From: Kangiella sp. TOML190
GTDB taxonomy: Bacteria; Pseudomonadota; Gammaproteobacteria; Enterobacterales; Kangiellaceae
Length of the DNA stretch: 64,000 nt
Reading direction: 5' to 3'
Assembly: GCF_023706045.1 (NCBI RefSeq)
Contig: NZ_BQYL01000001.1
Location: 372,001 to 436,000, forward strand
The notes under the pieces are model-generated. The model ran no database searches. It saw nothing but the letters and a program-made list of their open reading frames with translations, and was not told where the DNA came from. The first letter of the stretch is position 1. Each line of letters begins with the position of its first letter. Position numbers and translations under genes: made by a program. Shown here piece after piece: positions 1 to 64,000 of the stretch.

Positions 1-91
1 AGGTCTGCTCTAATCCCAGCGCGTTCATAATCACGCCCGCTAGAATTAAGACTAAAAAGTTGGTCAGTAAAAATAAACCAATGCGTAACAT
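1..91 (-). CDS. htpX: HtpX membrane protease, N-terminal fragment (partial)
   Basis: Only the first 30 residues lie in the window; the gene runs off the left edge. The peptide begins MLRIGLFLLTNFLVLILAG, which closely matches the start of HtpX, a heat-shock inner-membrane zinc metalloprotease that degrades misfolded membrane proteins. The visible part is the first transmembrane helix. A GGAG ribosome-binding site lies 4-5 bases before the ATG. The catalytic HEXXH motif is outside the window, so the assignment rests on the N-terminus alone. Confidence 0.75.
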   Translation of the reverse strand, partial: MLRIGLFLLTNFLVLILAGVIMNALGLEQT

Positions 92-222
92 AAAGTCTCC
101 ACGCGTTTTCCACGCTAATCAAAATATACCCCAATATTATGGGGGCAAATGCCATAGTGGCAAGTGAGCAAAGCTCAAGAACTGTAATATTTTATGTCAA
201 ATGTTCATTTATCTTATCAAAA

Positions 223-360
223 TTAGATTAAATATTTAAATATCAATAGCTTAAATAGCCAATAGGAGCAAAAACCAATCACGAACCACCAAAGGATTTT
301 ACGCTTATTGGAGCTTGTTTTAGGATTTTGTTGAGCTTTGTTTTCAGGAATATCAGACAT
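223..360 (-). CDS. Small single-pass membrane protein (45 aa)
   Basis: A 45-codon frame starts at an ATG that overlaps the stop codon of the PepSY gene upstream (ATGTCTGA, 8-base overlap), so it is probably translated by coupling. Residues 1-21 are polar and basic (MSDIPENKAQ, then KTSSNKRK). Residues 23-43 are hydrophobic and aromatic (ILWWFVIGF and onwards), giving one likely transmembrane helix. I do not recognise a family. The overlap and the clean membrane topology argue that it is real, perhaps an accessory of the PepSY protein. Start and stop were read directly from the sequence. Confidence 0.5.
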   Translation of the reverse strand: MSDIPENKAQQNPKTSSNKRKILWWFVIGFCSYWLFKLLIFKYLI

Positions 361-1054
361 TCAGTTTCCTTTTTAGAAAAACAGTTTTCACCACCAAATA
401 CACGCCCGTTAAGCTAAAGAGCAAACCTAACAAGGCAGCAATTATCAGCAAAGGATGGTTAAAATCATCCCGCTCTTGGTAATCCATAATGTGCAGCATC
501 CAGAAAAAATCAAATAACCGCCAAGTATCGTTACGCCTTGCGACTACCTCGCCAGTAGCCGGCGAAACATAAATACGGGTATTATCCGCATCATCGAACT
601 GCATTTGCCACAGCGGCAGCTCGCGCCCTCGGATCTCGTAACTGGATTGCTCGATTAATTGGCTAGCAACCAACTGACCATTGCCGGAAAAGTCTCGGTT
701 AGCCACTAGCTCAGCGCTGACTTGATTAAAAGGTGATAAAACGTCACCGCTTTGCGCATCAACAATTTGCACCTGCTGCTTATTCGAGGCGCGCCAAACC
801 AAACGATCTTGCCAATGGGTCAGCTCAATTTTAGTAGCCGTAAATGGTAAAGACGCTATTAACTTAGAACTGTCGAAGCTAACCTTTTGCTCAATAGCAA
901 CAGGTTGCACTTTAACGCTATTATGGGAACCACGAACCTGATCGATATCAAAAAAGCTCATCACCAAACCGCCCGCTAGCCATAAAACCACTTGTACACC
1001 AATCAAGAGCCCTAACCAACGATGGAATTTGCGGATAACAATATGCGGTTTCAT
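353..1054 (-). CDS. PepSY-associated transmembrane protein
   Basis: This 233-residue protein has the PepSY-TM layout. An N-terminal RKFHRWLGLLIG segment leads into a helix (about residues 12-35), a periplasmic part of about 150 residues follows, and a second helix lies near residues 200-225. The periplasmic part includes a PepSY-like stretch (RIYVSPATGEVVARRND) and is followed by FWMLHIMDY. Such proteins are often linked to iron or redox membrane functions, but no substrate can be read here. It follows yjbQ by one base and overlaps the 45-aa membrane ORF, so alr-yjbQ-PepSY-small ORF form a compact unit. Confidence 0.75.
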   Translation of the reverse strand: MKPHIVIRKFHRWLGLLIGVQVVLWLAGGLVMSFFDIDQVRGSHNSVKVQPVAIEQKVSFDSSKLIASLPFTATKIELTHWQDRLVWRASNKQQVQIVDAQSGDVLSPFNQVSAELVANRDFSGNGQLVASQLIEQSSYEIRGRELPLWQMQFDDADNTRIYVSPATGEVVARRNDTWRLFDFFWMLHIMDYQERDDFNHPLLIIAALLGLLFSLTGVYLVVKTVFLKRKLNV

Positions 1055-1055
1055 A

Positions 1056-1469
1056 CTAATCGCTCAGAGTCATAATAATCTTACGATGGTGTGCAGCATG
1101 CCGATGCTCCCATAAATAAACCCCCTGCCAAGTACCCAGCGCCAATTGACCCTCGATAACCGGAATACTTAAATGGGTTGCCGTTACAATTGATTTAATG
1201 TGCGCAGGCATATCACCAGCCCCTTCAAAAGTATGGGTATATAAAGGATCATTTTCCGGCACCAAGCGATTCATCCAAGCTTCTAGATCGGCCTTAGCGC
1301 TGGGATCGGCATTTTCCTGAATGATCAAACTGCAGGAAGTATGCTGAATAAAAAGATGGCAAAGGCCGTTTTTTACCGTTTCTTGACCAACCAACGACTG
1401 TATTTTTGCAGTAAATTCGTAGAGTCCTTGACCTGCGGTTGACAGTGAAATTTTATGGTGCTTTGTCAT
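1056..1469 (-). CDS. yjbQ: YjbQ/UPF0047 family protein
   Basis: The 137-residue protein matches the YjbQ (UPF0047) family in length and motifs: LFIQHTSCSLIIQENADP in the first half, then ALGTWQGVYLWEHR and HRHAAHHRKI near the end. Some members have weak thiamin-phosphate synthase activity, hence the name secondary thiamine-phosphate synthase, but the physiological role is unsettled. The conserved histidines are all present. The gene starts 5 bases after alr ends and is surely cotranscribed with it. Confidence 0.85.
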   Translation of the reverse strand: MTKHHKISLSTAGQGLYEFTAKIQSLVGQETVKNGLCHLFIQHTSCSLIIQENADPSAKADLEAWMNRLVPENDPLYTHTFEGAGDMPAHIKSIVTATHLSIPVIEGQLALGTWQGVYLWEHRHAAHHRKIIMTLSD

Positions 1470-1474
1470 AATCT

Positions 1475-2581
1475 TTAGTCATGATGGCTGTCATCGGCAT
1501 TAATATACTCAAAGGGCACTCGACTAGTCACACCACAGCATAAGGTATAGGGGATCGTATCGGCAAAAGTAGCAACCGTTTCCATCGACAACTCTTTGCC
1601 CCAAAGCACCACCCTGTCGCCAATGTTATCCGCCGAATCTGCCCCTAAGTCCACCGCCAATATATCCATCGAAACCCGTCCCACCAGCGGTACTTGCCGG
1701 CCATTTACCCAAACGGGAGTGCCGTTTTTAGCATGCCGCGGATATCCATCGCCATAACCAATCGCTACCAAGCCAATGTTACCATTTGTTTTAGCAAACC
1801 AATTACGGCCATAACCTACTGACTGACCTTGCCGAATCGGCTTAATTGCCATCAATTGCGACTCTAACGACATCACCGGCTGCAAGCCAAAATCACTAGC
1901 CATTGAGTCCAGCATGGGGGAGGCACCATAAATCAACAGGCCCGGTCTAACCCAATCCCAATGAGCATTTGGCTGGGTTAAAATTCCCGCCGAATTGGCC
2001 ATAGAGCGCTGACCGACCAAGTCTTGAGTGGCCTCTGCAAACTTACTAATTTGTGCTTGCGAAAATTCCTGATCCGAATCGGCGCAGGCGAAATGCGACA
2101 TGAGTTTGATCGGTTGTTCAATGATCGACAGCGCACTCAGAGCTTTTTCCGCAGCGGCAACCTGCTCTAAAGCAAAGCCCAATCGGTACATGCCCGAATC
2201 ACACTTAAGCCAAACTTTGATAGGGTTTGGGTCGCTTGTTATGGTTTGATAAGCTGCTAGCTGCTCAATTTGTGCCTGATGGTGTAGAACCAGCTGCAAC
2301 TGATTTCGTTGGATTATGGGTAACTCTTTGGCTTGGAAGAAACCTTCCAGCAACAAAATATCTTGTCGGATCCCCGCTTGGCGTAAAATTAGCGCCTCAT
2401 CTAAACTGGCGACCGCAAACATATCAGCGCTTGGCAATGCCTTAGCAACTTCGACCAGACCATGCCCATAAGCATTGGCCTTGACCACTACCATCACCTT
2501 ACTATCGCTAGCAATGGTTTTAACTCGCTCAAGATTATGTCTTAAGGCGGCGAGGTCAATCACCGCTTTGGTTGGGCGCAT
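1475..2581 (-). CDS. alr: Alanine racemase
   Basis: Pyridoxal-phosphate enzyme that makes D-alanine for peptidoglycan. At 368 residues it has the family length. The PLP lysine is K34 in VVVKANAYGHG, the second catalytic residue is Y257 in SVGYGRNW, and the C-terminal domain keeps GRVSMDILAVDLG. It lies downstream of dnaB on the same strand, the usual gammaproteobacterial order dnaB-alr, and is followed closely by yjbQ. About 100 bases separate it from dnaB, with no clear terminator. Confidence 0.96.
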   Translation of the reverse strand: MRPTKAVIDLAALRHNLERVKTIASDSKVMVVVKANAYGHGLVEVAKALPSADMFAVASLDEALILRQAGIRQDILLLEGFFQAKELPIIQRNQLQLVLHHQAQIEQLAAYQTITSDPNPIKVWLKCDSGMYRLGFALEQVAAAEKALSALSIIEQPIKLMSHFACADSDQEFSQAQISKFAEATQDLVGQRSMANSAGILTQPNAHWDWVRPGLLIYGASPMLDSMASDFGLQPVMSLESQLMAIKPIRQGQSVGYGRNWFAKTNGNIGLVAIGYGDGYPRHAKNGTPVWVNGRQVPLVGRVSMDILAVDLGADSADNIGDRVVLWGKELSMETVATFADTIPYTLCCGVTSRVPFEYINADDSHHD

Positions 2582-2684
2582 AGAGAAATTATCCGTTTAG
2601 CAATACCACATTAAGAAGCGTACCTTTAGAAGTTTCACGCTCAGAAGTCTTGATCTTAACCACTTTGCTCTTAACAGCCTTAGG

Positions 2685-4073
2685 TTAAAAACCTTGTGCT
2701 TCGTAATCTTGGTGCGCCAGATTATCGAAACGACAGACTTCGCCGCGAAACGCCAGATCGACTTTACCGATAGGGCCGTTACGCTGCTTACCGATAATGA
2801 TCTCGGCGCGGCCTTTATTTTCTTCCGAATCCTTGTTGTAAACCTCGTCGCGGTAAATAAACATGATCACATCCGCATCCTGCTCAATCGCACCTGATTC
2901 ACGCAAATCCGCCATCACTGGACGGCGATCGCTATGATTTTCCAAGGAGCGGTTGAGCTGCGATAAAGCAATCACTGGCACATTCAACTCTTTAGCTAAG
3001 GCTTTTAAAGAGCGCGAAATTTCACTCACCTCTTGGGTGCGGTTTTCACCATAACCAGGCACCTGCATCAACTGCAAATAATCCACCATAATCAAGGCCA
3101 TACCGCCATTCTCACGGTAAACCCGACGCGCCCGCGAGCGCATTTCTGCTGGCGAAATACCCGCCGTATCATCAATAAAGAGCTTAGTATGGTTTTTCAG
3201 CTGCAAAACGCCGCTGTTAAATTTATCCCAATCGGCCGAATCTTTAATTTGCCCCGAACGAATTTTATTTTGCTCGATGCCGCCTAACGACGAGATAGAT
3301 CTCATGATGATTGATTCGCTTGGCATCTCTAAACTAAACACCAATACCGGCAGATCGCTATTAAGCGCCGCATGCTCCACCATATTCATGGCAAAGGTGG
3401 TTTTACCCATCGAAGGACGCGCCGCCACAATCACCAGATCGGCTGGCTGTAAACCTGAGGTCATGCCATCGAGATCGCTAAAACCGGTTGAAATACCGGT
3501 AATGCCACCTTTATTCTTTTGAATTTCTTCGATGCGATGAATGGTGGATTTTAAAATCGCTTCAACGCCTGTAGGCCCCGCATCGTTAGTCTCGCGCGAC
3601 TCGGCGATCTTGAAAATGGTACGCTCAGCATGATCAATCAACTCCGAAAGCGAACGCCCTTCCGGATTAAAACTGGCATCGGCAATTTCGTTAGAAGCTG
3701 CGATTAACTGACGCGTCACCGCCTTTTCGCGCACAATTTCCGCATAGGCTCGAATGTTGGCGATACTCGGCGTGTTTTGCGCCAATTCGCCCAAGAAAGC
3801 CAAGCCAATGTCTGAATCGCCTTGTTTTTCAATGTATTCCGACAGGGTTATCACGTCCATCGGCTGACCAACATTGGCCAAAGCTTCCATCGCCGCAAAC
3901 ACATCGCGATGATTTTTGACGTAGAAATCCGTTGCCAGCAACATTTCAGAAACCAGCTCCCACATCTCATTATCCAGCATCACACCGCCAAGCACCGACT
4001 GCTCGGCTTCTATCGAATGAGGAGGAACTTTTAAGTCTTTGATTTTATTATCAGTTTGTTGGGCTGCCAGCAT
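2685..4073 (-). CDS. dnaB: Replicative DNA helicase DnaB
   Basis: Hexameric 5'-3' replication-fork helicase, 462 residues. The N-terminal domain begins with PPHSIEAEQSVLGGVMLD (residues 17-34). The RecA-like C-terminal domain carries Walker A AARPSMGKTT around 218-226, VFSLEM, and a Walker B-type MVDYLQLM, followed by LRESGAIEQDADVIMF. It contains no intein. It lies between rplI and alr, with the plus-strand CDGSH gene inserted between it and rplI. Confidence 0.97.
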   Translation of the reverse strand: MLAAQQTDNKIKDLKVPPHSIEAEQSVLGGVMLDNEMWELVSEMLLATDFYVKNHRDVFAAMEALANVGQPMDVITLSEYIEKQGDSDIGLAFLGELAQNTPSIANIRAYAEIVREKAVTRQLIAASNEIADASFNPEGRSLSELIDHAERTIFKIAESRETNDAGPTGVEAILKSTIHRIEEIQKNKGGITGISTGFSDLDGMTSGLQPADLVIVAARPSMGKTTFAMNMVEHAALNSDLPVLVFSLEMPSESIIMRSISSLGGIEQNKIRSGQIKDSADWDKFNSGVLQLKNHTKLFIDDTAGISPAEMRSRARRVYRENGGMALIMVDYLQLMQVPGYGENRTQEVSEISRSLKALAKELNVPVIALSQLNRSLENHSDRRPVMADLRESGAIEQDADVIMFIYRDEVYNKDSEENKGRAEIIIGKQRNGPIGKVDLAFRGEVCRFDNLAHQDYEAQGF

Positions 4074-4331
4074 GTTTCAATTTTGCCTTGTCATCAAATG
4101 TGTTTATCAATAAGCCGCGGTTGATATGGTTTTAGAATCTATACAGGCGGCTTATTTTGCCCAGTTATTTTTGCATTCTACGGCTACTCGATCAAGCCAA
4201 TAAGTCTGTGCAAAGGTATGTGTAAAGGCTTGTGGATAAGTTCTGAATAACCTTTATCAAACCATTTTAGATGTCATGATTTCGCGCTAGCGATCACTAA
4301 TCTGAGTAGCAGATAGTAAGAATCGGTAGTT

Positions 4332-4359
4332 TTGTCTTTACTAGCAAGCTTGCTATATT
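4332..4359 (+). promoter_or_regulatory. Candidate sigma70 promoter of the CDGSH gene
   Basis: TTGTCT (4332-4337) and TATATT (4354-4359) are separated by 16 bases, and the CDGSH start codon lies about 45 bases downstream. The rest of the 332-base gap between dnaB and the CDGSH gene shows nothing else I can name; it must also contain the dnaB promoter on the other strand. Confidence 0.45.
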
Positions 4360-4405
4360 GAACAGTATTGATTCAATTTTGCGCAATTCCAAAGGAGTAA
4401 CGCTT

Positions 4406-4594
4406 ATGGCAACTATCAAAGCAACGGATCACGGGCCTTTATTATTAACAGGCGAATGCGCCATTGAAGACGCAGACGGCCAAGCAGTCGCCACTAAAAA
4501 AGTGACGGCTTTGTGCCGCTGCGGCGCTTCTAATAATAAACCCTTTTGTGATGGCAGCCATAAGTCCATTAACTGGCAGGAAAGTAAAAGCTAA
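4406..4594 (+). CDS. CDGSH iron-sulfur domain protein
   Basis: A 62-residue protein with one mitoNEET-type motif, CRCGASNNKPFCDGSH, whose three cysteines and histidine (C37, C39, C48, H52) bind a redox-active [2Fe-2S] cluster. The ATG at 4406 is chosen because AAGGAG lies 8 bases before it; an in-frame ATG at 4358 has no ribosome-binding site and overlaps the putative promoter. Bacterial single-CDGSH proteins are small cytosolic Fe-S or electron-transfer proteins of poorly defined role. It is a plus-strand gene between dnaB and rplI. Confidence 0.88.
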   Translation: MATIKATDHGPLLLTGECAIEDADGQAVATKKVTALCRCGASNNKPFCDGSHKSINWQESKS

Positions 4595-4612
4595 GCTTTG
4601 GGCAAAGCTTAG
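4591..4612. repeat. Perfect 10-bp inverted repeat over the CDGSH stop codon
   Basis: CTAAGCTTTG and CAAAGCTTAG flank a GG spacer, and the stop codon lies in the left arm. No T-run follows directly, so it is only a possible weak terminator or an mRNA-end hairpin. Confidence 0.5.
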
Positions 4613-4668
4613 CCATATTGGCTCGCAGAATTTTTAGCCCATAAGTAATAATACTACTAAGGGGCTGT

Positions 4669-4696
4669 AAAAAAGGCGCCAATTGGCGCCTTTTTT
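4669..4696. terminator. Bidirectional rho-independent terminator
   Basis: AAAAAAGGCGCC, AATT, GGCGCCTTTTTT form a perfectly symmetrical hairpin with a T-run on both strands. It lies between the convergent CDGSH gene and rplI and should end both transcripts. Confidence 0.9.
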
Positions 4697-4721
4697 ATAT
4701 TTCACAAGGTGTTGGTAAAAA

Positions 4722-5171
4722 TTACTCTTCGCCAACCACTTGAACTTTGATGTTAGCTTCCACTTCTGGGTGCAAGTGAACTTCAAAGCTGTATTCGCCA
4801 GTTGCGCGAATCGCACCTTCAGGCATACGCACTTCTTTTTTCGCCAAGTCGATACCTTGTGCCGTTACCGCATCTGCGATATCAGCCGTACCAACCGAGC
4901 CAAAAAGCTTGCCTTCGTCGCCAGCGTTGGCAGTGATGACTACTTCCAAACCGGCTAACTTGTCAGCACGCGCTTGTGCAGTAGCTAAAACGTCAGCCGC
5001 TTTAGCTTCTAGTTCAGCACGACGCTCTTCGAAGTGTTTGATGTTTTCTTTAGTTGCAGGAACCGCTTTGCCTTTTGGCAATAAGAAGTTACGACCATAA
5101 CCAGCAGCCACAGAAACTGTGTCGCCTAGATCGCCAAGGTTGCGGATTTTTTCAAGCAAAATAACATTCAT
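4722..5171 (-). CDS. rplI: 50S ribosomal protein L9
   Basis: L9 binds 23S rRNA near the L1 stalk base. The 149-residue protein has the standard length, with the N-terminal domain [32 protein letters not shown], a long connecting helix and a C-terminal RNA-binding domain ([15 protein letters not shown]). It is the last gene of the rpsF-rpsR-rplI operon, 25 bases after rpsR, and is followed by a strong terminator. Confidence 0.98.
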
Positions 5172-5196
5172 GTGATTATCCTCTTAAAAATGCCGC

Positions 5197-5424
5197 TTAT
5201 TCGTGGCTATCGGTGTATGGTAACAAAGCGATGTAACGAGCGCGTTTAACCGCAGACGCCAATTGACGTTGGTATTTTGCGCTAGTACCTGTGATACGGC
5301 TAGGAACGATTTTACCGGTTTCAGTAATGTAGTTCTTTAAAGTAGCTGTATCTTTGTAATCGATTTCAGTAATGCCATCTGCAGTGAAACGGCAGAATTT
5401 ACGACGACGATTAAAACGAGCCAT
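5197..5424 (-). CDS. rpsR: 30S ribosomal protein S18
   Basis: S18 forms a heterodimer with S6 on the 30S platform. The 75-residue sequence starts [18 protein letters not shown] and contains the conserved [21 protein letters not shown]. It lies 13 bases downstream of rpsF. In Escherichia coli, priB separates rpsF and rpsR; here there is no room for it, as in many other gammaproteobacteria. Confidence 0.98.
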
Positions 5425-5437
5425 GATAATTCTCCTA

Positions 5438-5869
5438 TTATTCAGCCGCAGCTTCAGTTGATTCTGGTTGTGCTTCCGCTTTTTCAGCAGGAGCCGCTTC
5501 TACAGAGGCTTTCTCTTCAGAGCGAGCTGGACGAGCAGGTTTCTCTTCGTCTTTAGCTTTAGCCATTGGAGAAGCTTCAGTCACTGCTTCTTTACGACGG
5601 ATCACCATGTTACGCAACACAGCATCGTTGTAACGGAAAGCATCTTCTAATTCTTCGATAACTTCGCCTGTAGTCTCAACGTTCATAAGAACATAGTGAG
5701 CTTTGTGAAGTTTCAAGATTGGATAAGCTAGTTGACGACGACCCCAGTCTTCCAAACGGTGAATAGTACCGTTAGCGTCTGTAATCATCTTAGTGTAACG
5801 TTCGATCATGCCTGGTACTTGATCCGATTGATCAGGATGCACCAAGAATACGATTTCGTAGTGTCTCAT
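5438..5869 (-). CDS. rpsF: 30S ribosomal protein S6
   Basis: First gene of the S6-S18-L9 operon. The core (residues 1-100) is canonical: [32 protein letters not shown], and YVLMNVE before the second helix. Residues from about 105 to 143 form a low-complexity Ala/Glu/Lys tail. In E. coli a shorter acidic tail is extended with glutamate by RimK; whether that happens here is unknown. GGAG lies just before the ATG, preceded by a leader with a possible S6:S18 binding site (see findings). Confidence 0.97.
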
Positions 5870-6051
5870 TTAAATATCTCCTTTCGGTATCCAGCCAGCT
5901 ATAAGCTATTGATTTACAAGGAAACTTACAGTCAGCAAGGAGTCAACCAAATTGTTTAAAACTTAGCCGCTTTTCACAACGAGTACGACTAAGGGCGCGT
6001 ATTTTAGGGATTTTGCGGCTAAAGATCAACCAATTTAAGCATGAAAACTTG

Positions 6052-6516
6052 CTAAAGCAGTCCATCAATATCGCGGTAAATCGGGTTTTGTAGCGAGATC
6101 ATGGTTTCGGTGGAGCGCACCTGATCAATGGATTGCAATTTATTGATTAACACCTCTTGAAAGCGCTCCATATTCGGCACGATAATTTTCACCAATAAGC
6201 TATATTGGCCAGTGGTATAAAATGCCTCGACCACTTCAGGGATCTGCTCGAGTAGCTGAGCCACTGGATGGTAATCCTTGGCACTTTTTAAGTATATCCC
6301 GACAAAACAGCAGACATCGAAACCTAAAGCCTTAGGCGCGATCTTGACCTTAGTGCCTTGAATAATCCCTGCTTGGCGCATTTTCTCGATACGCACATGG
6401 ATAGTTCCAGGGCTAACCTCAAACTGTTTGGCCAGCTGCGCATAGGGCGTTTTTGCTTCTTGTAACAATTCTGCCAATATTTTTTTATCCAAATTGTCGA
6501 TTTGATAATTTTCCAT
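6052..6516 (-). CDS. asnC: AsnC, Lrp-family regulator of asnA
   Basis: A 154-residue Lrp/AsnC protein with an N-terminal helix-turn-helix (LAKQFEVSPGTIHVRIEKM, about residues 23-45) and a C-terminal RAM ligand domain (YTTGQYSLLVKI). It begins MENYQIDNLDKKIL, nearly as E. coli AsnC does, and is divergent from asnA as in E. coli. Asparagine-sensitive control of asnA is therefore inferred, with operators expected in the 144-base A+T-rich space between the two genes. I could not identify a specific operator there. Confidence 0.93.
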   Translation of the reverse strand: MENYQIDNLDKKILAELLQEAKTPYAQLAKQFEVSPGTIHVRIEKMRQAGIIQGTKVKIAPKALGFDVCCFVGIYLKSAKDYHPVAQLLEQIPEVVEAFYTTGQYSLLVKIIVPNMERFQEVLINKLQSIDQVRSTETMISLQNPIYRDIDGLL

Positions 6517-6660
6517 TGCTTTTACCCACTGCTTTTATACGTTATCTAACAAAAGGCTTAAATATTATTAAAAATCCACCGTCAACAATTAATTTATATA
6601 CAGATATTGAATTTTAAGCAAATAAATTAGATAAATAATAACGAGACAAGGAGATTTATT

Positions 6661-7653
6661 ATGAAAAAGTTATCGCACATACCTTTTATCGAAGATCAAA
6701 AACTGATCCAAATGATTAAAAGTGATTTTCTGACAGAGCTGAGCCAACAACTTGACTTGCTGGAAGTTCAAGCGCCAATTCTAACGCGACAAGGTGATGG
6801 CATTCAGGACGATTTGAATGGCATCGAACAACCCGTTTCCGTATCCAGCAAGGCAATGCCGCAGACGATGCAAGTAGTACATTCCCTAGCAAAATGGAAG
6901 CGTCAATTATTGGCACGCGCAGATTTTGCCGCAGGCAGTGGGATCGTCACTCAGATGCGCGCGCTGCGCCCCGACGAAGAACTCTTAAGCGAACGCCACT
7001 CTATCTGTGTCGACCAGTGGGATTGGGAAAAAGTTATCACTGATCAAGAGCGCAGCTTGGACTACCTTAAGTCCACGGTAGAACGGATTTATTCGGCCAT
7101 GAGAGCGATTGATAAAAAACTCGCCAAACAGCTTGCGCAAGGTGAGCTACTACCTGAAACAATCCACTTTGTGCATAGCGAAGAATTATTACAGCAATAC
7201 CCAAGATTAACCCCAAAAGAGCGCGAATATCAGATCTGTAAACAGTATGGTGCGGTGTTTTTAATTGGCATTGGTGGCCAGTTAAGCGATGGCTCGATCC
7301 ACGATGGTCGCGCGCCGGATTACGACGACTGGAGCAGCGAAACCGAGCTAGGTTGCCGCGGGCTAAACGGTGATATTTTAGTCTGGAGTCCAGTTCTTGA
7401 GGACGCTTTTGAATTATCCTCGATGGGCATTCGAGTGAGCCCCGAAGTAATGCAACAGCAGCTAACAATTCGCGGCTGCGAACAACGGCTTGATTTCGAA
7501 TGGCACCAACAGCTCATGGCCGGAAAACTACCGCAAACCATTGGCGGCGGTATTGGTCAGTCGCGATTAGCGATGTTTTTCTTACAAAAGCCCCATATTG
7601 GACAAGTGCAATTTAGTATCTGGCCTGAAACAATAGCGATTGATTTATTATAA
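6661..7653 (+). CDS. asnA: Aspartate-ammonia ligase (asparagine synthetase A)
   Basis: Makes asparagine from aspartate, ammonia and ATP with a class II aminoacyl-tRNA-synthetase-like fold. At 330 residues it has the family length. Diagnostic stretches are QDDLNGIEQPVSV, VHSLAKWKRQLL, DGRAPDYDDW and the C-terminal GGGIGQSRLAMFFLQK. AAGGAG lies just before the start. Divergent asnC and a strong terminator at the end make this a self-contained unit. Confidence 0.97.
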   Translation: MKKLSHIPFIEDQKLIQMIKSDFLTELSQQLDLLEVQAPILTRQGDGIQDDLNGIEQPVSVSSKAMPQTMQVVHSLAKWKRQLLARADFAAGSGIVTQMRALRPDEELLSERHSICVDQWDWEKVITDQERSLDYLKSTVERIYSAMRAIDKKLAKQLAQGELLPETIHFVHSEELLQQYPRLTPKEREYQICKQYGAVFLIGIGGQLSDGSIHDGRAPDYDDWSSETELGCRGLNGDILVWSPVLEDAFELSSMGIRVSPEVMQQQLTIRGCEQRLDFEWHQQLMAGKLPQTIGGGIGQSRLAMFFLQKPHIGQVQFSIWPETIAIDLL

Positions 7654-7678
7654 AAAGGCTTCTTACGAAGCCTTTTTT
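7652..7678. terminator. Terminator after asnA
   Basis: AAAAAGGCTTC, TTAC, GAAGCCTTTTTT: an 11-bp hairpin including A/T pairs, beginning inside the asnA stop codon. It is near-symmetrical and abuts the convergent minus-strand gene, so it can serve both. Confidence 0.88.
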
Positions 7679-8356
7679 CTAAATTTCAGTACGTTTAGCT
7701 ATATAGAGCTCAACCGTTTCTTGCTCATCTTTATTACCAAATTTTAAGGTGGTTATATATCCGCTAAGCTCTTTATCTTTACCGATACTCATCATGGCAT
7801 TCATACCTGAAGCCATGCGCGACCCCTCTGAATTTCTAAAAGGCTTAATGGATAGCTTGCAAACACTAGTCTTGCATTCAAGTTGAGATATTTCGTAGAG
7901 GCTAGTATCACCTCTTGCGTTAAGAACACGACTAATCTTGTCTTGGTATGTATAAGCCCATTGTGAATCAACCTCTTCTGATTGAAACAACGATTCTAGC
8001 GTTTTTTTCTGTTTCTGAGCCTTCTCAAAATATTCTTTAGTAGGCTGACTATCTGGACTGGTATCAATCTCAGTTACTGTTAGCTCTTTATCAAGATTTG
8101 CAACTTCAATTCTATCATTCAATAACTTTAATTCATTCTGAACTGCTGCGAATTCTTCTTTTAATATCTCTAACTCTTTTTTCGTTCTCGCATATTTAAA
8201 TTTTATCTCTTTATCTTCTAACGTTACCGTTTCAGTTTCTGTGATAACTACTTTTTCTGGCTGCAACTCTTTAACCATAGCTTCTTTGGGCTTCAGCAAC
8301 AGAAAAGCATTTCCAGCAATAGATAGCGCTAACAAGCCTATTAATAGCTTATTCAT
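7679..8356 (-). CDS. Membrane-anchored coiled-coil protein, unknown function
   Basis: The 225-residue protein has an N-terminal signal or anchor helix (MNKLLIGLLALSIAGNAFLLL) and a charged region rich in Glu and Lys (about 60-115) likely to form a coiled coil. The C-terminal domain contains LECKTSVCKLSI. A paired-cysteine C-x5-C strand of this type recurs in exported proteins of several proteobacteria, and the two cysteines could form a disulfide. A GGAGAAGG ribosome-binding site precedes the ATG. The C-terminal part faces the periplasm if the helix is an anchor. I assign no function. Confidence 0.7.
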   Translation of the reverse strand: MNKLLIGLLALSIAGNAFLLLKPKEAMVKELQPEKVVITETETVTLEDKEIKFKYARTKKELEILKEEFAAVQNELKLLNDRIEVANLDKELTVTEIDTSPDSQPTKEYFEKAQKQKKTLESLFQSEEVDSQWAYTYQDKISRVLNARGDTSLYEISQLECKTSVCKLSIKPFRNSEGSRMASGMNAMMSIGKDKELSGYITTLKFGNKDEQETVELYIAKRTEI

Positions 8357-8409
8357 TTCCTTCTCCTTATATAATTATATTTTCTTGGTTTATTTTATAT
8401 TAAATTAGT

Positions 8410-9147
8410 TCAATTTCTTTGGCGCACCACTTCAAATAGAGTCACACCGGTAGCAACCGAAACATTGAGGCTAGAGACCTCGCCTGCCATGGGAATTTTA
8501 ATCAAATGATCACAGGTTTCTTTGGTTAATCTGCGCATTCCATCACCTTCAGCGCCCATCACAATGGCAATTGGACCCGTTAAATCCGACTGGTAAATAT
8601 CCGCTTTCGCTTCACCCGCAGCACCGTAAATCCAAATACCTTTTTCTTGGAGCAATTTCATGGTGCGCGATAAATTGGTGACGCTAATAAAAGGGATCGC
8701 TTCAGCTGCGCCGCAGGCCACTTTGCGCACTACGTCAGTAATGGTCGCCGCGTTATCTTTTGGTGCTATCACCATATCCACGCCGGCTGCATCGGCGCTA
8801 CGCAAACAGGCGCCGAGGTTATGCGGATCGGTAATGCCATCTAGAATTAAAATAAAAGGCTGTCCTTGCAATGAATCGAGTAATTCAGGAATATGCTTTT
8901 CATGATAGCTGGTTTTATTCAAGTTACCACACTGAGCGATAACGCCCTGATGGCGTTGAGCGGTTAATTCATCCAGTTCTTCGCGGCTCTTTTGGCTAAC
9001 AGTTATGTTCTTGCTTTGTGCTAGCTTAATCAACTTATGTAGCCTTTGATCACGCCGATTATGTTGCACATAGATGGTCTGAATGGCTTCGCTATTTCTT
9101 TTTAGCAAAACCTCAACTGCATGAATTCCAAATACTATTTCTGACAT
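8410..9147 (-). CDS. rlmB: 23S rRNA (guanosine-2'-O-)-methyltransferase RlmB
   Basis: SPOUT methyltransferase that 2'-O-methylates G2251 (E. coli numbering) in the peptidyl-transferase region of 23S rRNA. The 245 residues comprise an N-terminal L30e-like substrate domain (FGIHAVEVLLKRN) and a trefoil-knot domain with DPHNLGACLRSADAAGVD, VMGAEGDGMRRL and SSLNVSVATGV, the three SpoU motifs. It lies 49 bases downstream of rnr, the usual partner. Confidence 0.96.
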   Translation of the reverse strand: MSEIVFGIHAVEVLLKRNSEAIQTIYVQHNRRDQRLHKLIKLAQSKNITVSQKSREELDELTAQRHQGVIAQCGNLNKTSYHEKHIPELLDSLQGQPFILILDGITDPHNLGACLRSADAAGVDMVIAPKDNAATITDVVRKVACGAAEAIPFISVTNLSRTMKLLQEKGIWIYGAAGEAKADIYQSDLTGPIAIVMGAEGDGMRRLTKETCDHLIKIPMAGEVSSLNVSVATGVTLFEVVRQRN

Positions 9148-9196
9148 ACTTTTCTACACTAGATTACCGCTTCGCTTCTCGCGCGGGCGCTATTGT

Positions 9197-11638
9197 TTAT
9201 TTACGTTTCTTTTTACCACTTTTACCGCGTTTCTTCTTAGCGTTTTTGCCAAAGCCGGACTTGCTGTCTTTACTCTTACCTTTAAACTTTTTATTCGAAG
9301 CATCTTTGTCCGCTAAAGAGCCGCTTCGCTTGGCTTTAGCGAATAATTTTCGGCGCTCGGAACCTTTAACTTCCTCTCGCTTTACTGACTCTCTTTTTAC
9401 CAAATCAAAGTCAATTTTTTTATCTTCGAGATCCACTCTGCTAACTTTAATCAAGCAGCGATCGCCAACTCGAAAACTTTGCCTAGAGCGCTCGCCAATC
9501 AAACGCATTTTAGCTGCATCAAAGTGGTAGTAATCCCCCTCTAACGCACTGATATGAATTAACCCATCAATATGTAACTCATCTAACTGCACGAAGAGCC
9601 CAAAGCTCGTGACGGTAGAAACGGTTCCCCAATATTCTTCGCCAACACGCGTCAACATATATTCACACTTGAGCCAGTCCACCACTTCACGAGTTGCTTT
9701 GTCGGCGCGGCGCTCGGTCATGGATGAATGTTCTGCAAAGTTTACTAGCTCGGCATTGGTGTAGGCATGACCTGACTCGGTGCCAACAAGCTGCTGCTTT
9801 TCCGATAGGATTTGCTTGATAACTCGATGTACTAACAAATCAGGGTAGCGTCGAATTGGCGAAGTAAAGTGAGTATAGGCATCAAAGGCCAAACCAAAAT
9901 GCCCCTCATTTTCAGGGCTATAAACCGCCTGCATCATGGAGCGCAACATCATTGATTGAATCAATTCATAATCGGGACGCTCAGAAATTGCATCGTGTAG
10001 CTCCCGATAATGTTTAGGCTGCGGCTTCTCGCCACCAAACAAAAACAAACCCAACTCGGCAAGAAAGGCGCGAAACTTTTCTAAGCGCTCTTCCGATGGC
10101 CCTTCGTGAATTCGATAAACCCCGGGCACTTTATGCTTTAAGATAAACTTAGCCGCTGCAACGTTCGCACAAATCATGCACTCTTCAATAATTTTATGGG
10201 CATCGTTTCGAGTGCGGCCAACGATCTTGTCGATTTTGCGATCTTCAGTGAATAAGATTTGGGTTTCAGTGGTTTCAAACTCAATTGCACCTCGCTGATT
10301 CTTTAACTTCAAACGTGCTTTAAATAAATCATAAAGGTTTTCTAAATCCTTAACCAAAGGTGCATATTCTTTCCTTAAGGCTTGGTGTTCTTCTTCCAGA
10401 TCATTCAAAATCCCCCAGACTTTGGTATAAGTAAAACGTGCATGAGAGTGCATTACCGCTGGATAAAACTGCGAATCCACCACTTCACCTTGCGCATCCA
10501 GATCCATTTCCGCGACCATACACAAACGATCCACATCGGGATTTAAAGAACATAAACCATTTGATAAGAGTTCAGGCAACATGGGCACCACATAATTCGG
10601 AAAATAGACTGAATTGCCGCGCTTAATCGCCTCATCATCAAGCGCCATATCTGGTCGCACATAATGACTAACGTCTGCAATCGCCACCCACAATTTCCAA
10701 CCGCCATTTTGTTGTGGCTTACAATAGACCGCATCATCGAAGTCGCGCGCATCTTCGCCATCAATGGTGACCAAGGGTAAGTGACGTATATCTATTCGTT
10801 TTTGTTCGCCTATTCGCCAATCTTTGTCGGAGATCTCAACTGGTAGATCAGTTACTTCTCGATTAACTTCTTCGGGCCACTGGTGTGGAATTTGGTGAGA
10901 TCGAATGGCGATTTCAATTTCCATTCCTGCGGACAAATAATCTCCTAGAACTTCGGTAATGCGTCCAAGCGCATGTCGATTCTTGCTTGGTCTTTGCGTG
11001 ATTTCAGCTACCACAACTTGACCCATTTCAGCTTTTAAACCTGAACTAAGATCAACAATCAAATCGTGCTGAATCCGCGCATCTTCCGACGAAACAAAAG
11101 TCATGCCATTTTCTTCAAACAAGCGGCCAACTAGATGCTTAGTCGAACCTTCTAAGATTTCAACGATATCCGCTTCGGTTTTTCCACGACGGTTAATTTT
11201 TTTAACTCTCGCTAAAACCTTATCTCCGTGAAACACATTATGCATTTCACGCGGCGACAAATACCAGTCTTCACCGCCACGCTCTAGCTCTAGATAACCG
11301 AAGCCATCGCGATGCGCCAACACAGTGCCACGAACCAAATCAGTAGCATCGACCAAACAATAGTCGCCTTTACGATTACAGATCAGTTGTCCATCGCGCT
11401 CCATAGCATTTAAACGTTTTTGTAAAGCGCTTTGGTCTTCAGACTCAACTAACTTCAATAACTCACAGAGTTTTTCAAACGAAGCAGGCTTACCGTTATC
11501 TTCTAGCACTTGCAGAATATATTGACGGCTGGCAATCGGGTTTTGGTAGCGCTTGGCTTCAAGCTCCGCCTGCGGATCTTGTGAGTTAGGCTCTTTAGAT
11601 GAGCTGCATGAGTGTTTAGGTGTTTTTTTGGCTGACAA
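9197..11638 (-). CDS. rnr: Ribonuclease R
   Basis: Processive 3'-5' exoribonuclease for structured RNA, 813 residues. In order: a winged-helix N-terminus (YILQVLEDNGKPASFEKL), cold-shock domains, the RNB catalytic domain with DGEDARDFDDAVYC (metal-binding aspartates) and HFTSPIRRYPDLLVHR, an S1 domain (GEEYWGTVSTVTSFGLFVQ), and a Lys/Ser/Gly-rich basic tail from about residue 750. It lies upstream of rlmB. Between it and purA in this genome are a methyltransferase, the anchor-I lipoprotein and DUF1653 genes, whereas nsrR occupies that place in E. coli. Confidence 0.97.
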   Translation of the reverse strand: MSAKKTPKHSCSSSKEPNSQDPQAELEAKRYQNPIASRQYILQVLEDNGKPASFEKLCELLKLVESEDQSALQKRLNAMERDGQLICNRKGDYCLVDATDLVRGTVLAHRDGFGYLELERGGEDWYLSPREMHNVFHGDKVLARVKKINRRGKTEADIVEILEGSTKHLVGRLFEENGMTFVSSEDARIQHDLIVDLSSGLKAEMGQVVVAEITQRPSKNRHALGRITEVLGDYLSAGMEIEIAIRSHQIPHQWPEEVNREVTDLPVEISDKDWRIGEQKRIDIRHLPLVTIDGEDARDFDDAVYCKPQQNGGWKLWVAIADVSHYVRPDMALDDEAIKRGNSVYFPNYVVPMLPELLSNGLCSLNPDVDRLCMVAEMDLDAQGEVVDSQFYPAVMHSHARFTYTKVWGILNDLEEEHQALRKEYAPLVKDLENLYDLFKARLKLKNQRGAIEFETTETQILFTEDRKIDKIVGRTRNDAHKIIEECMICANVAAAKFILKHKVPGVYRIHEGPSEERLEKFRAFLAELGLFLFGGEKPQPKHYRELHDAISERPDYELIQSMMLRSMMQAVYSPENEGHFGLAFDAYTHFTSPIRRYPDLLVHRVIKQILSEKQQLVGTESGHAYTNAELVNFAEHSSMTERRADKATREVVDWLKCEYMLTRVGEEYWGTVSTVTSFGLFVQLDELHIDGLIHISALEGDYYHFDAAKMRLIGERSRQSFRVGDRCLIKVSRVDLEDKKIDFDLVKRESVKREEVKGSERRKLFAKAKRSGSLADKDASNKKFKGKSKDSKSGFGKNAKKKRGKSGKKKRK

Positions 11639-11726
11639 TATTTCCGACCAGGGCGGTTATAATTCGATTAATATAACTGCATTGTAGCGGCTTATGAATA
11701 AAGATGCGATCTTCTCATTTTGCCCA

Positions 11727-12476
11727 TCACAAAGGCTTGCGACAAACTTTCAAGTTAAGCTCCCAGATTACCTTCTTCATATGCGATATGTCACACCAAG
11801 CAAATTCTAAGGGCTTACTAATGATTTGAACGGGATCTTCTTGATTCTCTTCAATATAGCGCTGTGTGGCTGACCAGGTTTCTAAATAACCCATCAATTG
11901 TTGGTAGGACCAAGTCTGTTGCATGCTAAGGTTAGGTACCATTTCTAATGGATAGGGAAAGCTAAGGTTAGCATAGCTTTGCTCGACCCATTGTCGCCGT
12001 TGCGACCAATAGTCTTTAAGTAGGTTGCCATACAAATCTTGTACCACCTTATCTACTTGCGGATTAACACTCAGCAAGGGGTAGCTCCAGACTGCCAGTA
12101 CTCCGCCGGGTTTCAAAACCCGCTGTACTTGCTCAAAAAACGCTTGCGGTTCCAGCCAGTGCAGAGCCTGCGCAACGGTAATTAAATCCACACTATTATC
12201 CGCTAAGCTACAACCTTCAGCAGCTTCAACTTTATATTCAATGTTAGGTTTAGCTTTGGCGTGTTCAATTTGTTGCTGGCTAATATCGGTAGCGACGACC
12301 TGATCAAACTGGTTGGCTAATAAATAAGCCGCTTGTCCACTGCCGGTAGCCGCATCCCAAGCAAGCTGATAATCATTGCATGACATGGCTAAATATTGGA
12401 ACAATTCGGCAGGATAATCCGGACGGTTGCGCTGATAACGATTGGCAATCCCAGAAAAGTAGTTTTTAGTGTGCAT
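11727..12476 (-). CDS. Class I SAM-dependent methyltransferase
   Basis: A 249-residue protein of the UbiE/methyltransferase-11 type. It contains the SAM-binding strand AWDAATGSGQAAYLLA (motif I), VVATDISQQQIEHA, DLITVAQALHWLEPQAF (motif post-I) and RVLKPGGVLAVWSYPLL. The WLEP/HWLEPQAFF stretch and the C-terminal layout resemble proteins related to yeast trans-aconitate methyltransferase and YcgJ-like enzymes, but the substrate is unknown. Three to four AGGGTAAA-like repeats lie just upstream of the start. Confidence 0.85.
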   Translation of the reverse strand: MHTKNYFSGIANRYQRNRPDYPAELFQYLAMSCNDYQLAWDAATGSGQAAYLLANQFDQVVATDISQQQIEHAKAKPNIEYKVEAAEGCSLADNSVDLITVAQALHWLEPQAFFEQVQRVLKPGGVLAVWSYPLLSVNPQVDKVVQDLYGNLLKDYWSQRRQWVEQSYANLSFPYPLEMVPNLSMQQTWSYQQLMGYLETWSATQRYIEENQEDPVQIISKPLEFAWCDISHMKKVIWELNLKVCRKPL

Positions 12477-12490
12477 TTTTTTGCTAACCT

Positions 12491-12545
12491 TTTACCCTTT
12501 ATTGACCCTTTAAGATTTACCCTAAAAGCGCTTCCGTTTTACCCT
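12491..12545 (-). repeat. Repeated TTTACCCT motif upstream of the methyltransferase gene
   Basis: TTTACCCT occurs at 12491, 12516 and 12538, with a one-mismatch copy (TTGACCCT) at 12502; on the minus strand they read AGGGTAAA. All lie 15-70 bases before the methyltransferase start. They could be operator or promoter elements. The rest of the 314-base gap 12477-12790 is A+T-rich with no convincing gene. Confidence 0.4.
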
Positions 12546-12790
12546 GTTACCTTTTTAGCCTTCTTAACTCGCTTATTTTTCTTAGCTTTAGTATCTTTCG
12601 CCATTATTAGACTAGCAGTTAAATTAATGATCTGTACGCAATTTTCGTTTTTTGCCAAGAATTGAATCAGAATACGCCTCAAGTGGCTTAAAATCAAAAA
12701 AATAATGTATCATCAAAACTACATGATCATCAATTTGTCATATTTGTCCGCCATAATAAAACCCACCTTAATTATGTTACTATTTTCATC

Positions 12791-14557
12791 ATGAAGATTT
12801 CACTACCACTGCAAGCTTTTCTACTAACCGCAACTGCTTTAGCAACTTTAACCAGTTGTAAAACTCCGGTGGAATCATGGGCAGTTGGCACTAAAACACA
12901 AACGACCATCCAGTTAGAACTGATAGGCCGCCATACCGCTGGGGTTTATGGTGAAGGCGCTGCCGAAGTGCTAGCTTTTCATGAATCATCAAAAACCCTA
13001 TGGACGGTTAACGGCGCTGCCAATCGTTTGGATATAGTTAACATTCGGGCCATACCAAAACAAAGCCTAACGCTTCCCTTTACTGGCTCAAACCTCAGTA
13101 GTCATGCGTTGAAATTACCCACAAAAGTACAAACGGCGGATGGCGATTTGCTCCTAAAGAGTCCGAACTCCATTGCCATTCATGATGATTTGCTTGCGGT
13201 TGCGATGCAAAATAAAAACAAGCAAGGCAAGGGTGCAGTTTTGTTCTACGGTATTGCTAGCGAGCCGCAACTGCTCAAAGCCGTTCAAGTGGGCGCTCTG
13301 CCGGATATGCTGACCTTCAGTCCTGACGGTACAAAAGTGGTGGTAGCCAATGAGGGCGAACCGAGCAAAGATTATCGGCATGATCCTGAAGGCTCAGTCA
13401 GCCTTATTAACCTTGATAACCAAACTGCCATTGCCGATCATGCTATAGAGTTAAATTTCCATGCTTTTAATGATAAAAGAGCCCAGTTGAGCGCCCAAGG
13501 CGTAAAATTTGCCAGCCCCGAAGGCACCAGCGTGGCGCAAGATTTAGAGCCAGAATACGTTTCGGTGTCTGAAGACAACCGATGGGCCTACGTTACCCTA
13601 CAAGAAAATAACGGTATTGCGATTGTCGATCTGAGCCAACCGCAAATGGTTGATATCAAAGGGTTAGGTTATAAAAACTGGAACCACTATGCGCTCGACG
13701 TTAGCAACAAAGATGGAGTCCAGATCAACCAATACGAAAATTTATTTGGCTTATACCAGCCAGATAGCATCGCCAGTTACCAAGTCAAGGGCAAAACCTA
13801 TTTAGTGACCGCCAACGAAGGTGATGCACGCGAATACATCTACCAAGCTAACGAAGCTGACTGTCAAAAAGCCGGTCATAAGTTTGATGAGGAAGATGGT
13901 TGCATCAGTTATTCGGAAGAAGTACGCGCCAAAAAGCTAAGTTTTAAATCGCCTTCGGTGATCGACTCTTATTATAATAAAAATGGTATTGGCCGCTTAA
14001 AAGTTACCAAAGTTTTAGGTGATAAAGATCACGATGGCTACCATGAAGAACTCTATGCCTACGGCGCTCGTTCTTTTAGCATTTGGGACGAACAGGGCAA
14101 ACAAGTTTTCGACAGTGGCGATCAATTCGCGAAGTTGTTACTCGCTAAAGATCCGGTGAATTTCAATACCAATGAAAACGCCAACCAACCCGATAGCCGC
14201 TCCGATGATAAAGGAGCCGAACCAGAAGCGCTGACGCTTGGTGAAATTGATGGTAAGACTTATGCCTTCATTGGCTTAGAGCGTCAAGGTTGTGTGTTAA
14301 TTTACGACATCAGCAATCCGCAGGCCCCCTTCTTCGTCAATCAAATTGAAAATCGTAATTTCAATGTTAGCTTTAAAATTGATGACGATACGGATCCGGT
14401 AACCTTAGAAGGCGATTATCAAAATGCTGGCGATCTGGCGCCAGAGGGCTTACAGTTTATTTCAGCTAACCAAAGCCCAACAGGCAAACCTTTGTTAGCG
14501 GTGGCGAATGAAGTAAGCGGCTCCGTTTCGATTTATCAGATCAGATCAACTTTCTAA
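12791..14557 (+). CDS. Choice-of-anchor I family beta-propeller lipoprotein
   Basis: A 588-residue exported protein. The N-terminus MKISLPLQAFLLTATALA ends in a lipobox LTSC, with the modified cysteine at residue 23, so it should be a lipoprotein. The body has the choice-of-anchor I features: TFSPDGTKVVVANEGEPS, LEPEYVSVSEDNRWAYVTLQ, YLVTANEGDAREY and GAEPEALTLGEIDGKTYAF. These are repeats of a YncE-like propeller. Members are often phosphate-starvation or surface proteins, but the function is not established. It is a monocistronic plus-strand gene. Confidence 0.85.
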   Translation: MKISLPLQAFLLTATALATLTSCKTPVESWAVGTKTQTTIQLELIGRHTAGVYGEGAAEVLAFHESSKTLWTVNGAANRLDIVNIRAIPKQSLTLPFTGSNLSSHALKLPTKVQTADGDLLLKSPNSIAIHDDLLAVAMQNKNKQGKGAVLFYGIASEPQLLKAVQVGALPDMLTFSPDGTKVVVANEGEPSKDYRHDPEGSVSLINLDNQTAIADHAIELNFHAFNDKRAQLSAQGVKFASPEGTSVAQDLEPEYVSVSEDNRWAYVTLQENNGIAIVDLSQPQMVDIKGLGYKNWNHYALDVSNKDGVQINQYENLFGLYQPDSIASYQVKGKTYLVTANEGDAREYIYQANEADCQKAGHKFDEEDGCISYSEEVRAKKLSFKSPSVIDSYYNKNGIGRLKVTKVLGDKDHDGYHEELYAYGARSFSIWDEQGKQVFDSGDQFAKLLLAKDPVNFNTNENANQPDSRSDDKGAEPEALTLGEIDGKTYAFIGLERQGCVLIYDISNPQAPFFVNQIENRNFNVSFKIDDDTDPVTLEGDYQNAGDLAPEGLQFISANQSPTGKPLLAVANEVSGSVSIYQIRSTF

Positions 14558-14610
14558 CCCCAAAAGTCTGCGATAGAGCAAGGCTTTTATCAATACTGAA
14601 ATTACCCGCC

Positions 14611-14655
14611 ACCCCCGCGAACGAGAGAAGAAAGTCCCTTTTGGGGAGCGGGGGT
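14611..14655. repeat. G/C-rich inverted repeat (dispersed-repeat type)
   Basis: ACCCCCGC (14611-14618) and GCGGGGGT (14648-14655) are perfect complements around an A/G-rich loop that itself contains CCCTTTTGGGG. It stands out from the A+T-rich surroundings between convergent genes. It may act as a terminator or be a member of a dispersed palindromic family. Confidence 0.5.
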
Positions 14656-14679
14656 CTCTCTTAAACTATAATCAGAACC

Positions 14680-14895
14680 TTAAGCAGCTGGTGATAAGAA
14701 TTCAAACCTATTAATTCTTGTTCCATCGATTTTAATCGTTTCCGTAAACATTTCTAGCGGTCTGATCCAAGTTCCGAAGTCACCGTACAAGGCTTTATAA
14801 ACTACATATTGCTCACCGGTTTCAGAATGGGTCGCCACATCCAAAACTTGATACCTTTGTCCTTTAAAGTGCTGATAAACACCTTTTTTAATCAT
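14680..14895 (-). CDS. DUF1653 family protein
   Basis: A 71-residue protein that fits DUF1653 throughout: GVYQHFKGQRYQVLDVATHS, VVYKALYGDFGTWIRPLEMF and a C-terminal RINRFEFLS. The fold resembles a small SH3-like barrel; the role is unknown. It lies downstream of purA but is separated from it by a terminator, and has its own ribosome-binding site (GGAG, about 10 bases before the ATG). Confidence 0.85.
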   Translation of the reverse strand: MIKKGVYQHFKGQRYQVLDVATHSETGEQYVVYKALYGDFGTWIRPLEMFTETIKIDGTRINRFEFLSPAA

Positions 14896-14915
14896 AATAT
14901 AAAACTCCGTTACAT

Positions 14916-14940
14916 AAAAAAGCGACCATTAGGCCGCTTT
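14916..14940 (-). terminator. Rho-independent terminator of purA
   Basis: Read on the minus strand: AAAGCGGCC, TAAT, GGTCGCTTTTTT. The stem has one mispair at most and the T-run points away from purA, towards the DUF1653 gene. Confidence 0.8.
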
Positions 14941-14963
14941 AATCTAAATCATCTAGAACTTGA

Positions 14964-16274
<1,311 letters not shown>

Positions 16275-16470
16275 TCAAATTTGATTAATCAAGGACGCAT
16301 TTCTGCGACAAGAAACCGCGCATTTTACCGCTTATGCCAATGAAAATCCTCTATTTTTTGAAATTTAGACTAAATAAATCAGCCCGTAACAAACAAGTTG
16401 AAATCTATGCTTTCAGATCAACCACTTAGCTAAGACAATTCGCTAGTTAGTTGAATTGGAACTTGGATAA

Positions 16471-16656
16471 CTAGCTGATAAAGTAAATCCAAACCAACCC
16501 TAAAATCATGCTAATCAGCCCCATAATTCGTAAACTTGAATCGGGATGTTTAGCGATTTCAGACATCGTCTGTTTCCATTGCTTAGGCAGTAGCGCAGGC
16601 ATCAAACCTTCAAACACTAAAAATAAGCCGATTGCTATTAACCATTCTTGTGACAT
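16471..16656 (-). CDS. yjeT: DUF2065 (YjeT-like) small membrane protein
   Basis: A 61-residue protein with two predicted transmembrane helices (WLIAIGLFLVFEGLMPALLP and MGLISMILGLVWIYF) and the family signature EGLMPALLPKQWKQTM, followed by a hydrophilic turn KHPDSSLR. YjeT lies between hflC and purA in E. coli as well, so both sequence and synteny support it. Function unknown. Confidence 0.85.
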   Translation of the reverse strand: MSQEWLIAIGLFLVFEGLMPALLPKQWKQTMSEIAKHPDSSLRIMGLISMILGLVWIYFIS

Positions 16657-16690
16657 TTTCGTTCCTATTTTTTCAAAGCCTAAAACAAAG

Positions 16691-16754
16691 ATCCCAGCTT
16701 TCGCTGGGATGACAGTTGTATCGAGCGTATGTCACTCCAAAAGTAATTTGGAGT
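16691..16754. repeat. Dispersed palindromic element with second inverted repeat
   Basis: ATCCCAGC-TTTC-GCTGGGAT (16691-16710) is followed by ACTCCAAA-AGTAA-TTTGGAGT (16734-16754). The first palindrome, in its GCTGGGATGACA context, is a widespread bacterial intergenic repeat type whose spurious translation gives IPAFAGMT. It lies between the hflC and DUF2065 genes, where it may form hairpins in the polycistronic mRNA. Confidence 0.7.
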
Positions 16755-16767
16755 CTTTGCTATTGAT

Positions 16768-17652
16768 TTATCGGCCTTTGGCGTCTTTAAAATATTTAAA
16801 GAATTCACTGTCCGGCTTAATCACCATAATATCACCTGAGTCTTTAAACGAAGCTTTATAAGCGTCTAAGCTGCGCAGGAAAGCATAAAATTCAGGGTTT
16901 TTATTGTAGGTTTCGGCGTAAATCTTAGCCGCTTCGGCGTCGGCCTGACCACGGAGTTCCCGAGCCGCACGATCCGCTTCGGCGATAATGATTTTTTCCT
17001 TAGCATCGGTATCAGCACGAATTTTTTCCTCTTCCTTACGACCTTCAGCACGGTTGGCGTTAGCAAACTCTTTACGCTCCGAGCTCATTTCTTGGAAGAC
17101 TTTTTCGCGAATTTCGTCAGGATAGTTCACTTTTTTCACCTGAACATCCACCACCTCGATACCAAACTCAGGGGTTTTGGTGGCAACTTCCGCCATAATC
17201 GCTCTAATGGTTTCATCACGATCTTTATAGATCAACTGCTCAATGCTGCGAGTACCGAATTGGGCGCGAGTCGACGCATCCACAAAGCGGTCGATAAAGG
17301 CATTGGCTCTTGGGATTGAGCCTTGAGTTCTTAGATAAAATTGACCAAAATCCTTAACTCGCCATTTAACGTAAGTATCCACAATCAAATCGGTTTTGTC
17401 GGAAGTAGTGATCCGATCGGCACGACCATCAAACGTTTGGATACGTGAATCCAATTTCTTAACAGTGTCGATAAACGGAATTTTGAAATGTAAACCAGGA
17501 TTCTTTACCAAAGGCTTGTCATCTGGGCCTTTCAGAACCTGACTGAAACGCAAAATAAAGCCTTTTTTCTGCTCTTTAACGATAAACATCGACTGCGAAA
17601 CCACCAGTAAAGCTACCACGCTCAAGAATATAAGGATTGGAGATTTATTCAT
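16768..17652 (-). CDS. hflC: HflC, SPFH modulator of FtsH protease
   Basis: Inner-membrane SPFH (prohibitin-like) protein that, with HflK, forms a large cage around FtsH. The 294 residues have an N-terminal membrane anchor (ILIFLSVVALLVVSQSMFIV), the band-7 domain (LHFKIPFIDTVKKLDSRIQT) and a long charged helix near residues 185-240. The start overlaps the end of hflK by 8 bases, which suggests translational coupling. Confidence 0.96.
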   Translation of the reverse strand: MNKSPILIFLSVVALLVVSQSMFIVKEQKKGFILRFSQVLKGPDDKPLVKNPGLHFKIPFIDTVKKLDSRIQTFDGRADRITTSDKTDLIVDTYVKWRVKDFGQFYLRTQGSIPRANAFIDRFVDASTRAQFGTRSIEQLIYKDRDETIRAIMAEVATKTPEFGIEVVDVQVKKVNYPDEIREKVFQEMSSERKEFANANRAEGRKEEEKIRADTDAKEKIIIAEADRAARELRGQADAEAAKIYAETYNKNPEFYAFLRSLDAYKASFKDSGDIMVIKPDSEFFKYFKDAKGR

Positions 17653-18694
17653 TGTTATTCTCCTTTTTAGTATTTGTTTTCTTATTCACAATTTGATCCA
17701 AGGGTAAATAGGTCAAGTTATTACCGCCCTCGGTATCTAGGACGACTTTGCTGACCTTCGACAAGACTTCCTCAACCGTTTCTAGGTACAAACGTTGACG
17801 GGTCACTTCCGGCGCCAGCTCATATTCGGGTAACAATTTTTCAAAACGCGCCACTTCACCTTTAGCACGCTCGACTACTTGGCTACGATACGCTTCGGCA
17901 TTTTTGATAATTCTAGCCGCCTGACCTTCGGCCTTTGGCAGCTTGTCGTTTTGATACGCTTTGGCTTCTTGTACGTAACGCTTTTCATCACTTAATGAGC
18001 TGGTCACGTCATCAAACGCCGGACGCACCTGAATCGGCGGCTTAGAGTCGGCCATATTGACCTCGTAAATCTCCACGCCCATCTTGTAAGGTTCTAAAAT
18101 ACGCTCCATTTCGGTCATGGTGTCTTGCATGATGCGAGTTTTATTATCTTTCAACACATCATCAATCACCGACTGACCAACTACCTGACGAATCGCCGCT
18201 TCCGCCACTTGCTCAATGGTTTTGTCTTGGTCATAGACGTTAAACAAATAATCTTCAGGAATATCCACCCGGTAAACAATGGTGAAATCCACATCCACAA
18301 TATTTTTGTCTTTGGTCAAAATATTGCCCGAGACTTCTTTTTGTTGCTGGGTGTTAACGTCCACTTTATACAGGCGATCAATAAATGGCGGCATCCAACC
18401 CAAACCAGGACCCACCGTATGGTGATAAGCACCGAAACGGGTAATAACACCCTGCTCTGCTTCTTTGACCGTATAAAAACCTTTGACCACGTAGAAAGCA
18501 ACAAAGACTAATAAACCAATAAAGAAAAAGCTTTTGTCGCCGCCTTTACCTTTACCACCCTTGCCACCGAACATTTTACCGAACTTATCGCCAGCATCTT
18601 TAATCATCTTGTCCAGATCATTTTGATTATTGGGCTTTTTCTTGCCCCACGGGTCCTGGTTATTACCATTGCCGCCTGGTTGATTCCAAGCCAT
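17645..18694 (-). CDS. hflK: HflK, SPFH modulator of FtsH protease
   Basis: Partner of HflC. In its 349 residues, a Gly/Asn/Lys-rich cytoplasmic N-terminus (MAWNQPGGNGNNQDPWGKKK) leads to one transmembrane helix (FFFIGLLVFVAFYVVKGFY, about 56-75). The band-7 domain follows (VITRFGAYHHTVGPGLGW) and then a helical region rich in Glu, Lys and Ala. The order hflX-hflK-hflC is conserved. Confidence 0.96.
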   Translation of the reverse strand: MAWNQPGGNGNNQDPWGKKKPNNQNDLDKMIKDAGDKFGKMFGGKGGKGKGGDKSFFFIGLLVFVAFYVVKGFYTVKEAEQGVITRFGAYHHTVGPGLGWMPPFIDRLYKVDVNTQQQKEVSGNILTKDKNIVDVDFTIVYRVDIPEDYLFNVYDQDKTIEQVAEAAIRQVVGQSVIDDVLKDNKTRIMQDTMTEMERILEPYKMGVEIYEVNMADSKPPIQVRPAFDDVTSSLSDEKRYVQEAKAYQNDKLPKAEGQAARIIKNAEAYRSQVVERAKGEVARFEKLLPEYELAPEVTRQRLYLETVEEVLSKVSKVVLDTEGGNNLTYLPLDQIVNKKTNTKKENNNE

Positions 18695-18794
18695 TAGACT
18701 CTCCGAATGAATAGTTAGAAATAATAATTACTTATCTGATTAATTGTATGGGCGCTGGCAGCCGCTTTCAAGGTAAATGCTTTATTTGATAAGA

Positions 18795-20099
18795 CTATTC
18801 TGCATTTATTATGTAACCGGATAAATCCTCTTCCAACTGCCGCGAGAGGCGGATCCAGTCCGCTTTGGGCAGCTGCACCTGCAATACAAGGTCACCATTA
18901 TCCGAATACTGTTCCTGTTCAATAGCATTCAGTTCATACAAATAGCCTCTTAAACGCCCTTTACTTGGCGGGATTTGTAGCCGCCCAGTGAACTGCTCTT
19001 CGATCGCCAATTCCTCGATAGCTTCTTTTAATAGCTCGATTCCTTGGTTTTTTAGCGCTGAAACCCAAACTCGTATCGGTTTACCCGAATCATCTCGATC
19101 GATCCGCGGCTCGGCGCCTTCAATCGCATCAATTTTGTTGAACACCTGCAACATCGGGATTTCATCAGCACCAATTTGCTGCAACACTTTCATCACTTCT
19201 TCCATGTTCTCTTCTCGCCGCTCCGAAGCCGCATCAATCACGTGCAACAAGACATTAGCCTCGACCGATTCTTCCAAAGTGGCCCTAAAAGCAGCCACTA
19301 GATCGTGTGGTAAATGGCGAATAAAGCCCACCGTATCAGCCAAAATTACATCCGTACCTTGCGGCAAAGAAATCCGGCGTAAAGTAGGATCGAGCGTTGC
19401 AAAAAGCTTATCTTCGGCTAATACCTGCGCATCGGTGGTCAAATTGAATAAAGTAGACTTGCCAGCATTGGTGTAACCAACAATTGAAACGGTTTTGATG
19501 TTTGCTCTTTTACGCGAACGACGTCCCTGCTCGCGTTGTTTTCCCACTTTTTCTAAACGCCGCTCAATGTATTTGATTCGATCGCGTAGCAAACGTCTAT
19601 CGGTTTCCAACTGGGTTTCACCCGGACCACGCATACCGATACCACCTTTTTGGCGCTCAAGGTGAGTCCAGCCGCGCACTAAACGCGTCGATAAATGCTT
19701 AAGTTGAGCTAGCTCTACTTGTAGCTTACCTTCAAAAGTAAAGGCACGCTGGGCAAAGATGTCCAAGATCAAGCCAATACGATTAATCACTCGTGCTTGT
19801 ACCGCCTTTTCAATATTACGCTCTTGCGCAGGTGATAGGGCATGGTTAAAAATCACTAGATCAGCATCCAACGCGTTTTTAACGTTGATAATCTCTTCGA
19901 TTTTACCGCTGCCAATAAAGTACTTCGGATCAGGCGCGCTACGCTTGGCGGTAATGATATCCAGTACATTCAAGCCAGCCGAGCGCACCAGCTCGACAAA
20001 TTCGCTTAAATCTTCTTGGTTCTTATCTTGACTGAGATCTTGTTGAAAATCGATATGAACTAAAATGGCTGACTCACCGCCAGCGTGACGATCAAACAC
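18795..20099 (-). CDS. hflX: HflX ribosome-associated GTPase
   Basis: GTPase that splits stalled or heat-damaged 70S ribosomes. In its 434 residues, the N-terminal HflX domain contains KYFIGSGKIEEI and the glycine-rich linker GGIGMRGPGETQLETDRR. The GTPase domain has G1 GYTNAGKST, G3 DTVGFIRHLPHDLV and G4 NKID. It lies between hfq and hflK, as in enterics. Confidence 0.97.
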   Translation of the reverse strand: MFDRHAGGESAILVHIDFQQDLSQDKNQEDLSEFVELVRSAGLNVLDIITAKRSAPDPKYFIGSGKIEEIINVKNALDADLVIFNHALSPAQERNIEKAVQARVINRIGLILDIFAQRAFTFEGKLQVELAQLKHLSTRLVRGWTHLERQKGGIGMRGPGETQLETDRRLLRDRIKYIERRLEKVGKQREQGRRSRKRANIKTVSIVGYTNAGKSTLFNLTTDAQVLAEDKLFATLDPTLRRISLPQGTDVILADTVGFIRHLPHDLVAAFRATLEESVEANVLLHVIDAASERREENMEEVMKVLQQIGADEIPMLQVFNKIDAIEGAEPRIDRDDSGKPIRVWVSALKNQGIELLKEAIEELAIEEQFTGRLQIPPSKGRLRGYLYELNAIEQEQYSDNGDLVLQVQLPKADWIRLSRQLEEDLSGYIINAE

Positions 20100-20275
20100 T
20101 CTATATTGACCTCAATGAATGGTTTAGGCGCGCTATGGCCGCGCAAGTGCATGGTTATATACTAAGGCTATTATAAGAAAAATAGACAACAGAAAGCCAG
20201 TTGCAACCCAAAAGTTACAACCGGTTCTTAGTACTTGATAGCGCTAAATAATCGCAGTAAAGGCTCAGTGGGGAA

Positions 20276-20611
20276 CTAGAGTCCGCCCATCTGACCGCCG
20301 GAATAACCGCCTGACATAGGACCTGGTCCCATACCTTGGCCGCCAGAGCCTTGATCATCCCCTTGGCCACCCTGCCCGCCATTGTCGCCATTATTGTATT
20401 GGCTACGAACATTGCGAATTGGAACCACGGTGGACACTGCATGCTTATAGACCATTTGATTGACTGTATTTTTCAATAAAATCACAAATTGATCAAATGA
20501 TTCGATTTGCCCCTGAAGCTTAATACCATTGACCAAATAAATGGAAACTGGCACTTTCTCACGTCTTAACGCGTTTAAAAAAGGGTCTTGTAGTGATTGC
20601 CCCTTTGACAT
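20276..20611 (-). CDS. hfq: RNA chaperone Hfq
   Basis: Hexameric Sm-like protein that pairs small RNAs with mRNAs. The Sm core (residues 1-70) is canonical: [40 protein letters not shown] and [10 protein letters not shown]. The tail, about residues 75-111, is Gly/Gln/Asp-rich and low complexity, of the disordered type found in gammaproteobacteria. Its presence supports Hfq-dependent sRNA control in this organism (see the candidate at 30697). Confidence 0.97.
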
Positions 20612-20713
20612 AGTTACTACCTCTTATGATTAAACATCCTAAAATTGTTTTCTATCTACTAACGCTTAAAAGTCTAACTCAAACCCTTTAGGAAATCGAG
20701 TTTTCTCAAAGAC

Positions 20714-21658
20714 TTATGTCAATTTTTTAAATGAGAGTAAGAACTGAGTCACTTCTTTATACAAGGAACTAGCCAATTGGTCTGATTGTACCGGAATAAC
20801 CTCATTCCAGCCCCTTAACCAGGTCAGTTGACGTTTTGCCAATTGGCGGGTGGCAATAATCGCTTTTTCGATGGCTTGGTCAAGTTTTAGCTCGCCTTCA
20901 AGGTATTGCCAAAGCTGTCGATAGCCCACCGAACGAATGGCTGGCAAGTCGGCAGTTAAGTCCTTTCTTTGATAAAGCTTGCGTACTTCATCCAAAAAGC
21001 CCTGCGCCATCATCAGCTCAAAGCGCTGCGCTATTCTTTGGTGCAACAACGCTCGATCCGCTGGTAGTAAAGCCATTTGCAACACCTCATAAGCAAACTC
21101 TTGAGTTTGTTGCTCACGATGCAGCTGACTTAATGGTTTCCCGCTAATTCGAAACACTTCCAGCGCGCGCAAGGTTCTTTGCGGGTCGTTAGGATTAATT
21201 CGCGTGGCTGATTCAGCATCAACTGCAGCCAGCTCTTGATGCAAAGCAGCTAAACCTTTTTGCTCCAGCTCAGCTTGCAATTGCTGACGAATGTCAGGGT
21301 TTGAGTCAGGCAAGTTATCCATACCCTGCAATAAGGTTTTGTAATACAGCATGGTACCGCCAACCAGCAACGGAATTTTGCCTTGCTCGGTGATGGTTGC
21401 CATTTCCCTTAACGCATCGTCGCGAAAACGTGCTGCTGAATAAGGATCGTTTGGCTCACAAATATCAATCAAACGATGCGGAGCCAGCGCCAGTTCGTGC
21501 TGCGGCGGCTTAGCAGAGCCAATGTCCAAGCCCTTGTAGACCATTGCCGAGTCGACGCTGATAATCTCGCAATCATGCTCTTGTACTAACTTAATTGCCA
21601 AGTCGGTTTTACCGGCAGCGGTGGGCCCCATCAAGAAAATTGCTTGCGGTTTGCTCAT
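20714..21658 (-). CDS. miaA: tRNA dimethylallyltransferase MiaA
   Basis: Adds the dimethylallyl group to A37 of tRNAs reading UNN codons. The start is set at 21658 ([20 protein letters not shown]), giving 314 residues. Its ATG shares the A of the mutL TGA stop (TGATG), a coupled arrangement; the longer frame upstream lies inside mutL. Motifs are the P-loop [24 protein letters not shown] and [12 protein letters not shown]. Confidence 0.95.
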
Positions 21659-23361
21659 CAACTTTGGGCCTTTAGCCAACTTGAAAATTGAGCCTCTTGT
21701 AGCCGCAGACAAAACTCCGACTGGCTCCAACCCGAGGGCAAGCGGCGCTCAAGCAATTCGGCCCAATCAGTATTCGCCTCAAGTTCGAGGGCGCCAGCTA
21801 AGGCAGCGATTAATGCTGCTTGCGGCTCGGCTGGTTGTTGCATTAGCGCGGTTTGTAACCATAACTCCAGATTAACTTGTTCGAGAATTGACGGGACTTT
21901 TCGAATAATCAAACTGCTTGGCCCTGCTTGAACCGCTTCGATTCCAAGTGCCGTCCAGCTTTGTGCTAATTGTTCCGTTGCAGCCTCATTGGCGAGGTTA
22001 ATGCGATAAGGGATCAATAAGGTTTTTTGTTTAACACTACCCTCGCGCCACTCCTGTTGCAATGTGTGCTTGGTCGACTCAAGCAAAAAGCTTTTAAGAT
22101 CAAAAAGCAATAAATCTTGACCTTGATGTTCAAAATAATAGCGGTTAAAAAGTAACGGATTGGTCGCCTTTGATTTTCTTGAAGCAGCTTGATAGTGTTG
22201 ATTCGCCTCAGAAACTCGCTGCTTTTGATAGGGGTTTTGATACTCAAAAGGCATATTGCCGTCAGCCTGCGAAGCTTGTTGTCCTGAATATACTTGCGTT
22301 TGTTCTTCTGCTTGGCTTTCTGCTTTTACGTCAATGGGGGCAAAGTCAACTGCTGCTAATTGTTGCTCTTGAGAAAGCGCAAGCTGCAGCGTTTTGGCGA
22401 TATAATCATGCACAAAGCGAGCGTCATGAAATCGCACCTCATGTTTGGTTGGATGCACATTCACATCCACTTGATCGGCTGGCAGTTGTAAGTAAATCAA
22501 ATAGGCGGGGGAACGCCCTGCGGGCAGTCGATCTTGATAGGCCTGGCGTACCGCATGATTAATGGTTCTATCGCGCACTGGCCGACCATTAACGAAAAAG
22601 TATTGGCTGTAACTTGAGCTTTGATGATAATCCGCAGGGCCAACCCAGCCGGATAATTGCAATTGCTCCAAACTCTGCGCCAAGGGGATCGCTTTGGCGA
22701 TAAAACTACGTCCGAGAATGCTGGCAATCCGTTGTTTGATTTGTTCGGGGGAGTTAGCCGCTGGAATACGTTTCACCACCTTGCCATTATGCTTTAAAGT
22801 GATAGCCACATTTTGATTGGCTAAAGCAATTTTTTTCACCGTTTCTTCGAGGTGAATAAATTCGGTTCTTTCGGCTTTTAAAAATTTTTGTCGCGCAGGG
22901 GTATTAAAAAACAAATCCTTAACTTCGACAATAGTACCAAACGGCAAAGAATGGGGTTGCAGAGCCACCTCCATATCGCTACCTTCGGCATAAGCTGACC
23001 AGCCCATATCTTGGGCTTCTGGCTTAGAGCTCAGCGTCAGCTTTGCAACCGAACTGATACTGGCAAGCGCCTCACCGCGAAAACCTAAAGTATTAATTGC
23101 CGCTAAGTCTGTAGAGGTTGCGATTTTGCTGGTGGCATGGCGAGCTAAGGCCAAAGCCAATTCTTGACGAGGGATCCCTTGGCCATTATCGGTAATTCGG
23201 ATCAGCCGTACACCGCCGCGCTCAATGTCAATTTGAATCCGATCCGCTTTTGCATCAATAGCATTTTCCAACAACTCCTTGACTACCGATGCAGGTCGTT
23301 CCACCACCTCGCCAGCAGCAATTTGGTTTGCAATTAACGGAGATAATTTTTTTATGGGCAT
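21658..23361 (-). CDS. mutL: DNA mismatch repair protein MutL
   Basis: GHKL ATPase linking MutS to MutH and UvrD. The start is [20 protein letters not shown] at 23361, matching other MutL N-termini, which gives 567 residues; the longer frame would run back into amiB. ATPase motifs are [16 protein letters not shown] and [13 protein letters not shown]. The C-terminal dimerisation domain has no DQHA-type endonuclease motif, so it should act through a MutH nicking enzyme. It is joined to amiB (10-base gap) and miaA (1-base overlap). Confidence 0.96.
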
Positions 23362-23371
23362 TTTTTGAAGA

Positions 23372-24751
23372 TTAATTTGCCGTGGGAATAATAAGTTTTT
23401 GTCCAATCCTAACCGTGTTGGATTTTAAATTATTGGCCAATTTTAAATCTTTGATCGAAACGTCAAAGCGATGAGCGACCTTACTCAAATTATCACCACG
23501 ACGCACTCGGTAAATGTTTTGCCGGAAGGTTGCGGCGTAATAAGTACCATCTGGCGCGTTACTTTTAAAGTAGTTTTTAATGCCATCTTTTACCGCTTTT
23601 GCCAGTTTGTTACGGTAATTTTTAGTTTTTAACAGCTTTTCTTCCTGCGGGTTCGAAATAAAGCCTGACTCCACTAGAATTGATGGAATATCTGGATTTT
23701 TAAGCACCACAAAGGAGTTTTTCTCAACGTGATTTTTATGCATTTTTGGCGCAACTTTGGCAATTTTTCGATGCACTTCTTTGCCAAGAGTTAAACTAGC
23801 TTCAATCGAGTGGCTCATTTGTAAATCCAAGAGCACTTCCGCAATCGGTTTATCGTATTCAGATAACTTCACATTAGAGTTAACCCCGCCCAACAGTTCC
23901 GAGTCCGCTTCTTGCTTTTTTAACCAACGGGCAGCTTCCGAAGTGGCTCCGCGAGTAGATAAAATCCAGACCGAAGCTCCGCGCGCTTTTTTGTTGGTAA
24001 AACTATCGGCGTGCACCGAAACAAACAAATCAGCACGATGTTGACGAGCAATTGCCGTACGCTTCCGTAGCGATAAATAATAGTCGCCACTGCGCGTTAA
24101 GATCGCTTTTAGGCCTTTTTCTTTATTAATTTCTTTGGCTAAAGCTTGCGCTAAGGCTAAGGTGATTTTCTTTTCGCGCGCACCGGTTGGGCCGCGCGCC
24201 CCAGGATCTTCGCCACCGTGACCAGCATCAATGGCAATAATAATGTCTCTTTGCTGTTTTTTGGTGGCTTCTTTTTTAGGCTTTTCTTGAGCTAGGCTTT
24301 GCTTTTTGTCATCCAGTAAATCAATAACCAAGCGATCGCCATAATCTTGATAAGGCTTTAAACTAAAACTTTTTGGGGTTGCGGCTTTTGCTAAGTCCAG
24401 CACCAGCCGTAAGTCGCCGGCTTTTGCTGGTTTGGATTTGCGAACCTTTTTGATCAAGCTACTGTTGATCTCAAGTTGCGAAAGATCCACAGCAACACTC
24501 GATTCAGCAATATCAATCACGATCCGATCGGGACCTTTTAACACTTTAATTTGATGCTCAACTTCCGAGCTTAAATCAAGCACTACTCGTGTAGATTCCG
24601 GCGACTGCCAAAAGCGCATACTTTTGACCACTGCGGCGTTGAGATTTGAAGAAAAGACGGCAAGCAACAAGGTCGTCAGAATTGCTAACGAAAATTGATA
24701 ACCCTTGAGCCTACAAACTAGGCCTTTAGTAGTGTTTAGCGCTCTTGTCAT
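23372..24751 (-). CDS. amiB: N-acetylmuramoyl-L-alanine amidase AmiB/AmiC type
   Basis: Periplasmic zinc amidase that splits septal peptidoglycan. Its 459 residues hold a signal peptide (about 1-39, ending LNA), an AMIN domain (VVKSMRFWQSPESTRVVLDL), an amidase_3 domain with IAIDAGHGGEDPGARG, SVHADSF and SILVESGFISN, and a C-terminal LysM motif (YRVRRGDNLSKVAHRFDVS). It is followed at once by mutL. No strong ribosome-binding site is visible, so coupling to tsaE is possible. Confidence 0.94.
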   Translation of the reverse strand: MTRALNTTKGLVCRLKGYQFSLAILTTLLLAVFSSNLNAAVVKSMRFWQSPESTRVVLDLSSEVEHQIKVLKGPDRIVIDIAESSVAVDLSQLEINSSLIKKVRKSKPAKAGDLRLVLDLAKAATPKSFSLKPYQDYGDRLVIDLLDDKKQSLAQEKPKKEATKKQQRDIIIAIDAGHGGEDPGARGPTGAREKKITLALAQALAKEINKEKGLKAILTRSGDYYLSLRKRTAIARQHRADLFVSVHADSFTNKKARGASVWILSTRGATSEAARWLKKQEADSELLGGVNSNVKLSEYDKPIAEVLLDLQMSHSIEASLTLGKEVHRKIAKVAPKMHKNHVEKNSFVVLKNPDIPSILVESGFISNPQEEKLLKTKNYRNKLAKAVKDGIKNYFKSNAPDGTYYAATFRQNIYRVRRGDNLSKVAHRFDVSIKDLKLANNLKSNTVRIGQKLIIPTAN

Positions 24752-24781
24752 CTTGTCACAGCTTTGGCTTTTGCCAAATTA

Positions 24782-25264
24782 TTATTCATTCTCATTTTGG
24801 CACAAAATATCACCAAAATTCCAGTTGTTGCTTACTTTTCCTGCAAAATCTTTTAACACAAGCTGTCGACCATTTTCCGAGTAGCTCAGCTCGATCGATA
24901 AATCCGCTGGCGGGATCATGCCAATACCCTTAGTTGGCCACTCAAAAATCAGCACCGATTGTTGCGTTTGGTATTCACGAATACCAATATACTCAAGCTC
25001 TTCAGGATCGGCTAAGCGGTATAAATCAAAGTGATAAACCGATACATCATCTAACTGATAAGGTTCAACCAAAGTATATGTCGGGCTTTTGGTAGAGCCT
25101 TGATGGCCTAAGCCTCTTAACAACCCCCTGACTAAGGTAGTTTTACCAGCGCCAAGTTCACCCTGCATGTAGATAGTCACTGGCGCTTGCAACGAACCAG
25201 CTAAAGCCAAACCAAAGGCTTCAGTTTCGTTTTCGTTAGCTAAAAAGGCTTCGATCTTGTTCAT
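24782..25264 (-). CDS. tsaE: TsaE, ATPase of tRNA t6A synthesis
   Basis: Essential P-loop ATPase that works with TsaB and TsaD in making N6-threonylcarbamoyladenosine at A37 of tRNA. It has 160 residues with Walker A MQGELGAGKTTLVRGLL, SPTYTLVEPY and FDLYRLADPEELEYIGI. It heads the tsaE-amiB-mutL-miaA-hfq run. Confidence 0.95.
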   Translation of the reverse strand: MNKIEAFLANENETEAFGLALAGSLQAPVTIYMQGELGAGKTTLVRGLLRGLGHQGSTKSPTYTLVEPYQLDDVSVYHFDLYRLADPEELEYIGIREYQTQQSVLIFEWPTKGIGMIPPADLSIELSYSENGRQLVLKDFAGKVSNNWNFGDILCQNENE

Positions 25265-25356
25265 AGCAAATTGTAAGTTTTAAATCATTCTAGGCTTGGC
25301 AAGCTGACTAGAGGCTTAACGCGTAACCATTAAGGAGCTAATGGCTTTTATACGAC

Positions 25357-25929
25357 CTAAGCATTCAAATCAATAAAATGTTCGCGGTAGTAAGCGCATT
25401 CGGCTATCGACTCGCGAATATCGTCCAGCGCTAAATGGGTCGCCTTCTTGCCAAAACCCGGCAAGATCTGAGGTTTCCAGCGCCGAGCTAGTTCTTTCAA
25501 GGTGCTCACATCCAGATGACGGTAATGAAAATAAGCTTCGAGCGAGGCCATATGTTTGACCATAAAACGACGATCTTGGCAAATCGAGTTTCCACACATG
25601 GGCGATTTACCCTCTGGCACCCATTCGCGCAAAAAGTCTAAGGTTAGTTGACAAGCAGTTTCTTCGTCGATATCCGATTGTCGCACCCGCTCAGTCAAAC
25701 CGGATTTACCATGCTGCTCAATACACCATTGATTCATATTGGCCAAAACCTCGTCCGACTGATGAATCGCCAATACCGGACCTTCCGCGAGAATCGTTAA
25801 GTCCTTATCAGTAACAATGGTGGCTATCTCAATAACCTTGTCGCTTTCCGGATCGAGTCCGGTCATTTCTAAATCGACCCAAATTAAATTATCGGCATGG
25901 CCTTTTACGGCTTGGCTGGAGTTGCTCAC
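25357..25929 (-). CDS. orn: Oligoribonuclease
   Basis: DEDDh 3'-5' exonuclease that degrades 2-5-nt RNA and pGpG. It has 190 residues: exo [17 protein letters not shown], exo [14 protein letters not shown], exo [21 protein letters not shown]. It lies near rsgA and psd, as in E. coli, but in this window orn is transcribed away from rsgA. Confidence 0.97.
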
Positions 25930-26053
25930 ACGGCTTTCCTCAAAATTTGTTGTTTTGATCTAATATTCAGGATTAATATCGGCTATTATAGTCGCAAATC
26001 GGCGTTAATGTTTAGCAATTGCTAACCGATGGCAACAAATCCTGAGGATAATC

Positions 26054-26422
26054 ATGTTATTAAAAGATCAAAAATGCGTCCATAACGATACTGCTCGCAG
26101 CGCTTTGGATGCGAACACTCGCGATCAGCTTTTATCCGAGCAGCTTGCTGACTGGGAGTTTGATGCACAAATAGGCGCGATCAAGCGTAAATTCCGCTTT
26201 AAGAATTATTACCATACTATGGGCTTTGTTAATGCAGTGGCTTGGATCGCCAACAAGCAAGCGCATCACCCTGATCTGGAAGTGAGCTATGGTCACTGTC
26301 TGGTCAAATACACCACCCACGATGCGGGTAATAGCGTTTGCATGAACGATTTAATTTGCGCAGCTCAGATTGATGCCCTCGACACTAACGGCTCTTTTGG
26401 TCCGAATTTTGTTACCGAATAA
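26054..26422 (+). CDS. phhB: Pterin-4a-carbinolamine dehydratase
   Basis: A 122-residue protein with the PCD/DCoH signature around NKQAHHPDLEVSYGHCLVKY and a downstream Asp. The enzyme dehydrates 4a-hydroxytetrahydrobiopterin, recycling the phenylalanine-hydroxylase cofactor. No phhA is in the window; stand-alone copies are common and some serve a molybdopterin-related or other pterin role. A GAGGATAATC ribosome-binding stretch precedes the ATG. It probably leads a short run with rsgA, 24 bases downstream. Confidence 0.9.
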   Translation: MLLKDQKCVHNDTARSALDANTRDQLLSEQLADWEFDAQIGAIKRKFRFKNYYHTMGFVNAVAWIANKQAHHPDLEVSYGHCLVKYTTHDAGNSVCMNDLICAAQIDALDTNGSFGPNFVTE

Positions 26423-26446
26423 ATCCTATCAAGGGCGAAAGTCCTA

Positions 26447-27436
26447 ATGGCACGGCGGCAAGGTAAGCACATTACCGACAAACAACACAATAAGAAAAAA
26501 GCTTCTATAGATGAGTCTAGCCTACTGGCGCCAGAACGAGGCATCGTAGTCAGTCGCTTTGGGCAACAAGCAGATATTGCCAATAAAGACTTTACTATTA
26601 TCCGATGCTTTATTCGTAAATCTTTGGATATTCCGGTGGTTGGCGATCAAGTGGTGTTTTGTCGCCAAGAACAAACAGATCAGGGTGAAGAAAAAGGCGT
26701 TATCACCGAATTGTTACCACGCAACAGTTTACTAAAACGCCCCACGCCGCATCATGGTATCAAGCCCGTGGTCGCCAATATCGATTTTATTGCGTTACTA
26801 TTAGCGCCCGCTCTGGGCTTTTCAGAAATGATGCTTGATCGCTATTTAGTCGCAGCCAAAGCCAGCGACTTGCCGGTTTGGATCCTTTTCAACAAGTGGG
26901 ATCTGTTAAACCAAGACGAGCAAACTGTCATACAACAGCGGTTAAAAACTTATCAAGATCTTGGTTACCCCTTATACATTATCAGTGCCAAGCAAGGTTT
27001 CGGGATAGAGTCATTTATTAAAGACAGCAAGGGTAAAAGCCTGTTATTAGCAGGTCAATCCGGTGTCGGTAAGTCCACCTTGATCAAACATTTGTTTCCA
27101 CAGCATCAAGTAGCCACCTCCGAGATTTCCGAAAGCTCAGGGCTTGGTACTCATACCACCACCGCTTCACGGCTTTATCGCTTAAGCCAAGACTCTTATA
27201 TAGTAGACTCACCTGGAGTGCGAGAGTTTGGTTTATGGCATTTGGACGCCCAATTGATTCAACAAGGTTTTATTGAAATCGCGCAATTATCAGAAGACTG
27301 TAAGTTTCGCGACTGCAAACACTTGAAAGAGCCAAAATGTGCGGTATTGGCGGCGGCTGAAGCTGGCGAAATCGCGGCTTCCAGACTGCAAAACTATCAA
27401 TACCTGATCCAAAACTTCGAACAGGTTAACGGCTAA
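26447..27436 (+). CDS. rsgA: RsgA, small-subunit assembly GTPase
   Basis: Circularly permuted GTPase that acts late in 30S maturation, 329 residues. It has an OB-fold N-terminal half, a GTPase domain with permuted order (G4 FNKWD before G1 LLAGQSGVGKSTLIKHL, then G3 DSPGVREFG) and a C-terminal zinc-finger region CKFRDCKHLKEPKCAV. The N-terminus begins MARRQGKHITDKQ, as in relatives. psd follows 58 bases later. Confidence 0.96.
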   Translation: MARRQGKHITDKQHNKKKASIDESSLLAPERGIVVSRFGQQADIANKDFTIIRCFIRKSLDIPVVGDQVVFCRQEQTDQGEEKGVITELLPRNSLLKRPTPHHGIKPVVANIDFIALLLAPALGFSEMMLDRYLVAAKASDLPVWILFNKWDLLNQDEQTVIQQRLKTYQDLGYPLYIISAKQGFGIESFIKDSKGKSLLLAGQSGVGKSTLIKHLFPQHQVATSEISESSGLGTHTTTASRLYRLSQDSYIVDSPGVREFGLWHLDAQLIQQGFIEIAQLSEDCKFRDCKHLKEPKCAVLAAAEAGEIAASRLQNYQYLIQNFEQVNG

Positions 27437-27494
27437 CATTTCAGCAAACTTAGTGGTAAAATCAGTTTTTTGCATGCAATGACACCTCCACAAG

Positions 27495-28361
27495 ATGGCC
27501 GAATCTTTTTCTAACCAATTAAAAGTCTTTTCTCAATATTTAATTCCGCAACACTGGGTCTCGCTTTTTATGGGCAGAGTTGCCGACTCAAACAATAAAA
27601 GCGTCAAAAATGCTTTTATCAATTGGTTTATCAAAAAATACGACATCGATATGAGCATTGCCGAGCGGCAAACAGCGGAAGAGTTTGACACTTTTAACGA
27701 TTTTTTTACCCGCTCGCTAAAGGACGGTGTTCGCCCAATCGCTGAAGATCCCAAGGTTATTGTCAATCCTGCGGATGGCAAAATCAGTCAATTAGGAAAA
27801 ATCGAAAACGGTTTTATTTTCCAAGCCAAAGAGCATTTATTTTCCGCCAAAACCTTGCTCGGTGGTGATGAAGCTCTCGCGGCGCCTTTTAAAAATGGTG
27901 AATTCGCAACTGTCTATCTTTCACCCAAGGATTATCATCGTGTGCATATGCCAATGGATGGTCGTTTAACTCAAATGATCCACGTTCCTGGTAATTTGTT
28001 TAGCGTGAATCCTTTGACCGCGCGGAACGTTCCAAACCTATTCGCGCGGAACGAACGTGTGGTTGCCATGTTCGATACTGAAATCGGACCTATGGCCATG
28101 GTGCTGGTCGGGGCAACCATTGTGGGCAGCATCGAAACCGTTTGGCACGGCACCATTACCCCGCCCACTCGCGATAAACTCAAAGTCTGGAACTATCCTA
28201 TCGAGGATGAAGTTGAACTCAAGAAAGGCCAAGAAATGGGGCGCTTTAAATTAGGCTCAACGGTAGTATTACTATTCCCCGAAAATAGCCTTGAATGGAG
28301 CAAGGGCATGAAAGCACATGCGCCTACGGTTATGGGCAGCAAACTTGCCTACCGGACGTAA
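27495..28361 (+). CDS. psd: Phosphatidylserine decarboxylase proenzyme
   Basis: Inner-membrane enzyme that makes phosphatidylethanolamine. The 288-residue proenzyme self-cleaves at FKLGSTVVLLF, where the LGST serine becomes the pyruvoyl group, splitting it into a large beta and a small alpha chain. Other family stretches are NPADGKISQLGKIENG and YHRVHMPMDGRL. Confidence 0.96.
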   Translation: MAESFSNQLKVFSQYLIPQHWVSLFMGRVADSNNKSVKNAFINWFIKKYDIDMSIAERQTAEEFDTFNDFFTRSLKDGVRPIAEDPKVIVNPADGKISQLGKIENGFIFQAKEHLFSAKTLLGGDEALAAPFKNGEFATVYLSPKDYHRVHMPMDGRLTQMIHVPGNLFSVNPLTARNVPNLFARNERVVAMFDTEIGPMAMVLVGATIVGSIETVWHGTITPPTRDKLKVWNYPIEDEVELKKGQEMGRFKLGSTVVLLFPENSLEWSKGMKAHAPTVMGSKLAYRT

Positions 28362-28439
28362 AATTTCGATCAAGTATTTGATTTTTAGGGTAAAAGCTTT
28401 TTATAGTGTCTCATCAACATCCTAAATGTGAGGGGCACT

Positions 28440-28970
28440 ATGACAGAAAAATATTCTTTAACCATGCGGATTCTGCATTGGTTTATGGCCTTATTGGTTC
28501 TAGGCTTAATCTGCACTGGCTGGTATATGGAAGGCATCCCCAGAGATGCCCCGGATAAATTTGCACTCTATCCATGGCACAAATCCTTTGGCCTGACACT
28601 ATTTTTACTACTTATCGTTAGGCTTTTGGTGCGCTTTACCAGCAATAAACCGACTTTACCGCAAGCGCTACCAGCTTGGGAAAAAACCTTAAGTAAGGTC
28701 GGTCACTTCCTGCTTTACGCATTAATGCTGATGGTTCCTTTAAGCGGCATTATCATGTCCGATATGGGTGGTGGCGGCAAACTGAACTTCTTCTTCACAA
28801 CCTTTGATATTTTAGAGTCCAACAAAGAAGTGGCTGGCAAAGCCCGTGGCGCACACGGTGTCTTACCTTATGTACTGCTGGGGATTGTGGTTTTGCATAT
28901 TCTTGGTGCACTCAAACACCGCTTTATCGACAAAGATCCAGAAGTGGACGTGTTAAAGCGCATGCTATAA
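28440..28970 (+). CDS. Cytochrome b561
   Basis: Di-haem inner-membrane b-type cytochrome of the bacterial b561 (YodB/CybB) family, with four helices. The start at 28440 (MTEKYSLTMRILHWFMALLV, 176 residues) is favoured because GAGGGG precedes it; an in-frame GTG 12 bases upstream is less likely. Candidate haem ligands are H13 in RILHWFM, and the histidines in PWHKSFG, KVGHFLLYA and VLHILGALKH. It probably oxidises quinol or passes electrons to superoxide; the partner is unknown. Confidence 0.9.
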   Translation: MTEKYSLTMRILHWFMALLVLGLICTGWYMEGIPRDAPDKFALYPWHKSFGLTLFLLLIVRLLVRFTSNKPTLPQALPAWEKTLSKVGHFLLYALMLMVPLSGIIMSDMGGGGKLNFFFTTFDILESNKEVAGKARGAHGVLPYVLLGIVVLHILGALKHRFIDKDPEVDVLKRML

Positions 28971-28995
28971 GTATGGTAGGCAATTCTTAAACATT

Positions 28996-29034
28996 AAAAA
29001 AGCCCGCAGAGGTTAATCAACCGCGGGCTTTTTA
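28996..29034. terminator. Bidirectional terminator after cytochrome b561
   Basis: AAAAAAGCCCGC and GCGGGCTTTTT flank a loop that also holds GGTTAATCAACC. Both sides have A/T runs, suiting the convergent genes. Confidence 0.85.
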
Positions 29035-29052
29035 TTTACGTTAAACTTTTGT

Positions 29053-29580
29053 TTAGCGGAATAATTTTCCAGCCATTCCTAGCAAATCGTCCATCATAGA
29101 ACCATCGCCATCAGCATCCAACAAGCCTTCAATCATACTTTGATTACCGCCCATTGGTTGTCTGGCTTGCTCTTTTCCTAAGGATCCCATCAAAACGGAA
29201 GCTGCCATCGGTAACATCTTCTTCAGCATAGAAGAATCCAAACCAGTCTGCTGCGAAGCCTGTTGTGCCACCTGACGAGAAACTTCTTTAGAGCCAAAAA
29301 TATGACCCAAAATGGAGTTACCATTGTCAATCGCTTGTGGCTGTCCTAGTAATTCAGGTTGGTCGACGTATTGTTGGTTTTGATTTTTATTCAAAGTTCC
29401 CAACAAAGATTCCAAACCACCTTGTTGCTTAACATTGCGCTGCATGCCGCCTTGTAGTGCTGGAAGTAAAGAGCCTAACGCCTTAGTGGCATCCCCCATA
29501 TCCAAGTCAAAATTCTTGGCAATTTGACCAATCGCGCCAGAATTCTGTTGGCCCAATACCATTTCTAATAGATTACCCAT
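29053..29580 (-). CDS. DUF937 (YidB-like) protein
   Basis: A 175-residue cytosolic protein, Gln/Gly/Met-rich, of the DUF937 family. It starts MGNLLEMVLGQQNSGAIGQI, then DMGDATKALGSLLPALQGGM, and ends with an Asp-rich turn LLDADGDGSMMDDLLGMAGK that resembles a calcium-binding loop. There is no signal peptide. Function unknown; YidB relatives are widespread. Confidence 0.8.
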   Translation of the reverse strand: MGNLLEMVLGQQNSGAIGQIAKNFDLDMGDATKALGSLLPALQGGMQRNVKQQGGLESLLGTLNKNQNQQYVDQPELLGQPQAIDNGNSILGHIFGSKEVSRQVAQQASQQTGLDSSMLKKMLPMAASVLMGSLGKEQARQPMGGNQSMIEGLLDADGDGSMMDDLLGMAGKLFR

Positions 29581-29711
29581 AAAATCGATCTCCTAAATCA
29601 AAGCAACAAGACGCTGCATAACAATAACTAATACACTATATGGTGTGCGCCAGTTATAATCCAATAGTAGAATCCAACATTTAACACTATTTAACGGTTT
29701 GCGATCAACTG

Positions 29712-30074
29712 ATGACCTCGCACATGGAATATTTTCGACAGCAAGTTTACTTATGTGTTGCCCAGATCCCCGCGGGTAAAGTTGCTAGCTACGGACAAAT
29801 CGCGCGGTTAGCGGGTTTTCCAAGGCATGCGCGGCACGTTTCAAAAGCTTTAGGCGCAGCCGATAAGTCCTTACAACTGCCATGGCAAAGAGTGATTGGC
29901 GCTAACGGTAGAATTGCTTTTAAAGCCGACTCGGATCATTACGCGCGCCAAGCAGCCCTGCTAAAAAAAGAAGGCGTTAAGATCATTAACGGCAAAATAA
30001 ATATGCAACAATTTGCTTGGCAATACGTCAAAGATAAACAATCTGATTTTAGACCGGAAGAGTTTTTTAAATAG
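29712..30074 (+). CDS. Alkyltransferase-like protein (MGMT family, no active cysteine)
   Basis: A 120-residue protein with the MGMT DNA-binding domain (QIPAGKVASYGQIARLAGFP, HARHVSKALGA). The methyl-acceptor PCHRV motif is replaced by LPWQRVIGANGRI. That makes it an alkyltransferase-like (ATL) protein, which binds O6-alkylguanine and hands it to nucleotide excision repair rather than repairing it. The start may be 29712 or the ATG at 29724; neither has a strong ribosome-binding site. The thioredoxin-like gene begins at the very next base. Confidence 0.88.
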   Translation: MTSHMEYFRQQVYLCVAQIPAGKVASYGQIARLAGFPRHARHVSKALGAADKSLQLPWQRVIGANGRIAFKADSDHYARQAALLKKEGVKIINGKINMQQFAWQYVKDKQSDFRPEEFFK

Positions 30075-30638
30075 ATGAAGCAAACACCGAATAGTCCTGC
30101 AAAGCTCCATTCTCGACAAACAAAAATAAAACCGAAAAAGCCGATCTGGCGTCATCTGCTCGAGATTGCACTGCTATTGGTGGTGGTTTTTGGGATCCTT
30201 TGGTGGCAAGAGCGACACCTTCTCAGCCGTGATGATAAGCCTCTTGCTCCCTCCCAACAGCTGATTAGCCTTGACGAAAAGCGCTATCAAATTCCAGCCG
30301 CGGGACAAAAGCAGTTGCTCTACTTCTTCGCTCCTTGGTGCAAAATTTGCCGTTTTTCCATTGGTAATATTGAAGCACAAAAGCCAGCGCTGCTTAAAAA
30401 GGGATTTCAGGTACGTTATGTCGCGTTAGATTGGCAAAACAAGACTGAAGTCGCTGCTTTTGCCAAAGAACAAAAACTTACCTTCCCCGTCCTGATGGGC
30501 ACTCTTGAAACCATGCAACAATACCAAGTGCAAGGTTTTCCAACTTATTATTTAGTGGACGAACAAGGCCGGATCAGCGCGGGGTCTCAAGGCTATTCCA
30601 CCAGTTTGGGGATCTGGCTTCGTAGCCTGAATAATTAG
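30075..30638 (+). CDS. Membrane-anchored TlpA/ResA-like thioredoxin
   Basis: The 187-residue protein has a basic N-terminus, one transmembrane anchor (ALLLVVVFGILWW, about 33-46) and a periplasmic thioredoxin fold. The redox centre is FFAPWCKICRFS (CxxC) and the cis-proline loop is GFPTYYLVDEQGR. It probably keeps some periplasmic thiols reduced, for example in cytochrome c or copper-centre assembly, but no partner is adjacent. The gene starts immediately after the alkyltransferase-like gene (TAG-ATG), so the two are cotranscribed. Confidence 0.88.
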   Translation: MKQTPNSPAKLHSRQTKIKPKKPIWRHLLEIALLLVVVFGILWWQERHLLSRDDKPLAPSQQLISLDEKRYQIPAAGQKQLLYFFAPWCKICRFSIGNIEAQKPALLKKGFQVRYVALDWQNKTEVAAFAKEQKLTFPVLMGTLETMQQYQVQGFPTYYLVDEQGRISAGSQGYSTSLGIWLRSLNN

Positions 30639-30646
30639 ACTTAAAT

Positions 30647-30690
30647 AATAACGATTATCATTTGCATTTAAAGAGGCGTTCTCTTATACT
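30647..30690 (+). promoter_or_regulatory. Sigma70 promoter overlapped by a Fur box
   Basis: -35 TTGCAT (30662-30667) and -10 TATACT (30685-30690) are spaced by 17 bases. A Fur-box-like sequence at 30647-30665 overlaps the -35; by hand it matches 14 of 19 positions of the GATAATGATAATCATTATC consensus. This is the layout of an iron-repressed promoter. It lies between the thioredoxin gene and a rho-independent terminator, with no protein gene downstream on this strand. Confidence 0.65.
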
Positions 30691-30696
30691 TATTTT

Positions 30697-30796
30697 AGTG
30701 CTTGCTGCAAGCTAGTTTCTAATAACTATAATGAGCCCACAGGTCTCTTCACGCTAATCAACCCCGCCGGTTGCTAACTGCGAGGGGCTTTTTTTT
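30697..30796 (+). ncRNA. Candidate Fur-regulated, Hfq-type small RNA
   Basis: A transcript of about 100 nt is expected from the promoter at 30662-30690. It would begin near 30697 and contain a 5' hairpin (GCTTG-CTG-CAAGC, 30700-30712), an A/U-rich unpaired middle (TAATAACTATAATGAG) and a terminator hairpin (CCCC at 30762 pairing with GGGG at 30784) ending in eight Ts. No ORF of note lies in it. The layout is that of RyhB/PrrF-type iron-sparing RNAs, but I see no sequence match to a known family. A long 3' UTR of the thioredoxin gene is the alternative. Confidence 0.5.
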
Positions 30797-30814
30797 ACAA
30801 TGTCTATATGGATA

Positions 30815-31156
30815 TTAGTGTAAATGGCTCAGATGAGAAATTTCATCAAATTTTCGCAATGCATCCAGCAATGGCTTCACCAAACTCAGTTGTTCTTTAT
30901 AGACTTCTTCAGCGATCGGTAAAATTTGCGCGGGCCCTGGGGGCAGCTGACGAAGCCTTATCGCCTCATTCATTCGCGGCAAAAAGATATACTGTAACCA
31001 ATTTTCAAACGGCATCGTATCCACCGCGAAGGGCATACTCGATTGCATCGCCTCATGACTTGGCGGGGTCTTGCTCCATAGATTGGTAATCTTTAGTGCT
31101 TGCTCGATAGTGGCAAGGTTATCTTGGTATTTGCTAAACCAATCAATTTGGCTCAT
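30815..31156 (-). CDS. YqcC-like protein (DUF446)
   Basis: A 113-residue helical cytosolic protein matching YqcC: LWSKTPPSHEAMQSSMPFAV, DTMPFENWLQYIFLPRM and RQLPPGPAQILPIAEE. The function is unknown, but members often sit near the pseudouridine synthase truC, which is not seen here. It overlaps the DUF2889 reading frame by 4 bases, suggesting coupling to that now interrupted gene. Confidence 0.85.
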   Translation of the reverse strand: MSQIDWFSKYQDNLATIEQALKITNLWSKTPPSHEAMQSSMPFAVDTMPFENWLQYIFLPRMNEAIRLRQLPPGPAQILPIAEEVYKEQLSLVKPLLDALRKFDEISHLSHLH

Positions 31157-31710
31157 TTAGGGTCCTTTTGTTGTTTAAATTGCTCTGGGGCGAGAACTTC
31201 AATCACTTCACCATCTTCGGCAAAGCCGTAGCAAGAATTTATCAAGCCCTCAGTGATGGGAAAAGTACCATCTTCGGCAAAAGTCAGATAAGGATAAATC
31301 GCTTGTATCGCTGTAGTTGCCATTGGCCTTAGTAACTCGACCAAATGCGAACAACCCAATACTCCGCCAATTCTCTGCTTGGCTTGCTGAGTCCAGCCGC
31401 TTTTAATCTTCAAGCCTTTCAGGCTTTTAATATTACTTTCAATATCCGGACAACGTTTAAAAGGCGTTACCAATAAGCGCGCCTAGGCTTCCTGAATCAC
31501 CAGTTCATTATTTAAAGTCAAGCGCAGCCAAATATCATGCACCAAATCACCAACGGGCAAGATGCCACGTTGCAAAGTGGGAAAAGGATAGGCTTTGCTA
31601 TCAATCAGGTTCGCTTCGATATCCCACAGACCGTCTTCGCGCAAATAAGCGTTGGGACGAATGCGTCTTTGATGAATTAACTTACGCGGTTTAGGTTTGG
31701 ATAGACTCAT
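31153..31710 (-). pseudogene. DUF2889 gene interrupted by one in-frame TAG
   Basis: Two adjacent frames together make one DUF2889 protein. Residues 1-75 (AYLREDGLWDIEANLIDSKA, VHDIWLRLTLNNELVIQEA) end at a TAG at 31483-31485. The same frame then continues ARLLVTPFKRCPDI, LKGLKIKSGW, GGVLGCSHLVELL, the usual C-terminal half. No shift of frame is needed: the fault is a single stop where relatives have an ordinary residue. The downstream half has only a TTG as a possible restart. It is a nonsense mutation, a sequencing error or readthrough; about 186 codons in all. Confidence 0.8.
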
Positions 31711-31766
31711 GCTCTCATTATTAGGATAGCTACCAAATTTGACAAGAGCTAACTGGCTATTGGTAT

Positions 31767-31797
31767 AAAAAAACCCGCTAAGAGCGGGCTTTTTATT
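31767..31797. terminator. Bidirectional terminator
   Basis: AAAAAAACCCGCT, AAG, AGCGGGCTTTTT: a clean hairpin with T-runs on both strands. On the minus strand it ends the TonB receptor transcript, 20 bases after its stop codon. Confidence 0.88.
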
Positions 31798-31815
31798 ATA
31801 GGTTTAACTTTATGA

Positions 31816-34005
31816 CTAGAAGTTAAACTTAACACCAAGCCGCGCATGGCGATCTTTAACCGGACGCGCGCCATAAGGTTGGCGACCAGCGATACCATCT
31901 TCTTCAAACAGATTGTCGATGGTTGCAAACAAAGTGGTGCTGTCGTTTAGCTGATATTCACCTGACAGATCCACCACCAGTAGCGAGTCCGTTTTCAAGA
32001 AAGCTTCGCGCTCGCAAGCTGCTTTGGTGCAAACTTCATCCACATACTGCACCGCTGTGTAAAGATTCCACTGCCCATTATCGTAACCGAAGCTAAATTG
32101 TGCTTGGTGCTCTGGAATGTAAGGTATGGCATCACCAGACTGCACATCGCCCCAGACATCACTGTCGAAACTGCGCTCAAACTCAGAGTCAGTATAAGTA
32201 TAGGCAAAACGTGCTGGCCAGTTTTTGGCAAATTCGCCTTGCACACTTAACTCCACACCTTGAGTTTTGGCTTTACCACCATTGGACTTGTCACCTTGGT
32301 TTTCTAAATCACAAGCGTTTGACAAGGTACAGTCGCCGAGAATATTGTCATAATCGTTTACGAATACGATCAATTCGCTCGAATATTGACTGCCAGCAAA
32401 GCGTACACCAAATTCATAATTCCAGCTTTCTTCCGCTTCGTCGCCAGGATTGTTACCCGGAGGAGCAAAGCCTTTATTTACGCCTGCCAATAATGACGTG
32501 GTTTCGTTAACAGACCACAGTGCGCCAATTCCCGGTAGCAGTTCAGAAACACTGTTTTCACGCACACTAGCAGCGATACTGCGATCTGGGGTACTCCAGT
32601 TTTTGCGTTTAAGATCGACATCTTCAAAACGTAAACCTGGGGTTAAAATCCAATCGCCAAAACTGATGGTATCTTGTAAATAATAGGATTGGGCATCAGC
32701 CGAGGCAATTCGATTTCCCGCCTCTCCCCAAACGCCGGGATCTGCAACCGTAACTAGGCCGTTGGCTTGGGTATAGTCACCATCGCGTTGAAAACGATCT
32801 TCTTCGTCTTCATGCAAGCGCGCGCCAAACGCTAATTCATGCTGCGTTTGCCCGACCATAAACTCATATCCAAAGTCCAACTGCACGCCGCGACTTAAAT
32901 ATTCGCGGTTGTTATCACGAATGGTTAATGCGCCGATTGCAGAGTCGCCACCATCTAAGATCGCTTGGTAACCTGCAGCATTAGCATCGTTAGTATTTAG
33001 GCTGTTAATAACGTCGGATAACGACTCGCCATTGAGTTTGGCCAATTTAAACCAGTTACGTTTTGTTTCATTGCGATAAGCGGTAGTTTTAGCGTCAAAA
33101 CCATTGTTAAAGTCCACATAGTAAGTCGCCATAATTTGATCGTGTTCACCGTCAAAATTATCCAGCTGAGTCACGCTGTATTGGCGGTAGGGGTTAGCGG
33201 CATAATCCGCATCCGAAAGGCCCAAATAGGTTTGATCCGAATCTTCATCCGAGTGCTGCAGCTTTAAATCAAACTGCTGGTAAATGCTAGCATCCAAATC
33301 GCTGTTAAAACGCAATTTAGCCACATAATCGTCTTTATCAAAACCGGTATCATTATTGGTGCCAGTAATGGTTTTAAAACCGTCATATTGATGTTTATTG
33401 GCTTCGATTAAATAACCAAAATTATCACTAGAATCACTGTAATAACCATAAAGTTGCTGATCGCCATCTTGCCCTAAGCCCAATTTTATTTGCCCTTGCG
33501 CCTTATCGGCTATTGGTCGAGTTAGGAAATTAATCGCGCCGCCAACGGTAAAAGGACCGTACTGGATCGCCGCAGGACCTTTCAGCACTTCAATTCCGGT
33601 AATTCTATCAAAAGTCGGAAAGTAGTAAGCTGAAGATGCCGCATAAGGTGCGGGTGCGATCAGAACCCCATCTTCCATCAAGCTAATCCGGCCAGAACGC
33701 CCAGTTCCAGTACCTCTTAGACCAATATTCGGTCTAAGTCCTAGGCCGTCCTCTTGTTGAATATAAACCCCGGGCAATTGCTGTAAAGCTTTTGTGGCGT
33801 CACTGTATTTCATTTCATCTAACTGCTGCGTATCCACTACCAATGCCGAGCCAGGAATATTTTTAGCAGCGTGTTTACTGCCGATAATAGTGACCGTATT
33901 AGCAGAATCCTCATCGTTATGGATATCTTCGGCTAAAAGAGAAGCTGAAGTCATGGCTGTCAAAACCGCCAAAGCAGTTAAAGACATAGTCGCTTTTGTG
34001 TTCAT
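31816..34005 (-). CDS. TonB-dependent outer-membrane receptor (FecA-like)
   Basis: A 729-residue siderophore or ferric-chelate receptor. It has a signal peptide of about 25 residues and a plug domain with ATKALQQLPGVYIQQEDG, GLRGTGTGRSGRISLMEDGV and VLKGPAAIQYGPFTVGGAIN. A 22-strand barrel ends in a C-terminal LGVKFNF (aromatic last residue). The plug most resembles the ferric-citrate (FecA) group, but there is no fecIR signalling pair and no obvious N-terminal signalling domain. A Fur box lies just upstream, so iron repression is likely. Confidence 0.9.
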   Translation of the reverse strand: MNTKATMSLTALAVLTAMTSASLLAEDIHNDEDSANTVTIIGSKHAAKNIPGSALVVDTQQLDEMKYSDATKALQQLPGVYIQQEDGLGLRPNIGLRGTGTGRSGRISLMEDGVLIAPAPYAASSAYYFPTFDRITGIEVLKGPAAIQYGPFTVGGAINFLTRPIADKAQGQIKLGLGQDGDQQLYGYYSDSSDNFGYLIEANKHQYDGFKTITGTNNDTGFDKDDYVAKLRFNSDLDASIYQQFDLKLQHSDEDSDQTYLGLSDADYAANPYRQYSVTQLDNFDGEHDQIMATYYVDFNNGFDAKTTAYRNETKRNWFKLAKLNGESLSDVINSLNTNDANAAGYQAILDGGDSAIGALTIRDNNREYLSRGVQLDFGYEFMVGQTQHELAFGARLHEDEEDRFQRDGDYTQANGLVTVADPGVWGEAGNRIASADAQSYYLQDTISFGDWILTPGLRFEDVDLKRKNWSTPDRSIAASVRENSVSELLPGIGALWSVNETTSLLAGVNKGFAPPGNNPGDEAEESWNYEFGVRFAGSQYSSELIVFVNDYDNILGDCTLSNACDLENQGDKSNGGKAKTQGVELSVQGEFAKNWPARFAYTYTDSEFERSFDSDVWGDVQSGDAIPYIPEHQAQFSFGYDNGQWNLYTAVQYVDEVCTKAACEREAFLKTDSLLVVDLSGEYQLNDSTTLFATIDNLFEEDGIAGRQPYGARPVKDRHARLGVKFNF

Positions 34006-34058
34006 GGGTTGCTCTTAATTCGTTTGTTATAAGGGACAAAAGAATTATAGATCTAAAT

Positions 34059-34077
34059 GATAATGATTATCAATAAG
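34059..34077 (-). promoter_or_regulatory. Fur box upstream of the TonB receptor
   Basis: GATAATGATTATCAATAAG matches the 19-bp Fur consensus at 15 of 19 positions by hand. It lies about 55-70 bases before the receptor start and next to the regA stop, so the receptor has its own iron-regulated promoter inside this gap. Confidence 0.85.
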
Positions 34078-34081
34078 ATTT

Positions 34082-34603
34082 TTACTTAAGATTAGGTTTT
34101 TTTGCCAATTTACGCTGCAGAGTTCTTCGATGCATCCCCAAAATACGCGCAGTAGCGGAAATATTGCCGGCTTGTTGTTGTAACACTCGCTGAATGTGCT
34201 CCCACTCAAGACGCTCGACCGAAATAGGCTCCGGTGGAGAGTCAGCACTTTTGACTCCACGCAAGGCATTTAATATTTGCTCGCTCGAAGCTGGTTTGGG
34301 AATATAGTCATCAGCGCCTAACTTAATCGCCTCAACGGTAGTGGCGATACTGGCGTAGCCGGTTAGGATTAACAGTCTTGCTTGTGGCAATAAGGATTTT
34401 GTTTTTGGGATCAATTCAAGGCTTGTCTCACCTTCTACAAACAAATCGAAAATCAGTAAGTCTGGCCGGAACTGCTCGGCGAGCTCAAGAAAACCCTCGA
34501 TTTGCATATAGGCCTGAACTTCGAATCCTTTGCTGATTAAGGTTCGCGCTAACACCTGCGCATAAACCTTATCATCCTCGAGCAGTAATACTTTTTTCTT
34601 CAT
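34082..34603 (-). CDS. regA: RegA/PrrA/ActR-type response regulator
   Basis: A 173-residue regulator. The receiver domain has E9/D10/D11, phospho-acceptor D53 (LLIFDLFVEG), T81 and K103 (IPKPAS). A linker leads to a Fis-type helix-turn-helix ISATARILGMHRRTLQRKL at the end. The MHRRTLQRKL ending and the two-domain layout are diagnostic of RegA/PrrA/ActR regulators, which control respiration and other redox-linked genes. It is cotranscribed after the sensor regB (8-base gap). Confidence 0.93.
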   Translation of the reverse strand: MKKKVLLLEDDKVYAQVLARTLISKGFEVQAYMQIEGFLELAEQFRPDLLIFDLFVEGETSLELIPKTKSLLPQARLLILTGYASIATTVEAIKLGADDYIPKPASSEQILNALRGVKSADSPPEPISVERLEWEHIQRVLQQQAGNISATARILGMHRRTLQRKLAKKPNLK

Positions 34604-34611
34604 GCCACCAT

Positions 34612-35931
34612 CTAGCTCGCTTGATTTAGCTGACTCTCTGACTCGACATATTCAGGAAAGCGTAACCGAAGCCTTAGCCCTGTATCTGCCTCGCTTCGGA
34701 CCGGCTCAAGAATATCAAAAGTCACTCCACAGCGCTCTAGGTTAGCGCTGGCTAATAGGCTTCCAATCCCCAGACCCTCGGAATCTTGATTAGGTTGGTA
34801 TCCAAAAAAGCTTTGTGAATCAGCAGACATTCCAACACCATTATCCTTAATGGTAAGCAATGCTTGATTTGTCTCCAACCTTAACTGCAACTCAATAAGA
34901 TTGCTATCATTATCCTGAGAAGCATTGGCTGCATTATCCATTAAATTTAGCAGCGCATGCTTAAGGCCGCCATTGCTAATAATATGAAAATCCTCCTCAA
35001 CGCTGGAGGTATATTGCAACTGAATTTCAGGACGTAGCAACTTAAAGTCACGCACAATATTGTTTAAAAAGGACTCGACTAAAATGGGCTTGTTGATCAT
35101 CTGAGCTTCAGCATTGTGCTCTTTAAAGTGTTGCTGACTGATATATTGGCAGAGTTTAAGCTGTTGCTGTAACAGCTCAAGATCTTGCTGCCAATCTAGT
35201 TGCTGTTGTTGGCAAGTGAACTGGGCATTTTGAGCCAGTTGTTCGAGATTTTCAGCAAGTAAAATTAAACTTGATAATGGCGTATTTAAGCGGTGGGCAA
35301 TATCTGCGTTCGATAAGCCTAGTGACATTAGATATTCATCCCTTTGTCGCTTAGCTTTTAGTTGCTCGAATTTTCTTGCTAATAATTGGCGATCTCTTAG
35401 CTGCTTACTGATCACAAAAAATAATAAACTGGCGCTAACGATATAGACTGCCCACATGCCAACTAGGTGGTGATTAAAGTCCATATGATGCGACATTGGC
35501 TGACGCCACAGTAGGTAACTATAAAATCCTATTGCAACCAGTAAAATGGCGAAAGCCCAAGCACGAGAAAAGCTTAAGCAAGCAATAATTAGTTGCAAAA
35601 AACTCAGAGAAATTAAAGGATTCGAGATCCCGCCAGTTTGCAAGATATAAGCCATGAACAGCAATAAATCGAATAGTAATAAAGCAAATAATTGCTTTTG
35701 CGATAACCGATTACGGCGGTAGAAATAGCTCAGCAGCAGAATAAGCCCTTGTAAACTCAGTATCATGATAATCACAGGACTAGGAGCTAGCCGGATAAAA
35801 AACAGGTAACCCACTTGAGCCAGCAACGCCACCAAGCGTAACCAACTTAAGGTGTTCAAGGTCGAAATCAAATTCTGATCGATATTAATGGCGGTATTAA
35901 GAGAAACTGTTCGCAGCATATGAAACGCCAA
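34612..35931 (-). CDS. regB: RegB/PrrB/ActS-type redox sensor kinase
   Basis: A 439-residue membrane histidine kinase. It has six hydrophobic segments in residues 29-175, with the quinone-binding heptad GGISNPL at 100-106 before the fourth. The H-box IAHRLNTPLSS carries H213, and C261 (QLKLCQYIS) sits in the position of the redox-active cysteine. The catalytic domain has NLMDNAANAS and IKDNGVGM. RegB senses the ubiquinone pool and thiol redox state. The heptad, cysteine and partner regA together make the call firm. Start ATG at 35931. Confidence 0.92.
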   Translation of the reverse strand: MAFHMLRTVSLNTAINIDQNLISTLNTLSWLRLVALLAQVGYLFFIRLAPSPVIIMILSLQGLILLLSYFYRRNRLSQKQLFALLLFDLLLFMAYILQTGGISNPLISLSFLQLIIACLSFSRAWAFAILLVAIGFYSYLLWRQPMSHHMDFNHHLVGMWAVYIVSASLLFFVISKQLRDRQLLARKFEQLKAKRQRDEYLMSLGLSNADIAHRLNTPLSSLILLAENLEQLAQNAQFTCQQQQLDWQQDLELLQQQLKLCQYISQQHFKEHNAEAQMINKPILVESFLNNIVRDFKLLRPEIQLQYTSSVEEDFHIISNGGLKHALLNLMDNAANASQDNDSNLIELQLRLETNQALLTIKDNGVGMSADSQSFFGYQPNQDSEGLGIGSLLASANLERCGVTFDILEPVRSEADTGLRLRLRFPEYVESESQLNQAS

Positions 35932-35991
35932 GGATAAACATGCCTACATTATAGATAACACTCGACAGCAGCACTAGCAGTGACCGGCCGC

Positions 35992-36008
35992 TGCGACAAT
36001 TTGTCGCA
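35992..36008. promoter_or_regulatory. Perfect palindrome resembling a RegA/RegR binding site
   Basis: TGCGACAA-T-TTGTCGCA is a perfect 17-bp palindrome in the 142-base divergent space between regB and the outer-membrane barrel gene. From memory, the Bradyrhizobium RegR box is GNGRCRTTNNGNCGC; this sequence matches it at all but one defined position. A TATAAT -10 lies at 36032-36037, so it sits about 24-40 bases upstream of the -10 of the barrel gene and could also affect regBA. Confidence 0.6.
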
Positions 36009-36073
36009 TGTTCAAACAATTCTCCCACCCCTATAATTAACTAACTCTTTAAGTCTTAACAACTTTATGCTCT

Positions 36074-37051
36074 ATGAAATCAATTACTGCACTAACCATT
36101 TGCGCGCTGGCAATAACATCACTTTCAAGCTTGGCTGATAATAGCCGTCCGGATAGCCATGCCCCTATCAACATTATGGGCGATCATACCCATAAAGCTG
36201 GGGAGTGGATGCTATCTTATCGCTTTATGGATATGAAAATGTCAGACAACTACATCGACTCTGATGACGTTTCTAGCCAAGACGTACTTGAAGATTATAT
36301 GGTTGCGCCATTAGAAATGACCATGCGAATGCATATGCTAGGCGTGATGTATGCCCCATCCGATAAAGTCACCTTAATGGCGATGACCCACTATTTAGAC
36401 AATGATATGAATCATTTAACTCGGATGGGCATGACATTCAGTACTGATACTTCAGGGCTGGGAGATACTAGCGTCAGTGCTTTAGTTAATATCCAACAAG
36501 ATAGCTCCTCAAGCACCCACTACCAAGTTGGCATTTCGTTTTCTACGGGCGACATCAAAGAGCGAGGCAACACGCCTATGGGAAATGTTCGCCTGCCGTA
36601 CCCAATGCAACTAGGTTCAGGAACCTACGATGCGATTCTCGCTCTAACCCACAAAGAATACTTCGCCAATAGCTCTTGGGGCATTCAGGGCAAACAAATC
36701 ATCCGCACTGGTCACAACGACCTCGACTACCGATTAGGCAATCGGTTCGAACTTAATAGTTGGTATGCTTATAACCTAAATCACCAATGGGCTACCAGCG
36801 CCGGTATTCGTTACCTTAATCAAAAAGACATCAAAGGTGCGGATTCAGCACTAAATCCGATGATGGTACCAACAGCAGATCCGAAGCTTCGTAGTGGCTA
36901 TGCCTGGGATCTCAGCCTCGGCCTTAACTTTAATCTTCACAATGGCCATCGACTTGGGTTCGAATTTACCAAAACCGTCCACCAGGATTTAGATGGCCCT
37001 CAGCTTGGTCGTGACTGGAGCGCCACCCTAGGCTGGCAATATGCTCTGTAA
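36074..37051 (+). CDS. Outer-membrane beta-barrel, MetA-pathway/transporter type
   Basis: A 325-residue exported protein with a signal peptide (about 1-21, ending SLA) and an alternating-residue barrel ending LGWQYAL. Its style fits the 'MetA-pathway of phenol degradation' transporter family. The N-terminal region is striking for Met and His (MGDHTHKAGEWMLSYRFMDM, then MTMRMHMLGVMY and MTHYLDNDMNHLTRMGM). That suggests a link to copper or another soft metal, but this is inference. It is divergent from regBA with a RegA-like palindrome between; a terminator follows. Confidence 0.7.
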   Translation: MKSITALTICALAITSLSSLADNSRPDSHAPINIMGDHTHKAGEWMLSYRFMDMKMSDNYIDSDDVSSQDVLEDYMVAPLEMTMRMHMLGVMYAPSDKVTLMAMTHYLDNDMNHLTRMGMTFSTDTSGLGDTSVSALVNIQQDSSSSTHYQVGISFSTGDIKERGNTPMGNVRLPYPMQLGSGTYDAILALTHKEYFANSSWGIQGKQIIRTGHNDLDYRLGNRFELNSWYAYNLNHQWATSAGIRYLNQKDIKGADSALNPMMVPTADPKLRSGYAWDLSLGLNFNLHNGHRLGFEFTKTVHQDLDGPQLGRDWSATLGWQYAL

Positions 37052-37086
37052 CCTATTCTTATAATAACTACCCCACTCCACTAGTT

Positions 37087-37112
37087 TAGCCGGCTTTATG
37101 TCGGCTTTTTTA
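37087..37112 (+). terminator. Terminator of the outer-membrane barrel gene
   Basis: TAGCCG, GCTTTATGT, CGGCTTTTTT: a short G/C stem followed by a T-run, 35 bases after the stop. Confidence 0.75.
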
Positions 37113-37175
37113 TCGCTAAAAGACTCCTAAATACACTAGAATAGTTTTATACTGCTATTTTAAAGGAGTCTTTTT

Positions 37176-37403
37176 ATGAATGATAAACTTCTACTAAGCG
37201 TTTTAGCGGCTTGGCTAATGTGTCTAAGTGGTTGCTCAAACGAGCCCAAAGAAAGCGATAAGCTACTGTCTGATTATAAAAAACAACAAATGCAGAAGGC
37301 CAAAGAAGTCGAAGACTTAGTTAATAAGCGTACTGAAAATTTGGATCAGCAGCTAAAAGAGTTACAAGAACAGAACAAGAAGAAAAAAGACGAGCCCCAA
37401 TAA
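37176..37403 (+). CDS. Small lipoprotein, unknown function
   Basis: A 75-residue protein with a lipoprotein signal (LLLSVLAAWLMCLSGC; modified C20) followed by a highly charged, helical, Lys/Glu/Gln-rich region likely to form a coiled coil (YKKQQMQKAKEVEDLV). AAAGGAG precedes the ATG. It lies 13 bases before greB. No family recognised. Confidence 0.75.
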   Translation: MNDKLLLSVLAAWLMCLSGCSNEPKESDKLLSDYKKQQMQKAKEVEDLVNKRTENLDQQLKELQEQNKKKKDEPQ

Positions 37404-37416
37404 AAGACTTTTTAAA

Positions 37417-37899
37417 ATGAAACGCTCCAATTTAATCACCCTAGCGGGAGCCACTACCCTGCGCAATGAATTGTCCCACCTAGTTAGAGTCTTACGGCCA
37501 GAAGTCACCAAAGCGCTCGGAGCAGCTGCCGCCGAAGGTGATCGCAGCGAAAACGCCGAGTACATCTATCGTAAGAAACAACTTAGAGAAATAGACCGAC
37601 GCTTGCGCTATTTGCAAAAACGCTGTGAAGAATTTCAAGTTATCGAACACAAACCGCAACAGCAGGATAAAGTCTTTTTTGGCGCCGAAGTGACCTTGGA
37701 GGATGAGGATGGGGCTGAGGTTATGTATCGCATTGTGGGCTCGGACGAGTTTGATCAGGAGCCACACTACATTAGCGTCGATTCGCCGATGGCACGCGCC
37801 TTGCTACAAAAGCAACTCGACGATGAAGTGAGGGTACAGCTACCACAAAGGCACAAAGACTATTGGATCACCGCGATTTACTATCCCGATCTGGGTTAA
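37417..37899 (+). CDS. greB: Transcription elongation factor GreB
   Basis: Rescues backtracked RNA polymerase by inserting its coiled coil in the secondary channel. The 160-residue protein has ITLAGATTLRNELSHLVR, AAAEGDRSENAEYIYRKKQL (the tip acidic residues D and E are present), IDRRLRYLQKR and a C-terminal FKBP-like domain with SVDSPMARALL. The RRLRYLQKR stretch and HKDYWI ending favour GreB over GreA. Confidence 0.93.
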   Translation: MKRSNLITLAGATTLRNELSHLVRVLRPEVTKALGAAAAEGDRSENAEYIYRKKQLREIDRRLRYLQKRCEEFQVIEHKPQQQDKVFFGAEVTLEDEDGAEVMYRIVGSDEFDQEPHYISVDSPMARALLQKQLDDEVRVQLPQRHKDYWITAIYYPDLG

Positions 37900-37908
37900 C
37901 ACTAGCAC

Positions 37909-38436
37909 CTAAGGTTTGACCCGCTGATAAGCTATGGGTTCTTCTTTGACGCTACCGTCTTGGTACTTCATGACAATATAACCGTCAATCGTATCGGGAT
38001 CTTTTTGATAAAAACTTAAACCCGAAAAATGAACCGCCTGATCCTCAATTTTTACCAATGTAAATTTAACAAAGTCTTCCTTTGACTCCCAAGCAGTAAA
38101 ATCTGCGCTGAAGTGTTTCACTAACAATGCCAAGCTATCATTCTCTTCAATCAGCAGCATCAACTCGTAGAAGGAAACACCCTTTTCATCATCGTAAAGC
38201 TTGAACATCCCCACCATGGTATTAGCCGACTCAGGATTCCAAACTTCCTCGAATTTACTACCAAAGGCGCTACCTTGCCATGCACCCACTAACCAAGCCA
38301 CATCTTGCAAAGTTGCTTTTGGTTGAGAGTCATTAGCGCCAAGCTTGTAGGTGTGTTCGGTATGCTTCTCAGCGGCCTGCCCACTAACAACCATTAAAGA
38401 TAACACTGTGGTAACTAATAATGTCTTGAAATTCAT
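37909..38436 (-). CDS. DUF6265 family exported protein
   Basis: A 175-residue protein with a signal peptide (about 1-21, ending GQAA) and a lipocalin-like domain: DVAWLVGAWQGSAFGSKFEE, MVGMFKLYDDEKGVSFYELM, then ALLVKHFSADFTAW. The WLVGxWxG motif and the strand pattern place it in DUF6265, whose members are periplasmic or secreted and have no known function. It is convergent with greB. Confidence 0.75.
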   Translation of the reverse strand: MNFKTLLVTTVLSLMVVSGQAAEKHTEHTYKLGANDSQPKATLQDVAWLVGAWQGSAFGSKFEEVWNPESANTMVGMFKLYDDEKGVSFYELMLLIEENDSLALLVKHFSADFTAWESKEDFVKFTLVKIEDQAVHFSGLSFYQKDPDTIDGYIVMKYQDGSVKEEPIAYQRVKP

Positions 38437-38522
38437 CTCGCCCTCGCTTGCATAACAGCATTTTTATAACTGGCTTATTAATATAACGAAATCAGTTAGA
38501 AACAATCGACACTCTTTACCAA

Positions 38523-38930
38523 TTATTGGTTATCCGAATTAGACTCCGCCTTGTTGCTAGACGAGAAGCGTTTACCCAAAGCATCTTTAACCGCTTGATA
38601 GCCCTTCTCGCTCAACTGGCCCGTCTTAATTTCATTCACCAGCGTATCTTCAACAATTTTTGCGGCATCATCCACGGTCATCATGCCTTTTTTGTACGAG
38701 CGGCTATGTTTGAATAGGTTAATATGGTGATCGGTGCGCCGACCAAAGGCCATCAGCTTTTCAAAATGACTATCTTTTTTATCACCATCGTGCCCCAAAT
38801 CTAAAATATAACAAACAATCGCAACCGGACTTAATAACAAATCGCGCGCGGCATCGGCAAACAGCTTGAGTTGGAATAACAGTAACTCGCGAGTTTTTCC
38901 CCAAATATCTTGCTTGTTTTGCTTGCTCAT
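38523..38930 (-). CDS. Conserved hypothetical protein with one hydrophobic segment
   Basis: A 135-residue protein with an amphipathic N-terminal helix (LLLFQLKLFADAARDLLLSP), a hydrophobic stretch (VAIVCYILDL), a charged HDGDKKDSHFEKLMAFGRRT motif and a Ser/Asn-rich tail. I recall similar proteins in marine gammaproteobacteria but no named family. It is preceded by a heptanucleotide tandem repeat that may affect its expression (see the repeat at 38962). Confidence 0.65.
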   Translation of the reverse strand: MSKQNKQDIWGKTRELLLFQLKLFADAARDLLLSPVAIVCYILDLGHDGDKKDSHFEKLMAFGRRTDHHINLFKHSRSYKKGMMTVDDAAKIVEDTLVNEIKTGQLSEKGYQAVKDALGKRFSSSNKAESNSDNQ

Positions 38931-38961
38931 ATCTTTTCACCCATTACCCATATCCATATCC

Positions 38962-39043
38962 ATTCTCTATTCTCTATTCTCTATTCTCTATTCTCTATTC
39001 TCTATTCTCTATTCTCTATTCTCTATTCTCTATTCTCTATTCT
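38962..39043. repeat. Heptanucleotide tandem repeat (ATTCTCT)n, 11.7 copies
   Basis: The 7-bp unit ATTCTCT (AGAGAAT on the minus strand) repeats without error over 82 bp, starting 32 bases upstream of the minus-strand ATG at 38930. Two ATATCC units lie between repeat and gene. Such simple repeats are prone to slipped-strand copy-number change; 7-bp units alter spacing rather than frame here. Confidence 0.95.
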
Positions 39044-39072
39044 AAAGCTTAATAATCCGCGAAAAAGGTGTA

Positions 39073-39651
39073 TTAAAACTTCCGATTATAACGCTCGCGA
39101 TTTTCCTGCTTAGCCCATTCACTTTTCTTAAGCATCACATAAACCGATCCTAACCCACCATGACGCGGTTGCGCACTATGAAAAGCGATAACATCTGTAA
39201 TTTCTTGTAACCAATGATTAACGTGACTTTTAATCACAGCTTGCGGCTGGCTACGTTCGCCTTTACCATGCGTAATCAGTAACAGGCGTTTATCTTTCTT
39301 CTTACAATTCTCAATAAAATAAAACACATCATCGCGCGCTTCTTTAACGGTTCTACGATGCAAGTCGATCGCTGCCTCTATCGGATATTTACCCAAGCGC
39401 ATATTTTTGTAAACAAACTCCTGCACCCCGTCTTTTTTAAACTCTAACCAATCGTCAGGTTTCACCATCTCCACAAAACCGGTGGTTAGCGGATTGGGAT
39501 CGTAATTTGGCTTACGCCCCAAAGCCGCTTCTCGCCGAGCTTGTTGCGCTAATGACAGCTCATCATTTTTCTGATGCAAATTAACTTGATCATTTTCAAG
39601 CTTTTTTACGCCTTTCAATTCTTTCTTAAATAGGTCAAAATCGTCATTCAT
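39073..39651 (-). CDS. Smr-domain protein (SmrA-like)
   Basis: A 192-residue protein with a basic, charged N-terminal region and a C-terminal Smr domain: AIDLHRRTVKEARDDVFYF, RLLLITHGKGERSQPQA and HGGLGSVYVMLKKS. The Smr domain is a nicking or RNA/DNA endonuclease fold related to the C-terminus of MutS2. E. coli SmrA and SmrB have this size, and SmrB cuts mRNA at collided ribosomes. SmrA and SmrB cannot be separated with confidence here. It lies next to the ABC-F gene uup. Confidence 0.88.
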   Translation of the reverse strand: MNDDFDLFKKELKGVKKLENDQVNLHQKNDELSLAQQARREAALGRKPNYDPNPLTTGFVEMVKPDDWLEFKKDGVQEFVYKNMRLGKYPIEAAIDLHRRTVKEARDDVFYFIENCKKKDKRLLLITHGKGERSQPQAVIKSHVNHWLQEITDVIAFHSAQPRHGGLGSVYVMLKKSEWAKQENRERYNRKF

Positions 39652-39684
39652 AATGCTAATTTATAATAAATCATTAGGCTTTGC

Positions 39685-41598
39685 TTACACCGCCTCACGC
39701 AGCGCTTCCAAAGCTGCCCACCGCTCAAATTTTTGCTCTAATTCAGATTCCAAAGCCTGCATCTGCTCATTCGCTTGAGTGATTTTATCTTTAGATTGCT
39801 GATAAAAATCAGCTTGCCCCATCACTTTCTGTAGCTCCTCAATGCTGGCTTCCAATTGTGCAATTTGATCGGGTAAAGCATCCAGTTCCCGCTGTTCTTT
39901 ATAGCTTAATTTTTTAGCTAAAGGCTTGTTAGTCGATGACGTTTTTGCAGAAGCATTTTGCGTAGCCGATTTTTCCGACTTAGACTTGCCGTTGTGGTTA
40001 ACGGTTTTTGCCCTACTCGCTTTCTGCCGCAACCAATCGTCATAACCACCAACATACTCTTCAACCCGCCCATCGCCTTCAAAAACGATACTGCTAGTAA
40101 CCACATTATTGATAAAATCCCGATCGTGCGAAACCACTAAAATGGTGCCCGGATAAGCATCCAGCATTTCTTCCACCAACTCCAAAGTCTCAACGTCCAA
40201 ATCATTGGTCGGTTCATCCAGAATTAAAAAATTCGAAGGCTTGGCTAATAGTTTTGCCAACAACAAACGATTACGTTCGCCACCCGACAAAGCCGTGATA
40301 GGCGCTCGCGCTCGTTCAGGAGTAAACAAAAAATCCTGCATATAACTAATCACATGACGATCTTTACCATTAATCGTCATCATATCTTTGCCATCAGAAA
40401 CGTTATCTTGCGCCGAAAGCTTATCGTTGAGCTGGGCGCGATGCTGATCAAAGTAAGCCACTTCCAGCTTAGTACCAAGGATTACCTCGCCCTCTGTTGG
40501 CGTTAATTCACCAAGCAAAATATTAATCAAAGTAGTTTTACCAACGCCATTAGGACCGATAATACCAATCCGATCACCACGCATAATTAAGGTCGAAAAA
40601 TCTTCGATTAATACCCTGCCCTCATATTCCATACGAATATTATTGGCTTCAATAACCTTTTTGCCCGAAGACTCGCTTTGTTGCACCTGCATATTAACGG
40701 TGCCGATCAGGTTGCGCCGCTCGGCCCTTTCTCTTCTCGCCGCTTCTAATCGTCTAACCCGTCCTTCGTTACGAGTTCGCCGCGCCTTGATCCCCTGTCG
40801 AATCCAAACTTCTTCCTGCGCCAGTTTTTTATCAAATTCCGCATTGGCCTTTTCTTCCGCCGCCAAAGCTTCGGCCTTATGCCGCAAATACTTATCATAA
40901 TCACCCGGCCAAGAAGTAAGCTGGCCACGATCTATTTCAACAATGCGAGTAGCTAAATTTTTCAAAAAACGCCGGTCGTGAGTGATAAATAAAATACTGC
41001 CTTCATAAGCTTTTAAGAAACCTTCCAGCCATTCGATAGACTCGATATCCAAGTGGTTAGTGGGCTCATCCAGCAATAAAATATCGGGCTGCTTTACTAA
41101 CGCTTGCGCTAGCAAAACGCGGCGTTTCATACCACCAGAGAGCTCACTAAAACGCTTATCGCCCGATAAACTCAAGCGTTTAATGACAGTGGCGACCTTT
41201 TGATCGAGACTCCAACCATCAACCGCTTCAATTTGCTCCTGCACCTTAGCCATTGTTGCTAAAGACTCAGCATCGGCTACTTGCGCCAACTGGTGAAAAT
41301 GTTGCAATAATTGACCTGCTTCGCCCAAACCCGAAGCCACAACATCAAATACCGAACCTTGGGTTTCTTTAGGAACTTCTTGGGTTAATTTGGCGACTTT
41401 CACACCCTGTAAAAAGCGTAATTCGCCATCTTCCGGAATAATTTCGCCATTGATGACTTTGAGTAAGGTGGACTTGCCGACGCCATTGCGACCAATAAAA
41501 CAAACCCGCTCGCCCGCATCGATACTAAAATCGACTTTATCCAACAAAGCCGGGCCGCCATAGCTGACTTCGACTTGGTTTAAGGTTACTAATGCCAT
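39685..41598 (-). CDS. uup: ABC-F ATPase Uup
   Basis: Ribosome-associated, duplicated ABC protein without membrane domains, 637 residues. Walker A motifs are GRNGVGKST and GPNGVGKTT. The signatures are LSGGMKRRVLLAQAL and LSGGERNRLLLAKLL, each followed by LLDEPTNHLD or LDEPTNDLD. A charged interdomain linker and a C-terminal coiled coil (from about 560, EQRELDALPDQIAQLEASIE) mark it as Uup, which resolves stalled ribosomes and affects precise transposon excision. It is divergent from the methyltransferase at 41651, with 52 bases between. Confidence 0.93.
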   Translation of the reverse strand: MALVTLNQVEVSYGGPALLDKVDFSIDAGERVCFIGRNGVGKSTLLKVINGEIIPEDGELRFLQGVKVAKLTQEVPKETQGSVFDVVASGLGEAGQLLQHFHQLAQVADAESLATMAKVQEQIEAVDGWSLDQKVATVIKRLSLSGDKRFSELSGGMKRRVLLAQALVKQPDILLLDEPTNHLDIESIEWLEGFLKAYEGSILFITHDRRFLKNLATRIVEIDRGQLTSWPGDYDKYLRHKAEALAAEEKANAEFDKKLAQEEVWIRQGIKARRTRNEGRVRRLEAARRERAERRNLIGTVNMQVQQSESSGKKVIEANNIRMEYEGRVLIEDFSTLIMRGDRIGIIGPNGVGKTTLINILLGELTPTEGEVILGTKLEVAYFDQHRAQLNDKLSAQDNVSDGKDMMTINGKDRHVISYMQDFLFTPERARAPITALSGGERNRLLLAKLLAKPSNFLILDEPTNDLDVETLELVEEMLDAYPGTILVVSHDRDFINNVVTSSIVFEGDGRVEEYVGGYDDWLRQKASRAKTVNHNGKSKSEKSATQNASAKTSSTNKPLAKKLSYKEQRELDALPDQIAQLEASIEELQKVMGQADFYQQSKDKITQANEQMQALESELEQKFERWAALEALREAV

Positions 41599-41650
41599 TG
41601 AAAATCGTTAGAATACTTGAATTGCACCATTTTAACCGAAAAGCGGCCAA

Positions 41651-42295
41651 ATGACTTGCCCTCTTTGCCATGAGCAATCGATCCATTTCTACCATCAGGA
41701 TAACCAACGCAACTATTGGCAGTGTGGGCGCTGCGAGCTGGTGTTTGTGAAACCCCAAGAGTGGTTAAGCTTCGAGCAAGAAAAAGCCATTTACGATCTG
41801 CACCAAAACGATGCTGACGATCTCGGCTATCGGCGCTTTCTTAACAAGTTAGTCGAACCGCTAGCGCAAAGGCTGGCGCCAGATGCCGAAGGGTTAGATT
41901 TTGGTTGTGGCCCCGGACCAACCCTGTCCACCATGTTTGCCGAACTAGGATTTATAGTCGAAGACTATGATCCCTTGTACTTCGACAAACCCGAACTACT
42001 GCAACAACAATATGATTTTATCTGCGCGACCGAAGTCATAGAGCATTTACATGATCCTCATAACCAATTGAATTTACTATTAAAAATGCTAAAACCTAAA
42101 GGCAAACTGGGGATTATGACCAAGCGCGTTATCGATCAACAAGCTTTTGCACGCTGGCATTATAAAAATGATATGACCCATATTGCTTTTTACAGCAAAA
42201 CCACTTTTGAATATATCTGCAAACACCTCTACAAAGACGCAGAACTCAAACTGGAAATAATCAACAGCGACACCCTAATCCTCTCCAAGAAATAG
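41651..42295 (+). CDS. Class I SAM methyltransferase with N-terminal zinc ribbon
   Basis: A 214-residue protein. The N-terminus has CPLCHE and WQCGRCELVF, four cysteines as in a zinc ribbon. The Rossmann domain has EGLDFGCGPGPTLSTMFAEL (motif I), VEDYDPLYFDKPELL, ICATEVIEHLHDP and MLKPKGKLGIMTKRV. The combination resembles methyltransferase-23/UbiG-like proteins that lie beside Uup or rRNA-modification genes. Substrate unknown. Confidence 0.85.
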   Translation: MTCPLCHEQSIHFYHQDNQRNYWQCGRCELVFVKPQEWLSFEQEKAIYDLHQNDADDLGYRRFLNKLVEPLAQRLAPDAEGLDFGCGPGPTLSTMFAELGFIVEDYDPLYFDKPELLQQQYDFICATEVIEHLHDPHNQLNLLLKMLKPKGKLGIMTKRVIDQQAFARWHYKNDMTHIAFYSKTTFEYICKHLYKDAELKLEIINSDTLILSKK

Positions 42296-42319
42296 CCGCA
42301 TTAAGCACTCAGATAAGGC

Positions 42320-42377
42320 TTGCCAAAAAATCGGCTTAAGGTAAAATGCCACCCCAACCAAGACTTGTCTTGGTTGG
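42320..42377 (+). promoter_or_regulatory. Candidate tRNA-operon promoter with 11-bp hairpin at the transcript start
   Basis: TTGCCA (42320-42325) and TAAAAT (42342-42347) are 16 bases apart, followed by a GCC-rich discriminator typical of stable-RNA promoters. The RNA would start close to a perfect palindrome CCAACCAAGAC-TT-GTCTTGGTTGG (42354-42377). The first tRNA-like unit begins 10 bases later. Confidence 0.55.
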
Positions 42378-42386
42378 TATAGAAAT

Positions 42387-42474
42387 GGATCCTTAGCTGG
42401 ATCGGCCCCATTGGGTACAATTGGTTAGAGTAGATTCCTCAACAAACCAAACCCAATAGAGGGAAATAAAAAAA
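42387..42474 (+). repeat. Degenerate tRNA-like unit 1 (88 bp)
   Basis: It begins GGATCCTTAGCT, has a 20-base insert (GGATCGGCCCCATTGGGTAC) not found in the true tRNA, then AATTGGTTAGAG from the tRNA D-arm, and no T-arm. Its downstream part folds by eye: ATTGGGT (42410) pairs with ACCCAAT (42451) and TTGGTT (42421) with AACCAA (42445). The unit ends in an A-rich spacer like those before the next unit and the tRNA. Confidence 0.7.
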
Positions 42475-42564
42475 GGGCCCGTAGCTGGGTCTGCCCCATT
42501 GAGTGCAGTTGGTTAGAGCATATTTCTCAGCAAACGAAATCTGACAGGGGAAAACAAAAAATAA
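42475..42564 (+). repeat. Degenerate tRNA-like unit 2 (90 bp)
   Basis: It begins GGGCCCGTAGCT, exactly as the intact tRNA does, then GGGTCTGCCCCATTGAGTGC (related to the insert of unit 1) and AGTTGGTTAGAGCAT (D-arm). No anticodon stem or T-arm follows. The A-rich end (AAAACAAAAAATAA) leads straight into the functional tRNA, so three head-to-tail units of 88-90 bp exist, only the last intact. Confidence 0.75.
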
Positions 42565-42641
42565 GGGCCCGTAGCTCAGCTGGTTAGAGCATCCGACTCA
42601 TAATCGGCAGGTCCCCCGTTCAAGTCGGGGCGGGCCCACCA
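42565..42641 (+). tRNA. tRNA with CAT anticodon, probably tRNA-Ile2 (or elongator Met)
   Basis: A complete 77-nt cloverleaf with encoded CCA. The acceptor GGGCCCG/CGGGCCC is perfect, the anticodon loop is CTCATAA (CAT at 42599-42601) and the T-stem is CCCCG/CGGGG with TTCAAGT. The anticodon arm GACTCATAATCG resembles E. coli tRNA-Ile2, whose C34 is changed to lysidine by TilS, more than elongator Met. The outermost anticodon-stem pair is a U-C mismatch. The start of the minus-strand TIR-gene region follows. Confidence 0.92.
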
Positions 42642-42860
42642 TATATTTCAATAACTTACAAAGCATTCCCAATCTATCACTAAACCTGATAGACATATAA
42701 TAGACAAAGATACTCCCAACCTTATTCGATACGAGAAAAATATTTACATACCTTCCTTAAAAAGGTGCGTAATCCCTAAAGTGGTTGTACTCTAAATATT
42801 ACTACAACCCATAACCCCAACCTAACTAACTGCTTTATATCTACAAACCCCTACTAATCA

Positions 42861-45416
42861 TCACCTTTTTACTTTTTCTAACCTCGCTCTTTGCTTTCTT
42901 TCCATAAGTTGTTGGTTTTTTATAGGCAACCCTAGTATATGTGCAATCTTTTGCTTTTCCTTGAATTGAAGTGGGAACATATACACATGCTGGATTACCA
43001 TTTCTTTCAATATTTGCAGGCAAACCCTATTATCATTTAAAAATTTGGCTGCCTTTTCAATCTCTTCCGTATTAATTCCTTTGTTATAATGAAGCTCTAT
43101 AGCTTGGCGAATTAAAACAAAGGCAGATGTTTCATGAGTTTCATCAAGTTGTTTATAAATTTGTAATGCTTCTTTCGAGCCAATTGATGTGCCTATCTTT
43201 CGTAAAACACCATTAATCACACCGTACGAAAGCTTTAGATAAGCTTGTTTAGCATTTTCCTCTACTTCATCATCAGTAAGTTCCGGATTATCACTTAAAA
43301 GATCACCTATAAGCTTAATCACTTCTGTTTTGGCGACCTCAGAAATTTCAAAGAAATACTCCAAAAATCTCAAGCCTGATTGAGCACCCTTCTCAGCCAA
43401 GTCAAATAACTCTCGCTTCTTTAAGCTAGAATGTCTATTGCGTATTAGTTGCCCAGCAACCTCCATACCTTTAAAGGTTTGATTAATATCCGCAAGTATT
43501 TCTAATGACTCAATGTCATCTTCATTGTTTGCTTTTCTCTCTAGATCGTCTAATCGCTTGTTATAATCATCCCTTTCTTTTTGAATCTCTCTTTGCTCAA
43601 TTACCAAATCAGGGATTTTTTCAACAAATCCCTTCATAAAGGCTATTTGATCTTTTTCTAATGTAGCCACTCTTTGTCCTTTAAAAAGGGAAGAAAGAAC
43701 AGTATTGATTTCATCTAGAATCCATCTATCTTTAGTGTGATGAGATATAAAAATTAAAATATTTGCACTATCTTCTCTATGCAGAGTTTTTAATAATTCT
43801 TTTACTGATAGACGAACATCTTCTGATGTTGAGTAACTTTCGGCAATTTTCTTTCCAACAAAAAAGTAATAAATATATGGATATTTAAATAAATAGCCTG
43901 TTTCTGTTTCAAGCAAAATAGATACTTCTAGCAAAACTTTTAGAACATCTTCAATAGAGAGATTAAGGATATACTCTTCTTTATACTCTTTAAAAAATTT
44001 CTCCATTGCATTTTTATTTAAATGACCGTTACTCTTATACATAACCCATGAAAGCTCAGTTAAAATATTCAAGTAAGCATCGAAATTTTCATTCTTTATT
44101 TTAGCTTTTTCTAAAGACTGATAAATTAACTGCTGATAACAGTGACCATAAGAGGTCATTTCAAGATCAAGATTTAAGTTAGCCTCAAAAAATTGAAGCA
44201 ACATCAATACATACAAAGGCTTGGGTGGTACAATATTCTTTTTTATAATCGTATTTAACTTTGCTTTTACCTCTTGGCATTCAGAATAGAGTTTCTCTTC
44301 CGATATGGTTTCAACTTGCCCAAGAGAAATCCAATTCAAAGACATTTCTTCTCTTTTTAAATGTCCTAATCCCAGAAGTTTAACCACATCGTAATTGTCA
44401 AATAAAGTAGATTCACTTAATATAAATGAATATGAGCTTTCGCAGGTTTGGATTATATATTTAAACCTTGAATTAGCATCTTCTAATAATTTATCTCTAA
44501 ATCTATCTCTAATGCCGATACTGTCTATATTATCAATTAATAGAACAACCTTGTTATCATCAATTTCCTCATAATCAAGGTTCACATACTGCTCATCAAT
44601 AGCGGATTTAAGCAAGGTATCTAATTCTTTTGTTTTAATATCTTCCGCATTTAAATATATTGGAATATTCTCTTTGATAGAGAACTCTTTATAAGCATAC
44701 TTAAGCAAAGTTGTCTTACCTTGCTGCTCTTCTCCATATATCAAATATTTTTTAGGTTTATTTACAATTAATTTTGAACTCTTAATATCAACTGTATCTT
44801 GCTTTTTATCAGGCTGTAACTCAATATCAGGTAGAACAAAAACATCTGAAAGCTTAATTCTTGAAACTTTACGATGGGTCAAGACAACTTCCGTATCATC
44901 AAGCCAATTCATGGCAATATTGCTTAGCTTAATATCTGCATTTATTAGAATTGGCTTACTCTCCACTGGAACTAAAGACATGTCTTCAATGGTAGTTGAA
45001 ATACCGTTAACCACATCCAACCATCCTTCATCTGGATTGTCCCAATTGATAATAGGAACTCCATCTTTAGGAAGACCTTGGTATCTTGAGAACTCTAAAA
45101 TTTGCCAGTGGCAAGGCCTTAAAATAACCAAAATAATTTCTGCCTTTCCATCTTGCTTCCTTTCTATAGCTCTTTTCATTTCTATGCTATAGCAATAATC
45201 TGAAGCTAAAAAGCTTGAACTTATAAGCAAAATTATGATGTCTGCATTTTCTAGATTCTCATCTATTTTTTCTTTCCAATCATTTCCAGCGTTAATATCT
45301 CTATCGTGCCAGACATCTATTTGCCCATTCCTTTTCAACGGTGCTAGGTGCTCAAAAAAATCTTCCTTTAACTGCTCATCTTTATGTGAATAGCTTACAA
45401 ATACTCTCTTTGACAT
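42861..45416 (-). CDS. TIR-STAND ATPase, candidate anti-phage defence protein
   Basis: An 851-residue protein. Residues 1-145 form a TIR domain: RVFVSYSHKDEQL, IDVWHDRDINAG and SSFLASDYCYSIEM, whose E79 is in the position of the catalytic glutamate of NADase TIRs. Residues about 180-520 are a STAND/NACHT-like NTPase with Walker A YGEEQQGKTT (G228-T236) and Walker B VVLLIDNIDS (D295). The rest is helical, with a coiled stretch near 625-660, and may be the sensor. It is a lone gene directly beyond the tRNA, strongly A+T-rich with codon use unlike its neighbours, which suggests transfer. GAGGG precedes the ATG. The 218 bases up to the tRNA hold no gene. Confidence 0.85.
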   Translation of the reverse strand: MSKRVFVSYSHKDEQLKEDFFEHLAPLKRNGQIDVWHDRDINAGNDWKEKIDENLENADIIILLISSSFLASDYCYSIEMKRAIERKQDGKAEIILVILRPCHWQILEFSRYQGLPKDGVPIINWDNPDEGWLDVVNGISTTIEDMSLVPVESKPILINADIKLSNIAMNWLDDTEVVLTHRKVSRIKLSDVFVLPDIELQPDKKQDTVDIKSSKLIVNKPKKYLIYGEEQQGKTTLLKYAYKEFSIKENIPIYLNAEDIKTKELDTLLKSAIDEQYVNLDYEEIDDNKVVLLIDNIDSIGIRDRFRDKLLEDANSRFKYIIQTCESSYSFILSESTLFDNYDVVKLLGLGHLKREEMSLNWISLGQVETISEEKLYSECQEVKAKLNTIIKKNIVPPKPLYVLMLLQFFEANLNLDLEMTSYGHCYQQLIYQSLEKAKIKNENFDAYLNILTELSWVMYKSNGHLNKNAMEKFFKEYKEEYILNLSIEDVLKVLLEVSILLETETGYLFKYPYIYYFFVGKKIAESYSTSEDVRLSVKELLKTLHREDSANILIFISHHTKDRWILDEINTVLSSLFKGQRVATLEKDQIAFMKGFVEKIPDLVIEQREIQKERDDYNKRLDDLERKANNEDDIESLEILADINQTFKGMEVAGQLIRNRHSSLKKRELFDLAEKGAQSGLRFLEYFFEISEVAKTEVIKLIGDLLSDNPELTDDEVEENAKQAYLKLSYGVINGVLRKIGTSIGSKEALQIYKQLDETHETSAFVLIRQAIELHYNKGINTEEIEKAAKFLNDNRVCLQILKEMVIQHVYMFPLQFKEKQKIAHILGLPIKNQQLMERKQRARLEKVKR

Positions 45417-45540
45417 TAATCCCTCTATAGTTTCTTATTAATATAAATCACCACCTTTAATGTGAACTCTATCACACTATTTCTTGACCTTTAATTGCAT
45501 ATTTGCATTAAGTCGCTATTTATTTGAGAGAGTGAAATTT

Positions 45541-45561
45541 AAGGGGACAGATCTATTTTTA
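45541..45561. repeat. Short AAGGGGACAGATCTATTTTT sequence, possible mobile-element remnant
   Basis: A nearly identical phrase (TTAAGGGGACAGATTTATTTTT) is often seen beside REP-associated tyrosine transposase genes in proteobacteria. No transposase lies here, so this would be a scar. It stands at the far edge of the TIR gene from the tRNA. Confidence 0.3.
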
Positions 45562-45604
45562 GGGTTCACTGTAAACTCTTTGTCAACCCAAGCTAAGTTA
45601 CTTG

Positions 45605-46090
45605 CTATTCAAGCTCCGCTTTCAACTGAGCAAACCCAATCACTACGGTAGCGACAATACCCCAAGAAAGACCGACCACTACTCCGGCGTCTAGGATGCC
45701 GCGCCAAGGTTGCGGGATTTGGTTGAAAATAATAATGAGGGCGATAATCGCGGCGGTTAGGATATAAGCGATTTTCATGTTTTTTGCAGTTGCTGAAAAG
45801 TAGTTCATGCAATACAAGGGGGCTAGAATTTTAGCCAGCGGCGAGCTTTGTTTGAGTTGTTGCAAGCGGTTAGCGAACTTTAGAGAATAGCTTTGCTGGA
45901 AGCCTTTGTAGCCTTCAGAATAGGCCATGAATAAGCAATTTACGGCTAACAGCAGCCAATGATACCATTGGAAATTAAAATCCCAAGCGACTAAAAAGTG
46001 TCCGCTTAAGCGATAGACGGCATAGCCTAAAAGTGCGGTAAAACCTGCCAGCGCCCATAGCTGCGCCAGCTTGACTGTCCAATCTTTCAT
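45605..46090 (-). CDS. Polytopic membrane protein, unknown
   Basis: A 161-residue protein with four likely transmembrane helices: LAQLWALAGFTALLGYAVY, WLLLAVNCLFMAYSEGYKGF, ILTAAIIALIIIF and GVVVGLSWGIVATVVIGFA. The loop between helices 2 and 3 is basic (RLQQLKQSSPLAKIL). No family recognised. Base composition is back to that of the core genome. Confidence 0.75.
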   Translation of the reverse strand: MKDWTVKLAQLWALAGFTALLGYAVYRLSGHFLVAWDFNFQWYHWLLLAVNCLFMAYSEGYKGFQQSYSLKFANRLQQLKQSSPLAKILAPLYCMNYFSATAKNMKIAYILTAAIIALIIIFNQIPQPWRGILDAGVVVGLSWGIVATVVIGFAQLKAELE

Positions 46091-46205
46091 GCTGGAATTG
46101 CTTGCTCAAAATTGGCGCTATGGTATCACAGCTCACCGGCTAGATCTTGCATATTCGCCAGATCCCGCGTAGATTCAGCCTATCTTTAATTGATACTATT
46201 GCCAA

Positions 46206-46949
46206 GTGTTTAGCGAACAAGAATTACGCCAATACAGCCGCCATATCGCGCTCGAAGAAATCGATCTTGAGGGTCAGCAAAAGCTTGCTCACGCTAAAGT
46301 TATGATTATTGGATTGGGCGGTCTTGGCTCGGCAGCCAGTATCTATTTAGCGGCTTCCGGAATCGGCAAACTCACTCTGGTGGATCACGATACGGTTGCT
46401 TTATCCAATTTGCAGCGGCAAATTCTACACAGCAATAAAACCTTGTATACGGCCAAAACGGAATCGGCCCAAGAGCATCTGGCGTTGCTTAATTGCAATA
46501 TCGCCATTGAAACCATTAATGAAAAACTGGCAGGGGAAAAGCTAGATACTCTTATTGGCGCTCATGATTTGGTGCTGGATTGTAGCGATAACTTTTCCAC
46601 TCGCTATGCGATAAATGCTAGCTGCGTCAAACATCAAACGCCACTGATTTCCGGCGCTGCCATTCGTTGGCAAGGCCAAGTCGCTGTGTTTAATCAAAAT
46701 CCTCAAGCGCCTTGCTACGCTTGTCTGTATAAAACTCAAGCGACTACTGAAGACGATTGTTGGCAACAAGGGGTTTTATCGCCTTTAGTCGGAGTTATCG
46801 GCTCACTACAGGCGGCTGAAACGATTAAGCTGCTATGTGGAATTGAACAACCGACCCAAGATTTAACACTGTTCGATGCCAAAAAACTCAGTTTTAAAGC
46901 CATCAAGATTGCCAAAGATCCGAATTGCGAGATTTGCTGTGCAAACTGA
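46206..46949 (+). CDS. moeB: MoeB/ThiF-like adenylyltransferase
   Basis: E1-like enzyme that adenylates the C-terminal glycine of a ThiS/MoaD-type sulfur carrier, 247 residues. The nucleotide motif is IIGLGGLGS, followed by LVDHDTVALSNLQRQILH and LVLDCSDNFSTRYAIN. CYAC and CEIC supply the zinc cysteines. No rhodanese domain is attached. Start GTG at 46206 (MFSEQELRQYSRHIALEEID). MoeB and ThiF cannot be told apart by sequence alone; MoeB is the usual call at this length, and no partner is nearby. Confidence 0.88.
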   Translation: MFSEQELRQYSRHIALEEIDLEGQQKLAHAKVMIIGLGGLGSAASIYLAASGIGKLTLVDHDTVALSNLQRQILHSNKTLYTAKTESAQEHLALLNCNIAIETINEKLAGEKLDTLIGAHDLVLDCSDNFSTRYAINASCVKHQTPLISGAAIRWQGQVAVFNQNPQAPCYACLYKTQATTEDDCWQQGVLSPLVGVIGSLQAAETIKLLCGIEQPTQDLTLFDAKKLSFKAIKIAKDPNCEICCAN

Positions 46950-47033
46950 TATTAATTAACTTGTCTATAATAAACTAGCCTGTAATTAACCCATTCTTAA
47001 TCAACCAGTCCGCTTACTGATTTCAGCTCGTGC

Positions 47034-50000
47034 TTAGCCTGAAAAACTGTTAACCAACTCGGCGATCCAATCTCGATATTGGTACGCCAAGAGTGCAAAA
47101 AAGGCGATTAAAAAGGTCACCAAGGCTTTCGAGCGATAGAAAAATAACGGCACTACGATTAGGGTAATGGCGGTTGCAAACAAAATCCCAAAACCCAGCG
47201 ATACGCCCATTGGGATCAAGAATTGGGCTTGGGTCGACTTATCAAAAATAATGGGGATCAAGCCGACAAAGGTGGTCAGCGAGGTCAACATGATCGGTCG
47301 CAAACGTCTGACTCCAGCGTTGAGCACCGCTTCTTTGCGCTCGATACCTTTGGCGCGTTGCTTGTTAATATAGTCCACCAGCACCAAACTGTCGTTCACC
47401 ACCACGCCGGTTAGCGCTAACATCCCAAGCACCGACATCATGCTCAAAGTTAGTCCCATGATCCAATGTCCCAAGACGGCCATGACACCGCCTAACGGAA
47501 TCACTGCCATCACAATAAAGGGCTTGCGGTAAGATTTAAATACAATTGCCAGTAGAATGTAGATAGCAAACATCACAAATAAAATACTGACGTAAATACT
47601 GCTAAAGAGTTCGCTTTCTTCGCGTGCCTCGCCTTCTAAGGAAAAACTGATGCCGGGATAATTTTGCATCAGCTGCAACACTTCTTGGTTGATACCCTCG
47701 CGAATCGCGCCTAAATTACTGTTCGACTTATCCACGTCGGCGGTAATGTTGATGGTTCTACGGCGATCGATGCGCTCGATGTTGGCCGGACTTTTACCAT
47801 AAGACAGTTCAACCAATTGATGCAGCGGTAATTTTCCACCCGAAGGCGTATTAACCAATAAATCGTTTAACTCATCCAGCGAGCTACGCTCTTGTTTGGA
47901 TAGACGCAACATCACTCGCACATCATCGCGACCGCGCTGGATCCGCTGCACTTCGACCCCAAAAAAGGCGCTGCGCACTTGTCGCGCCAAGCTGCTTAGG
48001 GTGATCCCCAATGCTTCGGCTTGCGGTTTTAATCGAAACTGAATTTCCTGCTTGCCTTTGGAGAAGCTATCTGCAATATCAAACACCCCTTGGGTCGCTG
48101 CGAGAATAGTTTTTACTTCTTCGGCGGCTTGGTTAAGCTTAATGGTGTCAGCGCCGTTTAGTTGCACATCAATCGGATCGCGATTACGACCAATTTCAGC
48201 ACGGAAGTTTAAGGTTTCAGCGCCAGGCAAAGGGCCAATAAGTTTGCGCCATTCTTGCACCAACTGACCTATACCCACTTCCAGATTACGTTGCTCCGGT
48301 GGAACCGTTTCAAACATGATCCGACCGCGATTAGTGCTCACGCTGCGCCCGCCCGATCCGCTGACTGAGAAGACGTGAGTAATCACGCTCTCGCCAGTAT
48401 CGGGATCGCGATATTTTTCTTTAAGCGCAATCGCCGCATCGGTCATCTTTTTTATGTAATTATCGGTCACTTCAAACGGCGTACCCGCAGGCATGGCCAA
48501 AGAAGCACGGGCAGTTTCACTCGGGATCCGAGGGAAAGACGAATAGCGCGTATGGCCTAGGCTGACCGCGAAATAAATAATGTATAACAAGCCAATAAAA
48601 AAGGAGACGGTAATGGCCCAATGGCTAATGGCAAAGTTTAATACTGGCTTATAAAACTTCACTACCGCATTTTCAAAACCCGTAGCGAATTTTTGTTGGA
48701 ATCTTTGAAAGGCATTGCCTTCTTCAGCATTTTTCTTAAATTTCATATGGCCTAAATGCGCTGGCAAAATAAGCTTCGATTCCACCAGCGAGAAAAATAG
48801 CACTGGAATGACAATCAATGGCAACTGGAAATACCATTTACCCCAGCCGCCCGGTAAAAACAGGATCGGCACAAAGGCAATCATGGTGGTAATCACGCCA
48901 AAGGTCACTGGTAGCGCGACTTCTTTTGTGCCTTTAATAGCAGCTTCGAGGGGCGGCTCGCCGCGACTTAAGTGATTATAAATATTCTCACCAGTGACAA
49001 TCGCATCATCGACCACGATCCCCAATACCAAAATAAAGGCAAACAAACTAATTAGGTTAACCGTCGCTCCCATCTCAGGCATCAAGGCAATACCGCCGGC
49101 AAAGGCAATCGGAATACCAAGACTGACCCACAGCGCAATGGTCGGGCGCAAGAACAAGGTGAGTAAGATAATCACCAAGATCCCGCCCTGCATTAAACTG
49201 AAATTCAAGGTGCTTAAACGAGCTTTAAGTCCTTTGGATTGATCGCGCCAAATCCCCACTTCAAGACCAAGCGGAACCGAGTCTTGTTTGGCCGCGACGA
49301 AATCTTTAACTTTCTGCGCCACCTGTATTTCACTTTGATCGCCAACTCGAAAAACCTCCAGCTCAATCGCCGGAACACCATCAAAGCGGGTATTCAAGCC
49401 TTGTTCTTCAAAACCGTCTTGAATTTGGGCGATGTCGCCAAGTAATAAGCGGGTGCCGTCGGCCTTGGTTAAGATCGGGATTTGAAAAAATTCTTGCTGA
49501 GTATAAGATTGGCCTTTTAAGCGCAGCAAAATATCGCCTTTATCGGAGCGCACCTGACCCGCGGACAGATCCAGCGAGTGATTATCAATACTATTGGCAA
49601 TTTCTTGGAGCGTTAGGCCGTATTCATTGAGCAAATCTTGATTGACTTCGATGGCAATCTCAAAAGCGCGCACACCCGAAGTTTCAATTTGCGTAATGCC
49701 ATCAACCGCCAGCAACTCTTCTTGAATAATATCCGCATACTGACGCAACTCCTGCTCGGGTAGCTGCCCAGACACCATGACGCTAATGGTTTCGCGTTTA
49801 AATTCACTGCGTCGAATAATTGGCTTTTCCGCTTCCAACGGCAAGGTGTTGAGCGAGTCCACGCGACTCTTGACCTGATCCAACAACACTTCCATATCAT
49901 AATCGTCTTCGATCTCGATAATGACGGTGGATGAGCCTTCTGAGGAAACCGAGCGCAGTTTATCAATTCCTTCTAAATCAAAAACCGCCTCTTCGACCCG

Positions 50001-50192
50001 AGTAGAAATGGTTCTTTCCACTTCTTCGGGAGTCGCGCCGCGAAACGGCACCGTAACCGTAATGGTATTAATATCAATATTTGGAAAACGCTCGATAGTC
50101 ACCCTTTGGAAGATGGTGAAGAGTCCAGAAATAAGGATCACTGCCATCAACATATTGGCAGCTACTGGATTGCGCGCGAACCAAGCAATCAT
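47034..50192 (-). CDS. RND efflux pump, inner-membrane subunit
   Basis: A 1052-residue proton-driven exporter of the HAE1/AcrB-like family with 12 transmembrane helices and two large periplasmic loops. TM4 has the essential pair in VLGIVVDDAIVTGENIYNH. In TM10 the lysine of AcrB is replaced: the segment reads LTGVVVNDSLVLVDYIN. The substrate is not predictable. The adaptor gene precedes it with a 4-base overlap; no outer-membrane channel gene is present, so a TolC from elsewhere is presumably used. Confidence 0.93.
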   Translation of the reverse strand: MIAWFARNPVAANMLMAVILISGLFTIFQRVTIERFPNIDINTITVTVPFRGATPEEVERTISTRVEEAVFDLEGIDKLRSVSSEGSSTVIIEIEDDYDMEVLLDQVKSRVDSLNTLPLEAEKPIIRRSEFKRETISVMVSGQLPEQELRQYADIIQEELLAVDGITQIETSGVRAFEIAIEVNQDLLNEYGLTLQEIANSIDNHSLDLSAGQVRSDKGDILLRLKGQSYTQQEFFQIPILTKADGTRLLLGDIAQIQDGFEEQGLNTRFDGVPAIELEVFRVGDQSEIQVAQKVKDFVAAKQDSVPLGLEVGIWRDQSKGLKARLSTLNFSLMQGGILVIILLTLFLRPTIALWVSLGIPIAFAGGIALMPEMGATVNLISLFAFILVLGIVVDDAIVTGENIYNHLSRGEPPLEAAIKGTKEVALPVTFGVITTMIAFVPILFLPGGWGKWYFQLPLIVIPVLFFSLVESKLILPAHLGHMKFKKNAEEGNAFQRFQQKFATGFENAVVKFYKPVLNFAISHWAITVSFFIGLLYIIYFAVSLGHTRYSSFPRIPSETARASLAMPAGTPFEVTDNYIKKMTDAAIALKEKYRDPDTGESVITHVFSVSGSGGRSVSTNRGRIMFETVPPEQRNLEVGIGQLVQEWRKLIGPLPGAETLNFRAEIGRNRDPIDVQLNGADTIKLNQAAEEVKTILAATQGVFDIADSFSKGKQEIQFRLKPQAEALGITLSSLARQVRSAFFGVEVQRIQRGRDDVRVMLRLSKQERSSLDELNDLLVNTPSGGKLPLHQLVELSYGKSPANIERIDRRRTINITADVDKSNSNLGAIREGINQEVLQLMQNYPGISFSLEGEAREESELFSSIYVSILFVMFAIYILLAIVFKSYRKPFIVMAVIPLGGVMAVLGHWIMGLTLSMMSVLGMLALTGVVVNDSLVLVDYINKQRAKGIERKEAVLNAGVRRLRPIMLTSLTTFVGLIPIIFDKSTQAQFLIPMGVSLGFGILFATAITLIVVPLFFYRSKALVTFLIAFFALLAYQYRDWIAELVNSFSG

Positions 50193-51430
50193 GGTTGCTC
50201 ACCCTGCTTGGATACTTTTTTATCGCCCTTCACCTTTTGCTTAGCTCTGTTTTGCGCTTTCTTATCTTGGGGCGCCTCGCCTTGAAGCTGCACCTTGACC
50301 CCATCGGCCACAAAGTTCAGTGGGGTGGTAATAATTTTATCGCCACTGGCTAAACCCGATTGGATCAAGCTTTGTTGATCGCCTTGCCAGCTGATTTCAA
50401 CGCGGCGACGATTAAGCTTACCGTCTTGGTATAAATAGACCTGATTGTTGTCATAAATGTATTTGCTCGGAATCACTATGACATCAGCGATGGCCTTACC
50501 ATTAATTCGCGCATTGACGAACTGGCCAATTTTAAGCAAAGGATCCGATTTAAGCAGCTCACCATCTAATTTGGCGGTGACAAACCATTGGCGGCTGGAT
50601 TGATCGATAGTGCTATCGCTCCGATCAAGACTGGCCGTCCAGCTTTTAGCAAAACCGCCAAAATCTGCCTTGAGCTCAACCTCGGAAGACCAACTCTCAT
50701 TAGCAGAAGTAGACACATCAAAATTTGGTAGGAACTGCACCTTACTAGCCGGAACAGGCAAACGCACTTCTAGGCTGGAAGAAGCAAAGATCCGCGCAAT
50801 CGGGGTATTTTGATTCACCAACTGCCCAAGGTCGGCTTGTTTTTCAACAATCATGCCATCGTAAGGCGCTAACACTTTTGTCCGGTCTAACGCTAACTTA
50901 GCTTTGGCCAAACGCGCCTTGGCAGCGTCTAATTTTGCTTTGGCCGAGGCCACCTGCGGCATTCTGAGTACTAAACTCGAAGCTTTTTTGTTGGGATTAA
51001 TTTTTTCCCAATCGCGTTTAGCTTGCTCTGCCAAGGCTTCTTCTTGCTCTAACGTTAATAGCGCGTTGGCTAGCTCGGCTTGTGCAATAGTGACTTCGAT
51101 CCGATAGTCTTTATCGTCTATAGTCGCCAGCAAATCACCGCGCTTAAAACTGCGGCCACTTTCAAAATCGTTGCTAACGCTGGTGATTATCCCTGAAACT
51201 TGCGCCACCAAATCACCAGCAGTTTTGGCTTCAATATTGCCATAGGACTCGATGTAGACTTGGAAGGGTTGAGCTTCAACAGTTTTCACCTCAACAATGA
51301 TCGGCTTGTCAAAACTGGGGCGCTTGCCCGCTTTGGGTTTCGAAGCAAACATCATAGCGATAACCGCCACAATAATAGCAACGATAATAAAGGGTAAAAG
51401 CTTGAGTAACTTTGAGGATTGCCCAGCCAT
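50189..51430 (-). CDS. RND periplasmic adaptor (membrane-fusion protein)
   Basis: A 413-residue HlyD-type adaptor. It has an N-terminal anchor (LLPFIIVAIIVAVIAMMFAS), a lipoyl/barrel-sandwich half (YIESYGNIEAKTAGDLVAQV), a coiled-coil hairpin (about 115-185, rich in Ala, Lys, Glu), the second lipoyl half KVLAPYDGMIVEKQADLGQL and a beta-barrel domain. The tail is Lys/Gln-rich. It overlaps the pump gene by 4 bases (ATGA type). Confidence 0.93.
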   Translation of the reverse strand: MAGQSSKLLKLLPFIIVAIIVAVIAMMFASKPKAGKRPSFDKPIIVEVKTVEAQPFQVYIESYGNIEAKTAGDLVAQVSGIITSVSNDFESGRSFKRGDLLATIDDKDYRIEVTIAQAELANALLTLEQEEALAEQAKRDWEKINPNKKASSLVLRMPQVASAKAKLDAAKARLAKAKLALDRTKVLAPYDGMIVEKQADLGQLVNQNTPIARIFASSSLEVRLPVPASKVQFLPNFDVSTSANESWSSEVELKADFGGFAKSWTASLDRSDSTIDQSSRQWFVTAKLDGELLKSDPLLKIGQFVNARINGKAIADVIVIPSKYIYDNNQVYLYQDGKLNRRRVEISWQGDQQSLIQSGLASGDKIITTPLNFVADGVKVQLQGEAPQDKKAQNRAKQKVKGDKKVSKQGEQP

Positions 51431-51530
51431 TCGGATAATAATAGTTAAAATCAGTAGTAAGGCGAACTTTACCTTAAATCTTTGACGACTTCACCTTTTC
51501 CCCTATATATCTAGGTTCATTTACACAGTT

Positions 51531-52733
51531 TTACGCGGCAGGCATCTCCGCCAGAATTTTCTTTTGCACCAATACGATAGCAAGCCCAACATAGGCCAAA
51601 GCAAATAGCATAAAGCTATCTAAAGTTAAAAACTGGGCGAACAAAAATGGCGCAACACCAGTGGATAAAATCATGATCGCCACTAACATTGATCGAATAG
51701 CGCCAAGATGAGTCGTGCCAAACACTTCGGCATAAAAAGAGTTGACCACAGGACCGCTCGCGGCCACGCTCAAGCCTGCCAGCAGCATAAAGGCAATTAA
51801 CCAATATTTATCTTGCCCAAACCACAAGCACAATACGCCCAAAATAAGCGGCAAAAGGTACCATCGCAAATAAACCCGCGGATGGGACTTATCAACTAGC
51901 GGCCCCACAAAAATGGCGCCGGCAAAATGCATCACGCCATAAGCAGCGATCCCAACCGCCAACCATTGCAACGACCAACCTTTGAGTTCAATCCAAAAAG
52001 TTTGGTGATAAAACAGTCCCGTGATTAAAAAGGCAGGCGCAATAATCGCCGGCACTAAACACCAAAAACGCCAATCTTTGCTGAGCTGACCACGACTCCA
52101 TTGGACACCCGAACTTGTCTCAAGGTTTTGGTTCTGCCGTTCAATCGGCTCAAGTTTAGCTTTATGCAGTAGCCAGAACAGCAAGGGCAACATCACCACC
52201 AAAGTCACTCCTGAATAAATCAACCAGCTTTGACTAAAGCCATAATTTTTTAATAACGCCACCGCCATTATCGGCAACACCACCTCCCCAAAAGCCATGC
52301 CTTGGCTCGATAAGCTCACCGCCTTACCGCGATCTTTAGGGATATAACGCATCAAAGTGGTGGTAGCGATATGTCCCATCAAGCCCTGCCCACAGAGCCG
52401 TATGCCTAAATAAGCAAAAAACAGCATCCACATATTATGGCTAAAGGCAAATAGCAAGCAGGCGGCCAGCAACACGCATACCACTATCAAGGTAAACTTA
52501 CGCACCTCCACCGTATCGATTTTTGAACCGACGAAAAATAAAGTAAAGCCACTGGTTAGAGTTGCCGCCGAATAAACTAGACTTAGCTTTTGCTCATCCA
52601 ACAACAAATTTTCTATTAAGTCCTTGTTAAATAAGGAAATAAAGAAAGTCTGCCCCAAATTGCCAATAAACACGCAAAGAAAGCCAAATAGCAGCAAATA
52701 CTTGTTATTTTTCAGGAAATTCCAATAGCTCAT
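51531..52733 (-). CDS. MFS transporter
   Basis: A 12-helix major facilitator. The ATG at 52733 (MSYWNFLKNNKYLLLFGFLC, 400 residues) is preferred over an upstream TTG. TM1 to TM4 include IGNLGQTFFISLF and YLGIRLCGQGLMGHIAT, and the central loop is IERQNQNLETSSG. The RYIPKDRGKAVSLS motif after TM4 is typical. Substrate unknown; monocarboxylate-like carriers have a similar GQ-type first helix. Confidence 0.85.
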   Translation of the reverse strand: MSYWNFLKNNKYLLLFGFLCVFIGNLGQTFFISLFNKDLIENLLLDEQKLSLVYSAATLTSGFTLFFVGSKIDTVEVRKFTLIVVCVLLAACLLFAFSHNMWMLFFAYLGIRLCGQGLMGHIATTTLMRYIPKDRGKAVSLSSQGMAFGEVVLPIMAVALLKNYGFSQSWLIYSGVTLVVMLPLLFWLLHKAKLEPIERQNQNLETSSGVQWSRGQLSKDWRFWCLVPAIIAPAFLITGLFYHQTFWIELKGWSLQWLAVGIAAYGVMHFAGAIFVGPLVDKSHPRVYLRWYLLPLILGVLCLWFGQDKYWLIAFMLLAGLSVAASGPVVNSFYAEVFGTTHLGAIRSMLVAIMILSTGVAPFLFAQFLTLDSFMLFALAYVGLAIVLVQKKILAEMPAA

Positions 52734-52807
52734 GACAAGGATCAGGCGAGAAAAGTGGCGCAATTATAGCCACAATCAGTAAAAGCCCCAAGATCTTTAG
52801 CAATAAC

Positions 52808-52836
52808 TTGCCATCAACCGACAAATCCTTTATCTT
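52808..52836 (+). promoter_or_regulatory. Candidate promoter for the tRNA-Ser transcript
   Basis: TTGCCA (52808-52813) and TATCTT (52831-52836) are 17 bases apart and followed by a G/C-rich ACGCGCG discriminator, as at stable-RNA promoters. It would give a leader of about 220 nt before tRNA-Ser that includes the degenerate copy at 52873. Confidence 0.45.
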
Positions 52837-52872
52837 ACGCGCGTTTCAAGCACAATCTGCCTATACAGTAGC

Positions 52873-52913
52873 GCTCACTTAACAAATAACGATGAAGTGT
52901 CGAAAGAGGCTGA
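52873..52913 (+). repeat. Degenerate copy of the tRNA-Ser leader and 5' end
   Basis: GCTCACTTAACAAATAACG then ATGAAGTGTCGAAAGAGG repeats, 170 bp upstream, the sequence GCTCATTTAACGAATAACG and GTGAAGTGTCCGAGAGG at the start of the tRNA-Ser gene (53043 on). The first 28 bases differ at 3 positions. It breaks off after the D-arm. The 150 bases that follow are more G/C-rich, with GCAACAGC repeated, and contain no recognisable gene. Confidence 0.75.
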
Positions 52914-53060
52914 CTAAGCCGCAGGCTTGAGCGCTGGGGCAAAGCAACAGCAACCCGCAGGGCGAGAAGCAACAGCTTCGAGTAACGAGCACGCCAAAGT
53001 GCGACTGAATTTAGAGCTATTACCCTTAGATGATAAGTAAAGCTCATTTAACGAATAACG

Positions 53061-53151
53061 GTGAAGTGTCCGAGAGGCTGAAGGAGCACGCCTGGAAAGT
53101 GTGTATAGGTTAATCGCCTATCGAGGGTTCGAATCCCTCCTTCACCGCCAA
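53061..53151 (+). tRNA. tRNA-Ser (GGA)
   Basis: A 91-nt tRNA with encoded CCA. Acceptor GGTGAAG/CTTCACC, D-arm TCCGAGAGGCTGAAGGA, anticodon stem CACGC/GTGTG with loop CTGGAAA (GGA at 53095-53097), the long variable arm typical of serine tRNAs, and T-stem GAGGG/CCCTC with TTCGAAT. Reads UCC and UCU codons. A terminator follows. Confidence 0.96.
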
Positions 53152-53160
53152 ATACACAAA

Positions 53161-53185
53161 TGCGAACCCATGGTTCGCATTTTTT
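53161..53185 (+). terminator. Terminator of tRNA-Ser
   Basis: TGCGAACC, CAT, GGTTCGCA followed by six Ts: a perfect 8-bp hairpin. Confidence 0.88.
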
Positions 53186-53555
53186 ATGCCTAAATTACAC
53201 TTACTTCATCTGCATATTGGCATATATAAAAAGTCTCTCTTAAGCAAACGCCTTAATCAGTCCAACTTATGTTGACGGGGTAAATGCAGTGTATCCTCGG
53301 AATCGTTTTGTTCCATTAAAAACCAGAAGCTTTTTAGACTTTCTTCAAAAACGGTTAAGCCAAGGCTTCGGACTAAACTAAATCCAATTTCCCAGTCCGC
53401 TATTTGAGTCAAACTTATCGATTAATTTTATCCTAAGCTCCTTTTCAGATTATTAAATCTAGCCTCTAGATGTGGATCTCTCGCTTAATTGTTCAGCTTT
53501 TCCCTGCTACAATTAGTGAAGTTACATTAGCATTTTTATTGGCTTAGAAAGCAAC
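53186..53555. other. Intergenic region without recognisable gene
   Basis: This 370-base stretch between the tRNA-Ser terminator and the FNR box of ccoN is A+T-rich. I see no ORF with a ribosome-binding site, no RNA gene and no clear repeat. Confidence 0.6.
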
Positions 53556-53569
53556 TTGATCCAGATCAA
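53556..53569 (+). promoter_or_regulatory. Perfect FNR/ANR box of the ccoN promoter
   Basis: TTGATCCAGATCAA fits TTGATNNNNATCAA at every fixed position. A GATAAT -10 at 53591-53596 puts the box centre close to -41.5 of the predicted start near 53604, the class II activation layout. The cco operon should therefore be induced at low oxygen by the Fnr encoded at 63711. Confidence 0.9.
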
Positions 53570-53667
53570 TAAGATTTACGATAAGTGGTCGATAATATAG
53601 CTACTAAAATTACGTCTAACCTACTCTTAAAGGACTATGCTTAAGGGTATCCAGTAAGGTGAATTTA

Positions 53668-55098
53668 ATGGGTGATAATACTGAAAATAACTACAGCTAT
53701 AAGGTCATCAGGCAGTTTGCTGTAATGTCGGTAATTTGGGGGATTGTTGGAATGAGCGTGGGAGTGCTTATCGCTGCCCAGCTGTGGATGCCAGCACTCA
53801 ATTTCGATACCTCATGGTTTAGTTATGGTCGTTTAAGGCCACTACACACCAATGCAGTCATTTTTGCATTTGGTGGCTGTGTGCTAATGGGAACCTCCTT
53901 ATATTGCGTTCAACGAACCTGTCATACGCGGTTAATCAGCGATAAATTAGCTGGATTTGTATTCTGGGGCTGGCAATTGGTGATTTTGCTAACCGCCATT
54001 ACCCTGCCGATGGGCTTAACCTCGAGTAAAGAATACGCTGAGATGGAGTGGCCGATTGATATATTAATCGCCATTGTCTGGGTTTCCTACGCGGTCTTAT
54101 TCTTCGGCACCATCATGAAACGTAAAACTTCTCATATTTATGTTGCCAACTGGTTCTTTGGTGCCTTTATCATCACGGTCGCGGTGTTACACATAGTTAA
54201 CAGCGCTGCGTTACCGATAGATTTTTCCTCTTGGAAGTCGTACTCTGCCTACTCTGGTGCTATCGATGCGATGGTGCAATGGTGGTACGGACACAATGCT
54301 GTCGGCTTCTACTTGACCGCTGGCTTCTTAGGGATCATGTATTATTTCGTGCCGAAACAAGCCGAGCGTCCGGTTTATTCTTATCGCTTATCGATCGTTC
54401 ACTTCTGGGCTTTGATTGCGATTTATATGTGGGCCGGCCCGCACCACCTACACTACACAGCGCTTCCTGACTGGGCGCAATCTCTAGGTATGGTGTTCTC
54501 ATTGATCCTACTAGCGCCTTCTTGGGGTGGCATGATCAACGGTATCATGACCTTATCTGGCGCTTGGCATAAACTGCGCACCGATCCTATTTTGAAATTC
54601 TTAATCGTTTCCTTGTCCTTCTACGGTATGTCGACGTTCGAAGGACCTATGATGGCGATTAAAACCGTCAACGCCTTATCGCATTATACCGACTGGACCG
54701 TAGGACACGTCCACGCGGGCGCTTTAGGTTGGGTGGCGATGGTATCCATTGGCGCACTGTATTCATTAATCCCAGGCTTATTTGGTAAGCAAAAAATGCA
54801 CAGCGTACCTTTGATTAACCTGCATTTCTGGTTATCCACCATTGGCGTGGTCTTGTATATCGTTTCCATGTGGATCGCCGGTCTTACTCAAGGCTTAATG
54901 GCGCGCGCCACCAACCCAGACGGCACCCTAACCTATACTTGGGTGCAAATTTTAGAAAACACCTATCCTCAATACGGTATTCGATTATTAGGCGGCATCT
55001 TGTTCTTATCGGGCATGTTTATCATGGCTTATAATGTCTTTAAGACCATTTCCAAATCCGAAGCCGCTGATACCCGTATTCCAGAGCCAGTACATTAA
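53668..55098 (+). CDS. ccoN: cbb3-type cytochrome c oxidase subunit I (CcoN)
   Basis: Catalytic haem-copper subunit of the high-affinity oxidase, with 12 or more helices, 476 residues from the ATG at 53668 (AAGGTG 6 bases before); a GTG three codons upstream is less likely. Haem and CuB histidines lie in [38 protein letters not shown] and [12 protein letters not shown]. The YGHN motif holds the cross-linked tyrosine region of the C-family. It is the first gene of ccoNOQP. Confidence 0.97.
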
Positions 55099-55109
55099 GG
55101 AGCATCAAC

Positions 55110-55727
55110 ATGAATCATGAAAAAGTTGAAAAAAATGTGGGCTTGATGGGGATCTTAATCGTTATTGTGATTAGCTTTGGCGGTTTAGCCGAAATCGTGC
55201 CTTTGTTTTTTATTAAAAACACCACCGAACCGGTTGCAGGGCTAAAACCTTATACCGCCTTACAGCTTGAGGGTCGCGACGTCTACATCAAAGAAGGTTG
55301 TCACGTTTGCCATTCGCAAATGGTACGCCCTTTCCGCGCTGAAACCGAACGTTTTGGCCCTTATTCTGTAGCTGGCGAAGACGTTTATGAGTTCCCTTTC
55401 TTGTGGGGTTCTAAACGAACTGGACCGGATCTGGCACGAGTTGGCGGTCGCTATAGTGACGAATGGCACTATGTTCACCTAATCAATCCGCGCGACGTAG
55501 TACCAAAATCCAATATGCCTTCTTACCCTTGGTTAGCAGAGAACACGATTGATTCGTCGCTAACTCCGAAGAAGTTAGCGACCATGAAAAAATTGGGCGT
55601 TCCTTACAGCCAAGAGCAAATTGACAATTCCAGCGCCGAGGTAGAAGGGAAAACCGAAATTGAAGCCTTGATTGCTTACTTGCAATCGCAAGGTTTGGAA
55701 ATCACCAGTCAAACAGGAGCCCGTTAA
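55110..55727 (+). CDS. ccoO: cbb3 oxidase mono-haem subunit II (CcoO)
   Basis: A 205-residue membrane-anchored cytochrome c. The anchor is residues 12-36 ([20 protein letters not shown]), the single haem c site is C64-C67-H68 in [13 protein letters not shown], and a distal methionine is expected in KSNMPSYPW. The TAA stop overlaps the ccoQ ATG (TAATG). Confidence 0.97.
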
Positions 55728-55900
55728 TGGATATGAATATCTTACGCGGCATCATTACCTTAGTGGTTATGATCCTGTTTATCGTGATTTGCGTTTTGGT
55801 CTATTCCAAGCGCAATAAAAAAAAGTATGAGCAAGCAGCGCGCATGGTTTTAGATGCGGAAGCTGACGAGACTTCAATTGATGAGGGACAGCAATCATGA
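55727..55900 (+). CDS. ccoQ: cbb3 oxidase small subunit CcoQ
   Basis: A 57-residue single-helix protein: [20 protein letters not shown], then a basic stop-transfer YSKRNKKKYEQ and an acidic tail. It overlaps ccoO by one base and ccoP by four (ATGA), as in other cco operons. CcoQ stabilises the oxidase complex, especially when oxygen is present. Coordinates were read directly. Confidence 0.93.
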   Translation: MDMNILRGIITLVVMILFIVICVLVYSKRNKKKYEQAARMVLDAEADETSIDEGQQS

Positions 55901-56802
55901 GTAATTTTTGGAGTATCTACATCATTGCTATCACAGCAATTAACATCGTTGGCTGCTTTGCCTTGTTACACTTTACTCGTAAAAAGAAACAGTCCAGCCA
56001 AGATGGTGAAACCACTGGCCATGCTTACGATGGGATCGAGGAATACGATAATCCGATGCCGCGCTGGTGGCTTTGGTTATTCTATATCACCCTGATCTTT
56101 AGTATTGGTTATTTGGTGCTTTATCCTGGGCTGGGAAAATATCAAGGTATTTTAGGCTGGGATCAAACCAAGCAGTACCAAGAAGAAATGGCTAAGGCCG
56201 ATGAAAAATACTTACCGCTTTATCAGCAATACGCCGACATGAGCATCGAAGCGCTCCAAAGCGAGCCACAAGCTTTAAAAATGGGGCAAGCGATTTTTGC
56301 CAATACCTGTTTTGGTTGTCATGGCGCTGATGCGCGCGGTTCGATAGGTTTTCCAAACCTAACCGATAACGATTGGCTCTACGGCGGCTCGCCCGAACAG
56401 ATCAAACAATCAATTTTGCAAGGTCGAAATGGCATTATGCCGGCTTGGGCAGAGAGCTTAAGTGAGCGTGATATTGACAGTGTTTCCAGCTATATCAGTA
56501 GCAAAAATGAGAATAAACGTGCCTTTGTGGAAGGGCTTCTACCGCAGGGTAAAGAGGTTTACGATAAAAGCTGCGCCGCTTGTCATGGGGTTGATTTCAA
56601 AGGTAGCCAAGCACTAGGCGCACCAAATCTAATCGACTCTACATGGCTCCACGGCGCTTCACCAGGCTTAGTAAAAGACGTTATTCGTCATGGCCGTATC
56701 AATCGGATGCCAGCTCATGAACCGATTTTGGGTAAAGAAAAGTCGCACCTGGTAGCCGCTTACGTTTACAGTTTATCTCAAGGACAAGCCGAACAAGAGT
56801 AA
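55897..56802 (+). CDS. ccoP: cbb3 oxidase di-haem subunit III (CcoP)
   Basis: A 301-residue protein with two N-terminal helices (about 5-25 and 55-78), then two cytochrome c domains with C138-C141-H142 (CFGCHG) and C226-C229-H230 (CAACHG). The EYDNPMPRWWLWLFY motif before the second helix is typical. It passes electrons from cytochrome c or the bc1 complex to CcoO. Confidence 0.97.
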   Translation: MSNFWSIYIIAITAINIVGCFALLHFTRKKKQSSQDGETTGHAYDGIEEYDNPMPRWWLWLFYITLIFSIGYLVLYPGLGKYQGILGWDQTKQYQEEMAKADEKYLPLYQQYADMSIEALQSEPQALKMGQAIFANTCFGCHGADARGSIGFPNLTDNDWLYGGSPEQIKQSILQGRNGIMPAWAESLSERDIDSVSSYISSKNENKRAFVEGLLPQGKEVYDKSCAACHGVDFKGSQALGAPNLIDSTWLHGASPGLVKDVIRHGRINRMPAHEPILGKEKSHLVAAYVYSLSQGQAEQE

Positions 56803-56809
56803 CCTTAGT

Positions 56810-58219
56810 ATGGCAACAGAGGGTGATACCTATCAAATTGGTGACGAGAAGGATCTCTACCAAAAACATGAAAAAATTAGGCCTAAGAAGGTTAGTGGTT
56901 TTTTCAATAACCTACGGGTCACCTCGGTCTGGTTGCTGCTCGGTTTTTATTATTTAGGGCCATGGCTGACATGGAATGGTCGCCAAGCTATTTTGCTCGA
57001 TCTGCCTGCGCGTAAGTTCCACCTTTTTGGCATTACCTTCTGGCCACAAGATTTTATCTTTTTATCCCTCTTATTGGTTATTGCGGCTTTAGCTTTATTC
57101 TTTTTTACGTCTGTTGCTGGGCGTCTCTGGTGCGGATATGCTTGCCCACAAACCGTTTGGACACAGCTGTTTGTGTGGGTCGAACGGCGAGTCGAAGGCG
57201 ACCGTAACAAGCAGGTAAAACTGAGTAATCAAGCTTGGAACTGGAATAAGTTCCGGATTAAATTCACCAAACACTTTCTGTGGATCATTTTAGCACTTTT
57301 TACCGGCTATACGTTTGTCGGTTATTTTGTACCGATTAAAACTTTGACTCAAGAAATCCTCACCTTAAGCACCGGACCTTGGGAAACTTTTTGGGTATTG
57401 TTCTACAGTTTTGCTACTTGGGGCAATGCGGGCAAATTGCGCGAACAAGTCTGTATTTATATGTGCCCATACGCCCGCTTCCAAAGTGCTATGTTTGATA
57501 AAGATACCTTAATTATTGCCTATGACGAAAAACGCGGCGAGTCACGCGGAGCGCGTAAAAAAGGCGATGAAAGCTACCAAGAGCAAGGTCTGGGCGACTG
57601 TATTGACTGTATGCAGTGTGTCCACGTTTGCCCCACTGGGATCGATATTCGGGATGGCTTGCAGTACGAATGTATCGCTTGTGCCGCCTGTATTGATGTC
57701 TGCGATAGCGTGATGGAAAAGATGGATTATCCCAAAGGACTGATCCGCTATACCACGGAAAATAAAGAACAAGGTAAAGCCATCAAGCTACTGCGCTTTA
57801 AAACCATTGGTTATGGCTTGGTGTTATTACTATTATCAGGAGTCTTTATTGGTTCCTTGTTAATGCGTACTCCGCTGGAACTGGATATCAATAAAGATCG
57901 TAACCGCCTTTACATCACCAATAGCGAAGGTTTGATTGAAAACGTCTATAAGCTGGAAGTATTGAATAAATCGCAGCAACAAAAAAGCTACCAAATCTCG
58001 GTTCAAGGGCCTGAGCAATTGCTTTACAAAGGGCCAGCACAAGTCACCGTTGCCGCAGGTGACGTTAAAGAATTGCCTATTCGCTTGTCCATCGATCCGG
58101 TTTATATGGACAAAAGTAACATCGAAGTCATGATCCATCTAGAAGCGACTGACGATCCGAGCATCGCCATCACTGAGCCCGCTAGATTCTTAGGCCCTGC
58201 TTTAACACTTAGACGATAA
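56810..58219 (+). CDS. ccoG: CcoG, cbb3 maturation ferredoxin
   Basis: A 469-residue polytopic protein of the FixG/CcoG family, which reduces copper for CuB-site assembly. Membrane helices in residues 35-330 surround CGYACPQTVWTQLFVWVERR; two [4Fe-4S] clusters are bound by CIDCMQCVHVCPTGIDIRD and CIACAACIDVCDSVM. The C-terminal periplasmic domain is immunoglobulin-like. It lies 8 bases after ccoP. Confidence 0.96.
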   Translation: MATEGDTYQIGDEKDLYQKHEKIRPKKVSGFFNNLRVTSVWLLLGFYYLGPWLTWNGRQAILLDLPARKFHLFGITFWPQDFIFLSLLLVIAALALFFFTSVAGRLWCGYACPQTVWTQLFVWVERRVEGDRNKQVKLSNQAWNWNKFRIKFTKHFLWIILALFTGYTFVGYFVPIKTLTQEILTLSTGPWETFWVLFYSFATWGNAGKLREQVCIYMCPYARFQSAMFDKDTLIIAYDEKRGESRGARKKGDESYQEQGLGDCIDCMQCVHVCPTGIDIRDGLQYECIACAACIDVCDSVMEKMDYPKGLIRYTTENKEQGKAIKLLRFKTIGYGLVLLLLSGVFIGSLLMRTPLELDINKDRNRLYITNSEGLIENVYKLEVLNKSQQQKSYQISVQGPEQLLYKGPAQVTVAAGDVKELPIRLSIDPVYMDKSNIEVMIHLEATDDPSIAITEPARFLGPALTLRR

Positions 58220-58303
58220 CCATAAAAATTAGCTACAAAAGTTAAGCCTGAGAAAATAATCCTGTAGAATATACCTGTGTTAAAAAACCAAAGAAGATAA
58301 CCC

Positions 58304-58801
58304 ATGACTGAACAGCAACTACCTTGGTATAAGCAATTTTGGCCTTGGTTTCTAATTTCTATTCCGCTTGCTTCGGTCATAGCCGGTATATTCATGATCG
58401 TCATCTCTATCGACGGCGCTGATACTCTAGTTAATGAAGACTACTATAAGCAAGGCCTTGCCATAAATAAGCAGTTCGATAAAAGCAAAAAAGCTCAACA
58501 ACTCGGACTCAAAGCTACTCTTGCTTTTGAGCAAGACAAATTACAAATTAACCTAAGTAGCGACAAACCCGTGGTGGAAAGCCTTGTGCTTGAATTTAGC
58601 CATGCCACAGTTAAGGCTAAAGATTTTCAGTTGAGATTGCAGCAGGCCTCTGAAGGACAATACTTTTCTGTTTTAAAACCCGAACAGCTCGCGACCATCA
58701 AAGGAAAGTGGTACCTGACTTTAACGCCCCACTCAGAACAGTGGCATCTAAAAGGTCGTTGGTTTTTACCATCCGAACAGCCCCTAACCCTTGGCGATTA
58801 A
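58304..58801 (+). CDS. ccoH: CcoH/FixH, cbb3 assembly protein
   Basis: A 165-residue bitopic protein with the FixH layout. An N-terminal helix (FWPWFLISIPLASVIAGIFMIV) leads to a conserved LVNEDYYKQGLAINKQFDKS motif and a periplasmic beta domain. The ccoI gene starts at the next base after its stop. It is needed for stable assembly of the oxidase. Confidence 0.93.
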   Translation: MTEQQLPWYKQFWPWFLISIPLASVIAGIFMIVISIDGADTLVNEDYYKQGLAINKQFDKSKKAQQLGLKATLAFEQDKLQINLSSDKPVVESLVLEFSHATVKAKDFQLRLQQASEGQYFSVLKPEQLATIKGKWYLTLTPHSEQWHLKGRWFLPSEQPLTLGD

Positions 58802-61216
58802 ATGACTGCGCAAGAAACACTCTCGTGTTTTCATTGTCACCTTGCGGTACCTCGCGGTTTTGTGCAAAGTTTGCACTATCAAGGTAAAAAGCGGCACTTT
58901 TGCTGCATGGGTTGTTACAGCATTGCCGAAACCATCATTGCCAATGGCTTAGATGACTATTATAAATTCCGCACCACTACAGCTCCCAAAGCAGAGAGTC
59001 TTGTACCAGAATCTTTGCAAATTTTTGATCAAGCTGAAGTACAAGCCAGCTTTACTAAAGACGCCAGCGCCAAGCAAAAACGTATAGAACTGCTGTGTAG
59101 TAACTTACAGTGTAGTGCTTGCAGTTGGTTGATTGAAAAACGCTTGCAAGACGCTAAAGGCGTTATCAAGGTTACTAGCAACATTACCGAACAAACCATC
59201 ATGCTCGAGTGGGACAATCAGCAGTGCCAATTAAGCGAGCTGCTCACCCTACTTCATGAACTAGGCTATCCCGCCAAACCTTATCGTGCAGATGATGCGC
59301 AGGCCCTGCAACAACAGCAGAATAAATTGTGGCTCAAGCGCTTAGGGTTGGCTGGCTTGGGCATGATGCAAGTGATGATGTATGCGGTAGCCTTATATAT
59401 CGGCGCCTTCGACAATATTGATATTGGGCATCGAAATTTTTTACGTTGGGTTAGCTTTTTAGTTGCCACGCCGGTGCTGCTGTACTCTGGATTTCCATTT
59501 TTTCAAAGTGCTTATCGGGCGCTAAAAAATCGCCGTCTGAATATGGACGTGCCGATCGCCATTGCCTTAGTTTTAGCCTATGTAACCAGTATTTTTGCTA
59601 CCCTCACCAATAGCGGCGAAGTCTATTTTGACTCAGTGACCATGTTCGTATTTTTCTTACTGATTGGCCGCTTTCTGGAATATCGGGCGCGACAAAAAGT
59701 GCGTCAACAATTTTGGCAAAAAACTACCGATGAACAGTTATTGGTGACTAAGTTTCGAGCGGACGATCCGACCCAGTTAGAAACAGTGCCACTGCAAACG
59801 GTCACTGTTGGCGATCGTTTATTAGTAAAACCAGGAGCAACCCTCGTCTTCGATGGACTGTTAGTCAAAGGACAAACCTCGGTCAATGAAGCCATGCTCA
59901 GTGGTGAGTTTTTACCCGTCAATAAACAGCTTAACGACACATTGCTTGCTGGCAGTGTTAATGGAGATAATGCGATTGAAATGGAGGTTACTCATCTAAA
60001 AGGTGAGGGCTTTATTCAGCGGCTTAAACAGCTGCAAAAAGCGGCTTTACTCGATAAGCCCAAGATTACCCTTGTAGCCGATAAAGTGGCTCGCTATTTT
60101 GTTGCTGTGATTTTATTAATTGCCAGCATAAGTTTTGCCTACTGGTGGCTAAAGGCACCCGAGCATGCGCTCTGGATCACGATTTCGGTTTTAGTCGTCA
60201 GTTGCCCTTGCGCTTTATCGCTGGCAACTCCAGTAGCTCTAACCTGTGGCGTCTTATCGCTCAATCGGCGTAACTTTTTAATCCAAGATCAAGATTTTCT
60301 ACAAAAACTGGAACACACAACCGACATTGTTTTTGACAAAACCGGCACCTTAACCCAAGGCGAGCTGGAAGTTCAATCCGTTAGCGTTTTTACCGAGCAT
60401 AAGCCATCCGAAGTGCTAGCCATTATCGCTGCTATGGAATCCCAATCCGAGCACCCAATCGCACAGGCTTTTACCAGCTATGCCAAGCAAGATATCGTTG
60501 CCTCAGATATTCAGCTCCGCCCTTATGCCGGAGTGAGCGCTCGATACCAACAAGAAACCCTATGGTTTGGTAACCAGCAATTCATTAGCGAGAATACTCA
60601 AGTGCTTAACGATGGGCTTGATGCCAATGGGCTCTTTCTTGCCAATAATCAACAGCTGCTGGCTAAGATTATTTTGGGCGATAGGTTAAGAGACAGCGCT
60701 AAACGAGCGTGCGCTGAACTGCATCGAATGGGCAAAAAACTTCACTTATTAAGCGGCGACCCTAGTGATCAAGTCGAAAAGCTGGCACAGCAACTAGCCA
60801 TCGATCATTGGCAACACCAATTAACACCACAAGCTAAGCTCGATTACCTAAAAAAACTACAAGCTGGTTCCGATAAGTGTAAAATTTTAACCGTTGGCGA
60901 TGGTATCAACGATGCGCCAGCGATGGCTGTTAGCGATACCTCTATTGCTATGGCTGGAGCCTCTGATTTAACCAAAAGCCATGCAGACAGTTATTTATTA
61001 TCTGCCGATCTTAATCAATTACAGTTCGCCATTGATAAATCAGCCCAAACCAATAGCATCATCAAACAAAACTTAACTTGGGCGCTTTGTTATAATCTTA
61101 TTATGATCCCCTTTGCCGTTGCTGGACTGATCCCGCCCTATTTAGCAGCCATTGGCATGTCGCTCAGCTCAGTGGTGGTGGTGATTAATTCACTGCGTCT
61201 TAACCCCAAGAAATAA
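58802..61216 (+). CDS. ccoI: CcoI, copper-exporting P-type ATPase
   Basis: P1B-type ATPase that supplies copper for the cbb3 CuB site, 804 residues. The N-terminus has extra metal-binding cysteines (CFHCH and HFCCMGCYS) before the HMA domain with C104-x2-C107 (LQCSACSW). The membrane copper motif is SCPCALS. The phosphorylation site is DKTGTLTQG and the hinge is GDGINDAPAM. The CcoI/FixI type is slow and serves assembly rather than detoxification. Confidence 0.96.
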   Translation: MTAQETLSCFHCHLAVPRGFVQSLHYQGKKRHFCCMGCYSIAETIIANGLDDYYKFRTTTAPKAESLVPESLQIFDQAEVQASFTKDASAKQKRIELLCSNLQCSACSWLIEKRLQDAKGVIKVTSNITEQTIMLEWDNQQCQLSELLTLLHELGYPAKPYRADDAQALQQQQNKLWLKRLGLAGLGMMQVMMYAVALYIGAFDNIDIGHRNFLRWVSFLVATPVLLYSGFPFFQSAYRALKNRRLNMDVPIAIALVLAYVTSIFATLTNSGEVYFDSVTMFVFFLLIGRFLEYRARQKVRQQFWQKTTDEQLLVTKFRADDPTQLETVPLQTVTVGDRLLVKPGATLVFDGLLVKGQTSVNEAMLSGEFLPVNKQLNDTLLAGSVNGDNAIEMEVTHLKGEGFIQRLKQLQKAALLDKPKITLVADKVARYFVAVILLIASISFAYWWLKAPEHALWITISVLVVSCPCALSLATPVALTCGVLSLNRRNFLIQDQDFLQKLEHTTDIVFDKTGTLTQGELEVQSVSVFTEHKPSEVLAIIAAMESQSEHPIAQAFTSYAKQDIVASDIQLRPYAGVSARYQQETLWFGNQQFISENTQVLNDGLDANGLFLANNQQLLAKIILGDRLRDSAKRACAELHRMGKKLHLLSGDPSDQVEKLAQQLAIDHWQHQLTPQAKLDYLKKLQAGSDKCKILTVGDGINDAPAMAVSDTSIAMAGASDLTKSHADSYLLSADLNQLQFAIDKSAQTNSIIKQNLTWALCYNLIMIPFAVAGLIPPYLAAIGMSLSSVVVVINSLRLNPKK

Positions 61217-61234
61217 CCGTCAAAGAGTATTTTT

Positions 61235-61444
61235 ATGAACGCTATTTATTTTTTGATCCCACTAACTCTAGTGTTATTAGCTGCCGCAGTAGCGTTATTT
61301 TTTTGGGCCGTTAATAGTGATCAATATTCCGATCTGGACAAAGAGTCGCAGCAGATATTATTTGACGATGACAAAAGCGACTCGCACTCGAAATCTCACC
61401 CGCAAAAAGCTCAAAACAAAGATCAAGACGACGCTGAATCATGA
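61235..61444 (+). CDS. ccoS: CcoS, cbb3 assembly protein
   Basis: A 69-residue protein. An N-terminal helix (IYFLIPLTLVLLAAAVALFF) is followed by FWAVNSDQYSDLDKESQQIL, the conserved FixS/CcoS core, and a Ser/His/Lys/Asp-rich tail. It is required for insertion of haem b and copper into CcoN in other bacteria. The last codons overlap the next gene (ATGA). Confidence 0.94.
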   Translation: MNAIYFLIPLTLVLLAAAVALFFWAVNSDQYSDLDKESQQILFDDDKSDSHSKSHPQKAQNKDQDDAES

Positions 61445-62160
61445 ACAGCCTTTACTGGACCGCCTTCGCCATGGGACTATTTGGATCTTTGCATTGCTTA
61501 GGCATGTGTGGCGGTATCACCGTAGCATTTAACCAAGCAATCGATACAAATAAAGCCACCAATCTAGCGTTTACTTATCAATTTTTCCGGATCGTTAGTT
61601 ACGCCCTGCTGGGCGCAATTAGTGCCACATTTGGCTACCTTTTTACCGATTTAAAAGTTCCCATTTTGCCCCTGCTTAGTGGCCTTTTTATGATCTTTTT
61701 AGGCATTTACCTGCTCAATATTCATGGCCCTTTACAGCTTCTGGAAAAGCTCGGCTATCGAATATGGCGTAAAGTACAGCCACTACAAAAAACTTTCTTG
61801 CCCATCAGCAAAAGCTACCAAGCGATGGCCATTGGTCTCTTGTGGGGTTTGTTGCCATGCGGCCTCGTTTATGGCGCTTTGGCCTTAGCGGTGAGCAGCG
61901 GTTCGCCATTAGCGGGCTTTACTACCATGCTCTGCTTCGGCCTAGGCACCTTGCCCATGATGTTATCGGTCGGACTGGTCAGTAAGAAATTATTGAGCTT
62001 CTTACAGCAACCTTGGTTACGGAATCTTGCAGCAGCACTTTTTATCGCTTGGGGTGGATATTTTATCTACTCGGCTCTAGCAGATCCGCATCAGCATGAC
62101 CATTCACATGATGCGAAGCAGCAGGAGCAAACACCCAAAGAGCACCACCATCAGCATTAA
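61441..62160 (+). CDS. Sulfite exporter TauE/SafE (DsbD-like) membrane protein
   Basis: A 239-residue protein with six or more helices that often follows ccoS. Features are MGLFGSLHCLGMCGGITVAF, the second half GLLWGLLPCGLVYGALALAV and a His-rich tail (DPHQHDHSHDAKQQEQ and HHHQH). The paired Cys (HCLGMCGG and LPCG) are placed as in the transmembrane DsbD/CcdA and copper-linked SafE groups. A role in copper or thiol supply for cbb3 is inferred from context. Confidence 0.85.
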   Translation: MNSLYWTAFAMGLFGSLHCLGMCGGITVAFNQAIDTNKATNLAFTYQFFRIVSYALLGAISATFGYLFTDLKVPILPLLSGLFMIFLGIYLLNIHGPLQLLEKLGYRIWRKVQPLQKTFLPISKSYQAMAIGLLWGLLPCGLVYGALALAVSSGSPLAGFTTMLCFGLGTLPMMLSVGLVSKKLLSFLQQPWLRNLAAALFIAWGGYFIYSALADPHQHDHSHDAKQQEQTPKEHHHQH

Positions 62161-62192
62161 AACCTGAAACAACCGAAGCTTAAGGATAAAAA

Positions 62193-62206
62193 TTGATTTA
62201 AATCAA
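62193..62206 (+). promoter_or_regulatory. Perfect FNR/ANR box upstream of hemN
   Basis: TTGATTTAAATCAA fits the consensus exactly and lies 57 bases before the hemN start. A -10-like TAATCT at 62234-62239 would put the box near -46, a little further than at ccoN, so the exact start should be mapped. Confidence 0.85.
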
Positions 62207-62262
62207 TTTTTGTTTTCCAGCAGTCAGTACCATTAATCTAGTATTTTTGACACTGCCAAACC

Positions 62263-63660
62263 ATGATGCCGATAGACTCCAAGCTGCTCGAAAAATACAA
62301 TGGCTCCGGCCCACGTTATACGTCCTATCCGACGGCGCTTGAGTTCGATCCAAATTTCTCGCCGAGTAAATACTTAGATGCGCTGCAAGCCACCGAAGGT
62401 AAAACCCTATCCCTTTATATTCATATCCCTTTTTGCCGTAACATCTGTTACTACTGCGCTTGCAACAAGATCATTACTAAAGACTCCAGCAAAGCTGATA
62501 CCTATATTGAATATTTACTCAAAGAAGCTGAGCTAATCGCAACAGCATTGAACAGCAAACAGGTGGGACAAATTCATTTTGGTGGTGGTTCGCCAACCTT
62601 TTTAAGTCAGACTCAATTAACCACCGTGATGAATCATTTATCGCAGTTATTTGACCTTAATGCCGATGCCGAAATCGCCATTGAAATCGATCCTAGAACG
62701 GTTAATGCTGAGGACATCATTTTCTATCGCAGCATTGGCTTTAATCGGCTATCTATCGGCGTGCAAGATCTGAATCCTCAAGTGCAAGTAGCAGTCAATC
62801 GACAACACAGTTTCGATGAGGTTGCAGCTCTTGTGAGAACTGCAAAAGCACAGCAGTTCCAATCGCTAAATATCGATTTAATTACCGGACTGCCACGACA
62901 AACTAAGGAATCCGTTGCTAAAACCATTTCGCAAATTATCCAGCTAGCGCCAGATCGGATTGCCATCTACAACTATGCACACTTACCGCACCGCTTTAAA
63001 CCGCAACGCCGTATTCACAGCAACGAACTACCCTCTGCAGAGCAAAAAATGGCTATTTTCGATTTGGCTAAAAACCAACTGATTGAGGCAGGCTACGTTT
63101 ACATAGGCATGGATCATTTTGCCCGAGAAAAAGATAGCTTAACTATTGCTCAACAAAGGGGGCAACTAAACCGAAATTTTCAAGGCTACACCACTCATAA
63201 GGATTACCAATTGGTTGGCTTAGGCGTGTCCTCGATTAGTAAAGTTGGCGACTGTTATAGCCAAAACCTAGTAGAGCTTAACGACTATTATCAAGCGCTG
63301 GATCAAGTACCGATAGAAAATACCATTACTGAAAACGCGCAAGCGTCTCTACCTATTTGGCGCGGCTACCATTTGGACTTTGATGATAACGTTAGACAGG
63401 CCGTGATCATGAGTTTAATCGCTAACTTTACACTTGATAAGACTGCCATAGAGCAGCAATTTTCAATCGATTTTGATCGTTATTTTGAGTCTGAACTGAT
63501 TCAACTTGCAGGCTTTGCCGATGATGGTCTGATTGAGCTGAGTCCAGAGCAGATTCTGGTAACTCCAGTTGGACGCTTCTTTATCCGCACTATTTGCATG
63601 CAATTTGACCGTTATTTGCAAGAGCTGTCACAGCTACAAGCCTATTCAAAGGTGATCTAG
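62263..63660 (+). CDS. hemN: Oxygen-independent coproporphyrinogen III oxidase
   Basis: Radical-SAM enzyme for anaerobic haem synthesis, 465 residues. The [4Fe-4S] cysteines are C58, C62 and C65, with C67, in PFCRNICYYCACNK. Other family motifs are KYNGSGPRYTSYPTALEF at the start, HFGGGSPTFLS and SIGVQDLNPQVQVAVNR. The CxxxCxxCxC pattern and N-terminus separate true HemN from HemW. The usual neighbour of fnr and cco genes, and under an FNR box here. Confidence 0.96.
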   Translation: MMPIDSKLLEKYNGSGPRYTSYPTALEFDPNFSPSKYLDALQATEGKTLSLYIHIPFCRNICYYCACNKIITKDSSKADTYIEYLLKEAELIATALNSKQVGQIHFGGGSPTFLSQTQLTTVMNHLSQLFDLNADAEIAIEIDPRTVNAEDIIFYRSIGFNRLSIGVQDLNPQVQVAVNRQHSFDEVAALVRTAKAQQFQSLNIDLITGLPRQTKESVAKTISQIIQLAPDRIAIYNYAHLPHRFKPQRRIHSNELPSAEQKMAIFDLAKNQLIEAGYVYIGMDHFAREKDSLTIAQQRGQLNRNFQGYTTHKDYQLVGLGVSSISKVGDCYSQNLVELNDYYQALDQVPIENTITENAQASLPIWRGYHLDFDDNVRQAVIMSLIANFTLDKTAIEQQFSIDFDRYFESELIQLAGFADDGLIELSPEQILVTPVGRFFIRTICMQFDRYLQELSQLQAYSKVI

Positions 63661-63710
63661 ATGACGTTAGTTGATACACTTAAAAGGACATACGTTGTAG
63701 GGACATAACC

Positions 63711-64000
63711 ATGAAATTAGAGCAGATAAAATGCCAAAATTGCAGTATCAGTCAGCTCTGCTTGCCGGTGATGTTAGCCGATGCAGAAATCGAGCATCTT
63801 GATAGTATCGTCAAACGCCGCAAGCCGTACCAAAAAGACGAAACCTTGTTTCGCCATGGTGACACTTTAGAGTCTTTATTTGCGGTACGCTCTGGTTGCA
63901 TAAAAACCTACACACTGGATGTCGATGGGGTTGAACAAATTACTGGGTTTTATTTGCCTGGCGAAATTCTGGGGCTAGATGCGATTAGTGAAAACAGTCA
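63711..64000 (+). CDS. fnr: FNR-type oxygen-sensing regulator (partial, 5' end)
   Basis: The first 96 codons are present and the gene runs off the right edge. The iron-sulfur ligands C8, C11 and C17 lie in KCQNCSISQLCLPV, the classic FNR motif, followed by RRKPYQKDETLFRHGD and VEQITGFYLPGEILGLDAIS of the effector domain. The fourth ligand cysteine and the DNA-binding helix are outside the window. The Fe-S cluster makes it active only at low oxygen, and its sites at ccoN and hemN are nearby. AGGGA precedes the ATG. Confidence 0.94.
   Translation, partial: MKLEQIKCQNCSISQLCLPVMLADAEIEHLDSIVKRRKPYQKDETLFRHGDTLESLFAVRSGCIKTYTLDVDGVEQITGFYLPGEILGLDAISENS

What the first reader, a model, noticed from the sequence alone, without database searches (positions are those of the whole stretch)
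30647..30796. Unannotated Fur-repressed small RNA between a thioredoxin gene and yqcC
A near-ideal sigma70 promoter (TTGCAT, 17 bp, TATACT) is overlapped by a Fur box matching 14 of 19 positions, and a rho-independent terminator with eight Ts ends 100 bases later, with no protein in between. The predicted RNA has a 5' hairpin, an A/U-rich unpaired centre and a U-tailed terminator, the layout of Hfq-dependent iron-sparing RNAs such as RyhB and PrrF. I see no sequence identity with those, so it may be a new family. hfq is in the same window, and a Fur-boxed receptor lies 3 kb away.
Basis: partly seen in the sequence, partly recalled or inferred. Interest (0 to 1): 0.8.

Follow-up and report, generated by a model that had tools for sequence, protein, structure and literature searches.

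The report
New Kangiella iron-sparing small RNA
The stretch looks like a real small-RNA gene of the marine bacterium Kangiella that is probably switched on when iron runs short and is predicted to silence iron-using enzymes by base pairing, doing the job of RyhB and PrrF without belonging to either family.

Summary
Alone the site is weak: a 14/19 Fur box is expected about twice per 64 kb, the -35 matches 3/6, the terminator is imperfect. Comparison makes the case. A 13-nt core (TCTCTTCACGCTA) before a terminator is exact in 10 of 20 Kangiella genomes, and nowhere else in those 20. Eight copies have a Fur-box-like sequence over an identically spaced promoter; seven of these lie at another locus and predict a longer RNA. 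In two species the core lies in the 3'UTR of a heme-receptor gene with a similar Fur-type promoter. The core is exactly complementary to start regions of sodB (9-11 nt in 9 of 10), acnB (7-9 nt over the start codon in 9 of 10) and sdhC (7-10 nt in 10 of 10); in six genomes tested, 0 of 20,000 shuffled cores reached all three. Where the core's 3' end differs between clades, sodB differs to match. A blind scan of 746 start regions gave three matches of 9 nt or more: fumA, iscS and an artefact. No Rfam family fits. Expression and iron, Fur or Hfq dependence are untested.

The parts
30647..30667 (+). Fur-box-like operator overlapping the -35 element
   Evidence: 14/19 to the 19-bp consensus; the same Fur-box-over-TTGCAT arrangement in 7 other Kangiella sRNA copies and in the hmuR promoters of G004 and G013
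30662..30690 (+). sigma70-type promoter TTGCAT-17-TATACT
   Evidence: TTGCAT-17-TATGAT with the same spacing in 7 of 7 group-A copies
30697..30796 (+). predicted sRNA, about 100 nt (start inferred as about 7 nt after the -10; not mapped)
   Evidence: promoter to T-run; relatives
30719..30733 (+). A/U-rich stretch before the core, possible Hfq distal-face site (inference)
   Evidence: A-rich run in the 10 aligned copies
30738..30760 (+). conserved seed core CACAGGTCTCTTCACGCTAATCA, complementary to the start regions of sodB, acnB, sdhC, fumA and iscS
   Evidence: 13 nt identical in 10 of 10 copies; pairing
30762..30796 (+). rho-independent terminator, bulged G/C stem and eight T
   Evidence: G/C hairpins and T-runs at the same place in relatives
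30815..31156 (-). yqcC (Pfam DUF446), convergent neighbour; marks the shared site with G004 and G013
20276..20611 (-). hfq, the expected RNA chaperone

Best explanation
It is a small-RNA gene of the iron-sparing kind. Inferred chain: with iron, Fe-Fur binds the operator over the -35 element and blocks transcription. Without iron, an RNA of about 100 nt is made, ends at the terminator, and is probably held by Hfq. Its core (5'-GGUCUCUUCACGCUAAUCA) pairs with start regions of mRNAs for iron enzymes: upstream of the Shine-Dalgarno of Fe-type sodB, across the GUG start of acnB, at the start and first codons of sdhC, and near the ribosome-binding sites of fumA and iscS. Translation is blocked and iron is saved for essential uses. 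Shown here by sequence: conserved core, promoter/operator arrangement and terminator, and complementarity well beyond chance for several iron genes. Inferred: transcription, Fur and iron control, Hfq, and repression. In two species the same core ends a heme-receptor mRNA with a Fur-type promoter, so it would be co-produced with heme uptake there.
For: Core found by DNA search in 9 of 19 other same-genus genomes; the 13-mer is exact in 10 of 20 genomes, once each, at this element. Exact 19-nt core in the GTDB contig collection: 5 stretches, all Kangiella. Fur-like box over the -35 with TTGCAT-17-TATRMT in 8 of 10 copies; a 20-genome scan of this pattern, which was drawn from these copies, gives 0-1 mismatches only at these 8. 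sodB: TATAGCGTGAA, 11 nt complementary to ..UUCACGCUAUA, in 6 of 7 group-A genomes (8 nt in G015); GATTAGCGT, 9 nt complementary to ACGCUAAUC, in 3 of 3 genomes with that core form. acnB 7-9 nt over the GTG start in 9 of 10. sdhC 10 nt in 4 and 8 nt in 3 of 7 group-A genomes, 7 nt in the other 3. 20,000 base-shuffled cores per genome, six of the ten genomes tested: in G010, 10, 161 and 20 reach the sodB, acnB and sdhC values and 0 all three; in the window genome 94, 377 and 1141, and 0 all three. Control start regions of the window genome: 1 of 389 with 9 nt or more, 3 of 746 in the larger sample that includes them: fumA, iscS and an ORF-start artefact inside infB. SodB is Fe-type by NCBIfam (G007 copy).
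Against: No expression data. The window copy has a poor -35, a bulged terminator and an unremarkable fold, and its minimum-energy fold buries much of the core. 10 of 20 genomes lack a detectable copy (one, G002, is 55% complete and its sodB still has the 11-nt site). Among the other nine, G011 keeps the 9-nt sodB and 8-nt acnB sites, G016 and G017 the 8-nt acnB site, G008 7 nt in acnB, and the four clade-D genomes whose sdhC I could read keep 8 nt there, so parts of the complementarity need not depend on this RNA. G003, without the RNA, has a 10-nt match before acnB, by my reading upstream of the start rather than over it. The G004 acnB start site is broken and the G015 sodB site is 8 nt. In the window genome and G013 the three lengths are modest: 3 and 14 of 20,000 shuffles reach the same summed length. 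The sRNA/sodB co-change is one event between two clades. Blind hits of 9 nt or more in G010 and G001 are mostly not iron genes (1 of 6 is, a hemerythrin-domain protein). RNAduplex energy separates targets from controls poorly: 80 of 389 control regions reach the window genome's sodB value of -15.3.
Confidence: 0.85

Rival explanations
1. A conserved 3'UTR/terminator element of heme-receptor mRNAs with no trans function; the window's copy would be a relic left after the receptor gene was lost.
For: In G004 and G013 the core and terminator follow the heme-receptor stop codon and no own promoter is found; the window genome has no match to that receptor at E 1e-60 or better.
Against: Seven species have the core under its own Fur-type promoter at another locus; a relic would not be expected to keep 13 identical bases plus complementarity to sodB, acnB and fumA.
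Confidence: 0.05
2. A real Fur-controlled sRNA, but with different main targets; the iron-enzyme matches are partly fortuitous (for example coding conservation in sdhC and ribosome-binding-site composition).
For: The sdhC site lies in conserved codons and is also found in sRNA-less species; the acnB site persists in G011, G016 and G017, where no copy was found.
Against: sodB matches of 9-11 nt change together with the core's 3' end; shuffled cores rarely reach them (7-12 of 20,000 in the four group-A genomes tested; 94 and 222 in the window genome and G013); the blind scan picked fumA and iscS.
Confidence: 0.08
3. A distant, diverged member of the PrrF family sharing ancestry.
For: The best Rfam match is PrrF, end to end on the right strand (21.4 bits; 16.9 bits for the G004 copy); the PrrF consensus and the G004 copy share GCUAAUCAC.
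Against: Far below the 90-bit gathering score; a second PrrF match of 16.6 bits on the opposite strand shows how little such scores mean; the group-A copy from G010 does not list PrrF at E up to 5; the shared string could be convergence on the same targets.
Confidence: 0.12
4. Chance juxtaposition of Fur-like, promoter-like and terminator-like sequence.
For: The Fur match, promoter and fold taken singly are near chance level in this window.
Against: Conservation of the whole arrangement in other species.
Confidence: 0.02

Closest known systems
PrrF1/PrrF2 (Pseudomonas; Rfam RF00444)
   Same: Fur box over the promoter, unpaired core, rho-independent terminator; 9 shared core bases GCUAAUCAC with the G004 copy; sodB, sdh and acn are PrrF targets (recalled)
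   Different: 21.4 bits against a 90-bit threshold; not a tandem pair (recalled feature of prrF); different 5' part
RyhB (enterobacteria)
   Same: Target set sodB, acnB, sdhC, fumA, isc (RyhB targets recalled; one search is a paper listing only)
   Different: RyhB is not among the Rfam matches listed for the window region up to E 10
NrrF (Neisseria), HrrF (Pasteurellaceae), BrrF (Burkholderia)
   Same: Lineage-restricted Fur-controlled sRNAs; [quoted passage not shown]
   Different: Different lineages; no Rfam match to such families at threshold; BrrF known here only from listings and the start of its abstract
3'UTR-derived bacterial sRNAs (kind recalled; paper listing)
   Same: In G004 and G013 the core and terminator end a receptor mRNA and have no visible promoter
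   Different: In the window and group A the same core has its own Fur-type promoter

Membership tests
Fur-repressed iron-sparing sRNA (functional kind) | Fur operator overlapping the sRNA promoter | tested here: met
   By sequence in 8 of 10 copies; the other 2 lie behind a receptor gene whose promoter has the same pattern with 2 mismatches. Fur binding not tested
Fur-repressed iron-sparing sRNA (functional kind) | discrete non-coding transcript ending at an intrinsic terminator | tested here: inconclusive
   Hairpin plus T-run in 10 of 10 copies by reading, imperfect in the window; no conserved ORF; transcription not testable
Fur-repressed iron-sparing sRNA (functional kind) | antisense pairing with start regions of iron-enzyme mRNAs | tested here: met
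   Computational only: sodB, acnB, sdhC chosen beforehand; fumA and iscS from the blind scan
Fur-repressed iron-sparing sRNA (functional kind) | induction by iron starvation, Fur dependence | not testable with these tools
   needs RNA work
Fur-repressed iron-sparing sRNA (functional kind) | Hfq dependence | not testable with these tools
   hfq is present; per the passages read in PMC4144887, NrrF and HrrF do not need Hfq for stability
PrrF (RF00444) | score at or above the Rfam gathering threshold (90 bits) | tested here: not met
   21.4 bits; 16.9 bits for the G004 copy
RyhB, NrrF and other Rfam sRNA families | Rfam match at gathering threshold | tested here: not met
   Only two tRNAs in the whole window; no match at its gathering score
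3'UTR-derived sRNA | core and terminator in an mRNA 3'UTR without own promoter | tested here: inconclusive
   Met by position in G004 and G013; not met in the window and group A; processing not testable

The most novel reading that the evidence does not exclude
One iron-sparing RNA core has switched, within a single genus, between being the processed tail of a Fur-controlled heme-receptor mRNA and being a free-standing Fur-controlled sRNA gene at two different loci, while sodB changed with its 3' end. It would be a caught-in-the-act case of how RyhB-like regulators arise or move, and would tie iron sparing directly to heme uptake in the two 3'UTR species.
Probability: 0.4. Interest if true: 0.78.

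Novelty: new member of a known kind. Interest (0 to 1): 0.62.

Why it matters
RyhB-like regulators seem to have arisen repeatedly with unrelated sequences (recalled; HrrF is one example), so their origin is an open question. This family is small, target pairing is readable from sequence, the core changes together with its sodB site, and three genomic contexts survive in one genus. That makes origin and target co-evolution testable in marine bacteria of which several species are cultured, and it predicts part of the iron-sparing regulon of Kangiella.

Tried and rejected
PrrF/RyhB membership: rejected on Rfam scores. Conserved small peptide: the 8-codon ORF is not kept. Copies beyond the genus: covariance model R1 in 148 genomes of the order (Kangiella among them) gave, at E up to 0.1, two non-Kangiella matches at E 0.07 and 0.09, which do not resemble the core by eye. 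R1 was built from the ten copies, so its ten strong hits in the genus are by construction. sRNAs in the ten genomes without a copy: the weak R1 hits that I read, the Fur-type promoters that I read and an ACGCTMAY-plus-terminator pattern (13 loci read) gave nothing convincing; they included tRNA terminators, what look like coding stretches, and protein genes. Near-perfect targets: the reverse complement of the 13-mer with one mismatch gave 28 places against 33 for the reversed control pattern. Origin of the window promoter by deletion of hmuR: undecided, 36 of 72 bases identical to the hmuR promoters against 34-45 of 72 to group-A promoters. First prints of flanks used the wrong side for some loci and were redone. 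Fur-like boxes, 16 of 20 loci scanned crudely: no terminator matched my expression near the box; 9-10-nt core-like strings turned up elsewhere in 4 of the 16 and were not followed. The group-A 5' domain has 4 of 25 predicted pairs with a double change in 5 sequences, and 12 of 25 with at least one broken pair or gap: suggestive only, no control run. Limits of the control scans: ORFs under 100 aa and starts within 60 bases of a stretch end were dropped, and starts were picked by a simple rule. The sdhC start was not found in G012, and G002 had no sdhA match.

Full report
What is in the window. The window lies in a 2.45-Mb genome. Between a thioredoxin-like gene (30075-30638) and convergent yqcC (30815-31156, minus) lie a Fur-box match, a TTGCAT-17-TATACT promoter, about 100 nt without conserved coding capacity, and a terminator. 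Taken alone these elements are unconvincing: five 14+/19 Fur matches occur in 64 kb against 0-3 (mean 1.8) in ten simulations, the -35 is poor, and the fold is no better than shuffles.

Conservation. A DNA search of 41 genomes found the middle of the element in 9 of 19 other same-genus genomes. Reading those loci shows a core ending in TCTCTTCACGCTA, identical in 10 of 10, directly followed by a G/C hairpin and a run of seven or more T. The exact 13-mer occurs in 10 of 20 Kangiella genomes, once each, at this element. The exact 19-nt core in a collection of one genome for each of 84,980 species gave 5 stretches, all Kangiella; that scan did not return G005, G007 and G010, which carry it, so it is not exhaustive. 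Covariance model R1, built from the ten copies, found no convincing copy outside the genus in a sample of 148 genomes of the order.

Three settings. (A) In G001, G005, G007, G009, G010, G015 and G018 the element lies beside an AstE/aspartoacylase-like gene, with a pirin gene nearby on the other side in the two loci whose ORFs I listed (Pfam run on the G007 copies). It has a Fur-box-like sequence over TTGCAT-17-TATGAT and would give RNAs of 144-196 nt. Five of the seven share a 5' domain with a long helix. (B) In the window it has the same promoter arrangement beside yqcC. (C) In G004 and G013, also beside yqcC (with a DksA-like ORF between in G004, my reading of the sequence), the core and terminator follow the stop codon of a TonB-dependent receptor gene, which NCBIfam places in the heme/hemoglobin group (G004 copy; the G013 protein is 72% identical). 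No promoter is detected in front of the core there. The receptor's own promoter matches the Fur-type pattern with two mismatches. The window genome has no match to that receptor at E 1e-60 or better. The promoter-pattern scan of the 20 genomes, with a pattern drawn from these copies, gave 0-1 mismatches only at the eight sRNA promoters.

Targets chosen beforehand. sodB, sdhC and acnB were chosen as standard targets of RyhB and PrrF (recalled). sodB leaders of 6 of 7 group-A genomes contain TATAGCGTGAA, exactly complementary to 11 nt of their RNA; G015 has 8 nt. The window, G004 and G013, whose RNA reads ACGCTAATC instead of ACGCTATA, have GATTAGCGT, complementary to 9 nt. Own core beats the other clade's core at sodB in 9 of 10 genomes and ties in one; at acnB it is longer in 7 of 10, equal in 2 and shorter in G004. 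acnB has 7-9 nt over its GUG start in 9 of 10; the G004 start site is broken. sdhC has 10 nt (4 genomes) or 8 nt (3) in codons 4-7 in group A, and 7 nt in the other three. In 20,000 base-shuffled cores per genome, run for six of the ten genomes, none reached all three observed lengths at once; 0 reached the summed length in the four group-A genomes, 3 in the window genome and 14 in G013. In clade D without the RNA (G003, G006, G012, G014, G019) the sodB match is 5-7 nt and the acnB match 4-5 nt, except 9-10 nt in G003; the sdhC 8-mer is present in the four whose sdhC start I could read.

Blind controls. Of 389 start regions from the window and 20 stretches of its genome, one had a match of 9 nt or more: class I Fe-S fumarase, TGATTAGCG at -27. 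With 20 more stretches (746 regions in all) there were three: fumA; an IscS-type cysteine desulfurase (GTGAAGAGA at -14; 76% identical to E. coli IscS and behind an IscR-like reading frame); and a false ORF start inside infB. Ten further regions had 8 nt; by Pfam or my reading they are not iron genes. In G010, 2 of 329 and in G001, 4 of 334 reached 9 nt; one of these six is a hemerythrin-domain protein by Pfam, four are not iron genes by my reading, and one is unidentified. None of the 1409 controls reached 11 nt, the group-A sodB value; two reached 10 in G001, so sdhC (10) and acnB (9) alone are not extreme there. Hybridisation energy separated less well.

Interpretation. The simplest account is a Fur-repressed, iron-sparing antisense sRNA. 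The functional kind is known; the family has no match at threshold in Rfam 15. In a library of open papers, 'Kangiella' with 'small RNA' gave one unrelated paper (listing), and a Kangiella comparative-genomics paper contains neither 'sRNA' nor 'small RNA' in its main text (PMC6000758, term search and passages); I claim no wider absence from print. [quoted passage not shown] Distant kinship with PrrF is possible: the G004 core shares GCUAAUCAC with the PrrF consensus printed, but scores are far below threshold and convergence on the same targets would look alike.

Limits. No transcript, Fur binding or regulation is shown. Half of the sampled genus lacks the element; G011 keeps the sodB and acnB sites without it, which suggests recent loss or an unseen substitute. 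The sRNA/sodB co-change is a single event on one branch. Whether the 3'UTR form is processed into a functional RNA, and which setting is ancestral, cannot be decided here.

Noticed in passing
window, about 31153-31710 (-): The gene upstream of yqcC carries an in-frame TAG (reading ..VIQEA*ARLL..) where G013 and G004 have an intact frame of 185-190 aa; possible pseudogene or sequence error.
   Followed up: partly
window 34053-34077: Two overlapping 15/19 Fur-box matches in front of the TonB-dependent receptor 31816-34005 (-).
   Followed up: partly
L106, L110, L128, L130 near position 1500: A TTTGCATT..TATAGT Fur-type promoter stands before an ORF of about 390-410 aa, probably secreted, in several Kangiella; in G005, G006 and G019 it is 1-3 kb from sodB.
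   Followed up: partly
L176-L180 (sodB leaders of G012, G019, G006, G014, G003): In the clade without the RNA the sodB leader has its own conserved element ACAGTGAGCGTAAC; it may pair with a different, unidentified sRNA.
   Followed up: partly
L314:597-1331: A cysE-like gene (my reading; Pfam hexapeptide transferase) upstream of the iscR-iscS region has an 8-nt core match (ATTAGCGT) at -57; cysE is a recalled RyhB target.
   Followed up: no
L025-L029, 5' parts of the sRNAs: Five group-A RNAs carry an extra 5' domain with a conserved helix (TTCGCTG with CAGCGAA) of unknown role, absent from the window copy.
   Followed up: partly
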